DNA of 43,991 nt from Erysipelotrichaceae bacterium (lineage in GTDB: Bacteria; Bacillota_I; Bacilli_A; Erysipelotrichales; Erysipelotrichaceae): contig JARKSP010000074.1 in assembly GCA_029974225.1 (NCBI GenBank), positions 1 through 43,991 on the forward strand. The letters are read 5' to 3'. Shown here one piece after another: positions 1-43,991 of this stretch. Numbering within the stretch: the stretch's first letter is position 1; each line of letters starts with the position of its first letter. A program made the position numbers and the translations under genes. The notes under the pieces were generated by a model. That model did no database searches. It was not told the DNA's origin and was given only the letters and a program-made list of their open reading frames with translations.

Positions 1-398
1 ATAAAATCATAAGCCTCTGACAGAACTCTTTTAGCTCCCTTAAACCTTAATGCTTTCAAACATTGCTTAAACGGCAATAGTATTGCCGATTTAACTTCTT
101 CCTTCTGAGCTACTAAAGGCTGATCAGAATATGTAGCCAGGAAGTAAATAACTGTTTTGACCACCTTGTTTCTATAGGCCAGATAAACATCAAAAGTTTT
201 GAAACCGTCAATAATCTCAACTGATAAACCAGTTTCTTCCTTAACTTCTCTTAAAGCGGTCTGCTGTTCGGTTTCATTTTCCTCCATATGCCCTTTGGGA
301 AAGCCATAATTGCCTTCCAGATCTTCAATCAAAACGAATTTTAAAACGCCGTTATCTCTGGTAAAGATAACTGCTCCACACGATTTCTCTTTGCTCAT
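1..398 (-). CDS. NUDIX hydrolase (3' end outside window)
   Basis: Start ATG at 398 after an AGGAGA ribosome binding site. The readable 132 residues begin MSKEKSCGAVIF and contain a complete Nudix box, G-x5-E-x7-REVKEETGL, at about residues 37-59. This box binds the divalent metal used to hydrolyse nucleoside diphosphate derivatives. The sequence GNYGFPKGH just before it is typical of the diadenosine tetraphosphatase/MutT-like subgroup, so a house-cleaning nucleotide hydrolase is likely; the substrate cannot be read from sequence. The frame is open to base 1, so the C-terminus is missing from the window. It lies 43 nt downstream of azlD on the same strand and may be cotranscribed with azlCD. 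Confidence 0.85.
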   Translation of the reverse strand, partial: MSKEKSCGAVIFTRDNGVLKFVLIEDLEGNYGFPKGHMEENETEQQTALREVKEETGLSVEIIDGFKTFDVYLAYRNKVVKTVIYFLATYSDQPLVAQKEEVKSAILLPFKQCLKALRFKGAKRVLSEAYDF

Positions 399-441
399 AA
401 ATTCTCCTACCTATATTTTACAATAAAATGTGCTTTATTGC

Positions 442-765
442 TTAAAATAGTTGAATCAGCAGCATATAACAGAGAGTTCCACAGACAATACTCAACAGAA
501 TATTCCTTTTATACATATGTAAAACAGCCACCACCAACACGGCAGCAAGCTCTTTTAAGCCGTAAGGAAAGACGGTGACATTTAAATCCTTTAGACAATA
601 GACAACCAGCATGGCCATGATAGCTGTTGGCAGTACCTTTCCTAAATAGGTGATGATATCTGGCAGTTTTTCCTTTTTGCTGAAAATTAAAAATGGCAGA
701 AATCTGGTCAGGGCTGTCACTAAAGAAACGGTGAGGATGATAAGCAGGGTATGATAATTATTCAT
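442..765 (-). CDS. azlD: AzlD-type branched-chain amino acid exporter small subunit
   Basis: 107-residue, very hydrophobic protein (about four membrane segments) of the AzlD family, the small partner of AzlC in export of branched-chain amino acids and analogues. The sequence TRFLPFLIF near the N-terminus is characteristic of the family. I chose ATG 765 (MNNYHTLL) because AAGGGGGT stands just upstream; a longer frame exists but has no better start. The start lies inside the end of azlC (8-nt overlap), so translation is probably coupled. Known for the family: AzlC and AzlD act together. Confidence 0.9.
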   Translation of the reverse strand: MNNYHTLLIILTVSLVTALTRFLPFLIFSKKEKLPDIITYLGKVLPTAIMAMLVVYCLKDLNVTVFPYGLKELAAVLVVAVLHMYKRNILLSIVCGTLCYMLLIQLF

Positions 766-1432
766 TTTTAATACCCCCTTTTTTTCTGGTGACAATCAGT
801 AACAGCACAATTGTCAGCATCGCCGGAATCAGAAAATGTTCTGGTCCTAAAAGAATCAGACTGGCTGAAGCACAGACAAAGCCGATAATCGCCGGCACAT
901 GGTCTTTATTAGTCAGCCACTGCTCGACCACAATACTGACAAACAGAGCGGTCATGGAAAATTCGATACCGGCACTGTTGAAGGGAATCAGAGTCCCGAT
1001 TAAATTACCTATTAAGCCCCCGGTTATCCAGTAAAAGTGATTAAAGACGGTAATAAAAAAATACAGATCTTCATCTTCACTTTCTTCCTGACACAGAAGC
1101 GAGTAGGTTTCATCAGTCATGCCAAAAATCAGATAGGGTTTTCTTTTGATCTGCTGATATTTACCCAGCATAGATAAACCATAGAATATATGTCGGCCAT
1201 TGACCAGCAAAGTGGTTATGGCTACAGAAATTAAAGATGCTGCCGAATCAATCAGCGAAACTGCCACATACTGCATGGAACCGGCATAGATGGTCACACT
1301 CATCAGAACCGCATAAAGTGGTCCATAGCCGATCTTGGCCAATAAAACACCAAAACCGATGCCCAGCACCAAATATCCTGCCATAACAGGAATAGTTTTT
1401 ATAAAGGCTTGTTTAACAGTTTCTTTCTTCAT
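758..1432 (-). CDS. azlC: AzlC-type branched-chain amino acid exporter large subunit
   Basis: 224-residue integral membrane protein of the AzlC family. The N-terminal part has the typical GYLVLGIGFGVLLAKIG helix and the YAGSMQYVAVSL segment. It pairs with the overlapping azlD to export branched-chain amino acids. Start ATG 1432 follows AGGTGA; a frame-extended start at 1453 is less likely. A TATAAT (1452-1457, minus strand) lies 19 nt from the start, next to the terminator of the preceding gene, and is the likely -10. I see no good -35. brnQ, a branched-chain amino acid importer, lies about 1.2 kb away, so import and export genes sit close together. Confidence 0.92.
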   Translation of the reverse strand: MKKETVKQAFIKTIPVMAGYLVLGIGFGVLLAKIGYGPLYAVLMSVTIYAGSMQYVAVSLIDSAASLISVAITTLLVNGRHIFYGLSMLGKYQQIKRKPYLIFGMTDETYSLLCQEESEDEDLYFFITVFNHFYWITGGLIGNLIGTLIPFNSAGIEFSMTALFVSIVVEQWLTNKDHVPAIIGFVCASASLILLGPEHFLIPAMLTIVLLLIVTRKKGGIKNE

Positions 1433-1459
1433 TTTTTCACCTATGTTAAACATTATACC

Positions 1460-1491
1460 AAAAAAAAGGAAAGATGTTTGTTTATCTTTCC
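1460..1491 (-). terminator. Intrinsic terminator of the M28 peptidase gene
   Basis: Read on the minus strand: an 8-bp stem GGAAAGAT/ATCTTTCC (1468-1475 with 1484-1491) with an 8-nt loop, followed by eight T. It overlaps the stop codon of the broken peptidase gene and separates it from azlC. Confidence 0.9.
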
Positions 1492-2402
1492 TAACTCAGT
1501 CTGTTAACATATTCCGTGAGTTTTTCGGTTATGTAATAGATGTTTTCACTATCCGCTACCCTATCTTTCGGGGTATGGATATAGGGGGTATATAATTTAA
1601 TCAGTTTTCCTTTGGTACAGGCAAATACTCCGACTCCATCTTTAAAGTGTCTCTGATCAGAGGCCGCCATAGCCTGACTTTTATTAAAGAAGCGGACATT
1701 GTATCTGTCATTGCTGACAACGGTTTCCTTTAACAGGCTGGCTGATGGCATTTTTTCATTGTTGAGAATGACTACTATTTCATCGCCATTACCAATGCAG
1801 TCCAGGTTGATCAGCGGCTTGTTTTCCATCTCTTTTTTATACTTCTTATAAAACTGTTTTGAACCGACCAGCCCTTTTTCCTAATTGTCAAACAGAATAA
1901 AGGCAACATTGCTGTCTTTGTCAATGCTTTTAATCAGGGACATCACCGCGGCTGTGCCTGAGGTGTTGTCATTTTTGTTATGTTTGTTGTCAAAGGCAAA
2001 CATCAAAAGATAAAAGGCGGAGAAATAGATAAACAGATACAGACCTCTGGTAAACTGCGGATTATCGATTCTCAGCAATACACTGATTAACTGCGCCAGA
2101 AACAGACTGGCAGCCACAATCACCATAGCAAAGGCAATGGTATAGCTGAAATATATTGCTCTGTTTAAAGGCATCATGATATTGGGAATTAATGAAACCG
2201 CCGGGGTATCATAGTGGGCGGTAAATACGACCCTGGCCTTTTTAAAATCCCCAATCACAATATTTCTGGTCTTCTTATCTTCCTGTATTTCAATTTCATA
2301 TTCCGGCACTTCCTGTTTGACATATTCAATAAATCTGGTTTTGTCAGCATATTTTCTTCTGATCGGATATAAGTCGTTTATTTCATTTAAATAATCTTTC
2401 AT
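1491..2402 (-). pseudogene. M28-family zinc aminopeptidase, interrupted by an in-frame TAG
   Basis: Two pieces of one M28 metallopeptidase in the same frame, separated by a single TAG at 1881-1883. Upstream: start ATG 2402 after GGGAG, the first metal-ligand motif AHYDTP, two membrane helices (an insertion in the middle of the domain), then DNTSGTAAVMSL and VAFILFDN. Downstream the frame continues EKGLVGSKQFYKKYKK and then NLDCIGNG. Family members read FDNEEKGLVGSK here, so the stop replaces the first Glu of the EE pair, the catalytic base. One G-to-T change in GAG would explain it. Without recoding or readthrough the gene is dead. TAG is also the normal stop of this and other genes here. Confidence 0.85.
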
Positions 2403-2450
2403 CTTTCTTCTCCCGGCTAAATCTTGCTTCTGCAATTTCAGCTACTAATA

Positions 2451-2510
2451 ATTATAACTACACCCTTCCTGGTTTAGTCAAGTAAAAAGATTGTAAACCA
2501 GGTTACAATC
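2451..2510 (-). promoter_or_regulatory. Promoter and palindromic operator upstream of the M28 gene
   Basis: On the minus strand TTGACT (2476-2481) and TATAAT (2451-2456) are 19 nt apart, a slightly long but plausible sigma-A promoter. Just upstream of the -35 is a perfect inverted repeat GATTGTAA-N6-TTACAATC (2489-2510), placed like an activator site. Its TTGTAA/TTACAA half-sites also occur at the LysR promoter near 4032-4055, although the spacing differs. Confidence 0.6.
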
Positions 2511-2530
2511 AGATGCTATAATTTCACTCT

Positions 2531-2567
2531 AAAAAGGGAATGGGGGCCATATTATGACTTGGCCCCC
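2531..2567 (-). terminator. Intrinsic terminator downstream of brnQ
   Basis: GC-rich 8-bp stem GGGGGCCA/TGGCCCCC (2542-2549 with 2560-2567), loop 10 nt. On the minus strand it is followed by ATTCCC and then five T. The T-run is a few bases late, but position after the brnQ stop supports the call. Confidence 0.7.
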
Positions 2568-2595
2568 GGAGGTTAAAGATTAAGAAAAACCTTGT

Positions 2596-3951
2596 TTATA
2601 TGCTTCGTTTTTCTTTTTGGACAAAACGTAATACTAAACCTAATGCTAAACCAACAAACGAAGGAACCAGCCAGCCCAGATTCAGATCAAAGAAAGGAAG
2701 GATGCTTCGGCCGAAGGCTATCAGCTTTTCGCCCTGCATTAAACTTTGCAGGTTTGCCGGCAGTGTTTTAACTAAGTCAAATACCGCAGCGATTAAAGTA
2801 AAGGCGATAACACTTTTGTACACTGTCCTATCATGGTCAAACAGGTCACCGATTAAAGCCAGTAATATCAGAACGATAGCCAGCGGATAGATGAACATCA
2901 ATACCGGTATTGAATAGTTGATAATGTTTGATAAACCGATATTGGATATCGCAAAGGAGAAAACCGTAAAGATGATCGCCCAGATGTTGTAGGATAATCC
3001 TTTAGGAAACATTCTGACAAAAGCCTCGGAACAGCTGGTCACCAGTCCGATAGCCGTCTTTAAACAGGCAAAGGTCACGGTTAAGGCTAATACCAGACTG
3101 CCGATGGAACCCAGATAGTGGTTAGAGATCTGCGCTAAGGCGATACCGCCATTGGCCGATGTTTCAAACAGACCTCTTGATTGAGCACCCATAACTATGG
3201 TCGCAATATAGATGACAGCCATCAGAGTACCGGTAATGATACCGGACTTTAAAACTTCTTTAGCAATGTCATTATCTTCCTTTAAGCCCATGTCACGGAT
3301 AATAGCGATAACGACAATCCCGAAAGCCAGTCCCGCAATAGCATCCATGGTTCCGTAGCCTTCAATAAAAGCTGAAAACAGAGCCCCGCAGACATAGCCG
3401 TCAGCCGGTACTACTTCACTGACCTTAATGGCAGGATTCAGTAAAGCTGTCACTACCAGAATACCCAGAAAAATCAGAAACAGCGGATTGATGATTTTCC
3501 CGATCCAGATGGTAATCTTACTGGGACGTAAAGAGAAAAACAGGACCAGGGCAAAGAAGATAAAGGAAAAAACAAACAGCCACAAGGTCTTATCTGTCCC
3601 TTCTGCCAGCATCAGTTCAACGCTGGTAAAGGAAGTGGTGGCACATCTCGGTATGGCAAAAAATGGTCCAATCGTCAGATAAAGCAGACAGGTAAAGAAA
3701 TAACCATAGCCTTTTGATACTTTACTGGCCAGTGAATGTAAGCCATCGCTATGAGTATTACCAATAGCTGCCACTCCCAAAATCGGAATAGTAACAGCGG
3801 TAATAATAAAGCCGATTAAGGCCGGTACCACGTTTCTGCCGGCTAACTGTCCCAGATGAACAGGAAAAATCAGATTTCCAGCTCCAAAAAACATCCCAAA
3901 CAGGGTTACAGCTACTAAAAATCGTTGTTTGAAGGACAGTTTGCTGACCAT
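2596..3951 (-). CDS. brnQ: BrnQ branched-chain amino acid:cation symporter
   Basis: 451-residue transporter of the LIVCS family with about 12 hydrophobic segments. The N-terminal motif FGMFFGAGNLIFP (about residues 18-30) and LGVAAIGNTHSDG are diagnostic. The family imports Leu, Ile and Val with Na+ or H+. Length is normal for the family and the frame is intact. Start ATG 3951 follows GAGGAAGT. It is divergent from a LysR regulator with overlapping promoters, so that regulator very probably controls it. Confidence 0.95.
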   Translation of the reverse strand: MVSKLSFKQRFLVAVTLFGMFFGAGNLIFPVHLGQLAGRNVVPALIGFIITAVTIPILGVAAIGNTHSDGLHSLASKVSKGYGYFFTCLLYLTIGPFFAIPRCATTSFTSVELMLAEGTDKTLWLFVFSFIFFALVLFFSLRPSKITIWIGKIINPLFLIFLGILVVTALLNPAIKVSEVVPADGYVCGALFSAFIEGYGTMDAIAGLAFGIVVIAIIRDMGLKEDNDIAKEVLKSGIITGTLMAVIYIATIVMGAQSRGLFETSANGGIALAQISNHYLGSIGSLVLALTVTFACLKTAIGLVTSCSEAFVRMFPKGLSYNIWAIIFTVFSFAISNIGLSNIINYSIPVLMFIYPLAIVLILLALIGDLFDHDRTVYKSVIAFTLIAAVFDLVKTLPANLQSLMQGEKLIAFGRSILPFFDLNLGWLVPSFVGLALGLVLRFVQKEKRSI

Positions 3952-3996
3952 TTTACTTCCTCACTTTTAAAAGTCTATTTAATTTTATCATTGCTC

Positions 3997-4055
3997 TTGA
4001 ATCTTGTGAAATGCCTTATTATAATAGGGGTATTACAAACTGTAATAGCTTGTAA
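3997..4055. promoter_or_regulatory. Overlapping divergent brnQ/lysR promoters with LysR-type box
   Basis: Plus strand: TTGAAT (3997-4002), 17 nt, TATAAT (4020-4025), serving the LysR gene. Minus strand: TTACAG, 16 nt, TATAAT (4018-4023), serving brnQ. The two -10 elements share the palindrome ATTATAAT (4018-4025). The minus -35 falls inside the inverted repeat ATTACA-AAC-TGTAAT (4032-4046), which fits the LysR consensus T-N11-A; a third TTGTAA half-site is at 4050-4055. The box lies downstream of the plus-strand -10 (autorepression) and over the brnQ -35. Confidence 0.75.
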
Positions 4056-4071
4056 CATTTAGAGGTAGATT

Positions 4072-4953
4072 ATGGATAGCAGAAAACTGGAAATACTGCT
4101 GAAAGCTGTGGAAGCGGGAAGTTTTTCCAAAGCCAGCGAAGTGGTGGATTATACGCAATCAGGGCTTACTCATCTGATGGATTCCCTAGAAAAGGAAGTC
4201 GGTTTCAAACTGCTCAAAAGAAGTCACAACGGTATCAGACTTACCGAAAAAGGAAAAGAGCTTCTGCCGGCCATCCGAGAATTCCTGCAGGCCAATGCCA
4301 ACCTGGAAAACAAGATAAAAGAAATATCACATAATGAAAACGAAGTGGTCAGGATTGCTGTCTATGCCAGTATGGCCATGCACTGGATTCCGGAAATCCT
4401 CTATCGTTTCAAGCGTATCTGCCCTGCTGTCAATGTTGATGTCAGGATGGTTGACCATGCGCTTGAACCTTTTGAGCTGCTGGAAAAAGGCCAGACTGAT
4501 CTGATCTTTGCCAGTACCCAGGATTTCAATTTCTGTAACTGGATTCCTTTATATAAGGAAACGCTGTATGCGATACTGCCCAAGGATTATCCCTTAAAAG
4601 ATGCGGACAGTTTTCCGATTACGGAATTTTCCGGCAAAGACTTTCTGATGCCTTATGGCCGCTTTGACATCGATGTCAATCGTGCTTTTGAACCTATGGG
4701 CGTACAGGCTAATATCAAATCATTTCTGATTGATGATGAAACTCTTATCCGCATGGTCAGCAAAAAACTGGGTCTTTCGATGATGAGTGAGCTGATGATA
4801 CGAGGCAGAACTGATGATGTTCTATGTGTCCCTATCAGTCCGCCTTCCTATAGAGAACTGGGTATGGCTACCCATATTAAAAGAAAAGATACTGTCACCA
4901 TTAAAAAGCTGAAAGACTGTGTCTTAAAATATATCAGTGAAATAACCAGATAA
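4072..4953 (+). CDS. LysR-family transcriptional regulator next to brnQ
   Basis: 293 residues, the usual LysR length. N-terminal winged helix at about 1-60 (LEILLKAVEAGSFSKASEVVDYTQSGLTHLMDSLEKEVGF and LTEKG), then a periplasmic-binding-like effector domain from about 90. Start ATG 4072 has an AGAGGTAG ribosome binding site. Divergent from brnQ and transcribed from an overlapping promoter carrying a T-N11-A box, the standard arrangement for a LysR protein regulating its neighbour and itself. The effector may be a branched-chain amino acid; this is inferred from context only. Confidence 0.9.
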   Translation: MDSRKLEILLKAVEAGSFSKASEVVDYTQSGLTHLMDSLEKEVGFKLLKRSHNGIRLTEKGKELLPAIREFLQANANLENKIKEISHNENEVVRIAVYASMAMHWIPEILYRFKRICPAVNVDVRMVDHALEPFELLEKGQTDLIFASTQDFNFCNWIPLYKETLYAILPKDYPLKDADSFPITEFSGKDFLMPYGRFDIDVNRAFEPMGVQANIKSFLIDDETLIRMVSKKLGLSMMSELMIRGRTDDVLCVPISPPSYRELGMATHIKRKDTVTIKKLKDCVLKYISEITR

Positions 4954-4977
4954 AAAGCAAGCTCACAACTTGCTTTT
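4953..4977 (+). terminator. Terminator of the LysR gene
   Basis: Stem AAAAGCAAG/CTTGCTTTT with a 7-nt loop, overlapping the stop codon at 4951-4953. The A and T flanks allow termination in both directions. Confidence 0.75.
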
Positions 4978-5000
4978 CAATTATTAAACTTTCAGATTTA

Positions 5001-5228
5001 TCACTTTACATTATTGAAGACCTCAAATCCCAGTATTTCGATGATTATTCCTTCATAAAACTCCTGGCCCGCCTCTCTGTCTTCATCAGAGGCAATACGA
5101 TGAATTTTAGACACTTTATACAGGATTGCCTCATAGATAACCGAGCCTCCATCTTTTAAATGATAGGGGACAGGAATAAGCAATACCAGCAGCATAATGG
5201 TAACTGCGACAATCAACAACTTTTTCAT
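5001..5228 (-). CDS. Small single-pass membrane or exported protein of unknown function
   Basis: 75 residues: MKKLLIVAVTIMLLVLLIPVP forms an N-terminal membrane anchor or uncleaved signal, followed by a soluble tail of about 50 residues (DGGSVIYEAILYKVSKIHRI). There is no Cys after the hydrophobic stretch, so it is not a lipoprotein. Short proteins with the same plan (anchor, P-V-P, DGGS-x-YEAL-like stretch) are common hypothetical proteins in Bacillota. Start supported by AGGAGG 7 nt upstream. Function unknown. Confidence 0.7.
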   Translation of the reverse strand: MKKLLIVAVTIMLLVLLIPVPYHLKDGGSVIYEAILYKVSKIHRIASDEDREAGQEFYEGIIIEILGFEVFNNVK

Positions 5229-5358
5229 AAAAGACCTCCTGATTATATCTCTTTTTCACTCTCTATAATATAGATAGCTTCCTATCATCATAATAACAGA
5301 AATACCAGCTAATATCATCAGTTTATTTATAAACCTACCTTTAGATAAACAATTTTCT

Positions 5359-5634
5359 TCAGATATCCTTTTTAAATAATGAAATCGAATTAAGCAGAAT
5401 TGAAGCTGTTACGCAGATCAGCAATACCCTGCTTAAGGTAGGCATCGTATCCAATAGACCGCTGTAATCTTCACTGACTACTCTTTTGGCACCATCCAGG
5501 TAAAAGGCATATAAGGTAAGAGCTGTCAAAGAAAGACTGCCAAAGCGGTACCACTGGGTTTTTTTGCTGTTGGTCGGACTGCTGACATTTAATAGCGCCA
5601 GTACGATGGCTCCCAATCCTAAAAATAACCACAT
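5359..5634 (-). CDS. Small membrane protein of unknown function
   Basis: 91 residues with about three hydrophobic segments (residues 2-16, 32-47, 68-86). Excellent ribosome binding site GGAGGAAC before ATG 5634. It follows the metallophosphoesterase gene by 25 nt on the same strand and is probably in its operon. I do not recognise the family. Confidence 0.65.
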   Translation of the reverse strand: MWLFLGLGAIVLALLNVSSPTNSKKTQWYRFGSLSLTALTLYAFYLDGAKRVVSEDYSGLLDTMPTLSRVLLICVTASILLNSISLFKKDI

Positions 5635-5659
5635 GCTTAGTTCCTCCTGAATTGTTTAA

Positions 5660-6505
5660 TTACTGACTGCTGATCAGTATGACAATAAGTATCTCTGGTC
5701 TGTTATTGAATCTGATGGGAATAATGCTGTTGCCTATTCCCCGGCTGACAATCATTGTGGTCTCTGATTCGGTATACTTACCACAGGTATATTTAGGAAA
5801 CCAGCCCTGACCCGGAGCAATCAGACCACCAAAAAACGGTAAACGGAACTGCCCGCCATGAGCATGACCGGATAATACCAGGTCAATATTATTTGAAACA
5901 TAGGCTTCAAAAGTTTCCGGCCGATGAGATAAAAGGATGCAGTAGTCTTCGCTCAGAGTCATCTCTTTCAATTTCTTATCCAGAATATGCAGATGTTCGT
6001 AAGAGTCTCTGCTGGTAAAATCAGGATCATCCAAACCGGCAAGCTGAATAAGCTCATTGTCCTTTTTGAGCTCTATCACCTCATCATGCAGAATAATGAC
6101 TCCCTCTTTAAGCAGTCTCTGTTCTAAAATCTGATATTGTATCCCAATCCAGGCTTCATGATTTCCGGTCACATAATAACAGGGTGCGATCTCCATCAGC
6201 TGTTTCACCAGGGTTATCGCAATATCAATGTCTATTTTATTGGAATCTACTAAATCACCGGTCATGACAATAATGTCCGGATTCTCTTTTCTTACCTTTT
6301 CCACGATGCTCTCATTTTCTTTGCCAAACTCGGCATTATGCAGATCGGAAATAACCGCAATTTTATAATCATCAAAAGCTTCGGGAATTCTGTCACTTAC
6401 TACTGCATAGCGCGTAACGCCGACAGTCAGATTTCCCCAAATAGTCCAGATGGTAATAAGTATCGTCACTAATAATATAATAGATAAAATAATCTTCTTT
6501 TTCAT
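5660..6505 (-). CDS. Membrane-anchored calcineurin-like metallophosphoesterase (YkuE/YaeI type)
   Basis: 281 residues. N-terminal membrane segment (about 5-24), then a complete two-metal phosphoesterase domain: DLH (54-56), GDLVDS, GNHEAW, SHRPE and the C-terminal SGHAHGGQFRLP block. The YkuE/YaeI subgroup is membrane-attached; some members hydrolyse lipid-linked phosphates, including UDP-diacylglucosamine-like substrates, but the substrate here is not readable. Start ATG 6505 after GGGAGGAA. It stands 12 nt downstream of the nucleotidyltransferase-like gene and heads the two small-membrane-protein genes. Confidence 0.85.
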   Translation of the reverse strand: MKKKIILSIILLVTILITIWTIWGNLTVGVTRYAVVSDRIPEAFDDYKIAVISDLHNAEFGKENESIVEKVRKENPDIIVMTGDLVDSNKIDIDIAITLVKQLMEIAPCYYVTGNHEAWIGIQYQILEQRLLKEGVIILHDEVIELKKDNELIQLAGLDDPDFTSRDSYEHLHILDKKLKEMTLSEDYCILLSHRPETFEAYVSNNIDLVLSGHAHGGQFRLPFFGGLIAPGQGWFPKYTCGKYTESETTMIVSRGIGNSIIPIRFNNRPEILIVILISSQ

Positions 6506-6517
6506 TATCTTTCCTCC

Positions 6518-6997
6518 CTAGTCAAGATAAGGTTTCAGCAGGTGTCTTCTTATCACTTTTACCCGCTGACTTCTGCCCATAAGTTTGTAATAATGCAGCC
6601 AGTTTCTTAAAGAGTCCAATGGTATTATGACTCCGTTTACCAGGATGCTGTCTTTAATGTCTTCGCTCTTCAGATGGCAGTCATAGACCGTTCCGTCTTT
6701 AACTATTCTAAAACCGCCCATAATGTCAACATCAACACCATCAATGGTGAACTCATAAAAATGTTCTGTAGCATAACTGCCGGCAGCTGATTCTTTAAGG
6801 GTTCCCATTTTCAGCAGTATTTCCCTGACCCTTAAGGCATCATCTTCACCGACCATCAGATCCAGGTCATTAAACTCACTGACCAGATTTCTAAGATAAA
6901 GCATCACTGATGCCCCGGCTGCCCAGAGGATTTTCTCTTCATTGAGTCTTTTAGCTATTTCTGATAAGACCTGTATTTTTTCTTCTGTCGTTTTCAT
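6518..6997 (-). CDS. Nucleotidyltransferase-fold protein (AbiEii/DUF6036-like)
   Basis: 159 residues. The segment WAAGASVMLYLRNLVSEFNDLDLMV (about 25-49) has the G-[AS]-x9-D-[LI]-D-[LI] pattern of the minimal nucleotidyltransferase fold used by AbiEii-like and aminoglycoside-type transferases. DVDIMGG around residue 95 could supply the third acidic residue. There is no partner antitoxin gene (AbiEi-like) next to it, so I do not call a toxin-antitoxin system. Only 3 nt separate it from the upstream deacylase gene, implying one transcript. Substrate unknown. Confidence 0.6.
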   Translation of the reverse strand: MKTTEEKIQVLSEIAKRLNEEKILWAAGASVMLYLRNLVSEFNDLDLMVGEDDALRVREILLKMGTLKESAAGSYATEHFYEFTIDGVDVDIMGGFRIVKDGTVYDCHLKSEDIKDSILVNGVIIPLDSLRNWLHYYKLMGRSQRVKVIRRHLLKPYLD

Positions 6998-7000
6998 ATT

Positions 7001-7492
7001 TTAATTTTCCTGAATCTTCACGGAAATGACATCATTTCCGTGTCTTTTTATAATAGCAGTAAGCTCAGCTGTTTTCAACCAGATGGTAACAGTATTATCG
7101 TTGGGATGAACACCGATCAGATCAGCACCAAAGGCCTCATCAACAAATAAAATTACCTTACCTTCAGTATCATTTAAAAGACCAAAGGGAGTAACTGAAC
7201 CAGGATCGAGTTTTAATATTTTCATTAAATCAGCAGCTGAGGCAAACTGCAGGGCCTTAAGATTCTGTTTGTGGGCAAAATCTTTAAGATTTACCCTTTT
7301 GTCACCTCTGACAGTTATCATATAGTAGTTTCTTTTTCTGTTATCTCTGACAAAAAGATTTTTGGCCATGCAATCAGGATACGGAAGATTTACCTCTTTG
7401 GTTTCCTCCATATTAAAGACAGCCTCATGTTCAGTGACCTCATATTTAATACCGTAACTTTCAAGAAGTTCATATATTTCTTCCTTATTCAT
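7001..7492 (-). CDS. YbaK/ProX-type aminoacyl-tRNA deacylase (prolyl-tRNA synthetase-associated domain)
   Basis: 163 residues covering the whole YbaK/aaRS-associated domain. Recognisable blocks: YEVTEHEAV, CMAKNLFVRD with the conserved Lys, VRGDKRVNLK, PGSVTPFGLLND and GVHPNDNTVTIWL. The PGSVTPFGL and HPxxNxxT features match the free-standing ProX/PrdX editing proteins that hydrolyse Ala-tRNA(Pro). Start ATG 7492 has GAGGAA upstream. First gene of a tight minus-strand run with the nucleotidyltransferase-like and phosphoesterase genes. Its 3' end carries a perfect palindrome (7019-7042). Confidence 0.9.
   Translation of the reverse strand: MNKEEIYELLESYGIKYEVTEHEAVFNMEETKEVNLPYPDCMAKNLFVRDNRKRNYYMITVRGDKRVNLKDFAHKQNLKALQFASAADLMKILKLDPGSVTPFGLLNDTEGKVILFVDEAFGADLIGVHPNDNTVTIWLKTAELTAIIKRHGNDVISVKIQEN
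7019..7042. repeat. Perfect palindrome inside the 3' end of the deacylase gene
   Basis: Eleven-base arms CACGGAAATGA/TCATTTCCGTG with a 2-nt centre, fully inside the coding sequence (codons for HGNDVISV). On the plus strand it is followed by TCTTTTTAT and would look like a terminator, but no plus-strand gene ends here. It could equally be a binding site or a chance result of codon choice. Confidence 0.6.
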
Positions 7493-7521
7493 GCTTTTTC
7501 CTCATAACCCTCTTGTTTAAC

Positions 7522-7680
7522 CTACAGAACAGGTCTTTCTATATTTTCTATAAAACTGTTTACTTTTCCTTCAACAGTCTCTATCAACTCTTTCTGCTTT
7601 TTCAAATCAGCTGTCACAGTCAATTCCCTCTCGATAACAGCATCATAATTACGGTTATCATGAAATATCGCCACAGACAT
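7522..7680 (-). CDS. Small ORF of unknown function (52 aa), uncertain
   Basis: ATG at 7678-7680 directly abuts the stop codon (7681-7683) of the upstream gene, and the frame runs 52 codons to TAG at 7522-7524. The product begins MSVAIFHDNRNY and contains a charged stretch that could form a helix (DLKKQKELIETVEG). Only a weak GCCGGA precedes the start, so translation would depend on reinitiation. Either a tiny coupled gene or leftover coding sequence; nothing recognised. Confidence 0.3.
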   Translation of the reverse strand: MSVAIFHDNRNYDAVIERELTVTADLKKQKELIETVEGKVNSFIENIERPVL

Positions 7681-8121
7681 TTAATCCGGCACTGGAGAAT
7701 TCCACTTAAAGGTTTCACTTTTAAATCTGATAAATAACTGTCCCTCATAACTGTAGGGTCTTTTATCAAAACAGACCATTACACTATGCATCGTCTGCTC
7801 ATAGCCGTCATAGCGATACAGAAACTCCAGCTGCCACTTCTGACTGTTGATTTTATCTGCCAGCTGCCGGGCAGTAAATTCCTGAACAATTTTCTTTTTC
7901 TTTTTTTCTTTAAACAGATAAAAGGTTGTTTCATCTACTGACTCAACAACAAATTCTACAGCTGCTCTGCCGGTATTGGGCCAGTAATCCCCATATTCAT
8001 TATAAAATATTCCTTTAGGAAAATATAATATCAGTTGGCTGTCTGTTAATTCAGCCCTATCTGTACGACAGTCATGAAGGCTGAAACACTCTTTATCATT
8101 ACTTGTAAATTTATAATTCAT
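7681..8121 (-). CDS. Hypothetical soluble protein
   Basis: 146 residues, no membrane segment and no signal. Rich in aromatic and charged residues (FYLFKEKKKKKIVQEF near the middle) with a beta-strand-like alternation, e.g. MVCFDKRPYSYEGQLFIRFKSETFKW. I do not recognise the family. The nearest ribosome binding site, GGAG, is about 12 nt before ATG 8121, longer than ideal, so the start is less certain. It sits between a GNAT gene and a tRNA deacylase gene on the same strand. Confidence 0.55.
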   Translation of the reverse strand: MNYKFTSNDKECFSLHDCRTDRAELTDSQLILYFPKGIFYNEYGDYWPNTGRAAVEFVVESVDETTFYLFKEKKKKKIVQEFTARQLADKINSQKWQLEFLYRYDGYEQTMHSVMVCFDKRPYSYEGQLFIRFKSETFKWNSPVPD

Positions 8122-8177
8122 CTAAGGTTTTTCTCCGCTTTCTATTTTAACATCAGTAAACTACTGACAGAATTTAA

Positions 8178-8657
8178 CTATCCTTCATCAAGGTTATAAA
8201 CCATAATATAATCCTGTCCATTTGCAACGGCAATCTTAAAGCCTAAAGCCAGATACATTTTGGCGGCATAGTTTTTCTGCTGCACGGAAAGTGAAACCTT
8301 TTTATATCCTGACTCTTTCAACAAAAGCAGCATCTGTTTCATCATTGCCGTTCCGATACCCAGTCCCCGGTATTCTTTATATAATGAAATTGACAGGGAA
8401 GGTGTTTCATCATCCAGATGACCATAATCTTCTATTATCCTCGTCCAGACAGCCCCAATAATCTTTCCCTCAGCTTCCGCAACTAAAGCCCTGTCATCTT
8501 CTTTTCCAAAATTCTCAATATAAATTCTTAACCGCAGATGTTCGACAATTGCTTTATCAAAGGCACTGACTCCTTCAGGAATAAAGATGGCTTCATAGAG
8601 AAAATCTTTAAGGGCTTCATATTCATCTTCTCTGATGCCTCTTATTCTATATTTCAT
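8178..8657 (-). CDS. GNAT-family N-acetyltransferase
   Basis: 159 residues. The acetyl-CoA pyrophosphate-binding motif A is clear: YRGLGIGTAMMKQML (R-x-x-G-x-G/A), followed by SLSVQQKNYAAKMYLALGFK, the usual motif B with the A-x-x-x-Y-x-x-x-GF pattern. Acetyl-CoA-dependent acetylation of a small molecule or protein amine is expected; the substrate is unknown. GGGGAGG before ATG 8657 fixes the start. No obvious operon partner. Confidence 0.88.
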   Translation of the reverse strand: MKYRIRGIREDEYEALKDFLYEAIFIPEGVSAFDKAIVEHLRLRIYIENFGKEDDRALVAEAEGKIIGAVWTRIIEDYGHLDDETPSLSISLYKEYRGLGIGTAMMKQMLLLLKESGYKKVSLSVQQKNYAAKMYLALGFKIAVANGQDYIMVYNLDEG

Positions 8658-8788
8658 TTCCAGACCTCCCCAGAACTAACGGACTGCTGATTCTTTTATT
8701 TTTTTTCGGCTAAAGGTAAAATGCATCTGACAGCTTACCTCAGGCTGCCTGCAGCAAATAAATTATAGCACTTTTTCAGTTCATAAAT

Positions 8789-8835
8789 AAAAGCCTGTTA
8801 TCACTATGATTTCATTTTAGTGAATCAGGCTTTTT
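8789..8835 (-). terminator. Terminator downstream of the DUF2812 gene
   Basis: AAAAGCCTG (8789-8797) pairs with CAGGCTTTT (8826-8834), with an additional inner CACT/AGTG pair. The minus-strand side runs into TTTATTTATG. It lies just past the stop of the DUF2812 gene. Confidence 0.75.
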
Positions 8836-8863
8836 GTTTAAAAACTTGCTTGCTATTTGTGCT

Positions 8864-9415
8864 TTATTTTTCCAAATTCTTTTTCATTCTAAATAGTTTT
8901 AATCCACAATAGATTATCGCAAAGATATATAAGCCAAATAAAACCAGATAAATAATCAGAAACACTATATCTGAAGTCTTAAAGACATCTTTGTCCAGAT
9001 CAGACAGCTGTGGCAGTATGACCGCCACAAAAACAATCAGCAATGGCCAGATACGTGATTGGAAAACCTGTTCAATCATCGCTATTTTTGATTCGGCATC
9101 AGAAAATATTTCTCTGTCACTTTCGGTTTCGATTTCACTTTCCGGTTTTCTGAAGTAATTCCAGCCCAGATAGGTGCCGAAATACTCCCAGCCATAGTCT
9201 TCATACATTTTAAGATAGTCATCTGTAACCTTGCTCTCTTTAAATTCCAGCTGATAAATAACCTTTTCCGGTTCGCTTGCTTCAAAGACGTAAAAGAACG
9301 GAATAATTACTTTTGTCAGTCGCCAGCCTTTGCCGTGCTGACTGGCCAGCCATTTTTCTTCTTCCTCATAATCGGCAATGGTAAATATTTTCATTATTGT
9401 TTTAGTTTTAGCCAT
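8864..9415 (-). CDS. DUF2812 membrane protein partner of PadR
   Basis: 183 residues. The N-terminal half resembles DUF2812: DYEEEEKWLASQHGKGWRL, then YQLEFKES and DYGWEYFGTYLGWNYFRK. The C-terminal half has two membrane helices (about 120-138, 150-172). ATG 9415 overlaps the end of padR by 8 nt (TATTATGGCTAA), so the two are translationally coupled. PadR-DUF2812 pairs are common in Bacillota, where the regulator senses cell-envelope stress or toxic compounds and controls the membrane protein; that role is inferred from the family. Confidence 0.8.
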   Translation of the reverse strand: MAKTKTIMKIFTIADYEEEEKWLASQHGKGWRLTKVIIPFFYVFEASEPEKVIYQLEFKESKVTDDYLKMYEDYGWEYFGTYLGWNYFRKPESEIETESDREIFSDAESKIAMIEQVFQSRIWPLLIVFVAVILPQLSDLDKDVFKTSDIVFLIIYLVLFGLYIFAIIYCGLKLFRMKKNLEK

Positions 9416-9731
9416 AATACTCTTCTCCTATACTATTCTTATAAAGCCTTTTTATACGATTTAATTCAATCTGCAGTATTTCCTTACCCAGATCAGTAGA
9501 CTGGTAGATTTTTCTTTTTTCTTCTTCTCTAACCAGCTCTATCAGACCATCCTTCTCCATTTTAGAAAGCGTTCCATACATGGTTCCGGGACTGATACTT
9601 ACTTCATTATCTGTCATTTCCCTAACCTGCTGACCAATACCATAGCCATGTTGCGGCTGCTGTAAGGAAAACAGAATATAGAAGGCGGTTTCAGACATCG
9701 GAACATAAATTTTTCTTAATTTCAGGTCCAT
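9408..9731 (-). CDS. PadR-family transcriptional regulator
   Basis: 107 residues, the short PadR class. Winged-helix signature: SETAFYILFSLQQPQHGYGIGQQV, then SISPGTMYGTLSKMEKDGLIE and EEEKRKIYQSTDLGKE, with a short C-terminal dimerisation helix. ATG 9731 follows AAGGAGAG. It has its own strong promoter containing two perfect inverted repeats (9758-9780 and 9785-9805), so it is almost certainly autorepressed together with the DUF2812 partner. Confidence 0.92.
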   Translation of the reverse strand: MDLKLRKIYVPMSETAFYILFSLQQPQHGYGIGQQVREMTDNEVSISPGTMYGTLSKMEKDGLIELVREEEKRKIYQSTDLGKEILQIELNRIKRLYKNSIGEEYYG

Positions 9732-9757
9732 ATAAATCTCTCCTTATGTCTTAGTGC

Positions 9758-9812
9758 GATGTATCGTACCTCGATACATCTATAGTATATCGAAGTACGA
9801 TATACCTGTCAA
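9758..9812 (-). promoter_or_regulatory. padR promoter with two PadR-like operators
   Basis: Minus strand: TTGACA (9807-9812), 17 nt, TATACT (9784-9789). Operator 1 is GTATATCG-N5-CGATATAC (9785-9805), filling the -35/-10 spacer and the edge of the -10. Operator 2 is GATGTATCG-N5-CGATACATC (9758-9780), over the likely transcription start. The centres are 26 bp apart. Operator 2 contains the ATGT...ACAT outline known for PadR sites. Confidence 0.85.
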
Positions 9813-9877
9813 TTAAAAATAATGAGAAACCTGTAAAAAGGAAGTAAAAAATAAATGTGATTTTTTTAAATAACGAA

Positions 9878-9927
9878 TTGACCTGCTTAAAAGGCCTTGC
9901 TATAATTTGATTAAGTGAACACTTAAT
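9878..9927 (+). promoter_or_regulatory. ArsR gene promoter and operator
   Basis: TTGACC (9878-9883), 17 nt, TATAAT (9901-9906). Immediately downstream, over the expected start of transcription, is a perfect inverted repeat ATTAAGTG-AA-CACTTAAT (9910-9927), as expected for an ArsR-family repressor acting on its own operon. Confidence 0.85.
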
Positions 9928-9947
9928 TAAATTACAGGAGGATTACT

Positions 9948-10337
9948 ATGGAAAAAGTACAGATACTGAAGGCTATTGCTGACAGCACACGCCTGAATAT
10001 TCTAGAGTTGCTATTGAAGCACAATTACTGTGTCAGAGCTTTGGCTAAAGAGCTTCAGCTTAGCGAAGCTGCGATATCTCAGCACCTAAAGGTGTTAAAA
10101 GAAGCCGGTCTGATCAAAGGAGAAAAACGTGGCTATTTCATGCACTATGAAGTAGATAGCATCGCTCTAAAAGATATCGCAAAAGAAATAAAAGCCTTGA
10201 CCGATATTAAAAAAGAAGGCTGTAAACCAACAGATAGAATCGACTGCCCGACCCTAGAAAAATCGGAATGTCCCAAAAAAGGACAATGCAGCGCAGAGGT
10301 AAAGGCTTTCTGTCATGGCAGGGATAATGACAGATAG
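9948..10337 (+). CDS. ArsR-family repressor with a Cys-rich C-terminal tail
   Basis: 129 residues. Winged helix at about 5-80: LKAIADSTRLNILELLLKHNYCVRALAKELQLSEAAISQHLKVLKEAGLIKGEKRGYFMHYEVD. The classical ELCVC metal site of helix 3 is reduced to one Cys (NYCVRAL). Instead the last 40 residues hold six Cys, C-x8-C-x6-C-x5-C and further C residues ending FCHG, a plausible metal or redox sensor site. AGGAGG precedes ATG 9948. First gene of an operon with a two-gene ABC exporter; dissociation from the operator on an inducer would switch the exporter on. Confidence 0.88.
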   Translation: MEKVQILKAIADSTRLNILELLLKHNYCVRALAKELQLSEAAISQHLKVLKEAGLIKGEKRGYFMHYEVDSIALKDIAKEIKALTDIKKEGCKPTDRIDCPTLEKSECPKKGQCSAEVKAFCHGRDNDR

Positions 10338-10355
10338 TGCTAAAATACCAAAACA

Positions 10356-11312
10356 ATGATTAAAGTTAAAAATCTTACCAGAAGGTATGGTGATTTTGTC
10401 GCTGTTGATGACATTTCCTTCGATATAGAAAAGGGAGAGATTTTCGGTTTTCTGGGACCGAACGGAGCAGGAAAGACTACTACCATCAATATGATGATTG
10501 GACTGTCAAAGCCCGCTGCCGGAGATATTACAATCAATGACATTAACGTAATCAGACATCCTAAACAGGCCCAGTCAATCATGGGCATAGTGGCTGATGA
10601 AAGCAATCTCTACAATGAAATGGATGGATTTGATAATCTCTGTTTTTGCGGTGCCCTGTATGGAATGAACAGAAAGGAAAGAGAACTAAAGGCCCGAGAA
10701 CTTTTAGCACTTTTCAAACTGCAGGATGCCGGCAGAAAACCTTTTAAAACCTACTCTAAAGGGATGAAGCGCAGACTGACTATTGCGGCTGCCTTAATCC
10801 ATTCTCCTAAAATACTTTTTTTAGATGAACCGACAACCGGAATTGATGTTGAAAGTTCCCGTCAGATCAGAGATCTTATCATAAAACTGAAGAATCAGGG
10901 AACCACCATCTTCATGACTACTCACTATATTGAAGAAGCCCAGCGTCTATGTGACCGCCTTGCTTTTATAGTAGAAGGTAGAATTGTTGCTTCCGGTACC
11001 GTTTTACAGCTTATGAATAGCGTTACACACAATCACAGCCTTCATCTTCTGACCAGTAAAGATGCCAAAGACTGTATTTCAGAATTTGAGGCCTGCTTTA
11101 AAGGATGTAAGATGGAAATCGAATCCGCTGACAGTCTGGTGATTGTTTCAGAAAAACGTCTTCCTTTACTGCCGATACTGCAGTTTTTCCAAAAAAAAGA
11201 TATTGAAGTTTATGAAGCCAGAGAACTTCAGCCCTCTTTAGAAGATGTATTTGTTAAAGTCACCGGCATCGAATCTTCAGTCTTAAAGCAGGAAAAAGGA
11301 GGCCGGCTATGA
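10356..11312 (+). CDS. ABC-2 exporter ATP-binding subunit
   Basis: 318 residues. Walker A GPNGAGKTT (34-42), signature YSKGMKRRL (canonical LSGGQ replaced by YSKGM, frequent in this exporter group), Walker B ILFLDEPTTGID, and the switch His in TTHYIEEA. The C-terminal 90 residues are the extra domain typical of NatA/DrrA-like subunits. It starts 18 nt after the ArsR stop without a recognisable ribosome binding site, so it probably depends on reinitiation. Its end overlaps the permease by 4 nt. Confidence 0.9.
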   Translation: MIKVKNLTRRYGDFVAVDDISFDIEKGEIFGFLGPNGAGKTTTINMMIGLSKPAAGDITINDINVIRHPKQAQSIMGIVADESNLYNEMDGFDNLCFCGALYGMNRKERELKARELLALFKLQDAGRKPFKTYSKGMKRRLTIAAALIHSPKILFLDEPTTGIDVESSRQIRDLIIKLKNQGTTIFMTTHYIEEAQRLCDRLAFIVEGRIVASGTVLQLMNSVTHNHSLHLLTSKDAKDCISEFEACFKGCKMEIESADSLVIVSEKRLPLLPILQFFQKKDIEVYEARELQPSLEDVFVKVTGIESSVLKQEKGGRL

Positions 11313-12034
11313 AAAGTCTAATAGCGTTTTACAATATTTTAAAAAAGGATATCAAAAACTATTATCTGAAGCCGCCGAATATCAGCTGGGGCATCATCTT
11401 TCCACTTTCCTGGACTCTGATGCAGCTGTTACGGTCACCAGATGATAACATACTGAATCTACTTCCCGGCCTGATTTCCACCAGTGTTCTATTTGGCACT
11501 ACTTCCATGCTGGCAGTCACCATTACCTTTGAACGCAGCGGCAGATCCTTTGAAAGGCTTCTTTTGGCTCCAATCAGTTTAAATGTCCTGCTGTTAGCCA
11601 AAATTACCGGAACCATTGTTTTCGGAATTTTTAATGCCTTTGTTCCCATAGTTTTTGCCAGCATTCTTATCGATTTAAGTACCGTAAACTGGATGATGGT
11701 ATTGCTGGCTGTTTTAATGATGGCTATAACCTCTTCGCTAACGGGCCTGCTTATTGCTGTTTCGGTTGAACAGGTCTTTGAAGCACAGACGCTAGCCAAC
11801 TTCTTTCGTTTTCCGATGCTTTTCCTTTGCGGACTGTTTATTCCTCTTTCCAGCTTACCGGCTTTTTTAAAACCTGTTTCCTACTGCCTGCCTCTAACTT
11901 ATGGAGCTGATATTCTAAAAGGTGCTATAACCGATAACAATGCTTTTTCATTGACTCTATCGCTTATAATGCTGTTGCTTTTTACTGCCGGCCTATTTAT
12001 CATCAGTCGATACAATATCAAAAAGAGGCAGTAA
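11309..12034 (+). CDS. ABC-2 type permease
   Basis: 241 residues with about six membrane helices and the ABC-2 family plan, including FERSGRSFERLLLAPIS and, near the C-terminus, PMLFLCGLFIPLSSLPAFLKPVSYCLPLTYGADIL, a strongly conserved block of DrrB/NodJ-like permeases. GGAGG lies just before ATG 11309, inside the ATPase gene (4-nt overlap). Together with the ATPase it forms a complete half-transporter dimer pair, exporting an unknown compound; ArsR control suggests toxic metal, peptide or drug efflux. Confidence 0.9.
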   Translation: MKSLIAFYNILKKDIKNYYLKPPNISWGIIFPLSWTLMQLLRSPDDNILNLLPGLISTSVLFGTTSMLAVTITFERSGRSFERLLLAPISLNVLLLAKITGTIVFGIFNAFVPIVFASILIDLSTVNWMMVLLAVLMMAITSSLTGLLIAVSVEQVFEAQTLANFFRFPMLFLCGLFIPLSSLPAFLKPVSYCLPLTYGADILKGAITDNNAFSLTLSLIMLLLFTAGLFIISRYNIKKRQ

Positions 12035-12063
12035 ATGGCAGGTTATTGAATTTTTTATGGAAA

Positions 12064-12116
12064 ATATTGTTTAGTGACTAAACAATATTGACAGTGAAAC
12101 TGGAATTATATATACT
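12064..12116 (+). promoter_or_regulatory. MarR-sms operon promoter and operator
   Basis: TTGACA (12088-12093), 17 nt, TATACT (12111-12116). Touching the -35 is a perfect 11-bp inverted repeat ATATTGTTTAG-TGA-CTAAACAATAT (12064-12088), probably the MarR binding site. Placement upstream of and touching -35 permits either repression or activation. Confidence 0.8.
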
Positions 12117-12138
12117 ACTTCTTGTGGGAGGAACAGGC

Positions 12139-12630
12139 ATGCAATGTAAGGTTATAAACAGTCTTTACAATACCATTAACAGTATCAGACTCAGACAAAA
12201 AGAACCCCGGATTATTAAAGATAAGATTGCTCTCAATCAGGCCGATCTTAAACTTATTGATGCTGTGGCTTTGCATCCGGATTTAAATGCCTCATCAATG
12301 GCAGCGGTCTTAAATGTTTCCAGAGGAGCTATTAGTCAGGCAGTGAATCGGCTGGAACAGCTAGCTATCGTAAAGCGCGTTCCGGTTGCCGGAAACCGCA
12401 AGGAAAAACTTATTCAGCTTACAGTTTCAGGAAAAGAAATTAAAAAGGAAAAGGACCGAAACCATCAACAGGCCAATGCTGAAATGTGCAGTTTCCTTAA
12501 AGGGCTTAGCGCTGAGCAGCTGGAGGCCATCATGATGTTTTTAGATAAGGCAAAAATTCTGGATTTCAGTCGTTTTGACTGCCTGGACTCTTTTTGCACT
12601 AATGAAAGAAAGGAACAACAAAATGCTTAA
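12139..12630 (+). CDS. MarR-like winged-helix regulator of the Fe-S assembly pair
   Basis: 163 residues from ATG 12139, chosen because GGGAGG stands 7 nt upstream; the frame is open further upstream but that part covers the promoter. Helix-turn-helix at about 45-80 (NASSMAAVLNVSRGAISQAVNRLEQLAIVKRV) and a wing NRKEKLIQLTVSGKEI, then a dimerisation helix. The C-terminus has two Cys (DCLDSFC), which might sense iron or Fe-S status. Its end overlaps the start of the SufC-like gene by 8 nt. The link between this regulator and Fe-S assembly is inferred from the operon. Confidence 0.8.
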   Translation: MQCKVINSLYNTINSIRLRQKEPRIIKDKIALNQADLKLIDAVALHPDLNASSMAAVLNVSRGAISQAVNRLEQLAIVKRVPVAGNRKEKLIQLTVSGKEIKKEKDRNHQQANAEMCSFLKGLSAEQLEAIMMFLDKAKILDFSRFDCLDSFCTNERKEQQNA

Positions 12631-13357
12631 GATACAGAATCTCTCTTTTCAGGTAACCAACGGTACCAGAGAGCAGGCTGAAATTCTCAAGGATATCAAT
12701 CTTGATATCCCGGCCGGCAGTTTTGTCGCCATCACCGGCCCCAACGGCAGTGGCAAATCCACGATGGCCAAGATGATCATGGGAATTGAAAAACCGACAG
12801 CCGGTCGGATTATTTTCAACGGCAAGGATATAACTGATACCAGCATCGATCAGCGGGCCAAGGAGGGCATCGGTTTTGCCTTCCAGCAGCCGGTTCACTT
12901 CAAGGGAATGCAGGTGATTGACTTATTAAGTCTGGCAGCCGGTCATAAACTCGGCGTGGAAGAAGCCTGCAACTACCTTTCTCAGGTTGGCTTATGCGCA
13001 ATCAATTATATCTTCCGTGAATTGGATAACAGTCTTTCCGGCGGGGAAATGAAGCGTATCGAAATTGCCATGCTGGCAGCAAGAAACGTACAGCTGTACA
13101 TTTTTGATGAGCCCGAAGCCGGAATTGATTTGTGGAGCTTTCAGAACCTGATTCAGGTCTTTAAGAATCTTCTGGCTCAGACCAATGGCATTATCATCGT
13201 CATTTCTCATCAGGAGCGTATCCTGGAGATTGCCGATCGTATCATCGTAATGGAGGATGGCAGCATCGCCAAAGATGGCAGCAGCCAGGAAGTTTTACCG
13301 CATCTGATGTTTGGTGTCGACAAATGTCAGTTTTATGGAAGGAGGCTAAGCTTTTGA
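12623..13357 (+). CDS. smsC: SufC-like Fe-S assembly ATPase (SMS-type)
   Basis: 244 residues from ATG 12623 (AAGGAA upstream). Walker A GPNGSGKS (39-46), signature LSGGEMKR, and Walker B IFDEPEAGID, in which EAGID replaces the transporter TTGLD and is characteristic of SufC proteins; the switch His is in ISHQER. It works with a SufB/D-like scaffold to build Fe-S clusters in the cytoplasm. Only one scaffold gene follows and there is no sufS, sufU or sufA, matching the minimal two-gene SMS (SUF-like minimal) layout rather than a full suf operon. The symbol reflects that reading. Confidence 0.85.
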   Translation: MLKIQNLSFQVTNGTREQAEILKDINLDIPAGSFVAITGPNGSGKSTMAKMIMGIEKPTAGRIIFNGKDITDTSIDQRAKEGIGFAFQQPVHFKGMQVIDLLSLAAGHKLGVEEACNYLSQVGLCAINYIFRELDNSLSGGEMKRIEIAMLAARNVQLYIFDEPEAGIDLWSFQNLIQVFKNLLAQTNGIIIVISHQERILEIADRIIVMEDGSIAKDGSSQEVLPHLMFGVDKCQFYGRRLSF

Positions 13358-14271
13358 ACCCCGTTTTAAAAGAAATACTGCAGAAGGTTTCAGGCATAGA
13401 CAATGTACCTGAGGGAGCCTATAACTTCCGCATCAACGGAATGAGTGAACTGCACAGCAACAGTGAAAACACAGAAATCGTCAGTAAGCCGGATAAGGCC
13501 GGTATCGATATTATTGTAAAACCTAACAGTAAAGGTGAACTGGTTCATATCCCTACCCTTATTGACCACAGCGGTCTTTCTGATCTGGTCTATAACGATT
13601 TCTTTATCGGCGAAAACAGTGATGTTCATATCATCGCTGGCTGCGGCATCCATAATGACAGTCTGCATGCCACTCAGCATAACGGTATCCATACTTTCTA
13701 TGTCGGAAAAAACGCCCGAGTAAAATATGAGGAAAAACACTATGGTCAGGGTTCAGGAACCGGCAATAAGATAATCAGTCCTAAAACCGTCATTCATCTT
13801 TCTGAAGGCAGTGTGCTAGAGATGGATAGTGCTCAGATTGACGGAGTCGACTACACTAAACGTCTTACTGAAGCCACCATAGGCGCTAACGCCTCTTTAA
13901 TCAGTAAGGAGGTCATTCTCACCACCGGCCATCAGACAGCCTATACCGACTTCCGTATTGAGCTGGACGGCAAAGATTCCAGCTGCAGCATTGTCTCCCG
14001 TTCCGTAGCCAAAGGCGAATCGAAGCAATACTTCTATTCCGTTATCAATGGCAATAACGAGTGTAAGGGCCATTCAGCCTGTGATGCCATTATTATGGAC
14101 CAGGCTGTGGTTAAAGCGGTACCGGATGTCACTGCCAATCATGTCGATGCTCAGCTGATTCATGAAGCGGCCATCGGCAAAATCGCCGGAGAACAGATCA
14201 TCAAACTGATGTCTCTAGGCTTGACCTATGAAGAGGCGGAAAAGGAAATAATTGAAGCCTTCTTACGCTAA
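13354..14271 (+). CDS. smsB: SufB/SufD-like Fe-S cluster scaffold (SMS-type)
   Basis: 305 residues. I place the start at TTG 13354 because AAGGAGG is 8 nt upstream and TTG overlaps the SufC stop (TTTGA). The C-terminal half is a beta-helix SufBD core: NNECKGHSACDAIIMD holds the conserved Cys-x-GH-x-x-CD block, followed by NHVDAQLIHEAAIGKIAGEQIIKLMSLGLTYEEAE. Much shorter than SufB (about 470) or SufD (about 420). A single scaffold protein with SufC is the plan of the SMS system. A terminator follows. Confidence 0.85.
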   Translation: MNPVLKEILQKVSGIDNVPEGAYNFRINGMSELHSNSENTEIVSKPDKAGIDIIVKPNSKGELVHIPTLIDHSGLSDLVYNDFFIGENSDVHIIAGCGIHNDSLHATQHNGIHTFYVGKNARVKYEEKHYGQGSGTGNKIISPKTVIHLSEGSVLEMDSAQIDGVDYTKRLTEATIGANASLISKEVILTTGHQTAYTDFRIELDGKDSSCSIVSRSVAKGESKQYFYSVINGNNECKGHSACDAIIMDQAVVKAVPDVTANHVDAQLIHEAAIGKIAGEQIIKLMSLGLTYEEAEKEIIEAFLR

Positions 14272-14283
14272 ATAACAAAAGTT

Positions 14284-14331
14284 AAAAACCTGATTGCAAA
14301 AGGTATTCCCTTAATCGAATCAGGTTTTTTT
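14284..14331. terminator. Bidirectional terminator between smsB and the SAM synthetase gene
   Basis: AAAAACCTGATT (14284-14295) pairs with AATCAGGTTTTT (14318-14329); T-runs lie on both sides, so it can serve both converging genes. The loop is about 22 nt. Confidence 0.85.
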
Positions 14332-14378
14332 ATCTAATCTCGCCAATCTAGGCTGAGTTTATTACCGATTAACCAACC

Positions 14379-15161
14379 TTAATACAGACCCCACTCAGCC
14401 AGCTTTTCAAAGCCGCCAAGACTATCAATGTATTTCTTTGCAATCCTGACAATCTCACTATACGGTTTACCATCAACCCTTTCATCTCCGATGGCACAGC
14501 TAAGCTGGATAGTCTGGCCGGTCTTCTGGGCTTTTAAAAAAGCATAGATATTTATCGAGACATCACCTTTGGACAGATCTTTGCCATGGAGCCCGCCTCC
14601 AGTGACGCTATCGGCCATATCACTGCCCAGCTTACGATTGGTAGCTCCCGTATCCACATCTGTACCTCCGGTCCACTCACCCAGAGGATTGATTATCGCC
14701 TGTGGATACAACTGTCTTAACTCTTTATCAGCGGCATTACTCTGACAGATAATCAGCTTTTCTTTATCCAGGATGTATTTTCCGTCACTCTGATAGCGCT
14801 GATAAATATCACGGGCTATTCTGGATAATCTTTTCTGTTCTTCCGTTAAAGGTACTCCTTTAAATATTCCGTTGTCACCACATCTCAGCCGGTCTTTCTG
14901 ATTGGCAGCCAGATACATATCCTGTTTAACCACTGTCTGGTCAACCTCTACTGCACCGGCAATCCTTTTAACAATACCTTCCACTTCAGCAGCACTGAAA
15001 ACTTCACTGGTCTCCGCTATGATATGACATCTTCCATGTCCTATCAGAACCTCCACCGCTATCCTGCATTCACTGTTTTTTTCGTATGCCCGATCCACCA
15101 ATGCTCCGGCAATACGATCTGCCAGCTTGTCCGGATGGCTGGGATTCACTTTTTCAATCAT
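14379..15161 (-). CDS. Compact S-adenosylmethionine synthetase-like enzyme
   Basis: 260 residues against about 380-400 for canonical MetK, yet the catalytic motifs remain in order: HPDK (9-12) near the N-terminus, GDNG (canonical GDQG), PLGEWTGGTDVDTGATNRK (canonical P-x-G-x-F-x-x-GG-x-x-D-x-G-x-T-x-RK), and GGGLHGKDLSKGD (canonical GGGAFSGKDxxKVD). The customary N-terminal FTSESVxEG stretch and much of the C-terminal third are missing. Start ATG 15161 after AAGGAAG. The gene lies directly behind a SAM-I riboswitch and terminator, strong contextual support that it makes SAM from Met and ATP. Confidence 0.82.
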   Translation of the reverse strand: MIEKVNPSHPDKLADRIAGALVDRAYEKNSECRIAVEVLIGHGRCHIIAETSEVFSAAEVEGIVKRIAGAVEVDQTVVKQDMYLAANQKDRLRCGDNGIFKGVPLTEEQKRLSRIARDIYQRYQSDGKYILDKEKLIICQSNAADKELRQLYPQAIINPLGEWTGGTDVDTGATNRKLGSDMADSVTGGGLHGKDLSKGDVSINIYAFLKAQKTGQTIQLSCAIGDERVDGKPYSEIVRIAKKYIDSLGGFEKLAEWGLY

Positions 15162-15193
15162 GTTATCTTCCTTCTTTCTTTAAGACATCTAAT

Positions 15194-15235
15194 AAAAAAC
15201 ACCCAAGATAACTTCCTGAGTGAAAAAGTTATCTT
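15194..15235 (-). terminator. Riboswitch terminator (expression platform)
   Basis: Minus strand: AAGATAACTT (15226-15235) pairs with AAGTTATCTT (15205-15214), loop 11 nt, then GGGTG and six T. Its 5' arm shares three bases with the 3' strand of aptamer P1. With SAM bound the terminator would form and stop transcription before the synthetase gene. Confidence 0.85.
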
Positions 15236-15312
15236 ATCGCTCTAGCTTTACCACCTAATCTAATAGGTTGGTGTGACTTCACTGGGCTAGTCCCTCCGTC
15301 ACTCTCTATAAG
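15233..15312 (-). promoter_or_regulatory. SAM-I (S-box) riboswitch aptamer
   Basis: On the minus strand P1 pairs CTTAT (5' end at 15312) with ATAAG (3' end at 15233). The interior carries the S-box hallmarks in order: AGAG, GGAGGGACTAGCCC, TGAAGTCAC, ACCAACC, a P3 loop, AGGTGGTAAAGCTA and GAGCGATAAG. These match the conserved S-box core (kink-turn, GGAGGGA, GCAACC-like and AGGTGCTAA-like segments). A TATAAT at 15323-15328 (minus strand) lies just upstream; no clear -35. Confidence 0.92.
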
Positions 15313-15825
15313 ATGTGTTTTTATTATACTACAATAAACATATTTTTACTATTGACTTTATAATCTCTTTTAAATTTCAGATCACTTTCTTAACTGTCGC
15401 TTTTTCTATCGGCTACTGAAGAAAGCGTTTATTTCACAAAAATATACAGTCCTCTATTACTTTTATCAGTACTATTTCCCGCTCTTTAATAGCTGTCAGC
15501 AAAAACACCGCATTCATTACGGTGTTTTTATTTAAACAGTCCTGCTCTTTAACTTTTTCTCTAATGGAAGCAATATATGCAATAAATAGGATAGGTGCGA
15601 CTTGATAGCTGAACTGTGGTTTTACAGCTTGGTAAACGACAGTTTTAATTTGAGAGGGTTTTTAGAAAAAGTTACCGGACTAACTCATAATCCACTTACA
15701 ACTGGTTAGTCATAACTAACTCTAAAACATTTTACCTCTTCTGTTCTTAAATTTCAACTGTTTTTATAAATAAAAATGAAATTCTTATCAATATTTCGGT
15801 ATTATAAGATAAAAGGGGCAGAATT
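15313..15825. other. Noncoding stretch with an orphan terminator
   Basis: No convincing reading frame on either strand across about 510 nt. It holds the -10 of the riboswitch transcript (15323-15328, minus), an isolated perfect hairpin at 15501-15529, an inverted pair GACTAAC/GTTAGTC (15678-15684 and 15705-15711), and the ribosome binding site AAGGGG of the next gene at its right end. The orphan terminator hints at an undetected short transcript, but no promoter-plus-structure could be firmly identified. Confidence 0.5.
15501..15529. terminator. Orphan bidirectional terminator hairpin
   Basis: Perfect 10-bp stem AAAAACACCG/CGGTGTTTTT with a 9-nt loop and A/T flanks on both sides. Neither neighbouring gene ends here, so the transcript it serves is unknown. 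Confidence 0.75.
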
Positions 15826-16284
15826 ATGAAAAAGAAAACAGTTATTAAATCTTCACTGCTTTATGGCAGCAAAGAAGAAATCTTTAACAGATTACTAGAG
15901 GTAGAAACTCTGCAGTATATCGCAACTCCTTTTGCCCGCTTTATCTCTTTAGATAATGACCGTAAACCCAAATGGCAGGCAGGATCAACTTTTTCCTTTT
16001 ACTTTTATCTGTTTGGATTTTTACCCTTTGGCGTACACACGATTAGGGTTCTTTCCTGTGATATCGATACCGGCATCAGCACCAGGGAGCATAACCGGCA
16101 TGTCCCTGTCTGGAACCATCGCATCTACCTGCAATATGTCGATGATAAGACGACCCGCTATACTGATGAAGTGGAAATAGAAGCCGGTTTTAAAACACCA
16201 CTGGTAGCTTTATGGGCTAAGGCCTTCTATACTCATCGGCAAAGGAAATGGCATAATCTGTTATCGACAGAAACGAGAGACTGA
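15826..16284 (+). CDS. SRPBCC (START-like) domain protein of unknown function
   Basis: 152 residues. The opening KSSLLYGSKEEIFNRLLEVETLQYIATPFARF, followed by W-x-AGSTFSFYFYLFGFLPFGVHTIRV and a C-terminal helix with KAFYTHRQRKWHNLL, matches the helix-grip layout of SRPBCC/polyketide-cyclase-like proteins, which bind hydrophobic ligands. No catalytic residues can be assigned. AAGGGG precedes ATG 15826. It stands alone between noncoding DNA and a membrane protein gene. Confidence 0.6.
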   Translation: MKKKTVIKSSLLYGSKEEIFNRLLEVETLQYIATPFARFISLDNDRKPKWQAGSTFSFYFYLFGFLPFGVHTIRVLSCDIDTGISTREHNRHVPVWNHRIYLQYVDDKTTRYTDEVEIEAGFKTPLVALWAKAFYTHRQRKWHNLLSTETRD

Positions 16285-16326
16285 AAGACTATTGTCTAAA
16301 TAAAGTTACACATTTTTTACCCTCAT

Positions 16327-16354
16327 TTTACATTCGTCCAATTGTTTCTATGAT
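16327..16354 (+). promoter_or_regulatory. Promoter giving a near-leaderless transcript
   Basis: TTTACA (16327-16332), 16 nt, TATGAT (16349-16354). The start codon at 16366 is only 11 nt beyond the -10, so the mRNA leader would be about 5 nt. There is no ribosome binding site in the interval. Confidence 0.55.
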
Positions 16355-16365
16355 AGACTGAAGTC

Positions 16366-16959
16366 ATGGAAGAAAAGACAAAAGACCTTTTAGGCAACGA
16401 AAAAACACCGATTAAATTAACAGCCGAAGAGTTTGACGAATACTCAAAAAATGTTAAAAGCATCTATTTCAGCATCAGTTATTTTGCTAACAGCTTCTTG
16501 CTTTCAGGGGTCGCAATTTTACTCTTTGAGGCTTTGCAGGCTTTAAATATTATCCCTTATTCTGACATGGTAAAATACATTCTGTCTGGAATATCGGTGA
16601 TTTTATTAATTTTATCATGGGTCTTAGTCTTTAAAAACATTGTCGACAAATCAAAGAAGATTTATCTGGACCGGATTATTCTGGTTAATGCCAATTTACT
16701 GGCTAAACTGAAAGAGAAACAGAAACGGTTTAAGCTAAGAGTTATCCTTTTAGCCTTTGCGACATTAATCTTCGCTATTCTGGGTGTAGCTCTGATGGTA
16801 ATTACTCAAGACAGATACCCCTATGTTCCCGGTTATACAACATTAAGTGTCGCAGCAATGTTTTTATTAATCATTATTCCTTTATTCTTTACGATATACT
16901 TTTATTCTGATATCTACATTATTAACTATATCGACAGAAAATATAACTACAGCAACTAG
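16366..16959 (+). CDS. Four-helix membrane protein of unknown function
   Basis: 197 residues with four hydrophobic segments in two pairs (about 42-63, 71-92, 124-146, 158-180), a charged N-terminus (MEEKTKDLLGNEKTP) and a charged loop between the pairs (KLKEKQKRFKLR). The frame is intact and followed by a strong terminator. No ribosome binding site is visible before ATG 16366; the promoter position suggests leaderless translation. I do not recognise a named family. Confidence 0.65.
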   Translation: MEEKTKDLLGNEKTPIKLTAEEFDEYSKNVKSIYFSISYFANSFLLSGVAILLFEALQALNIIPYSDMVKYILSGISVILLILSWVLVFKNIVDKSKKIYLDRIILVNANLLAKLKEKQKRFKLRVILLAFATLIFAILGVALMVITQDRYPYVPGYTTLSVAAMFLLIIIPLFFTIYFYSDIYIINYIDRKYNYSN

Positions 16960-16984
16960 TTAGAATTTTTGTTTATTTCCTTCG

Positions 16985-17016
16985 AAAAAAAATAGGACTC
17001 CAAGCCTATTTTTTTT
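16985..17016. terminator. Bidirectional terminator between the membrane protein gene and rhaB
   Basis: AAAAAAAATAGG (16985-16996) pairs with CCTATTTTTTTT (17005-17016), loop 8 nt. Serves the plus-strand gene ending at 16959 and the minus-strand rhaB ending at 17036. Confidence 0.9.
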
Positions 17017-17035
17017 CTGCCTCTTATAAGCATTT

Positions 17036-18301
17036 CTACCTATTCATCTGGATTTTAAGATTTCCTATTGCGGTTGCTTCAATCGGTAAGGCCACAACTT
17101 TCTTTCCCGTTGCCTTTTCAGTCAGCTGATTAAGAAAATGGTTCTTAGCTCCTCCGCCTACAATATACAGCTTCTGGTAGCTTTTGCCAGTATTATTCTC
17201 CAGTTCTTCAATAGCCTGTTTATATGACAGAGCTAAAGAATTGTACCCGCAGCGGAAATAATCATAGACCTTTTCCGGTTTTGTCTTCAACAGTTTATCA
17301 AAGGCTTCTTTCATACTGACCGGAGCTAAAAGCGAACTGTCATTAGCCTCAATTGTTTCTTCAAAACTGCTTTTAATCGCCTTTTCAACAATCTCATTTA
17401 TCTTTTCATCAGGACAGATTTCCCTTTGCAGTTCATTGATCAGCCACAGACCCATAATATTCTTCTGATAGCGGTTATATCCTGCTCCTCCCTCATTGGA
17501 ATAGTTGGCTTTCATACTATTGATATCGGTAAGCGGTTTTTCGGTTTTAACTCCCAGAAGCGACCAGGTGCCTGAAGAAATATAGAGTTCATGATCCTTC
17601 ATCGGGATTCCTTCGACCGCACTGGCGGTATCATGAGTTGCACACAGGACAACTCTGATACCCTCATAATAGCCCAGTTCCTCTTGAGGCTGTGACAGTC
17701 TGCCAAACAAGGCAGCTGGCAAGTCCAGCCTCTCAACAATAAACTTATCAAACTGTAAACTTTCACAGTTGACCAGACCGGTGGTTGTCGCATTGGTGAA
17801 TTCCTTTTTCTTTACACCTGTCAGTTTATAAAGCAAATATTCCGGTATCATCAGAAAATCGGTAACATCCTGCAGTCGTCCCTGTTTTTTGTCCGCATAC
17901 AGCTGATAGATGGTATTGAACGGCTGAAACTGACACCCTGTACGCTGATATAGCTGTTCAAAAGGGATGATTGAATGAACTTCATCAATTACTCTGCCGG
18001 TTCGCTTATCCCTGTAGGCATAGACCGGAAGCACTTCCTTTTCTTCTTTCAGCAGAACATAATCAACCCCCCAGGTATCTATAGACAGCGATTCAATCCG
18101 GTATCGCTTTTTGGCTTCTTTTATCCCTTTTTTAACTTCTCTTAATAGATAGGCTACATCCCAGATCAGATGACCGTCTTCTTCTATAATGCCGTTGTTA
18201 AAGCGATACACCTCTTCAGTATGTATTTCTTCGTTATCTTTCCAGCCGATGATGTGTCTTCCGCTGGAAGCTCCAATATCAATTGCCAGGTAGTATTTCA
18301 T
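17036..18301 (-). CDS. rhaB: Rhamnulokinase, C-terminally short
   Basis: 421 residues of the FGGY kinase family: DIGASSGRHI at the N-terminus (phosphate loop), DTWGVDYVLL, ATHDTASAVEGIP, SSGTWSLLG and GGGAKNHFLNQLTEKATGKKV near the end. It phosphorylates L-rhamnulose to L-rhamnulose 1-phosphate. The usual 460-490-residue protein continues 40-60 residues past the IEATAIGN motif; here the frame stops 9 codons after it (IGNLKIQMNR), with a terminator 20 nt on. The last helices are therefore absent, and activity is uncertain. It starts 4 nt after the rhaA stop. Confidence 0.92.
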   Translation of the reverse strand: MKYYLAIDIGASSGRHIIGWKDNEEIHTEEVYRFNNGIIEEDGHLIWDVAYLLREVKKGIKEAKKRYRIESLSIDTWGVDYVLLKEEKEVLPVYAYRDKRTGRVIDEVHSIIPFEQLYQRTGCQFQPFNTIYQLYADKKQGRLQDVTDFLMIPEYLLYKLTGVKKKEFTNATTTGLVNCESLQFDKFIVERLDLPAALFGRLSQPQEELGYYEGIRVVLCATHDTASAVEGIPMKDHELYISSGTWSLLGVKTEKPLTDINSMKANYSNEGGAGYNRYQKNIMGLWLINELQREICPDEKINEIVEKAIKSSFEETIEANDSSLLAPVSMKEAFDKLLKTKPEKVYDYFRCGYNSLALSYKQAIEELENNTGKSYQKLYIVGGGAKNHFLNQLTEKATGKKVVALPIEATAIGNLKIQMNR

Positions 18302-18304
18302 CAG

Positions 18305-19558
18305 CTAAACTCTCTTTGAAAGAACATCTCTTTCATATTTTTCTATTTCTTTAAACCATTCCCCATCTTTCGGTCTGTTACATCTGAGACAGTACTCATC
18401 CCATACTTCATTAAAAGGCATGGTTTTCAGCTCTTCCTGTGTGACCAGCAGTTTGGTAAAGTTCTGCTCGTCCTGAAGCTGCTTTAACTGCTCTGTTGGC
18501 TGCAACAGGCCATACAGCAGGGCTTTCTGAACATTTCTGTATCCTGTTACCCAGGCTGCCACTCTGTTGATAGAGGCATCAAAATAGTCCAGAGCGATGT
18601 TAACTTTGTCGATACCACATCGTACTATTTCCCTGGCAATCTCTTTGGTTTCATCATCAAACAGCACCACATGGTCGCTGTCCCATCTGATTGGTCTGGT
18701 GATATGTAAGGCAATCTCATCAAAGAAAGCTAACAGCGCCGGTATCTTATCGGAAACAACTTCGGTCGGATGATAATGACCATTGTCCATCAGAGGGATG
18801 CATTTGTCTTTATTAAAGGCAGCATAACTCAAGGCAAATTCCGCTGAACCGGCAGTATAGGCTTCTACACCAATACCGAAAACCTTAGATTCAATACAGG
18901 GTTTGACTTTGCTGAAATCATAAGGTTCTTTCAGTATCTCATCCAGACTTTCCCGATAGCGGACTCTGGGGCCTAATCGGTCTGCCGGAATATCCTTAAA
19001 GCCATCACCGGTCCAGATGTTCATCACACAGACATCATTTAACTCCTGAGCCAGATAACTGGAAATGCGAATACAGGCCTTGCCATGATCAATCCAGAAT
19101 TTTCTGGTTTCTGCATCTGGCGAAGACAGGGTTAGGGGATCACATTTTTCATGGGAAAAGAAGGTTGGATTAAAGTCACAGCCCAATCCTCTTTCCTTAC
19201 AGAAGGTAACCCATTTTTTAAAATGTTCAGGTTCCAGTCTGTCTCTATCCGCCCAGGTTCCTTCTTCAAAAATAGCATAAGAGGCGTGAAGGTTCATTTT
19301 TGGTTTACCCGGAATCAGTTTTAACACTAAATCAATATCCTCCATTAACTGTTTATAGCTGGCTGCCCGACCTGGATAATTGCCAGTGGTCTGAATGCCG
19401 CCGGTCAGTGGTTTGCTAGGGTCAGTGTCAAAGCCTCTGACATCATCTCCCTGCCAGCAGTGCAGGCTGAGGGAAACATTTTTCAATGTTTCAATTGCCT
19501 TTTCTGTATCTATTCTTAGTTTCGCATATCTTTCTTTAGCTTCAGCATATCTACTCAT
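18305..19558 (-). CDS. rhaA: L-rhamnose isomerase
   Basis: 417 residues, the normal length. Signature blocks: LHCWQGDDVRGF, NLHASYAIFEEGTWADRD, HEKCDPLTLSSPDA, VMNIWTGDGFKDIPADR, PLMDNGHYHPTE and IRWDSDHVVLFDDE; the last three hold the metal ligands and sugar-binding acids of the TIM barrel. Interconverts L-rhamnose and L-rhamnulose in the cytoplasm. AGGTG precedes ATG 19558. In one run with the GH3, GH78 and symporter genes upstream and rhaB downstream. No rhaD aldolase gene follows in this window. Confidence 0.96.
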   Translation of the reverse strand: MSRYAEAKERYAKLRIDTEKAIETLKNVSLSLHCWQGDDVRGFDTDPSKPLTGGIQTTGNYPGRAASYKQLMEDIDLVLKLIPGKPKMNLHASYAIFEEGTWADRDRLEPEHFKKWVTFCKERGLGCDFNPTFFSHEKCDPLTLSSPDAETRKFWIDHGKACIRISSYLAQELNDVCVMNIWTGDGFKDIPADRLGPRVRYRESLDEILKEPYDFSKVKPCIESKVFGIGVEAYTAGSAEFALSYAAFNKDKCIPLMDNGHYHPTEVVSDKIPALLAFFDEIALHITRPIRWDSDHVVLFDDETKEIAREIVRCGIDKVNIALDYFDASINRVAAWVTGYRNVQKALLYGLLQPTEQLKQLQDEQNFTKLLVTQEELKTMPFNEVWDEYCLRCNRPKDGEWFKEIEKYERDVLSKRV

Positions 19559-19569
19559 CTTTGCACCTC

Positions 19570-21921
19570 TTAACCCTTTATCATCCTGATAATACCTTTA
19601 ATAAAGTGACCGTTAGCCATTTCTACCAATCCTTTGAAGACTCCTCCTTTAATACCGCCGCTTATCTGCATTGATCTTAAAGGTGCTCCGGCACTGGAAT
19701 TCATCAGCATTACGAAATCAGGATTATCGTAATCGATTTTACCATCAAAACCTTTAGAAATAACCTTCTCAACCGCCTTGTACATTATCTTCATTATCCA
19801 GGAATGATCTTTCATTTCCATAACAGAATTGTCCATTGTAAACTGTCCCTTGATCAGTCTGGTAGGCTCGTACTTTATTTTCAGCATTGTCTGCCATTCT
19901 GCTTGAGTAACATCACCTTTACAGGTTTCATACCAGCTGCCGTTCTGCCAGTCTGGAACAGCAGCTTCTTTTCCATCAACATCAATGTCCCTAAAGAAAC
20001 AGATATCTCTGCTTGATGTTCCGATTTCTAGACGATAGCTGCCTTTAACCTTTTTAAACGCCCCATCCCAAACGGCAAAATCATCATCTGTCAGTTCAAA
20101 TACAACTTCTTTCGCTTCGGCAGGCTTTAGATTTACCTTCTCAAAATGTTTAAGTTCTCTTAGAGGTCGATGTAATTCAGGATTGTTCTGTCCAACATAA
20201 AGCTGTACTACCTCACTACCGGCATATTTGCCGGTATTGGTGACTTTTACTTTTACTCTTCTTTCATCCGCTTCAAAATCCTCAAGTTTAAAACTGGTAT
20301 AGCTTAAACCATAGCCATAAGGCCATCTGACGTCTATCTCAGCTTTATCATAATAGCGATAGCCAACATAGATACCTTCTAAATATAGGGCATCTCTGCT
20401 CTTGGCATAATAAGAGGATGAAATAACATCACTGTAATTATATGGCCAGCTTTCCGACAGTTTTCCAGATGGGTTTGCCTTACCAAACAGTAAATTGTGG
20501 ATTGCCCTTCCTGTTCCCTGACCCGGTAGGCCCAGATATAGAACTGCCTGAGCATCATCTGCCCAAGGGCATTCTACTGCACTGCCACACAAAAGTACTA
20601 CCACAGTATTCTTATTGGCTTTGACAGCTGTTTTAATCATCTCAATGTGCCCCTGCGGCATTTTCATATGTTCTCTATCAAAGCCCTCTGATTCAAACCT
20701 GCTTGGCAGACCGGCAAAAACAACCACAGCTTCCGCTTCCGCTGCCTTGCTATGCAATTGTGAAAGTAACTCCTCAGTTGTATTGCCATCAGTGTCACAA
20801 CCTAAAGCGTACTGATAAGCACCCAGATAATCAATCGGATGCTCGAGGTTTGTCGGGTTGACATGGCTGCTGCCGGAACCCTGATAGCGGACATCTTTAG
20901 CCATATCACCAACAATCAGAATCTTCATATCTTCTTTTAAAGGCAGGATACCATCTTCATTTTTAAGCAGGACAGCTGATTCTTCAGCGATTTTAACAGC
21001 CAGTCGGTGGTTCTTCTGATAATCGGCCTTATATTCCTTTTCAAATAGTTCTTTGGCTTTAAAAACAATTTTCAATATTCTTTCACAGCACCTGTCGATA
21101 TATTCTTCAGCCAACTCGCCTTTTCTGACAGCTTCCATTACATCTTTTTCCATATAATCGCTGCCTCCTGGCATCATTAAATCATTTCCGGCAATAAAAG
21201 CCTTGATTCTATCATTCATTCCCCCCCAGTCTGTCACTACTAAGCCATTGAAGCCCCACTCTTCTCTTAAGATATCATTTAACAGCTTCTTATTATCACT
21301 ACAATAAACACCATTGATTTTGTTATAGGCACTCATAACAGTGGCTGGATCAGCTGTTTTTACCACAATTTCAAAAGCTTTAAGATATATTTCTCTTAAT
21401 GTTCTTTCATCGATAACGCTATCTGAAAGTAAACGATTCTTTTCCTGTGAATTGCAGGCAAAGTGTTTTACTGAACAGCTGATTCCCTGTGACTGCAGAC
21501 CCCTGACAAACTCAGCTGCCAGTAGACCTGTCTGAACTGGATCTTCACTAAAATATTCAAAGTTTCTGCCACAGAGCGGGTTTCTTTTAATATTGACTCC
21601 TGGACCCAGTACCATTGCCACTTTCTGATCAAGAGCCTCCTCGCCGATAGCCTTCCCCATCTTATACAGCAGCTCTTTATCCCAGCTGTTAGCAGTCGAT
21701 ACCGCTGACGGGAAACAGGTTGCCGGAAGCGAATCATTGATGCCCAGCATATCAGTGCCACTTCCCAATTCCTGCTTTCTAAGCCCGGCCGGGCCATCAC
21801 ACATAAAGAAGGAAGGAATGTCATGTTTCTTGAAGTCTCTGGTTTCCCAGAAAGACTTGCCAACACATAACTGGATTTTCTCCCGTAAGGTCATTTTCGC
21901 CACTATTTCTTTTATTTTCAT
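19570..21921 (-). CDS. GH3 family glycosidase (beta-glucosidase-like), cytoplasmic
   Basis: 783 residues from ATG 21921 (AAAGGA upstream; an upstream in-frame ATG lacks a site). Order: GH3 N-terminal barrel with VKHFACNSQEKNR and VVTDWGGMND, whose Asp is the nucleophile; GH3 C-terminal sandwich with GSGSSHVNP and GFDREHMKMP; a fibronectin-III-like domain (YVGQNNPELHRPLRELKHFEKV); and a C-terminal extension of about 120 residues. No signal peptide. Expected to release beta-linked glucose or a related sugar from imported glycosides after rhamnose removal; the exact substrate is inferred from the locus. Confidence 0.9.
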   Translation of the reverse strand: MKIKEIVAKMTLREKIQLCVGKSFWETRDFKKHDIPSFFMCDGPAGLRKQELGSGTDMLGINDSLPATCFPSAVSTANSWDKELLYKMGKAIGEEALDQKVAMVLGPGVNIKRNPLCGRNFEYFSEDPVQTGLLAAEFVRGLQSQGISCSVKHFACNSQEKNRLLSDSVIDERTLREIYLKAFEIVVKTADPATVMSAYNKINGVYCSDNKKLLNDILREEWGFNGLVVTDWGGMNDRIKAFIAGNDLMMPGGSDYMEKDVMEAVRKGELAEEYIDRCCERILKIVFKAKELFEKEYKADYQKNHRLAVKIAEESAVLLKNEDGILPLKEDMKILIVGDMAKDVRYQGSGSSHVNPTNLEHPIDYLGAYQYALGCDTDGNTTEELLSQLHSKAAEAEAVVVFAGLPSRFESEGFDREHMKMPQGHIEMIKTAVKANKNTVVVLLCGSAVECPWADDAQAVLYLGLPGQGTGRAIHNLLFGKANPSGKLSESWPYNYSDVISSSYYAKSRDALYLEGIYVGYRYYDKAEIDVRWPYGYGLSYTSFKLEDFEADERRVKVKVTNTGKYAGSEVVQLYVGQNNPELHRPLRELKHFEKVNLKPAEAKEVVFELTDDDFAVWDGAFKKVKGSYRLEIGTSSRDICFFRDIDVDGKEAAVPDWQNGSWYETCKGDVTQAEWQTMLKIKYEPTRLIKGQFTMDNSVMEMKDHSWIMKIMYKAVEKVISKGFDGKIDYDNPDFVMLMNSSAGAPLRSMQISGGIKGGVFKGLVEMANGHFIKGIIRMIKG

Positions 21922-21955
21922 AATATTTATCCTTTCTTCAAATATTAATATTTGC

Positions 21956-24514
21956 TTATTCATTATAAATTTTAAGTCCCGGCTGCTGATTGTATGTTTT
22001 TCCCGAAGGAAGAATTACTTCGGCAGTGCAGTTAGCCGGTATATCAATAATATATTCATATCCGCCGGCAGTTTTCTGCCAGCCTGATTTTATCAGACCA
22101 TAGATACTCTGATATTGAGCATTAGCATATTTAAAACTGCCGCCTGGTACCGGTCTGATCACAAAGTGATTTTCATAAGAAACATTAATCCCGCACATAA
22201 CCTCAAATAGCCAGCTGCAGAGAGCTCCTTTAGAATAATGGTTTAAAGAACACAGACCGGCATTGGAGTTGGCATTACCTTCCCAGGCTTCCCAGATAGT
22301 AGTAGCTCCATGCTTTGGCATTGCCAGCCAGCCTGGCAGCTCTTCATTCTCTAACAGTCGATAAGCATATTCCTTATCTATTCTTTCCAGCACATACAGG
22401 ATAAGCGGTGTTGACAAAAATCCTGTCCCCAGTCTCCAGCCATAATTATCCAGGGCTAAAATGAGTCTTTTTTCTGCATATTCTTTCTGCTTCTCATTTA
22501 ACAGGTCAAAGTAAAGCGGTCTGACAATTCGAGCCTGACGGTCAGTATCCAAAGTATACCTTGGGCACTTTTCTCTTAATGCCTGATATGACTTCCGACA
22601 CTTTTCGCTAAAGCTTTTATAAGTTTTCGCTTCTTTTTCATTGCCTAATGCCATCTCAATTTCATTCATCAGGTCCATTATATAGATAGTATAAGCGGTG
22701 GCTGTTTCAGGATGAGTAATTAAAAAATCTCGCCAGTGCATCTTATGCACATCTTCCGGTTCAGCCCATTCACCATAGTGCTGACCGGCGTTGTTCAGAT
22801 ATTTCTTATCTGCTTTATCAAGCTCTAATCTCATAGCCAGCAGGGAAAACCTGCCACATCGGTTGCAAATGAAATCCGCATATTTTCTCATACCGGCAAG
22901 ATATCTTTTTAAAATATCCCGATCATTGTATTTCTTATAAAGAATATAGGGCATGATTATTCCCGCATCAGCCCAGCCACTTGAACCGTTCATCGTATAC
23001 ATATAGAAGTCTGCTCCGCCATCCGGAACTATATGAGGCAGACAGCCATCTTTTCTCTGCCAGCAGTACATATCCCTAATGAATTTTTCCGCAAATGTCC
23101 GATAATCAAACAGGTAGGAAGCGGTGTTGCAGAAAATCTGAGCATCGCCAGTCCAGCCATGTCTTTCTCTGGTTGGACAGTCCGTAGGAAGGTCATTGCT
23201 GTTTCCCTTTGTGCTCCAGATGGTGGCTTCAAAGAACTGATTCAGCAGTCTGTTGGAACTGTCAAACCAGCCTGTCTGTTCCATGTCGCTGTAAACAGCA
23301 ATCGCAGTAAAGTCGGATGTATCGAAATCTATTTCCGTTTCTACCAGTACATATTGAAAACCAAAAATTGCAAATCTGGTCTTATATTCATTTAACCCTT
23401 CCTGACAGACGTATTTAATTTCCTGCAGAGGGGTTGTTTTTCTTTTTGTTTTCAGCTGAATGTTTCTTTGCGTAAACTCGCCAGCAAAATCCAGCATCTC
23501 GCCAAAACGCAGATATAATGTCTGTCCGGCTTTGGCCTTAATCTTAAAACTGATATAACCAGCCATATTCTGAGCAAAATCTAAAACCTTCTTACCTTTG
23601 GGAGTGATAATCAGTCTAGGCTTAAAATGTTCATGCTCTTTTACCAAAACATTATTAGCAGCTGCCGGAATAACATTATGCCTTGTTTCCCTGGCAAAGC
23701 CACTGTAGGAAGGAAACCTGTTGGCATCGACAATCTCCCCATCCTTATTATCGGCAAAACAGATACTGCCATCGTTAGACCATTGCCAGCTGCCATCAGT
23801 AATAACAGTTTCTTTTACACCATTATTATACTCCATCACCAGCTGGGCTAACACCTTTGTTTCCTGGCCATACTGATTCCTTAACCCCCATGAACCAACC
23901 GAACCACGATACCAGCCATCTGCCAGCAGCACTTCTATAAGATTCTGCCCCGCTTTCAGATAGGAAGTAACATCATAAGTCTGATAGTGCATCTTTTTGC
24001 GGTAATCGGTGATACCGGGAGTCATTACTGCAGTTCCAACCTTTTGACCGTTTATGGCAGCCTCATAAAGCCCGCAGGCAGTAATATACAGCCTGGCCTT
24101 TTTTATCTCTGCACAGTAAAAATGTTTTCTGAAACAGTCAACCGGATAGCGTTTTTTCTTATTGACTCGGTAATTGCCGGTTATCCATTTAGCTGGCCAT
24201 TCTTCATTTTCCGGTAAACCGGTTTCAAAATAGGCCTCGGCATACTCGGAAGCATTATCATTTTCATCGAATATTCTGACTCTCCAGTTTACCCTGGTAC
24301 ACCAGTCTACCGCTTTTTCTTTCCAGCGGTAATTCATTGAGGAGCTGTACACTTTGCCCGTGTCAACAAGCAGATTGCCATATTCATCCCGGGCAGTCAG
24401 CTGATAGGCACTCTGTCTGATGCATCCTTCAACATTCCAGAAAAGACGTGGAGCAGTAATACTGATACCAACAGGGTTGTTCAGATATTCGGTTTTAAGT
24501 CTTACTGCCTTCAC
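21956..24514 (-). CDS. GH78 alpha-L-rhamnosidase, cytoplasmic
   Basis: 852 residues beginning with GTG 24514 (GAGGAG upstream). Layout of GH78: N-terminal beta domains (FRKHFYCAEIKKARLYITACGLYEAAINGQKVG, a jelly-roll block), the (alpha/alpha)6 barrel with TDCPTRERHGWTGDAQIF, whose Asp/Glu/Asp cluster matches the catalytic acids of the family, then ATTIWEAWEGN and a C-terminal beta domain. No signal peptide, so it acts inside the cell on imported rhamnosides. It cleaves terminal alpha-L-rhamnose, feeding RhaA and RhaB encoded downstream. Confidence 0.95.
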   Translation of the reverse strand: MKAVRLKTEYLNNPVGISITAPRLFWNVEGCIRQSAYQLTARDEYGNLLVDTGKVYSSSMNYRWKEKAVDWCTRVNWRVRIFDENDNASEYAEAYFETGLPENEEWPAKWITGNYRVNKKKRYPVDCFRKHFYCAEIKKARLYITACGLYEAAINGQKVGTAVMTPGITDYRKKMHYQTYDVTSYLKAGQNLIEVLLADGWYRGSVGSWGLRNQYGQETKVLAQLVMEYNNGVKETVITDGSWQWSNDGSICFADNKDGEIVDANRFPSYSGFARETRHNVIPAAANNVLVKEHEHFKPRLIITPKGKKVLDFAQNMAGYISFKIKAKAGQTLYLRFGEMLDFAGEFTQRNIQLKTKRKTTPLQEIKYVCQEGLNEYKTRFAIFGFQYVLVETEIDFDTSDFTAIAVYSDMEQTGWFDSSNRLLNQFFEATIWSTKGNSNDLPTDCPTRERHGWTGDAQIFCNTASYLFDYRTFAEKFIRDMYCWQRKDGCLPHIVPDGGADFYMYTMNGSSGWADAGIIMPYILYKKYNDRDILKRYLAGMRKYADFICNRCGRFSLLAMRLELDKADKKYLNNAGQHYGEWAEPEDVHKMHWRDFLITHPETATAYTIYIMDLMNEIEMALGNEKEAKTYKSFSEKCRKSYQALREKCPRYTLDTDRQARIVRPLYFDLLNEKQKEYAEKRLILALDNYGWRLGTGFLSTPLILYVLERIDKEYAYRLLENEELPGWLAMPKHGATTIWEAWEGNANSNAGLCSLNHYSKGALCSWLFEVMCGINVSYENHFVIRPVPGGSFKYANAQYQSIYGLIKSGWQKTAGGYEYIIDIPANCTAEVILPSGKTYNQQPGLKIYNE

Positions 24515-24541
24515 TTTGATATCTCCTCACAAAACAGAAAT

Positions 24542-26014
24542 CTATTCATTGTCTTTAACCTTTCTGGCCCGGATTTCCTTCTGCATCTGAGGCAGTTTTT
24601 CTTCCAGGTCCATAAAATATAGAATCACAAATACGATAATATAATGAATGATCGGCACAATGTATCTGACAAAATACAGCCAGTTAATAACTCCCTGGGG
24701 CTGATTTACTCCCAGATGAGCCTGATAGCCAAAGAAACTCAAACCGGTTTCATATACTCCCGCAAAAGCTCCGGAAATGACGGTGGCGATGGCGGTGGTT
24801 ACCGCTAAAGCCACAGTTCCTTCTGGCCTGAAGTGGAATTTATATTCTATTTCATCATTGGCTGATAAAAGAAGTGAATCTAAGACATAGACACTGGCTA
24901 AAGTGCCAACATTATTGATAAAGAAGGCAATAACAGCCCCAATAAAATTATCTTTAACGAAAAGTCCCATTATGCAGCCGATAACAGAAATAAGTGTAAA
25001 AGCCATTGTAGTCTTACGGACGGTAAATCTCTTGCTCAAGGGATAGACTACCAGGATGCCAAGCCCCATTGGTAAGCCGGATGCTATTGTATAGAATAGG
25101 TTATAGTTGTTTTGAGCATCAGCTCCTAATATGACAGTGCAGAAGTTAGTGTTCAGGTTATAGCCCTGCAAGTTCGCAACAATTAAATTTAAAGTTGTTA
25201 TCACAAAAGCCATGTTCCAGTATTTACATTTAAACAGATCCAGAAATCTCTTCCAGTCTGTACTATGCTCTTTGCTGTAGATAGCTCCTTCAATATCTTC
25301 AGCTTCTAAGGTTACTCTTTCCTTGGTATAGAAATAATTAATTAAAGATAACGGAATGCTGAATAAAGCAACAAGGCCAATAATCATCAGCCAGTTTTCT
25401 TTGGGATAACCATGAAGCATGGTGTAGTAAAGAATTGAACCGACAACCAGGGTAACAGCTATGCCTACCAACATAAAGTTAGATACTCTGTCAAATAGAT
25501 TAATCTGGTTACGATCATTCTGGTTTCTGGTAGCTAAAGTAATCATGTTTTTTCTCAGCAGAAACATTGTTATACCGAAACCATTATATAGAATATTGAA
25601 TAAATAAACCCAAATCAGTTTTCCCGTTTGTCCGATTTCTGGAATCGCAAACATAAAAAAGCCAGAAAAAGCACACAACAGCTGACCAATCAGAACAAAA
25701 GGCCTGATCTTACCCTGTGATGAAATGCTGCGCTCTACGATGTAAGCGACCAGTAGACCAGACAGTATTGAAACAATTTTCGTCACCCAGGACATGACCA
25801 GGTAGGTACCTACACCAAATATCTGGTCAATATAGAATATTTCAGTATAATACAGTTCAGCCAATTGATTTACAACCGCCTGCAAGGCAAGCATGCCGAA
25901 AGGACCAACCAGAAAACCGAGAATCTTTTCTTTCATGGTCATTTCTTCAGTTGTAATTTTTGAGTTCATGAACGGTTTTTCAAAGACACTGTTTTTCATA
26001 AATTGTTTTTTCAT
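24542..26014 (-). CDS. GPH/MelB-type sugar:cation symporter, probably for rhamnosides
   Basis: 490 residues with 12 hydrophobic segments, family glycoside-pentoside-hexuronide symporter (MelB type) of the major facilitator superfamily. Features: EKILGFLVGPFGMLALQ at the start and a central cytoplasmic loop with charged residues. GAGGGAT precedes ATG 26014. First gene of the rhamnoside operon and divergent from the AraC regulator, so a cargo of intact rhamnosyl-oligosaccharide or rhamnosyl-glycoside, cut inside by GH78 and GH3, is the best guess. Confidence 0.85.
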   Translation of the reverse strand: MKKQFMKNSVFEKPFMNSKITTEEMTMKEKILGFLVGPFGMLALQAVVNQLAELYYTEIFYIDQIFGVGTYLVMSWVTKIVSILSGLLVAYIVERSISSQGKIRPFVLIGQLLCAFSGFFMFAIPEIGQTGKLIWVYLFNILYNGFGITMFLLRKNMITLATRNQNDRNQINLFDRVSNFMLVGIAVTLVVGSILYYTMLHGYPKENWLMIIGLVALFSIPLSLINYFYTKERVTLEAEDIEGAIYSKEHSTDWKRFLDLFKCKYWNMAFVITTLNLIVANLQGYNLNTNFCTVILGADAQNNYNLFYTIASGLPMGLGILVVYPLSKRFTVRKTTMAFTLISVIGCIMGLFVKDNFIGAVIAFFINNVGTLASVYVLDSLLLSANDEIEYKFHFRPEGTVALAVTTAIATVISGAFAGVYETGLSFFGYQAHLGVNQPQGVINWLYFVRYIVPIIHYIIVFVILYFMDLEEKLPQMQKEIRARKVKDNE

Positions 26015-26067
26015 ATTATTATCCCTCTTTTACACCTATATCATAAAACATTAAAGTCCACACTTTC

Positions 26068-26120
26068 TTGTATATTTGTTTTATTTCTGATATATTTGTC
26101 ATATAATGAAAACGCTTACT
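26068..26120 (+). promoter_or_regulatory. araC promoter (leaderless) and cre site at the start codon
   Basis: TTGTAT (26068-26073), 17 nt, TATATT (26091-26096); only 9 nt separate the -10 from ATG 26106, so transcription should begin at or within a few bases of the start codon. Bases 26107-26120 (TGAAAACGCTTACT) match the CcpA cre consensus TGWAANCGNTNWCA at 13 of 14 positions, overlapping the start codon, a position that would block transcription. Confidence 0.65.
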
Positions 26121-27275
26121 TTTGATCTGGCCTATCTTTGTCGCAAAATGACAGATATGTCCGGACTGCCTATCAGAATATATGAAAACAGTCAGCTTAT
26201 AAACCGGTTTTCGGTGGTGGATTTTTTAATTGACCCGGCAGATCTTTATATAGAAGTTCTCCTGAACAGAGAGACAAATGTTTCATATTTTCTTACTGAA
26301 AGATATGAATACTATGGAATTATTAAATCTGATGCAACAGCAATCATCATCGGGCCAGGACGAGAAGCTCCTTTGGATAATCAGCAGCTTCGTGATTTAG
26401 CCTTTCAGCTTAACATTACCAACAGGGACTATGGAGTTTTTTCTGACTTCATTTTATCTATTGTCCCCATGCCTTTAGAAAGTATGATTCAGATGATGTG
26501 CACGATAAATCACATTCTTAATGGTGATAAACTTAATGTTTCTGATCTGCATCTTAAGGAATCGCCTGCATCAGAAAGGGCTGACTATTATCAGGAATCA
26601 GGTTCAGCTGATGCTTATAAAGGCTACAATATTGAAAGACAGATATTGAAGATTGTTAGAAACGGTGATTTAGAAGCACTGGAAGAATGGGCAAGACAGG
26701 CTCCGACATTAAGGAGCGGCAAACTTTCTGACAATCTTTTGAGACATAGAAAAAACACCTTCATTGTAACTGCTACTCTGGCAGCCCGAGCAGTTATTGA
26801 AAGTGGAGTAAAAGTTGACGAAGCCTTTAAGCTTAGTGACCTGTATATTCAGAAATGCGAAAACTGTCGCCATCTTGACGATATAAACTATCTGCTTTAC
26901 GAAATGATCTTCTCCTATACTAAAGAGGTTAACAATCTTAAAAAGTTAACTACTCAGGATAGAATATCCAAAGATGTTTATTATTATATTCTCAGCCATA
27001 TATCAGAACCTATAAAAACCAGTGACATTGCTCAGGCAATGTATATTTCACGCAGTCATCTGTCTACTCTTTTCAAAAAGGAGACTGGAATAAATCTTAA
27101 TGATTACATCCATAAAATAAAAATCGAAAAAGCCAAAGAGTTACTGTCAGACAGCTCTAAAAGCATCACCTTAATCAGTGACTACCTTGGTTATTCTTCC
27201 AGTTCTCACTTTAATCGTATTTTTAAACAGCTGACCAAAGAAACTCCTAAAAAATATCGCGAAAAATGTCAATAG
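26106..27275 (+). CDS. AraC-family regulator of the rhamnoside locus
   Basis: 389 residues. A long N-terminal sensor region (about 1-275) begins LAYLCRKMTDMSGLPIRIYEN, then the C-terminal DNA-binding domain with two helix-turn-helix units: IKTSDIAQAMYISRSHLSTLFKKETGINLNDYI and the AraC signature KIEKAKELLSDSSKSITLISDYLGYSSSSHFNRIFKQLTKETPKKYR. Divergent from the symporter-GH78-GH3-rhaAB operon and probably its activator in response to rhamnose or a rhamnoside. No ribosome binding site; promoter placement suggests a leaderless mRNA. Confidence 0.9.
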   Translation: MKTLTFDLAYLCRKMTDMSGLPIRIYENSQLINRFSVVDFLIDPADLYIEVLLNRETNVSYFLTERYEYYGIIKSDATAIIIGPGREAPLDNQQLRDLAFQLNITNRDYGVFSDFILSIVPMPLESMIQMMCTINHILNGDKLNVSDLHLKESPASERADYYQESGSADAYKGYNIERQILKIVRNGDLEALEEWARQAPTLRSGKLSDNLLRHRKNTFIVTATLAARAVIESGVKVDEAFKLSDLYIQKCENCRHLDDINYLLYEMIFSYTKEVNNLKKLTTQDRISKDVYYYILSHISEPIKTSDIAQAMYISRSHLSTLFKKETGINLNDYIHKIKIEKAKELLSDSSKSITLISDYLGYSSSSHFNRIFKQLTKETPKKYREKCQ

Positions 27276-27310
27276 CATATTAAATCAGCCCCAGAAATTG
27301 GCAATCAGAT

Positions 27311-27371
27311 AAAAAAAATCAGGACCATGATAGTTTAAACGATGAAGCTAAACTTTTTTCCTGATTTTTTA
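27311..27371. terminator. Bidirectional terminator between araC and ugd
   Basis: AAAAAAAATCAGGA pairs with TCCTGATTTTTT, with an inner AGTTTA/TAAACT pair. Converging genes on both sides fit use in both directions. Confidence 0.85.
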
Positions 27372-27404
27372 TTTAAATAAGTTTGAATAATGCTGCAATC
27401 AGCT

Positions 27405-28646
27405 CTAATCTCTTCTGAATAGGTCTCTGGTATAGACCTTTTCTTCAACATCTGATAGTTGCTCATCAAATCGATTGGCAATTATGACATCACACATATT
27501 TTTGAACTCATCAATGCTTTTTATCACCTTTAAATCACAGAACATCTCCTCGTCTTCCAGGCTAGGCTCATAGATAACCAAAGTGGCTCCTTTGGCTTTT
27601 AGCTGGCTGATAACATCATGAACAGCACTGTATCGGAAATTGTCGGAATTACTTTTCATAATAAGACGGAATATACCGATGACAACATCTGTTTTTTCTG
27701 CAGTGGTCAATCCTTCTCCAGCGGCATAATATCCTGCTTTTCTTAAAATTCTGTCAGCGATAAAGGTTTTTCTGGTCATATTGCTGGCGACAATAGCGCT
27801 TATCATATTTTCAGGAATTTCCTGATAATTAGCCAGTAACTGCTTAGTATCTTTTGGCAGACAATAGCCACCATAGCCAAAAGAGGGATTATTATAGAAG
27901 TCTCCCACTCTTGGATCTAAAGATACTCCTTTAATAATCTGACCGCTATCCAGACCTGTTAGTTCCGCAAAAGTATCTAATTCGTTAAAATAGGAAACCC
28001 GCATTGCCAGATAGGTGTTGGAAAAGAGTTTTACCGCTTCAGCTTCGGTTGTTCCCATAAACAAAACCTCGACATTTTCTTTAAGAGCGGCATTTTTCAA
28101 AAGCTGGGCAAAATCAGAAGCTGCCTTCCTGTTGTCATCATAATAGCCAACAATTATTCTGCTCGGATAAAGATTATCATACAGGGCCTGTGATTCTCTT
28201 AAGAATTCTGGACTGAAGAGGATATTGTTTTTGTTATATCTGGCAATAATCTTTTGGGTATAGCCGATTGGTATTGTTGATTTTATAACAATTGGCACGT
28301 CCGGATTTACAGCTATCACCTGCTCAATAACACTTTCAATTGAAGCGGTATCAAAATAATTTCGGTCTTCATCATAATCAGTAGGGGTGGCAACAATAAC
28401 AAAATCCGCCTTTTTAAAAACTTCATCTCCCTGAGAGACTGCTTTTAAATTCAGCTTTTTGTCATTAAAATACTTTTCAATATATTCATCTTTGATTGGT
28501 GAAATCCTGCGATTTATATTGTCCACCTTTTCATGATTGATATCAACAGCTATCACCTCATTATCAAGCGAAAGCAATGTTGCCAGACTTAATCCCACAT
28601 AACCTGTGCCGGCGATAACTATTGTACTTAATCTGTCTTTTTCCAT
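27405..28646 (-). CDS. ugd: UDP-glucose 6-dehydrogenase
   Basis: 413 residues. N-terminal NAD-binding fold [17 protein letters not shown] (about 10-26), PTDYDED, the [11 protein letters not shown] block, SPEFLRES (substrate loop), and [16 protein letters not shown], whose Cys is the thioester nucleophile. Oxidises UDP-glucose twice to UDP-glucuronate. AAAGGG upstream of ATG 28646. It is 19 nt downstream of the UDP-glucuronate decarboxylase gene, the next enzyme of the path. Confidence 0.95.
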
Positions 28647-28664
28647 CTTAAAATGACCCTTTCT

Positions 28665-29600
28665 TTAAATGTCCAGTTTTGTTTTAAAATAATCTATAGT
28701 TCTATCAAGACCCTCGGATATTGACACTTCTGGCTGCCAGTATAATTTGCTTTTTGCCAGTTCTATAGCCGGCTTTCTTTTGACCGGATCATCAGCCGGA
28801 AGCGGCATATAGACAATTCTGGAAGCAGAACCTGTTTTTTCAATAATCATTTTTGCCAGATCATACACTGTCATTTCATGTGGGTTGCCTAAATTAACCG
28901 GACCGTTAAAATCATTGTTTCCCATCATTTTAATCAGACCCTCTATCAGATCATCAATATAACAGAAACTTCTTGTCTGCATTCCGTCACCATATAGGGT
29001 GATGTCATCATTTTTTAAGGCCTGAATTATAAAATTAGAAACTACTCTGCCATCATTTTCCAGCATATTAGGACCATAGGTATTAAAAATACGAACTACC
29101 CGAATATCAACGCCATATTTTCTCTGATAATCAAAAAAAAGTGTTTCAGCAATACGTTTGCCTTCATCATAGCAGGCTCTAGGGCCGATAGTGCTGACAT
29201 TACCCCGGTATTCTTCTGTCTGGGGATGGACTAGAGGGTCACCATATATTTCACTGGTACTGGCCTGCAGTACTCGGGCAGCACATTTTCTTGCCAGCTC
29301 TAAGACATTTAAGGCACCCAGAAAACTGGTTTTAGCCGTCATGACAGGATCATACTGATAGTGTACCGGACTGGCTGGGCAGGCCAGATTATATATCTCA
29401 TCTACATCCAGCTGGATTGGATCTGTAACATCAGCATTGATGAATTCAAAATTATCGTCTGCACACAGCACATCAATGTTATCAAAAGTTCCGGTAAACA
29501 TATTGTCCAGACATATCACTTTATGACCCTGATTTAGAAGCCTTTTGCATAAATGTGAGCCAATAAATCCTGCACCACCGGTAACCAGTATTCGTTTCAT
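28665..29600 (-). CDS. UDP-glucuronate decarboxylase (UDP-xylose synthase)
   Basis: 311 residues, extended short-chain dehydrogenase. [11 protein letters not shown] (NAD-binding), [28 protein letters not shown], the Tyr/Lys pair in [19 protein letters not shown] and [15 protein letters not shown] are all characteristic of UXS enzymes rather than dTDP-glucose dehydratases. Converts UDP-glucuronate to UDP-xylose. With ugd it forms a complete UDP-glucose to UDP-xylose route, but no glycosyltransferase is nearby, so the xylosylated product is unknown. Start ATG 29600 follows AGAAGGAT closely. Confidence 0.92.
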
Positions 29601-29808
29601 ATCCTTCTCTACTTTCTATTTAATATTAAGCCTGTTTTTAACAAAACTACCTATTAAAGTATGACAAAAATCTAGCACTTTTTCAATATCTGAACAAGCA
29701 ATCCTGGTTAAGACCAGCTAAATCGCTATCTCTATTTCTAAAAATCTATCAACACTTACTTCAAAATCTGTTTAGTCGCAATCCATATTCTCTCTGGCAG
29801 GGAAAGTC

Positions 29809-29840
29809 AAAATATCCACTCGAATAATGAGTGGATATTT
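29809..29840 (-). terminator. Terminator of the PTS-transketolase operon
   Basis: AAATATCCACTC pairs with GAGTGGATATTT, loop about 7 nt, downstream of the transketolase C-terminal subunit gene; TATTTTGACTTT follows on the minus strand. Confidence 0.75.
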
Positions 29841-29873
29841 AATCAATTTATAGATTGGACTATGTCCCTAAAA

Positions 29874-30830
29874 TTATAGCAGTGCTTCAATAGTTTTCAC
29901 TAGATCCTTACCGGTTAGATTATACTCCGCCTGCAGAAAATCAGGTGTTCCAACCTGTCCGAAGCGGTCTGTCACACCATGTCTTTTGAAGACAATGTTT
30001 ACATTGTGTTCAGCCAGAACTTCGGCTACGGCAGAACCTAAGCCACCGATAATACTATGGTTTTCAAATGTCACTAAAGCTTTTTTACCTTTGACTCTTG
30101 ATAGAATCAGTTCGACATCAAGAGGCTTGGTTGTGTAAATATCAACCACTTCTACTGAAACGCCCTTTGCTTCAAGTTCTTCAGCAGCATCCAGAGCATC
30201 ACTTAAGATCTGACCAGCCGTAATAACCAGAACATCTTTTCCTTCTTTAACGACAACGCCTTTACCAAAAGTAAATTCTGAACCAGGCTCATAGACATTT
30301 CTGACCGCTTTTCTGTTAAGTCTGATATATTTAATGCCTGGCTCACTGGCAGCCTGTCTGATGGCGCTTTCTAATTGTGTTGTATCAGCAACATCAACAA
30401 TAACAGCATCAGGGATTGTTCTGTATAAGGCTACATCTTCAAAGCTGGTGTGCGTACCACCATTTGGTCCAACGGTAAAGCCAGGGTCTGAACCATAAAT
30501 ATTGATTGTGCTTTTAGCATAGGCACCGGACAGATAAATCTGGTCAAACACTCTTCTTGATGCAAAAGGGGCAAACGAATGGATAAACGGTTTAAAGCCT
30601 TCGATTGATAAACCGGCAGCAATACCGACCATATTTGCTTCAGCAATACCAACATTGATAAATTTATCCGGATGGCTCTTTTCAATAATAGTTGAGCCGC
30701 TTGGAGAAGCCAGATCAGCATCAAGGAATACTAGCTTATCATCATGATCCATCAAATCAGCAACCGTCTGACAGAAAAATTTGCTGAGTTCTTTTCCTTT
30801 TTCTTTCCTATTTTTAACCAGTTTTATCAT
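29874..30830 (-). CDS. Transketolase, C-terminal subunit
   Basis: 318 residues containing the pyrimidine-binding domain (FLDADLASPSGS, FINVGIAEANMVGIAAGLSIEG, with the catalytic Glu in AEAN) and the C-terminal domain (KALVTFENHSIIGGLGSAVAE). It is the second half of a two-chain transketolase, overlapping its partner by 4 nt. The pair uses thiamine diphosphate to move two-carbon units between sugar phosphates. GGAGGAAG precedes ATG 30830. It closes the operon that starts with an ascorbate-type PTS, so its donor is probably the sugar phosphate made by that PTS. Confidence 0.93.
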   Translation of the reverse strand: MIKLVKNRKEKGKELSKFFCQTVADLMDHDDKLVFLDADLASPSGSTIIEKSHPDKFINVGIAEANMVGIAAGLSIEGFKPFIHSFAPFASRRVFDQIYLSGAYAKSTINIYGSDPGFTVGPNGGTHTSFEDVALYRTIPDAVIVDVADTTQLESAIRQAASEPGIKYIRLNRKAVRNVYEPGSEFTFGKGVVVKEGKDVLVITAGQILSDALDAAEELEAKGVSVEVVDIYTTKPLDVELILSRVKGKKALVTFENHSIIGGLGSAVAEVLAEHNVNIVFKRHGVTDRFGQVGTPDFLQAEYNLTGKDLVKTIEALL

Positions 30831-31678
30831 TTAGCTTCCTCCTTTGCGATGAATGCCTTCAGTTCTTTTACTGCTTTTTCTGAAGCAGCATTGATTTCAT
30901 CATTATTAAACTTCACTGAGTGATTAGAGAACAGATCTTCAAAGTATTTGATACCCTGACCTTTGATTGTGTCAAGCACGATACAGACAGCCTGATCTTT
31001 TACTTTTTTCAGTTCCGTAATTGCTTCATCAATGGCATCAACATCACCGCCATCAACTCTTAAGGTTTTAAAGCCAAAGCTTTCCATTTTAACTTTTAAA
31101 TCAAAAGGATTCATGATGTCTTTAGTATAACCGTCTAACTGTCTCTTGTTATCATCGATAATGACAATACAGTTATTAAGTTTATTCTGGGCAATATACA
31201 TGAATGCTTCCCAGCACTGACCTTCATTCAGCTCACCATCACCAACAATCATATAGGTATAAGCGTTTTTCCCCTTATACTTCTGACCTGTGGCAATACC
31301 GGCGGCAATGCTTGTTCCCTGACCTAAAGATCCGGTTGTTGCATCAACACCAGGAGTCAGGTTTCTATCAGGATGGGAAGGCAGTATTGTACCGCCATCA
31401 TTTAAAGTCAATAATACTTCTTTTGGGAAATATCCCATTTCCGCAAGAGCACTGTACCATGCCGGTCCGGCATGACCTTTAGAAAGAACAACCATATCGC
31501 GATCTTCTTTCCCAGGATTTTTTGGGTCTACATTAAGATGTTTACCATATAAAACCGCAAACAATTCGCAAACTGACATTGAGCCCCCTAAATGGCCATA
31601 TCCCCGATGCATCAGCATTTCTAAGATGTCTAGGCGAATCTTTGCTGCTAATAGTTTTAAATTTTTGTTCTTATTCAT
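30827..31678 (-). CDS. Transketolase, N-terminal (TPP-binding) subunit
   Basis: 283 residues with the TPP diphosphate-binding domain: HRGYGHLGGSMS, DRDMVVLSKGHAGPAWYSALAEMGYF, TGSLGQGTSIAAGIATG and the GDGELNEGQCWEA...NKLNNCIVIIDDN motif that binds Mg-TPP. Split transketolases of this kind occur in catabolic operons of many Bacillota. The only gap to the PTS genes upstream holds a strong terminator, so expression relies on readthrough. GGAG precedes ATG 31678. Confidence 0.93.
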   Translation of the reverse strand: MNKNKNLKLLAAKIRLDILEMLMHRGYGHLGGSMSVCELFAVLYGKHLNVDPKNPGKEDRDMVVLSKGHAGPAWYSALAEMGYFPKEVLLTLNDGGTILPSHPDRNLTPGVDATTGSLGQGTSIAAGIATGQKYKGKNAYTYMIVGDGELNEGQCWEAFMYIAQNKLNNCIVIIDDNKRQLDGYTKDIMNPFDLKVKMESFGFKTLRVDGGDVDAIDEAITELKKVKDQAVCIVLDTIKGQGIKYFEDLFSNHSVKFNNDEINAASEKAVKELKAFIAKEEAK

Positions 31679-31698
31679 AATTTCTCCAATTATTCTCT

Positions 31699-31728
31699 AA
31701 AAAAGAGGCGGTACTTTTCCGCCTCTTA
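31699..31728 (-). terminator. Intrinsic terminator inside the PTS-transketolase operon
   Basis: Minus strand: AAGAGGCGG (31719-31727) pairs with CCGCCTCTT (31703-31711), loop 7 nt, then a T-run. It lies between the PTS IIB and transketolase genes, about 20 nt from the transketolase start, too close for a separate promoter. Partial readthrough would lower transketolase relative to transporter. Confidence 0.85.
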
Positions 31729-31753
31729 TAAATTATTAGATTTTAGAAGGTTC

Positions 31754-32062
31754 CTATACTCCGATATGGAATTCATCGCCTTCCATTTCAAAGGCAGCTT
31801 GTAATTTTTCAAGTAGTTCTTTCTTTGACATGATTTTATCAAGAACTAATACCCTTGGATAATTTTTCAGTTGTGGATAAATATCTTTACCGACCACAAA
31901 CAGGTCTGCAGAGTTAACATTGACTTCTGATAAAGATGTGTGTTCAGCAACACAATCTGTGACACCGAGTTTTTTCAATGCCTCATTTGTATTAAGCTGG
32001 ACCATCATTGAACTTCCAAGTCCGCTTCCACAACAGCACATGATTTTTCTAATCTTAGCCAT
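31754..32062 (-). CDS. ulaB: Ascorbate-family PTS IIB component
   Basis: 102 residues with the PTS IIB ascorbate-type phospho-Cys loop MCCCGSGLGSSMMVQLN at about 8-24, the standard small cytoplasmic phosphocarrier. It passes phosphate from IIA to the incoming sugar bound to IIC. Third gene in the order IIA-IIC-IIB. The name follows family similarity; the real sugar need not be ascorbate. Confidence 0.9.
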   Translation of the reverse strand: MAKIRKIMCCCGSGLGSSMMVQLNTNEALKKLGVTDCVAEHTSLSEVNVNSADLFVVGKDIYPQLKNYPRVLVLDKIMSKKELLEKLQAAFEMEGDEFHIGV

Positions 32063-32097
32063 GAACTTAATTTCCTTGCGTTAAATCAGATTGGCTA

Positions 32098-33489
32098 TTA
32101 TTTCTTGCGAGTAACCAATGACAATGCAATTGGAGCAAGATAGACCGCAACACAGATTACTAATAAAGGAATACCTTTAACAGCAGCTGCAATGTTACCA
32201 AATACCAGTGCCATCCAAGAGAAGTCAGCATCAGAGAATGTAGTATTAGCAAAACCTAAGGTTCCGAATACTGGCATAACGATTGCTGGTAAGAAAGTGA
32301 TTAATAAACCATGGATGAATGAACCTAATACAGCACCCTTAATTCCACCTTCAGCGTTACCGAATACACCTGCAGAAGCTCCACAGAAGAAGTGCGGAAC
32401 AACACCTGGAAGAATCATTGCGATAGCAATACCTGCATTATTCATAGCACCAAGTACTAATAAACCAACTATACCACCTAGGAATGATACTAAGAAACCA
32501 ATTAAAACTGCGTTAGGTGCATATGGATATACAACTGGACAGTCAATTGCTGGAATAGCTCCAGGAACAAGTTTTTCAGCGATACCCTTAAATGCTGGAA
32601 CCATTTCACCAACAATTAAACGTACACCTGATAAGATAATATAAATTGCTCCAGAGAAGCTTAAGCCTTTAGTAATAGCCCATACAGCCCAGTGAATCTT
32701 AGTTTCACCAGCAACTAACAGGTCACTTAAGTGGCCGAATCCAGCTGGATCAGCATCCAGAACTCCTCTGCCTACTGAGATTGCAGTAACAATCAGGAAG
32801 AATACTACCATTGTCAAACCAATAGAAACTGTAGTATCTCTCAAGAAAGTTAATCTCTGAGGGAAGTTAATGTCTTCAGTTGATTTAGAACCTTTGAATA
32901 ATTTACCAACCTGAGCACTTACCCAGTAGCCGAATCCACCAAAGTGTCCAAAACCAAGTTCGTCAGTTTCAACAATTTTTTCCATTGTTGACTGTAAGAA
33001 CCAAGGTGAGAAAGCACTAACAAATGCTAACAAACATCCGCCAGCCAGATAAAGTGGGAATCCTTCCAATCCGCCAACACTTAATACGACAGCAATCATA
33101 CATGCCATGTATAATGAGTGGTGACCAGTTAAGAAGATGAAGTTCAACTTAGAAAATCTAGCTAATACAACGTTTAAGACTAAGCCTAAAACCATGATAT
33201 AAGATGTAGCTAAGCCAAAGTCTTTAAGCGCCAAAGCAACAACAGCTTCGTTGTTTGGCACAACACCCTGCATATTGAATGCATAGTTAAACAGTTCACC
33301 AAAAGCGTTCAGTGAGCCGCCTGTTAAGAAGCCCGCACCAGCAGATAATACTAAGAAGCCGACGATAGTTTTAACTGTACCCCTTACTACGTCTTCAATA
33401 GGTTTACCTTGCAGTACGAGGCCTACCAATGCCATAATACCAACGAGCATCGCTGGAGTGGCAAGGATATTAAGAATAAAATCTAACAT
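32098..33489 (-). CDS. ulaA: Ascorbate-family PTS IIC membrane permease
   Basis: 463 residues with about 11 hydrophobic segments, UlaA/SgaT type. Diagnostic pieces: VLQGKPIEDVVRGTVKTIVGFLVLSAGAGFL near the N-terminus, FLTGHHSLYMACM, GFGYWVSAQVGKLFKG, and MLPGVVPHFFCGASAGVFGNAEGGIKGAV. These transporters import a sugar (L-ascorbate in E. coli) while it is phosphorylated. AAAGGAGG before ATG 33489. No ulaD, E, F or G gene is nearby; transketolase genes follow instead, hinting at another substrate. Confidence 0.92.
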   Translation of the reverse strand: MLDFILNILATPAMLVGIMALVGLVLQGKPIEDVVRGTVKTIVGFLVLSAGAGFLTGGSLNAFGELFNYAFNMQGVVPNNEAVVALALKDFGLATSYIMVLGLVLNVVLARFSKLNFIFLTGHHSLYMACMIAVVLSVGGLEGFPLYLAGGCLLAFVSAFSPWFLQSTMEKIVETDELGFGHFGGFGYWVSAQVGKLFKGSKSTEDINFPQRLTFLRDTTVSIGLTMVVFFLIVTAISVGRGVLDADPAGFGHLSDLLVAGETKIHWAVWAITKGLSFSGAIYIILSGVRLIVGEMVPAFKGIAEKLVPGAIPAIDCPVVYPYAPNAVLIGFLVSFLGGIVGLLVLGAMNNAGIAIAMILPGVVPHFFCGASAGVFGNAEGGIKGAVLGSFIHGLLITFLPAIVMPVFGTLGFANTTFSDADFSWMALVFGNIAAAVKGIPLLVICVAVYLAPIALSLVTRKK

Positions 33490-33514
33490 AATTACCTCCT
33501 TTAGTTATAGATTT

Positions 33515-33970
33515 TTATTGAGCATCAGCGTGAGAAATAAACAGGTTGTAAATCTCTTCTGCCGATGTTGCCTCCAAAAATTTTTGTTCGTTGTCTGAAT
33601 CCCCAAAAATACTAGAGATAGCAACCATTCCTGTCATATGTGCAGTTGAATCAGCAGCACATAAGCCAATCAGAACTCTGACGTCATTTTTTTCTTCTGA
33701 AAAAGCAACCGGCTCTTTCAGTAAAGCACAAGACAGCATTGTTTTATGAACAATATCATCATTGCCTGAAGCATGTATTAAAGCCATATGATCAGTCAAC
33801 ACATAATATGGACCATACTCTTCTGTCACTTTTATGACAGCATCTTCATACTCTTCAGTACAGGCACCAGCTTTTACCAGAAGGTCAACTGATACATGTA
33901 CAGCTTCTTTCCAGTCCTTAACAGAATCCAGAATGACACAATTTTCCAAACTAATTAAATCTTTAATCAT
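33515..33970 (-). CDS. ulaC: Ascorbate/mannitol-type PTS IIA component
   Basis: 151 residues from ATG 33970, chosen for AAGGAG just upstream. PTS EIIA type 2 fold: the active His lies in YVLTDHMALIHASGNDDI (ALIHA, canonical ALPHA), followed by NDVRVLIGLCAADSTAHMTGMVAISSIFGD. Takes phosphate from HPr and passes it to IIB. First gene of the operon; its promoter carries the TCACA-repeat element shared with the mannose-family PTS promoter. Confidence 0.9.
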   Translation of the reverse strand: MIKDLISLENCVILDSVKDWKEAVHVSVDLLVKAGACTEEYEDAVIKVTEEYGPYYVLTDHMALIHASGNDDIVHKTMLSCALLKEPVAFSEEKNDVRVLIGLCAADSTAHMTGMVAISSIFGDSDNEQKFLEATSAEEIYNLFISHADAQ

Positions 33971-34055
33971 TTTTTTCTCCTTTTTCAATTAACAATGATC
34001 ATCTTAATCTCATCTTGATTGTGAAATTATTTAGATTAATAGTTAAAGTTATATA

Positions 34056-34114
34056 ATTTTACCATCCGAAATACAGCAATGTCAATGCAATTTTGTGAAA
34101 TTATGTGATAATTG
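34056..34114 (-). promoter_or_regulatory. ula-type PTS operon promoter with a TCACA-repeat element
   Basis: Minus strand: TTGACA (34080-34085), 18 nt, TAAAAT (34056-34061). Seven nt upstream of -35 lies the 22-bp element at 34093-34114, reading CAATTATCACA, five bases, TCACAA; its two TCACA half-sites are 10 bp apart. The same element stands before the mannose-family PTS at 39673-39694 (18 of 22 identical). Another TTGTGA is at 34019-34024, downstream of -10. Placement just above -35 suits an activator. Confidence 0.7.
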
Positions 34115-34381
34115 CGGTATTTGTGGTGGTTTTTTTATATAAAACCATCATTCTGTATTTATCATTTTTTTCACAATCCCAGACCACTCAACTCTCACTT
34201 TAAATCCCTAAATTTAAAAAAGATTCAGCCTTGAGGAAGTGAGTCATTTCAACCTACAAAATAAAAACTTCAAGCAGATGACAGGCAGTGCTGAAATTAA
34301 AATTGTAAATTCCTAATGAGATATTCTGATACTCTTTTTATATATTCCTCATATAAATAATACAACAATATATGCTATATT
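34115..34381. other. Noncoding gap between the PTS promoter and the zinc protease pseudogene
   Basis: A/T-rich, no reading frame of note. It contains a weak hairpin around 34124-34151 (GGTGGTTTT/AAAACCATC) without a clear T-run, which might end the protease transcript. Otherwise nothing recognised. Confidence 0.4.
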
Positions 34382-35222
34382 TCAAATTTCACAGAAAACA
34401 TCATATTCAGTTTTTATTTCTTCAATCTCTAAATCAAGAATGTCATTGAAAGGCTTTTTCTGACTGAGGTATTCTACAAACTTTAATCCCAGATAATATC
34501 CGGCATCGGCATAGCCGTTATAGGAAACCCAGTCACCGAAATATCTTTGAGAAAATCTGTCATTCATCTGTTGAAGGTCCTTTTTTAAAATCCCTTTTTA
34601 ATTGCGGAAGCATTGACTGCAGACCTTCTCTGCAGGCATCTGATTTTTGATGATAAAAAGAAAAATCATTCGTAATGCTCTCTTGAAAATACACAGCAAT
34701 ACCTTCTGTATACAGCTGCCATAATAATTCATCAGCCCTGTTATCAAGCTTTCTATTTAAGGTGCCATACTGGCTCTGATAGACATGACCCAGTTCATGA
34801 TAGATAAGTTCCCTCATTTTAACAGGATCATCCAGATGCAATTCGAATATTTTTTCTAAACCCAGCAGAACAAATGTTTTACCTGAGTGCTCAAAAACCC
34901 AGCCGGCACCATTGCATAACCCCAGATAGAGAACGATTTCACATTTAAGATTTCTTTCGAATTTATTTCTTATTATTTCATCCACATCTTTCAGTACTTC
35001 ATAAAATATAATTTCCAGTCTGCCTATTCGTTCCTGCTTCTTGCAAACCCTGTTTACTAGCGGATAAATATCTTTTTCAAAATCATAGCCACTTGAGTCT
35101 TCTAAAATGAACCGACTTAATCCTGGCAGAACATGCTCTACATATTTCTGCCAGCTTTCGATTGATAGGCGGTCATTTATAAACAGCTGATCCAGATTTT
35201 TTACTTCACTTCGATATATCAT
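34382..35222 (-). pseudogene. DUF2268-like zinc protease with a frameshift
   Basis: Residues 1-220 carry a gluzincin-type site: LIYHELGHVYQ (HExxH) and, about 20 residues on, LYTEGIAVYFQ, whose Glu would be the third metal ligand; GLCNGAGWVFEHSGKTFVLLGLEKI also resembles DUF2268 proteins. After LKRDFKK the frame ends as GPSTDE-stop, while the +1 frame continues DLQQMNDRFSQRYFGDW...EYDVFCEI to 34382. The shift lies in a run of six A near 34590; five A would restore one open frame of about 279 codons. Either a recent frameshift, transcriptional slippage or a sequencing error. Catalytic motifs lie before the break. Confidence 0.75.
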
Positions 35223-35381
35223 TTACACAAACCTTTTTACCATATCAATAATAACTCCATAGGTTTTAAATAACTACTTTAAGCACCTTTTATCCTCTTA
35301 GCTTCAAACCTTATATTATATAGATTATCAAATAGACGCAATGTTGCGATTGCTGTCTGAAATCAATGACCTGCATGTTTT

Positions 35382-36332
35382 TTAATAAATCGAAAGGTTT
35401 AATTTATCTGATAGATATTCTAGACTTTTAACCGCAACAATACTGTTTCCGGCTTCATCTAAACGGGGACTGAAAGCTGCCAGGCCCAGCTGACACCTGG
35501 TACAGGCAATAACTCCGCCTCCAACTCCGCTTTTAGCCGGCAGACCGACCAGGGCGGCAAATTCACCAGAGTGGTCGTACATACCACTATGAGCCATGAT
35601 TGAACGTAATATTTGGATATTTTCTCTACGATAGAGCTGTGCTCCTTTTGAAATGCTGTATCCGTCATTAGAAAGCAGATGGGCCAATCTTGCCATTTCA
35701 ACAGTGTTAACCATGATAGTGCAGCATTTATAATATGTCTCGATGACTTTCTTTATGTCTGTTTCTTTTGATAAAGTGCCAGCCTGAATCATCAGATTAA
35801 TACCCGAAAAATTCGTATACCCGCCAGATAGTTCAGGTAAAAAGATCTCTTTGCTATAGTCCAGTTCTGCATTTCCGGTAATCTCTTTTAGATGGTTTAA
35901 AATGAACTCAAAAGTTTTATCCTGATAGATTTCAGATAACAGAGCTATCGTTGCCACAGCACCGATGCTGACCATTGGGTTTCTTGGTTTTCGCTGACCC
36001 AGTTCCAAATCAATGATGCTGTTATAGGGAAGAGCTGTAGGCTTAATGTCAATAGTCTTAACGATTTCATCTAATGGTTTATGTTCCAGCAAGATTAGAA
36101 ATGTCAGCACCTTTGAAATACTCTGCATACTGAAGCGCTGTTCTGCATTACCGGCTTTGTAAATGTGACCATCTTCGTCAATCAGAGCCAGCGCCCAAAC
36201 ATCAAGTTCACTTTCATCCTTAACACCTAAAAAATCCATAGTTGAGCCTTGTCCCAGATATTCTAAGCCAAAATCCAGGGACTCCTGCAATATTTCACTA
36301 TAACTAAATGTGTTTTGAATTCTTTTTTTCAT
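35382..36332 (-). CDS. glsA: Glutaminase (GlsA type)
   Basis: 316 residues, normal for the serine-dependent beta-lactamase-like glutaminases. FSMQSISKVLTF holds the S-x-x-K nucleophile/base pair; RNPMVSIGAVATIALL (canonical NPMINAGAI), SGVGGGVIACTRCQLGLAAFSPRLDEAGNSIVAVKSLEYLS (canonical KSGVGGGI...SPxLDxxGNSVxG) complete it. Hydrolyses Gln to Glu and ammonia in the cytoplasm. GGGAG precedes ATG 36332. About 60 nt behind the amidohydrolase gene; the pair may be cotranscribed through a hairpin at 36351-36377. Confidence 0.93.
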   Translation of the reverse strand: MKKRIQNTFSYSEILQESLDFGLEYLGQGSTMDFLGVKDESELDVWALALIDEDGHIYKAGNAEQRFSMQSISKVLTFLILLEHKPLDEIVKTIDIKPTALPYNSIIDLELGQRKPRNPMVSIGAVATIALLSEIYQDKTFEFILNHLKEITGNAELDYSKEIFLPELSGGYTNFSGINLMIQAGTLSKETDIKKVIETYYKCCTIMVNTVEMARLAHLLSNDGYSISKGAQLYRRENIQILRSIMAHSGMYDHSGEFAALVGLPAKSGVGGGVIACTRCQLGLAAFSPRLDEAGNSIVAVKSLEYLSDKLNLSIY

Positions 36333-36350
36333 AATTTACTCCCAAAGTCA

Positions 36351-36377
36351 AGGGATGACAGCAAAACCATCATCCCT
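36351..36377 (-). terminator. Hairpin between amidohydrolase and glutaminase genes
   Basis: AGGGATGA/TCATCCCT stem with an 11-nt loop; no proper T-run follows (TGACTTTGGG), so it is a weak terminator, attenuator or mRNA-processing hairpin. Confidence 0.45.
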
Positions 36378-36391
36378 GATACTTATCTTCT

Positions 36392-37765
36392 TTAATACTT
36401 AGCTTCAGAAGGGATAAACTTACCGTGACCTTTTTCTCCCTTCAGCACTCCATCCTCAACAACTATCTTACCACGTACCATCGTCAAAACCGGTGCGCCC
36501 TTTATTCTCCAGCCATCATAAGGCGAAAAATCTGAAAGACTGTGTAAGTCATCAATGTTCAGCTGATATTCTTTGTCTAAATCTACCATGACAATATCCG
36601 CATCATATCCAACATCAATCAGACCTTTTCTTGGCAGCAGGTTGAAGTGCTTGGCACAATTGTAGCTTGATATTTCAACAAGTTTTTCCAAAGTGATTCT
36701 CCCTTTGTTTACTCCTTCGGAAAGCATCACCGGCAACATTGTTTCAATGCCTGCCATACCAACTACTGCTGACCAGAACTCTTGTTTGTGCTTTTTTGCA
36801 CATGGAGCATGGTCAGAACCCAAAGTATCAATAATACCCTTATTAATACCATCCCATAGACCCTGATTATCCTTTTTGGTGCGAATCGGTGGATTGACCT
36901 TACTCAAAATTCGATCCGCATCATCATAATTCATAACTAAATATTGCGGACAGGTTTCAGCAATAATATTAATTCCTTCACCACGTAGTTTTTCAATCAG
37001 TTCAGGACCTTCTTCAGTACTGAGATGAACGATATAGAGAGTTGCTCCAGTAATCTTAGCAAAGTATGCACAGCGAATAATAGCTTCCAACTCTACAAAG
37101 TTTGGTCTGGTCTCTGCCCAGCGTACGATTTTATTGAATTCTTCATCTTTCAGGATACGTTCTTTATACTGGAAGAATATTTCTATATTTTCTGCATGAA
37201 CCTGAGCCTGAGCATATGGAGAGGTTTTAGAAATCTTATCAAAACCAAAGTAAATAATGCCGTCATCGATACCAACTTGCGGCGGAACCGCTTCTTTACC
37301 GCGATAAGGGATATAAAACTTGAAACCAAGGATTCCCTTTTCATACAGACTTGGAATTTCCTCAAGATTTTCCGGAGTGTATAATGCGCATTGCAAGGCA
37401 CAATCGATATATGAATTTGCCTCAAGAACCTCAATTCTTCCGCCCTTGTTGAAAACCTGTTCTTCAATCGGACCATTATCGAGATTCATCCTGTCAATCA
37501 TCGTAGTCACTCCGCCATAAGCGGCAGAAACTGATTCTCTTTCATATGATTGTTTAATATCCCAATCAGGCCATCCAATATGAACATGGGTATCAATCAA
37601 TCCCGGTATCAGATACTTCCCCCCGGCATCAATTACATAGTCGGCATCTTTTTCTGAAATAGATTGAGCGATTTTTGTGATTTTTTCACCGCTTACCAGG
37701 ACATCAAGTTTTCTTGTACTGTCCGGACTGACAATTTGACCATTTTTAAAAAGTATTCTACTCAT
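36392..37765 (-). CDS. Cyclic amidohydrolase (dihydropyrimidinase/allantoinase/dihydroorotase group)
   Basis: 457 residues. Metal site complete: HVH at 59-61, Lys148 in GFKFYIPY (bridging carboxylated Lys), the His of AQVHAEN, the His of LYIVHLSTEEG, and Asp in GSDHAP. TCPQYL and VNPPIRTKKD are typical of hydantoinase/allantoinase-like enzymes. These open cyclic amide rings of pyrimidines, hydantoins or allantoin; which one cannot be decided. AAAGGGGG precedes ATG 37765. Followed by glutaminase, so a nitrogen-scavenging role fits; no other purine or pyrimidine degradation gene is nearby. Confidence 0.87.
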   Translation of the reverse strand: MSRILFKNGQIVSPDSTRKLDVLVSGEKITKIAQSISEKDADYVIDAGGKYLIPGLIDTHVHIGWPDWDIKQSYERESVSAAYGGVTTMIDRMNLDNGPIEEQVFNKGGRIEVLEANSYIDCALQCALYTPENLEEIPSLYEKGILGFKFYIPYRGKEAVPPQVGIDDGIIYFGFDKISKTSPYAQAQVHAENIEIFFQYKERILKDEEFNKIVRWAETRPNFVELEAIIRCAYFAKITGATLYIVHLSTEEGPELIEKLRGEGINIIAETCPQYLVMNYDDADRILSKVNPPIRTKKDNQGLWDGINKGIIDTLGSDHAPCAKKHKQEFWSAVVGMAGIETMLPVMLSEGVNKGRITLEKLVEISSYNCAKHFNLLPRKGLIDVGYDADIVMVDLDKEYQLNIDDLHSLSDFSPYDGWRIKGAPVLTMVRGKIVVEDGVLKGEKGHGKFIPSEAKY

Positions 37766-37878
37766 ATTTTACCCCCTTTACCTATTGTTTAATGTAAACA
37801 CTTTTATTTAACATAATTATAATATATTTATGGTCAATATTCAAAAAACGTCCTTTATATCAGTTATCCGGAGATTAT

Positions 37879-37938
37879 AAAACCCTCCTCTGTAGTTTTT
37901 AATTGCAGATTCTGCCTTTCTACAAAAGAGGGTTTTTT
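37879..37938. terminator. Terminator downstream of phnA
   Basis: AAAACCCTC (37879-37887) pairs with GAGGGTTTT (37928-37936), with further inner pairing (TCTGTAG with CTACAAAAGA). Oligo-T on the plus side and oligo-A on the minus side make it usable both ways; phnA (minus strand) ends just before it. Confidence 0.75.
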
Positions 37939-37954
37939 CAAATCTTCAAAAATC

Positions 37955-38293
37955 TTATCTTACTTTTATAACTGCCGATTTCAGAAGCAGTGTGCCAAAT
38001 CCATCCACTCTTCCCTGAATATCATGACCATCCTGCGGATATTCAAGGATTGTTATATTTTTGACCTTGGTACCCTGTTTGATTGTATCTGAACCAAGTT
38101 TTAGATCCATAGCTATAATCGCTTCAGTTCCGTCTAAAATCTCATTTCCAAAAGCATCTCTCAGTTTGGCAGCTTCTTCAGCAGCCTTCCGGCTTTCTTC
38201 TGTCCATTCATGAAAACACATCGGACAGACAAGCATAGTACCATCTTCATAAGTGTACGGCTGATCACATTTAGGACAATTAGGCAAACTCAT
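37955..38293 (-). CDS. yjdM: PhnA/YjdM zinc-ribbon protein
   Basis: 112 residues with an N-terminal zinc ribbon, CPKC-x17-CPMC (7-10 and 28-31 approximately), followed by the conserved PhnA domain (AFGNEILDGTEAIIAMDLKLGSDTIKQGTKVKNI, GHDIQGRVDGFGTLLLKSAVIKV). The family was named for the phosphonate operon but is not the phosphonoacetate hydrolase, and its function remains unclear. GAAGGGAG precedes ATG 38293. Stands alone between two terminators. Confidence 0.92.
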   Translation of the reverse strand: MSLPNCPKCDQPYTYEDGTMLVCPMCFHEWTEESRKAAEEAAKLRDAFGNEILDGTEAIIAMDLKLGSDTIKQGTKVKNITILEYPQDGHDIQGRVDGFGTLLLKSAVIKVR

Positions 38294-38493
38294 ATTTTCT
38301 CTCCCTTCTGCATTTTAATTGTATCTTGCTGAATGTTTATAAATACGGATTTAATAATATCCGCAACAGAAAAACTTCTATGTTTAATTCTATCATAAAA
38401 CTGTTAAATTCAGTAATATCAGGTAAAAGCCGGCATATTATGAAACAGACCGAAGGAAAACGATAGTAAATCAACAGTGGCGGAAAAAATCAT

Positions 38494-38524
38494 AAAAAAA
38501 AGTCACTTCATAAATGAAGCAACT
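38494..38524 (-). terminator. Terminator of the SIS gene
   Basis: Minus strand: AGTTGCTTCAT pairs with ATGAAGTGACT (one G:T-type mismatch region), loop about 2-4 nt, followed by eight T. Just past the SIS stop codon. Confidence 0.85.
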
Positions 38525-38537
38525 TCTTCAGGCAGGT

Positions 38538-39623
38538 TTAATCGTTATCTACATAGCTTATACTTTTAGCTGCCGCAATTTTCTTGAATTCCTTTAACAG
38601 CGGATGCTGTTCCCATCTATGTAAATCCTCAGTTATCTGATAGGCTATCATTTGATATAAAGGCAGGTAATATAGCGGCGTCAATAAAGGAGATAGATTG
38701 GTGTCTGCATAAATACTGTTTTCATCAACATCACTTCCCATAAAATAAACATTGTCACTTACAGCTCTGCTGGCTTTGTAGATTGTTTTTAATCTTTCAC
38801 TGTCTTTATCATTGGTATCTATTACAAAAACAGTATATTCAGGGCTTAACTGCAGATTCGGACCATGAATGTATTCTTCAGCATCATAGGCAAAAGCAGG
38901 AACTTTAACAGTTTCCCCAATTTTCAGAGCCGCCTCCAAGGCAATGCCCATACCGGCACCACTGGAACAGACATAAACTTTCTGCATTGAAGAAAGTGAT
39001 TTGTAGTGCTTTCTGATAAAGGCGTGAGATTTTTCCTGTATTTCTTTATGCAGTTCTGCTGAATCGACAATGGCAGCGATAAATTCATCATATTTCTTCT
39101 TAGAAATTCTTTTCATCTTTCTTGCTGTATTTAAAGCAAAGGTCATCAGAAACTGAACCAGTGCAACAACACCAACAGTTACATAACCTACAGTTTCGAT
39201 TCCGACTTTATAGTCAATTAAGATGTCTGTATATTTTTTAAAATCACTTTCCACATCACTCGTAATTCCAATAGCCTTAATTCCCAGCTCCCTGGCTCTC
39301 TTTAAAGCTTCTATTGCATTAGTACTATATCCACTTTGAGAAATCACAAATATGAAGTCATTTTTATTATGCTTATAATAATTTGTAAAATTAGAAGGTG
39401 AAAGTACATTTACTCTTACGCCTAAAATGTCCTCCATAAATGGCTGGGCACAAATTGAAGAGTTAAAACTTGAACCGCTGGCAACAATATATATCTCATT
39501 ATATTTGTTTGATATATATTCATCAGTTAAAGTTTTGGTAAGTTCTTTTGGATTTTTAGCATTTTCTATTATCTTTTCTGGTGTCGCCTCAATATAATCC
39601 AACATTGTTTTTTTCTTTTCCAT
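38538..39623 (-). CDS. Double-SIS-domain sugar-phosphate enzyme (FrlB/AgaS/GlmS-like)
   Basis: 361 residues with two SIS domains: first about 30-170 (YIVASGSSFNSSICAQPFME, VISQSGYSTNAIEALKRARELG), second about 205-345 (VYVCSSGAGMGIALEAALKIGETVKVPAFAYDAEEYIHGPNLQLSP). The GlmS glutaminase domain is absent. Such proteins include fructoselysine/glucoselysine 6-phosphate deglycases (FrlB, GfrF) and AgaS deaminase-isomerases. Divergent from a mannose-family PTS, as expected if that PTS brings in an amino sugar or Amadori compound as the 6-phosphate. AGGAGAT precedes ATG 39623. Confidence 0.85.
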   Translation of the reverse strand: MEKKKTMLDYIEATPEKIIENAKNPKELTKTLTDEYISNKYNEIYIVASGSSFNSSICAQPFMEDILGVRVNVLSPSNFTNYYKHNKNDFIFVISQSGYSTNAIEALKRARELGIKAIGITSDVESDFKKYTDILIDYKVGIETVGYVTVGVVALVQFLMTFALNTARKMKRISKKKYDEFIAAIVDSAELHKEIQEKSHAFIRKHYKSLSSMQKVYVCSSGAGMGIALEAALKIGETVKVPAFAYDAEEYIHGPNLQLSPEYTVFVIDTNDKDSERLKTIYKASRAVSDNVYFMGSDVDENSIYADTNLSPLLTPLYYLPLYQMIAYQITEDLHRWEQHPLLKEFKKIAAAKSISYVDND

Positions 39624-39672
39624 TATAAATAAATCTCCTTTCTTTATACTTATAGATTAGCACAATAATTTA

Positions 39673-39749
39673 CAATTATCACAAGAAATCACAAATAAAT
39701 CACAAAAAATCACAAAACTAGTTTTCTTTTTCGAAATATGGTTTATAAT
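39673..39749 (+). promoter_or_regulatory. Mannose-family PTS promoter with four phased TCACAA repeats
   Basis: Four ATCACAA units start at 39678, 39688, 39699 and 39709, i.e. 10, 11 and 10 bp apart, one per helical turn. TATAAT is at 39744-39749 with a poor -35 (TTTTCT, 39722-39727) 16 nt upstream, 6 nt after the last repeat. A weak -35 beneath tandem sites suggests an activated promoter. The first part (39673-39694) matches 18 of 22 bases of the ula-type PTS element. The repeats also stand upstream of the divergent SIS gene. Confidence 0.7.
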
Positions 39750-39800
39750 GTACTCATAAGGTTTTTAAAATATAATAAATTTAACAAAAGGGGGATTTTT

Positions 39801-40277
39801 ATGAGAAAACCAAATATTTTACTAACAAGGATTGACAACAGACTTGTTCACGGTCAGGTAGGGGTAGCTTGGATAAATTCACTTGGTGCAAACTTAATAA
39901 TTGTTGCTGATGATGAGGCTGCCAATGATCCGGTTCAGCAGTCTGTCATGTCTATTACAGCTGACATTGCTAGAGTTGGAATACGGTTTTTCACTATTGA
40001 AAAAACTATTGAAACTGTCTGGAAAGCTAGTCCGAAACAATTAATATTCCTGGTTGTAAGAAATCCTCAAAGTGCAAGAAGACTTGTTGACGGCGGAGTT
40101 CCGCTTGATAAAATCAATGTCGCAAACATGCACTTTGAAGAAGGAAAGACCGCTCATCCAGGATCACCTTATGTATACGTTGATGATAAGGACTTAGAGG
40201 ATTTTGAAGCAATGAAAGCAAAAGGGGTATCTTTGTTCATTCAGATTTTGCCGGGTGATAAAATCTACAATATGTAA
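39801..40277 (+). CDS. Mannose/fructose/sorbose-family PTS IIB
   Basis: 158 residues from ATG 39801 (AAGGGGG upstream; the longer frame runs into the promoter). The phospho-His loop RIDNRLVHGQVGVAW is at about 9-23 with His at 16, the hallmark of mannose-family IIB. It carries phosphate from IIA to the sugar. First gene of an operon with IIC and IID; no IIA gene follows in this window. Confidence 0.93.
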   Translation: MRKPNILLTRIDNRLVHGQVGVAWINSLGANLIIVADDEAANDPVQQSVMSITADIARVGIRFFTIEKTIETVWKASPKQLIFLVVRNPQSARRLVDGGVPLDKINVANMHFEEGKTAHPGSPYVYVDDKDLEDFEAMKAKGVSLFIQILPGDKIYNM

Positions 40278-40293
40278 AAAGGAGGTGTAAATT

Positions 40294-41067
40294 GTGGAAA
40301 TAACCTTGGTTCAAGGCTTATTGTTGTCTTTAATTGCATTTATATGTAGTTTAGACCAGCAAGCAGAAGTATTTTTAATTTTTAGACCAATTGTAGTATG
40401 TTTCTTTTCGGGAATAGTTTTAGGAGACATGCCATTGGGACTATCTGCAGGAGCAGTAGCTGAACTTGCTTATTTGGGTCTGCTTACGATTGGTGGTACC
40501 GTTCCGCCTAACCCACTTATTGCCGGTATCATGACTGTTGTAATCGCTCATACCAGCGGTGTGTCTGCAGAAGCAGCATTAGGTTTATCGTTACCTTTTG
40601 CTTTATTAGGGCAATGGATTGGTATGATTCTAAGTACTGTATATTCAGGATTGATGCCTATAGCTGATAGATATTGTGCTGAAGCAGATGTATCGGCACT
40701 AGGCAGATTAGTTATTATTTCAGCAATTGGTAAATCTTTAGTAACTGCAGTAATCATATTCTTGTCAGCATACTTAATGCAGGCACCGATCACTGCACTG
40801 GTTGAAACGTTCCCAGTATGGCTGATTCGTGGATTCAGAGTTGCTGGAAACCTGTTGCCAGGTGTCGGGTTGGCATTGCTGCTTAAAGTTATGCTGAAGA
40901 TTGACAATATTGCATATTTATTCATTGGCTTCTTAATTGCAACATATATACCAATGGGTAACGTATTGCCAATAGCAATTTTAGCTGTTTGTATCACATT
41001 CTTAAGTTTTATTAACAGCAGAGACAGAAAAGCTTATGATGGAGGTGTTGACGATGACGGTATCTAG
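40294..41067 (+). CDS. Mannose-family PTS IIC
   Basis: 257-residue membrane protein of the EII-sorbose IIC family, about seven hydrophobic segments; LIFRPIVVCFFSGIVLGDMPLGLSAGAVAELAYLGLLTIGGTVPPNP is characteristic. Start is GTG 40294 after AGGAGGTG. Its last 14 nt overlap the IID start. The final stretch (from 41005) is duplicated in inverted orientation at 42805-43073. With IID it forms the membrane channel. Confidence 0.93.
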   Translation: MEITLVQGLLLSLIAFICSLDQQAEVFLIFRPIVVCFFSGIVLGDMPLGLSAGAVAELAYLGLLTIGGTVPPNPLIAGIMTVVIAHTSGVSAEAALGLSLPFALLGQWIGMILSTVYSGLMPIADRYCAEADVSALGRLVIISAIGKSLVTAVIIFLSAYLMQAPITALVETFPVWLIRGFRVAGNLLPGVGLALLLKVMLKIDNIAYLFIGFLIATYIPMGNVLPIAILAVCITFLSFINSRDRKAYDGGVDDDGI

Positions 41068-41273
41068 AAATAAATTAACTAAAAAAGACATTACAAACAT
41101 GGGCTGGCTTTCAATGCTTTTACAGTTTGGATTTAACTATGAAAGAATGCAGGCTATGGGATTCTGTTACACAATGGCTCCTTATTTCAAGAAAATCTAT
41201 GGAGACAATAAAGAAGAGATTGCAGCTGCCATGACAGATAATATCGACTTCTTTAACACAGAAATGCACATGG
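41005..41273 (+). repeat. 269-bp inverted repeat, intact copy (IIC end/IID start)
   Basis: The segment from the last 21 codons of IIC into the first 73 codons of IID recurs, inverted, at 42805-43073. I count 7 mismatches in 269 nt and no gap. This copy keeps both reading frames open and is the original. Confidence 0.92.
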
Positions 41274-41845
41274 CAACCTTCTTAAACGGATTAGTTTTAT
41301 CTTTAGAAGAAGCAGGCGAAGATAGAGAATTAATCAGAAATATCAAGAACGGTTTATTCGGCCCTCTGGCTGGTCTGGGTGATGCTATATTCTGGTTTAC
41401 ACTCTTGCCAATATCAGCAGCTATCGCAGTTTCACTGAATAGACAAGGCTCAGTTCTTGGACCAATTGTATTCATGGTTATCCACTTCTTTGGTGCAGTA
41501 TCAAGAATACCTCTGGGACATCTGGGATACAATTTAGGTACAAATGCTATTGAGCTAATTCGTGAAAATGCTGCAACTATTACCAAAGCCGCTGGTGTAC
41601 TTGGTGTTATGGTTGTTGGAGCACTTATCCCATCTTACATTGATTTCTCATTCCCAGAAACCTTTGTAATATTTGATGTTGTTCCAGTTCAAGGAATTTT
41701 CGATACAGTTTTACCTAATATATTACCTTTAGGATTTGTATTATTCCTGTACTATTTAGTAACTAAAAAGAATGTTAATGCTGTACACTTAATCTTTGGC
41801 ATTATAGTTGTATCAATCATACTCGCATTCTTAGGAATCATGTAA
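41054..41845 (+). CDS. Mannose-family PTS IID
   Basis: 263 residues from ATG 41054 (GGAGGTG upstream, inside the IIC gene). EIID signature: SMLLQFGFNYERMQAMGFCYTMAP (about 19-42), FFNTEMHMATFLNGLVLSLEE and NGLFGPLAGLGDAIFWFTLLPI; one or two C-terminal helices. Partner of IIC in sugar uptake. A hairpin follows the stop, beyond which lies the truncated IS. The N-terminal coding part exists a second time, decayed, at 42805-43021. Confidence 0.93.
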   Translation: MTVSRNKLTKKDITNMGWLSMLLQFGFNYERMQAMGFCYTMAPYFKKIYGDNKEEIAAAMTDNIDFFNTEMHMATFLNGLVLSLEEAGEDRELIRNIKNGLFGPLAGLGDAIFWFTLLPISAAIAVSLNRQGSVLGPIVFMVIHFFGAVSRIPLGHLGYNLGTNAIELIRENAATITKAAGVLGVMVVGALIPSYIDFSFPETFVIFDVVPVQGIFDTVLPNILPLGFVLFLYYLVTKKNVNAVHLIFGIIVVSIILAFLGIM

Positions 41846-41852
41846 AAAACTA

Positions 41853-41878
41853 AAATCACTTGTTAATTCAAGTGATTT
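41853..41878 (+). terminator. Hairpin ending the mannose-family PTS operon
   Basis: Perfect 10-bp stem AAATCACTTG/CAAGTGATTT with a 6-nt loop just after the IID stop; no T-run follows. A second hairpin, AAACAGAC/GTCTGTTT around an A/T core (41891-41919) followed by TTCTTTTT, may finish the job; it lies inside the 3' end of the transposase fragment. Confidence 0.6.
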
Positions 41879-42807
41879 CAGATTGTTGACAAACAGACTT
41901 TTTTAAAAAAGGTCTGTTTTCTTTTTACCTTAAAATCAGGGATTGTTGGTATTTTTAGATAAAAAAACAAAGAAAGGGACTGATTATTGTCCCTCCAATG
42001 GTCCAGTAATGCCATCTTTTTCATGTTATGGCATGAGAAAATCATCAGCGCCTGATGCTGATTCTTTCTGAGTCCCTTTAATCGGGTAAACCTCAGACCA
42101 TGATTTTCCTTATTGTCCGCAAACACTCTTTCGATTGTCTGCTTTCTTTTCGGATATATCTGTCTCCAAAGTTCACTTTTCCTGAAGAGGTTGGCCTGTT
42201 CTCTATGGTTTTCCCAAATGTGTCTGGCTACTACTTTTCTATCTGATTTAGTGCACCTGTCTTTAAATGGGCAGCCTGCACAGCTTTCACAGGCTCTGTA
42301 CTGCCTGTATCCTTCTTTTGAAGTTGTACTATATTTCAATACGCATTCCATCGGACAGATATAGATGTTTTCCTGTTCATCATAGATATATTCATATTTT
42401 TTAAAGTATCCCTTTTTAGTCATCGGTCTGTGATATGGCACTATGACTTTTTGATTGTTGTCGATTATTGTCTTGCATATTGCCGAGCTGTTGTATCCGG
42501 CATCTAAACATATATTCTTAATTTTATCTTTATATTTTTCACTCAGCACATTGTAGGCTTCGAAGAAGCTTACTGAATCATGTATGTTTCCAGGCACAGC
42601 TGCGGTTGTCAGCACAAAGACGTTACCGTCACAGAACGTCTGATGACTGTAGGCGAACATCTGTTCTCTTTCACCTTTATGATACAGACCGCTTTCCGGA
42701 TCTGTCTTTGATTCCTTGATATTCTTTTTCTCTATCACCTCGACTTCCTGACCGTTTTCATCAAAGATTGTCTCTGTTCTGGCCAGACTTTCAAATTCTT
42801 TTTTCCA
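41878..42807 (-). mobile_element. 5'-truncated IS1182-family transposase
   Basis: An open frame of 309 codons reads from the repeat junction (WKKEFESLARTETIFDENG) to TGA at 41878. It holds the middle and C-terminal parts of an IS1182-type DDE transposase: ESKTDPESGLYHKGEREQMFAYSHQTFCDGNVFV, NICLDAGYNSSAICK (second acidic residue), the Cys cluster CRACESCAGCPFKDRCT, and QTIERVFADNKENHGLRFTRLKGL (catalytic Glu). Full-length members have about 450-550 residues; the N-terminal part, including the first Asp, is gone, replaced by the inverted IIC/IID copy. I could not identify terminal inverted repeats. Not autonomous. Confidence 0.85.
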
Positions 42808-43073
42808 TGTGCATTTCTGTGTTAAAGAAGTCGATATTATCTGTCATGGCAGCTGCAATCTCTTTTTTATTGTTTCCATATATTTTCTTGAAATAAGGAG
42901 CCATCGTGTAACAGAATCCCATAGCCTGCATTCTTTAATAGTTAAATCCTAACTGTAAAAGCATTGAAAGTCAGCCCATGTTTGTAATGTCTTTTTTAGT
43001 TAATTTATTTCTAGATACCGTCATCGTCAACACCTCCATCATAAGCTTTTCTGTCTCTGCTGTTAATAAAACT
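42805..43073 (-). repeat. 269-bp inverted repeat, decayed copy (IIC end/IID start)
   Basis: Minus-strand copy of 41005-41273. The seven changes include two nonsense mutations in the IID part (Trp TGG to TGA and Glu GAA to TAA), so this half-gene cannot make protein. One end joins the transposase fragment (shared TGG at 42805-42807), the other joins the 5' part of a small reading frame in-frame with the IIC tail. Confidence 0.92.
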
Positions 43074-43130
43074 AGCCAGTGAAAATAACATCAGGGTAAA
43101 AGAGATAATGATTAGATAAGTTTTTTTCAT
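43011..43130 (-). CDS. Chimeric 39-residue membrane peptide ending in the IIC tail
   Basis: ATG 43130 has a very good site, AAGGAGG 7 nt upstream. The product starts MKKTYLIIISFTLMLFSLA, one hydrophobic helix, then continues SFINSRDRKAYDGGVDDDGI, identical to the end of the PTS IIC protein, to TAG at 43011-43013. The join is at 43073, where the inverted repeat begins. Whether the first 19 codons come from a real gene whose 3' part was replaced, or from a chance frame, cannot be told. The ribosome binding site argues for translation. Confidence 0.45.
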   Translation of the reverse strand: MKKTYLIIISFTLMLFSLASFINSRDRKAYDGGVDDDGI

Positions 43131-43163
43131 ATAAGATCCTCCTTGATTACAGTTATATTCTAA

Positions 43164-43180
43164 CAATTTTATAAAAATTG
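43164..43180. promoter_or_regulatory. Palindrome between the chimeric ORF and the WYL-regulator remnant
   Basis: CAATTTT-ATA-AAAATTG, perfect 7-bp arms, centred in the divergent intergenic space. Possible operator; A/T-rich, so chance is not excluded. Confidence 0.35.
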
Positions 43181-43210
43181 GACTGTGACATAATGAATCT
43201 GGTGATTAAA

Positions 43211-43991
43211 ATGAGTAATAAAAAAAGAATAATGATGGTGTTGGAATACTTAAAAGAAAACACAAATTATGATAATGGAGCCAATGCGGAAACATTGATT
43301 TCTTATCTGAAAAACCAAGCTACAGATGTAGAAAGAAAGACTATCTACAATGATGTAAAACAGCTGGATGAGATGGGCTATTCAATCGGTAAAAATAAAG
43401 AAGGTTATTATTTTGATGATGAAATGTTTGAAGCCAGCGAGCTGAGGGTGCTTATTGACATGGTTAAGGCTATTACATTTTTAAGTGAAAAAACAAGTAA
43501 AGAAATTATAGATAAAATAACTGCTCTTACCAATAAATTTAATAGAGTTATCATCAATAGTGGTGACTATATTAAATAAGAAAACAGAGTATGCTGATCT
43601 TCTGGTCAATGTTGAAAAACTTTCAGAAGCCATCAATCAATAAAGAGCAATCAGATTCAGATATTATGATCTGGATGAAAAAAGAAAGAAGAAGTATCGT
43701 GGTCGAAATTATACCTACTATCCAATCAATATGCTGGTGGATGATGACAGGTATTATTTAATCGTTTATGGTGAAAAATATAAAAGTTTCAATAATTTCA
43801 GGTTAGACAAAATGGATTCAATTGAAATATTAGATAAAACCTATGATGGAATTGAATTTGATGTCAATGAATATATGAGACAGACCTTCGGCATGTTCAG
43901 CGGGGAAAAAATGTCGGTAAAACTGAAGTTTGACAAGAGGCTGTTTTCGGAAATTGACAGTCAGTTTGGCGAAGAGATGATTCTGACGGAA
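43211..43991 (+). pseudogene. HTH/WYL-domain transcriptional regulator, frameshifted and nonsense-mutated
   Basis: From ATG 43211 (GGTGAT upstream) the first 122 codons encode an N-terminal winged helix (MSNKKRIMMVLEYLKENTNY, ERKTIYNDVKQLDEMGYSIGKNKEGYYF) and a linker, ending at TAA 43577-43579. In the +1 frame the protein continues NKKTEYADLLVNVEKLSEAINQ, then a second stop TAA at 43641-43643, then RAIRFRYYDLDEKRKKKYRGRNYTYYPINMLVDDDRYYLIVYGE, a WYL domain, open to the window end. Two independent lesions make inactivation secure. It may once have controlled the PTS/SIS locus next door. Confidence 0.85.

Follow-up and report, generated by a model that had tools for sequence, protein, structure and literature searches.

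In E. coli, rearrangements have been described in which two inverted template switches took place at microhomologies of 3-30 bp (PMC3161906). Such MMBIR/template-switch scars contain an inverted copied segment, two novel joins with short microhomologies and an adjacent deletion; in the E. coli cases, the copied segments measured 5-43 kb and were caught arising under selection (PMC3161906). Among insertion sequences, IS1272, also of the IS1182 family, removes the hairpin at which it inserts (PMC4923244, PMC5678879), and duplication of the hairpin has been put forward as an alternative, pathway b (PMC5678879). Invertons are a third kind of structure, in which inverted repeats that serve as short recombinase sites surround a segment holding part of a gene. 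The locus that we describe here has features of each. Like the MMBIR/template-switch scars, it has the inverted segment, the two joins, the microhomologies and the deletion, but its patch is only ~270 nt long and its history must be read from an old, decayed scar. Like IS1272 and other IS1182-family insertions, it has an IS1182-family transposase and an element end set against a terminator hairpin; whereas IS1272 deletes or replaces the hairpin, the related element here seems to keep it and duplicate it on both sides. Like invertons, it has inverted repeats around part of a gene; unlike them, its arms are long stretches of homologous DNA, the proteins scanned include no invertase, one orientation is seen and one arm is decaying.

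The window, i.e. the whole stretch of DNA that was analysed (43,991 nt), corresponds to the whole of contig C84 in a draft genome of 120 contigs (95% complete), and the structure is known from this one draft genome. The window carries an IIB-IIC-IID operon of the mannose/sorbose PTS family, whose best named relatives are galactosamine transporters, with only IIB above the curated cut-off (Table 1). For IID, the ATG at 41054, which lies behind a GGAGG, is judged from its spacing to be a more likely start than the ATG at 41036. Elsewhere in the window, the sole domain of S-adenosylmethionine synthetase recognised in a 260-aa ORF (14382-15161) is the N-terminal one (E 3e-11).

The junction between IIC and IID is present twice, the second time inverted. 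A repeat search gave two arms of 272 nt that are 97% complementary and 1525 nt apart, and a base-by-base comparison found seven mismatches within 269 nt, an eighth at 41274/42804 and no gaps. The repeat of 41005-41273 at 42805-43073 that had been noticed from the sequence alone (seven mismatches, ungapped) is therefore real and extends a little further, to 272 nt with eight mismatches. The second-longest inverted pair in the surrounding 8 kb measures only 30 nt at 70%, and chance is thereby excluded. A search of the same genome with the arm sequence returned the two arms and one 70% paralogue only.

Between the arms lies the remnant of an IS1182-family element, as the sequence-only reading had proposed. 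An intact relative of its transposase, 88% identical, matches the IS1182-type DDE transposase model NF033551 (400.8 bits against a cut-off of 270, E 9e-120). The remnant is without the left ~0.74 kb of the element, and its transposase is without the N-terminal ~205 residues. Not part of the sequence-only reading is what lies on the other side of the copy, which is fused to the first 19 codons of a gene that we call X, near a broken WYL-type regulator. The fusion is in frame, with the 19 codons of X running into the 20 final codons of IIC (43011-43130), and is probably a functionless accident.

Table 1. Features of the inverted duplication, its surroundings and two related insertion loci in the sister genome (G001)
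Feature	Location	Strand	Basis
PTS IIB, mannose/sorbose/galactosamine family, intact	39801..40277	+	PF03830 E 5e-43; NF007288 galactosamine IIB above cut-off
PTS IIC, intact; last 63 nt are the start of the copied segment	40294..41067	+	PF03609 E 8e-59
Left arm: original IIC/IID junction that served as template	41005..41276	+	repeat search, base-by-base comparison
PTS IID, intact	41036..41845	+	PF03613 E 1.3e-87
Operon terminator stem-loop AAATCACTTGTTAATTCAAGTGATTT, abutted by IS right end	41852..41877	+	IS-free counterpart in relative L058
Right-hand IS1182-family remnant: transposase C-terminal ~290 residues and intact right end	41878..42804	-	88% identical to intact-frame G001 element
Join 2, copy/transposase: 11-bp microhomology GCACATGGCAA	42799..42809	-	alignment of IID, sister's transposase and chimera
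Right arm: decayed second IIC/IID junction, inverted, with 2 in-frame stops	42802..43073	-	repeat search, base-by-base comparison, polarisation, codon counts
Join 1, gene X/copy: AG(T/C)TTTATTAA common to IIC and relative's X	43063..43075	-	alignment
Gene X (membrane protein, no Pfam family), first 19 codons, in frame with copied IIC tail	43074..43130	-	intact X in relatives' contigs
WYL-domain regulator, disrupted by a frameshift near 43573 and an in-frame stop near 43641	43178..43852	+	aligned to intact C91 and G001 copies
Contig end, 100% identical to C91 start (C91:1-139)	43853..43991	+	contig alignment
G001 IS locus 1: palindrome GCAATGTGTAGACACATTGCC	C28 and C24 (L030:100-220, L141 end)		
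G001 IS locus 2: palindrome GCGCATCAGACGATGCGC	C19 and C22 (L031:100-220, L142 end)		

What did this locus look like before the duplication? The closest available genome, G001, was used as the sister, and L058 is the next relative. In both, the PTS operon is collinear with that of the window and is free of the IS and of the copy (in G001, on contig C11), and in L058 an identical terminator is undisturbed. In the window, too, the operon is intact, so the template is still in place. Within the DNA examined per locus, an inverted repeat of at least 80 bp was found at 0 of 80 related IID loci; the patch is absent from the relatives, none of which has the IS, the X fragment and the regulator in the order of the window. 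Comparison of related loci, which had been suggested as a way to the ancestral order, points to the present order as ancestral, with IID whole and the IS end against the operon terminator. The suggested hunt for an intact IS1182 copy likewise paid off: an element with its frame intact lies on contig C16 of the sister, and a search of the window's own genome for a further copy found this remnant alone. The IS, X and the WYL regulator are each intact elsewhere, all in the sister genome, and X and the regulator also on contig C91 of the same genome as the window. The gene found next after IID in the sister is on contig C9, which yielded no breakpoint.

The copy has aged differently from its template. 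When the seven mismatches were polarised with two relatives, five were derived in the copy, two could not be polarised and none was clearly derived in the original. The codon changes in the copy comprise two synonymous and five nonsynonymous ones, and two of the latter are the stops that had been called from the sequence and that we confirm: TGG to TGA at IID codon 24 and GAA to TAA at codon 36, numbered from ATG 41036. Over the same codons, IID differs from that of the sister by 15 synonymous and five nonsynonymous changes with no stops, and over the gene by 65 synonymous and 16 nonsynonymous codon differences. The copy is 97% identical to its own genome's IID versus 87.5% to the sister's; being closest to the IID of its own genome, it was made locally, after the split from G001. 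By these comparisons, the patch, which arose after that split, has drifted unselected, with the original conserved.

Both joins of the copy fall at microhomologies, delimited here with the sister's X and transposase in place of the parental sequences of the strain itself. At join 2, GCACATGGCAA is common to IID (41263-41273) and to the sister's IS transposase, and one C has since been lost from it in the window; the three sequences are GAAATGCACATGGCAACC in IID, GAAAAGCACATGGCAAAAAA in the relative's transposase and GAAATGCACATGGAAAAAAG in the chimera. At join 1, the match is 8 bp if exact and 11 bp with one mismatch, with AAGTTTTATTAACAGC in IIC, CTAGCTTTATTAATCA in the relative's X and CTAGTTTTATTAACAGC in the chimera. 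Among 400,000 random pairings of this DNA, matches of at least 8 bp arose at a frequency of 2.4e-4 and of at least 11 bp at 1e-5. The 8-11 bp and 11 bp joins point to microhomology-primed repair or template switching. The exact join sequence had no match among IMG/VR viral contigs.

We consider it about two-thirds probable that the copy is the scar of a microhomology-primed repair event, and that the copy has been under no selection, with the original genes left intact. What is expected of a templated insertion is found here: a nearby template (97% identical, 1.5 kb away), microhomology at both joins and a template that is retained. Comparison with the relatives supports a beginning in which an IS1182-family element would have inserted at the stem-loop of the PTS operon terminator. 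We infer the initiating lesion, the succession of template switches and the loss of DNA as follows. A break or stalled fork may have arisen in the left half of the element or just past it, and a free 3' end would then have paired through ~11 bp with nearby IIC/IID DNA on the opposite strand. After ~270 nt had been copied, a second microhomology switch would have taken the strand to the partner end, linking the interior of the transposase to the first codons of X through the inverted IIC/IID patch, and the left end of the IS (~0.74 kb) and the remainder of X would have been lost. The patch then decayed under no selection, acquiring the two stops and losing a base, with the original IID still intact.

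Could the same arrangement have come about in other ways? If the PTS-IS segment had first undergone a more extensive fold-back inverted duplication, trimmed to 270 nt by two microhomology deletions, the product would be collinear with the observed order of transposase, IID head and IIC tail, and the microhomologies at the two joins could equally be the ends of deletions; this route requires three events where a single one suffices, however, and the genome holds no other duplicated piece of the operon, only the two arms and the 70% paralogue, so that we regard it as unlikely. An abortive or one-ended IS1182 transposition is a natural thought, given that the element sits between the arms and at a stem-loop target. 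Against this, neither boundary of the copy coincides with an IS terminus, and join 2 is a microhomology within the transposase gene, ~0.74 kb short of the element's left end. Since the starting point of the copy lies within the transposase gene, away from the IS ends, involvement of the IS in the mechanism is improbable, and we give a transposase-made rearrangement very little credence. The original suggestion of a frozen scar of an IS-associated rearrangement is accordingly half right. The scar is supported by the IS remnant, the microhomology at both joins, the decay of the copy alone and its absence in relatives; the association with the IS holds for the place and probably not for the mechanism.

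The possibility also has to be weighed that the assembly or library joined unrelated pieces and that the inverted copy was never present in a cell. The genome is a 120-contig draft, the contig ends 918 bp past the copy at a fork, and the adjoining X and regulator are located elsewhere in the sister. At this fork, the final 139 bp match the beginning of C91, and the final 112 bp are also identical to the end of C78; inward of the 139 bp, identity drops abruptly to ~80%, so that 43853-43991 would mark either a fork in the assembly or genuine recombination between two copies of the regulator. Still, the fork is ~780 bp from the copy and leaves the joins untouched; the copy has derived mutations of its own (two stops, two missense), which a chimeric read would be without; and the assembler would not create these joins, because 8-11 bp is far shorter than the ~112-bp overlaps between contigs. 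An artefact is thus an improbable source. A contaminated bin as the origin of C84 is likewise disfavoured: over long stretches, identity to G001 is 79-83% for C84, comparable to the 74-79% of C78, and C84 looks same-species because of this resemblance. A different proposal, that of a reversible switch, takes the duplication as real: homologous recombination between the arms would flip the 1.5-kb interval and turn IID off or place it under another promoter. Arms of 270 nt at 97% identity suffice in principle for RecA-dependent recombination, and a promoter-like site, recognised by consensus match, lies upstream of the broken regulator. A Pfam scan of 37 proteins (4 + 30, plus relatives') found no site-specific invertase or recombinase, ORFs such as 19570-24514 lying outside the scan; every polarisable mutation is on one arm, with no sign of exchange; the 80 related loci have no inverted repeat of at least 80 bp within the DNA examined; and the assembled order is the ancestral one. 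The lack of changes in the left arm is itself weak evidence against exchange because the IID part of that arm is under selection. Taken together, the reversible off-switch that had been put forward finds no support, and we think a switch of this kind highly improbable. Its predicted outcome also holds only in part. For a crossover after 41141, the start of IID would join transposase DNA and the rest would lie behind the copy with its two stops, as envisaged. With a crossover in 41005-41106, ahead of the first stop, IID would instead stay unbroken, carried by the inverted segment behind the DNA upstream of X, and loss of IID is therefore not a general outcome. A still more remote idea is that the arms recombine at a low rate and that pre-stop crossovers put a complete IID under the X promoter, making the scar a rare promoter swap.

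The repair model covers the patch and leaves the position of X and the regulator beside the IS unaccounted for. Intact X is found on C91 of the same genome (174 aa) and on C12 of G001 (185 aa), in both cases divergently oriented to an intact regulator, and WYL (PF13280) is detected in the intact regulator copy. The broken regulator, a second copy in its genome, is 79% identical to the intact C91 copy and 82% to that of G001. Could X and the regulator have been brought from the present C91 copy during the patch event? This source was rejected, the regulator being ~20% diverged versus 2.6% for the patch. From its divergence, the broken regulator would be either an old paralogue, older than the patch, or foreign; the four regulator copies in the tree, including those of two congeners, are about equally distant from one another (79-83%).

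The insertion of the IS at a hairpin can be followed in the relatives. The right end of the element adjoins a clear hairpin in five of six copies and a weak one in the sixth. For two IS copies in G001, identical palindromes of 18-21 bp at both ends allow one contig to be paired with another, the pairing itself being deduced from the shared palindromes. At locus 1, two IS-free relatives (L152, L153) have the empty site, where one stem-loop with T residues after it lies between collinear flanks; at locus 2, the relatives' flanks are collinear and the palindrome is unrecognisable there. The sister's element thus seems to target hairpins and to leave them duplicated in full. In the window, the right-hand hairpin is the sole survivor.

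We therefore regard this locus as a scar that is real but of an ordinary kind: the evidence that its origin was microhomology-primed is good, and a switch has none in its favour. It is probably without effect on the PTS operon because the operon keeps its own terminator. Read as a scar, with its template, both joins and decay all legible, the locus offers a clear and dated case of microhomology-primed repair from an uncultured Erysipelotrichia lineage of the gut/digester type, and it cautions that a long inverted repeat need not mean a switch. The side result on hairpin duplication may outweigh the scar itself, as two complete hairpin copies are what the alternative pathway of Wan et al. for structure-directed transposition would leave.
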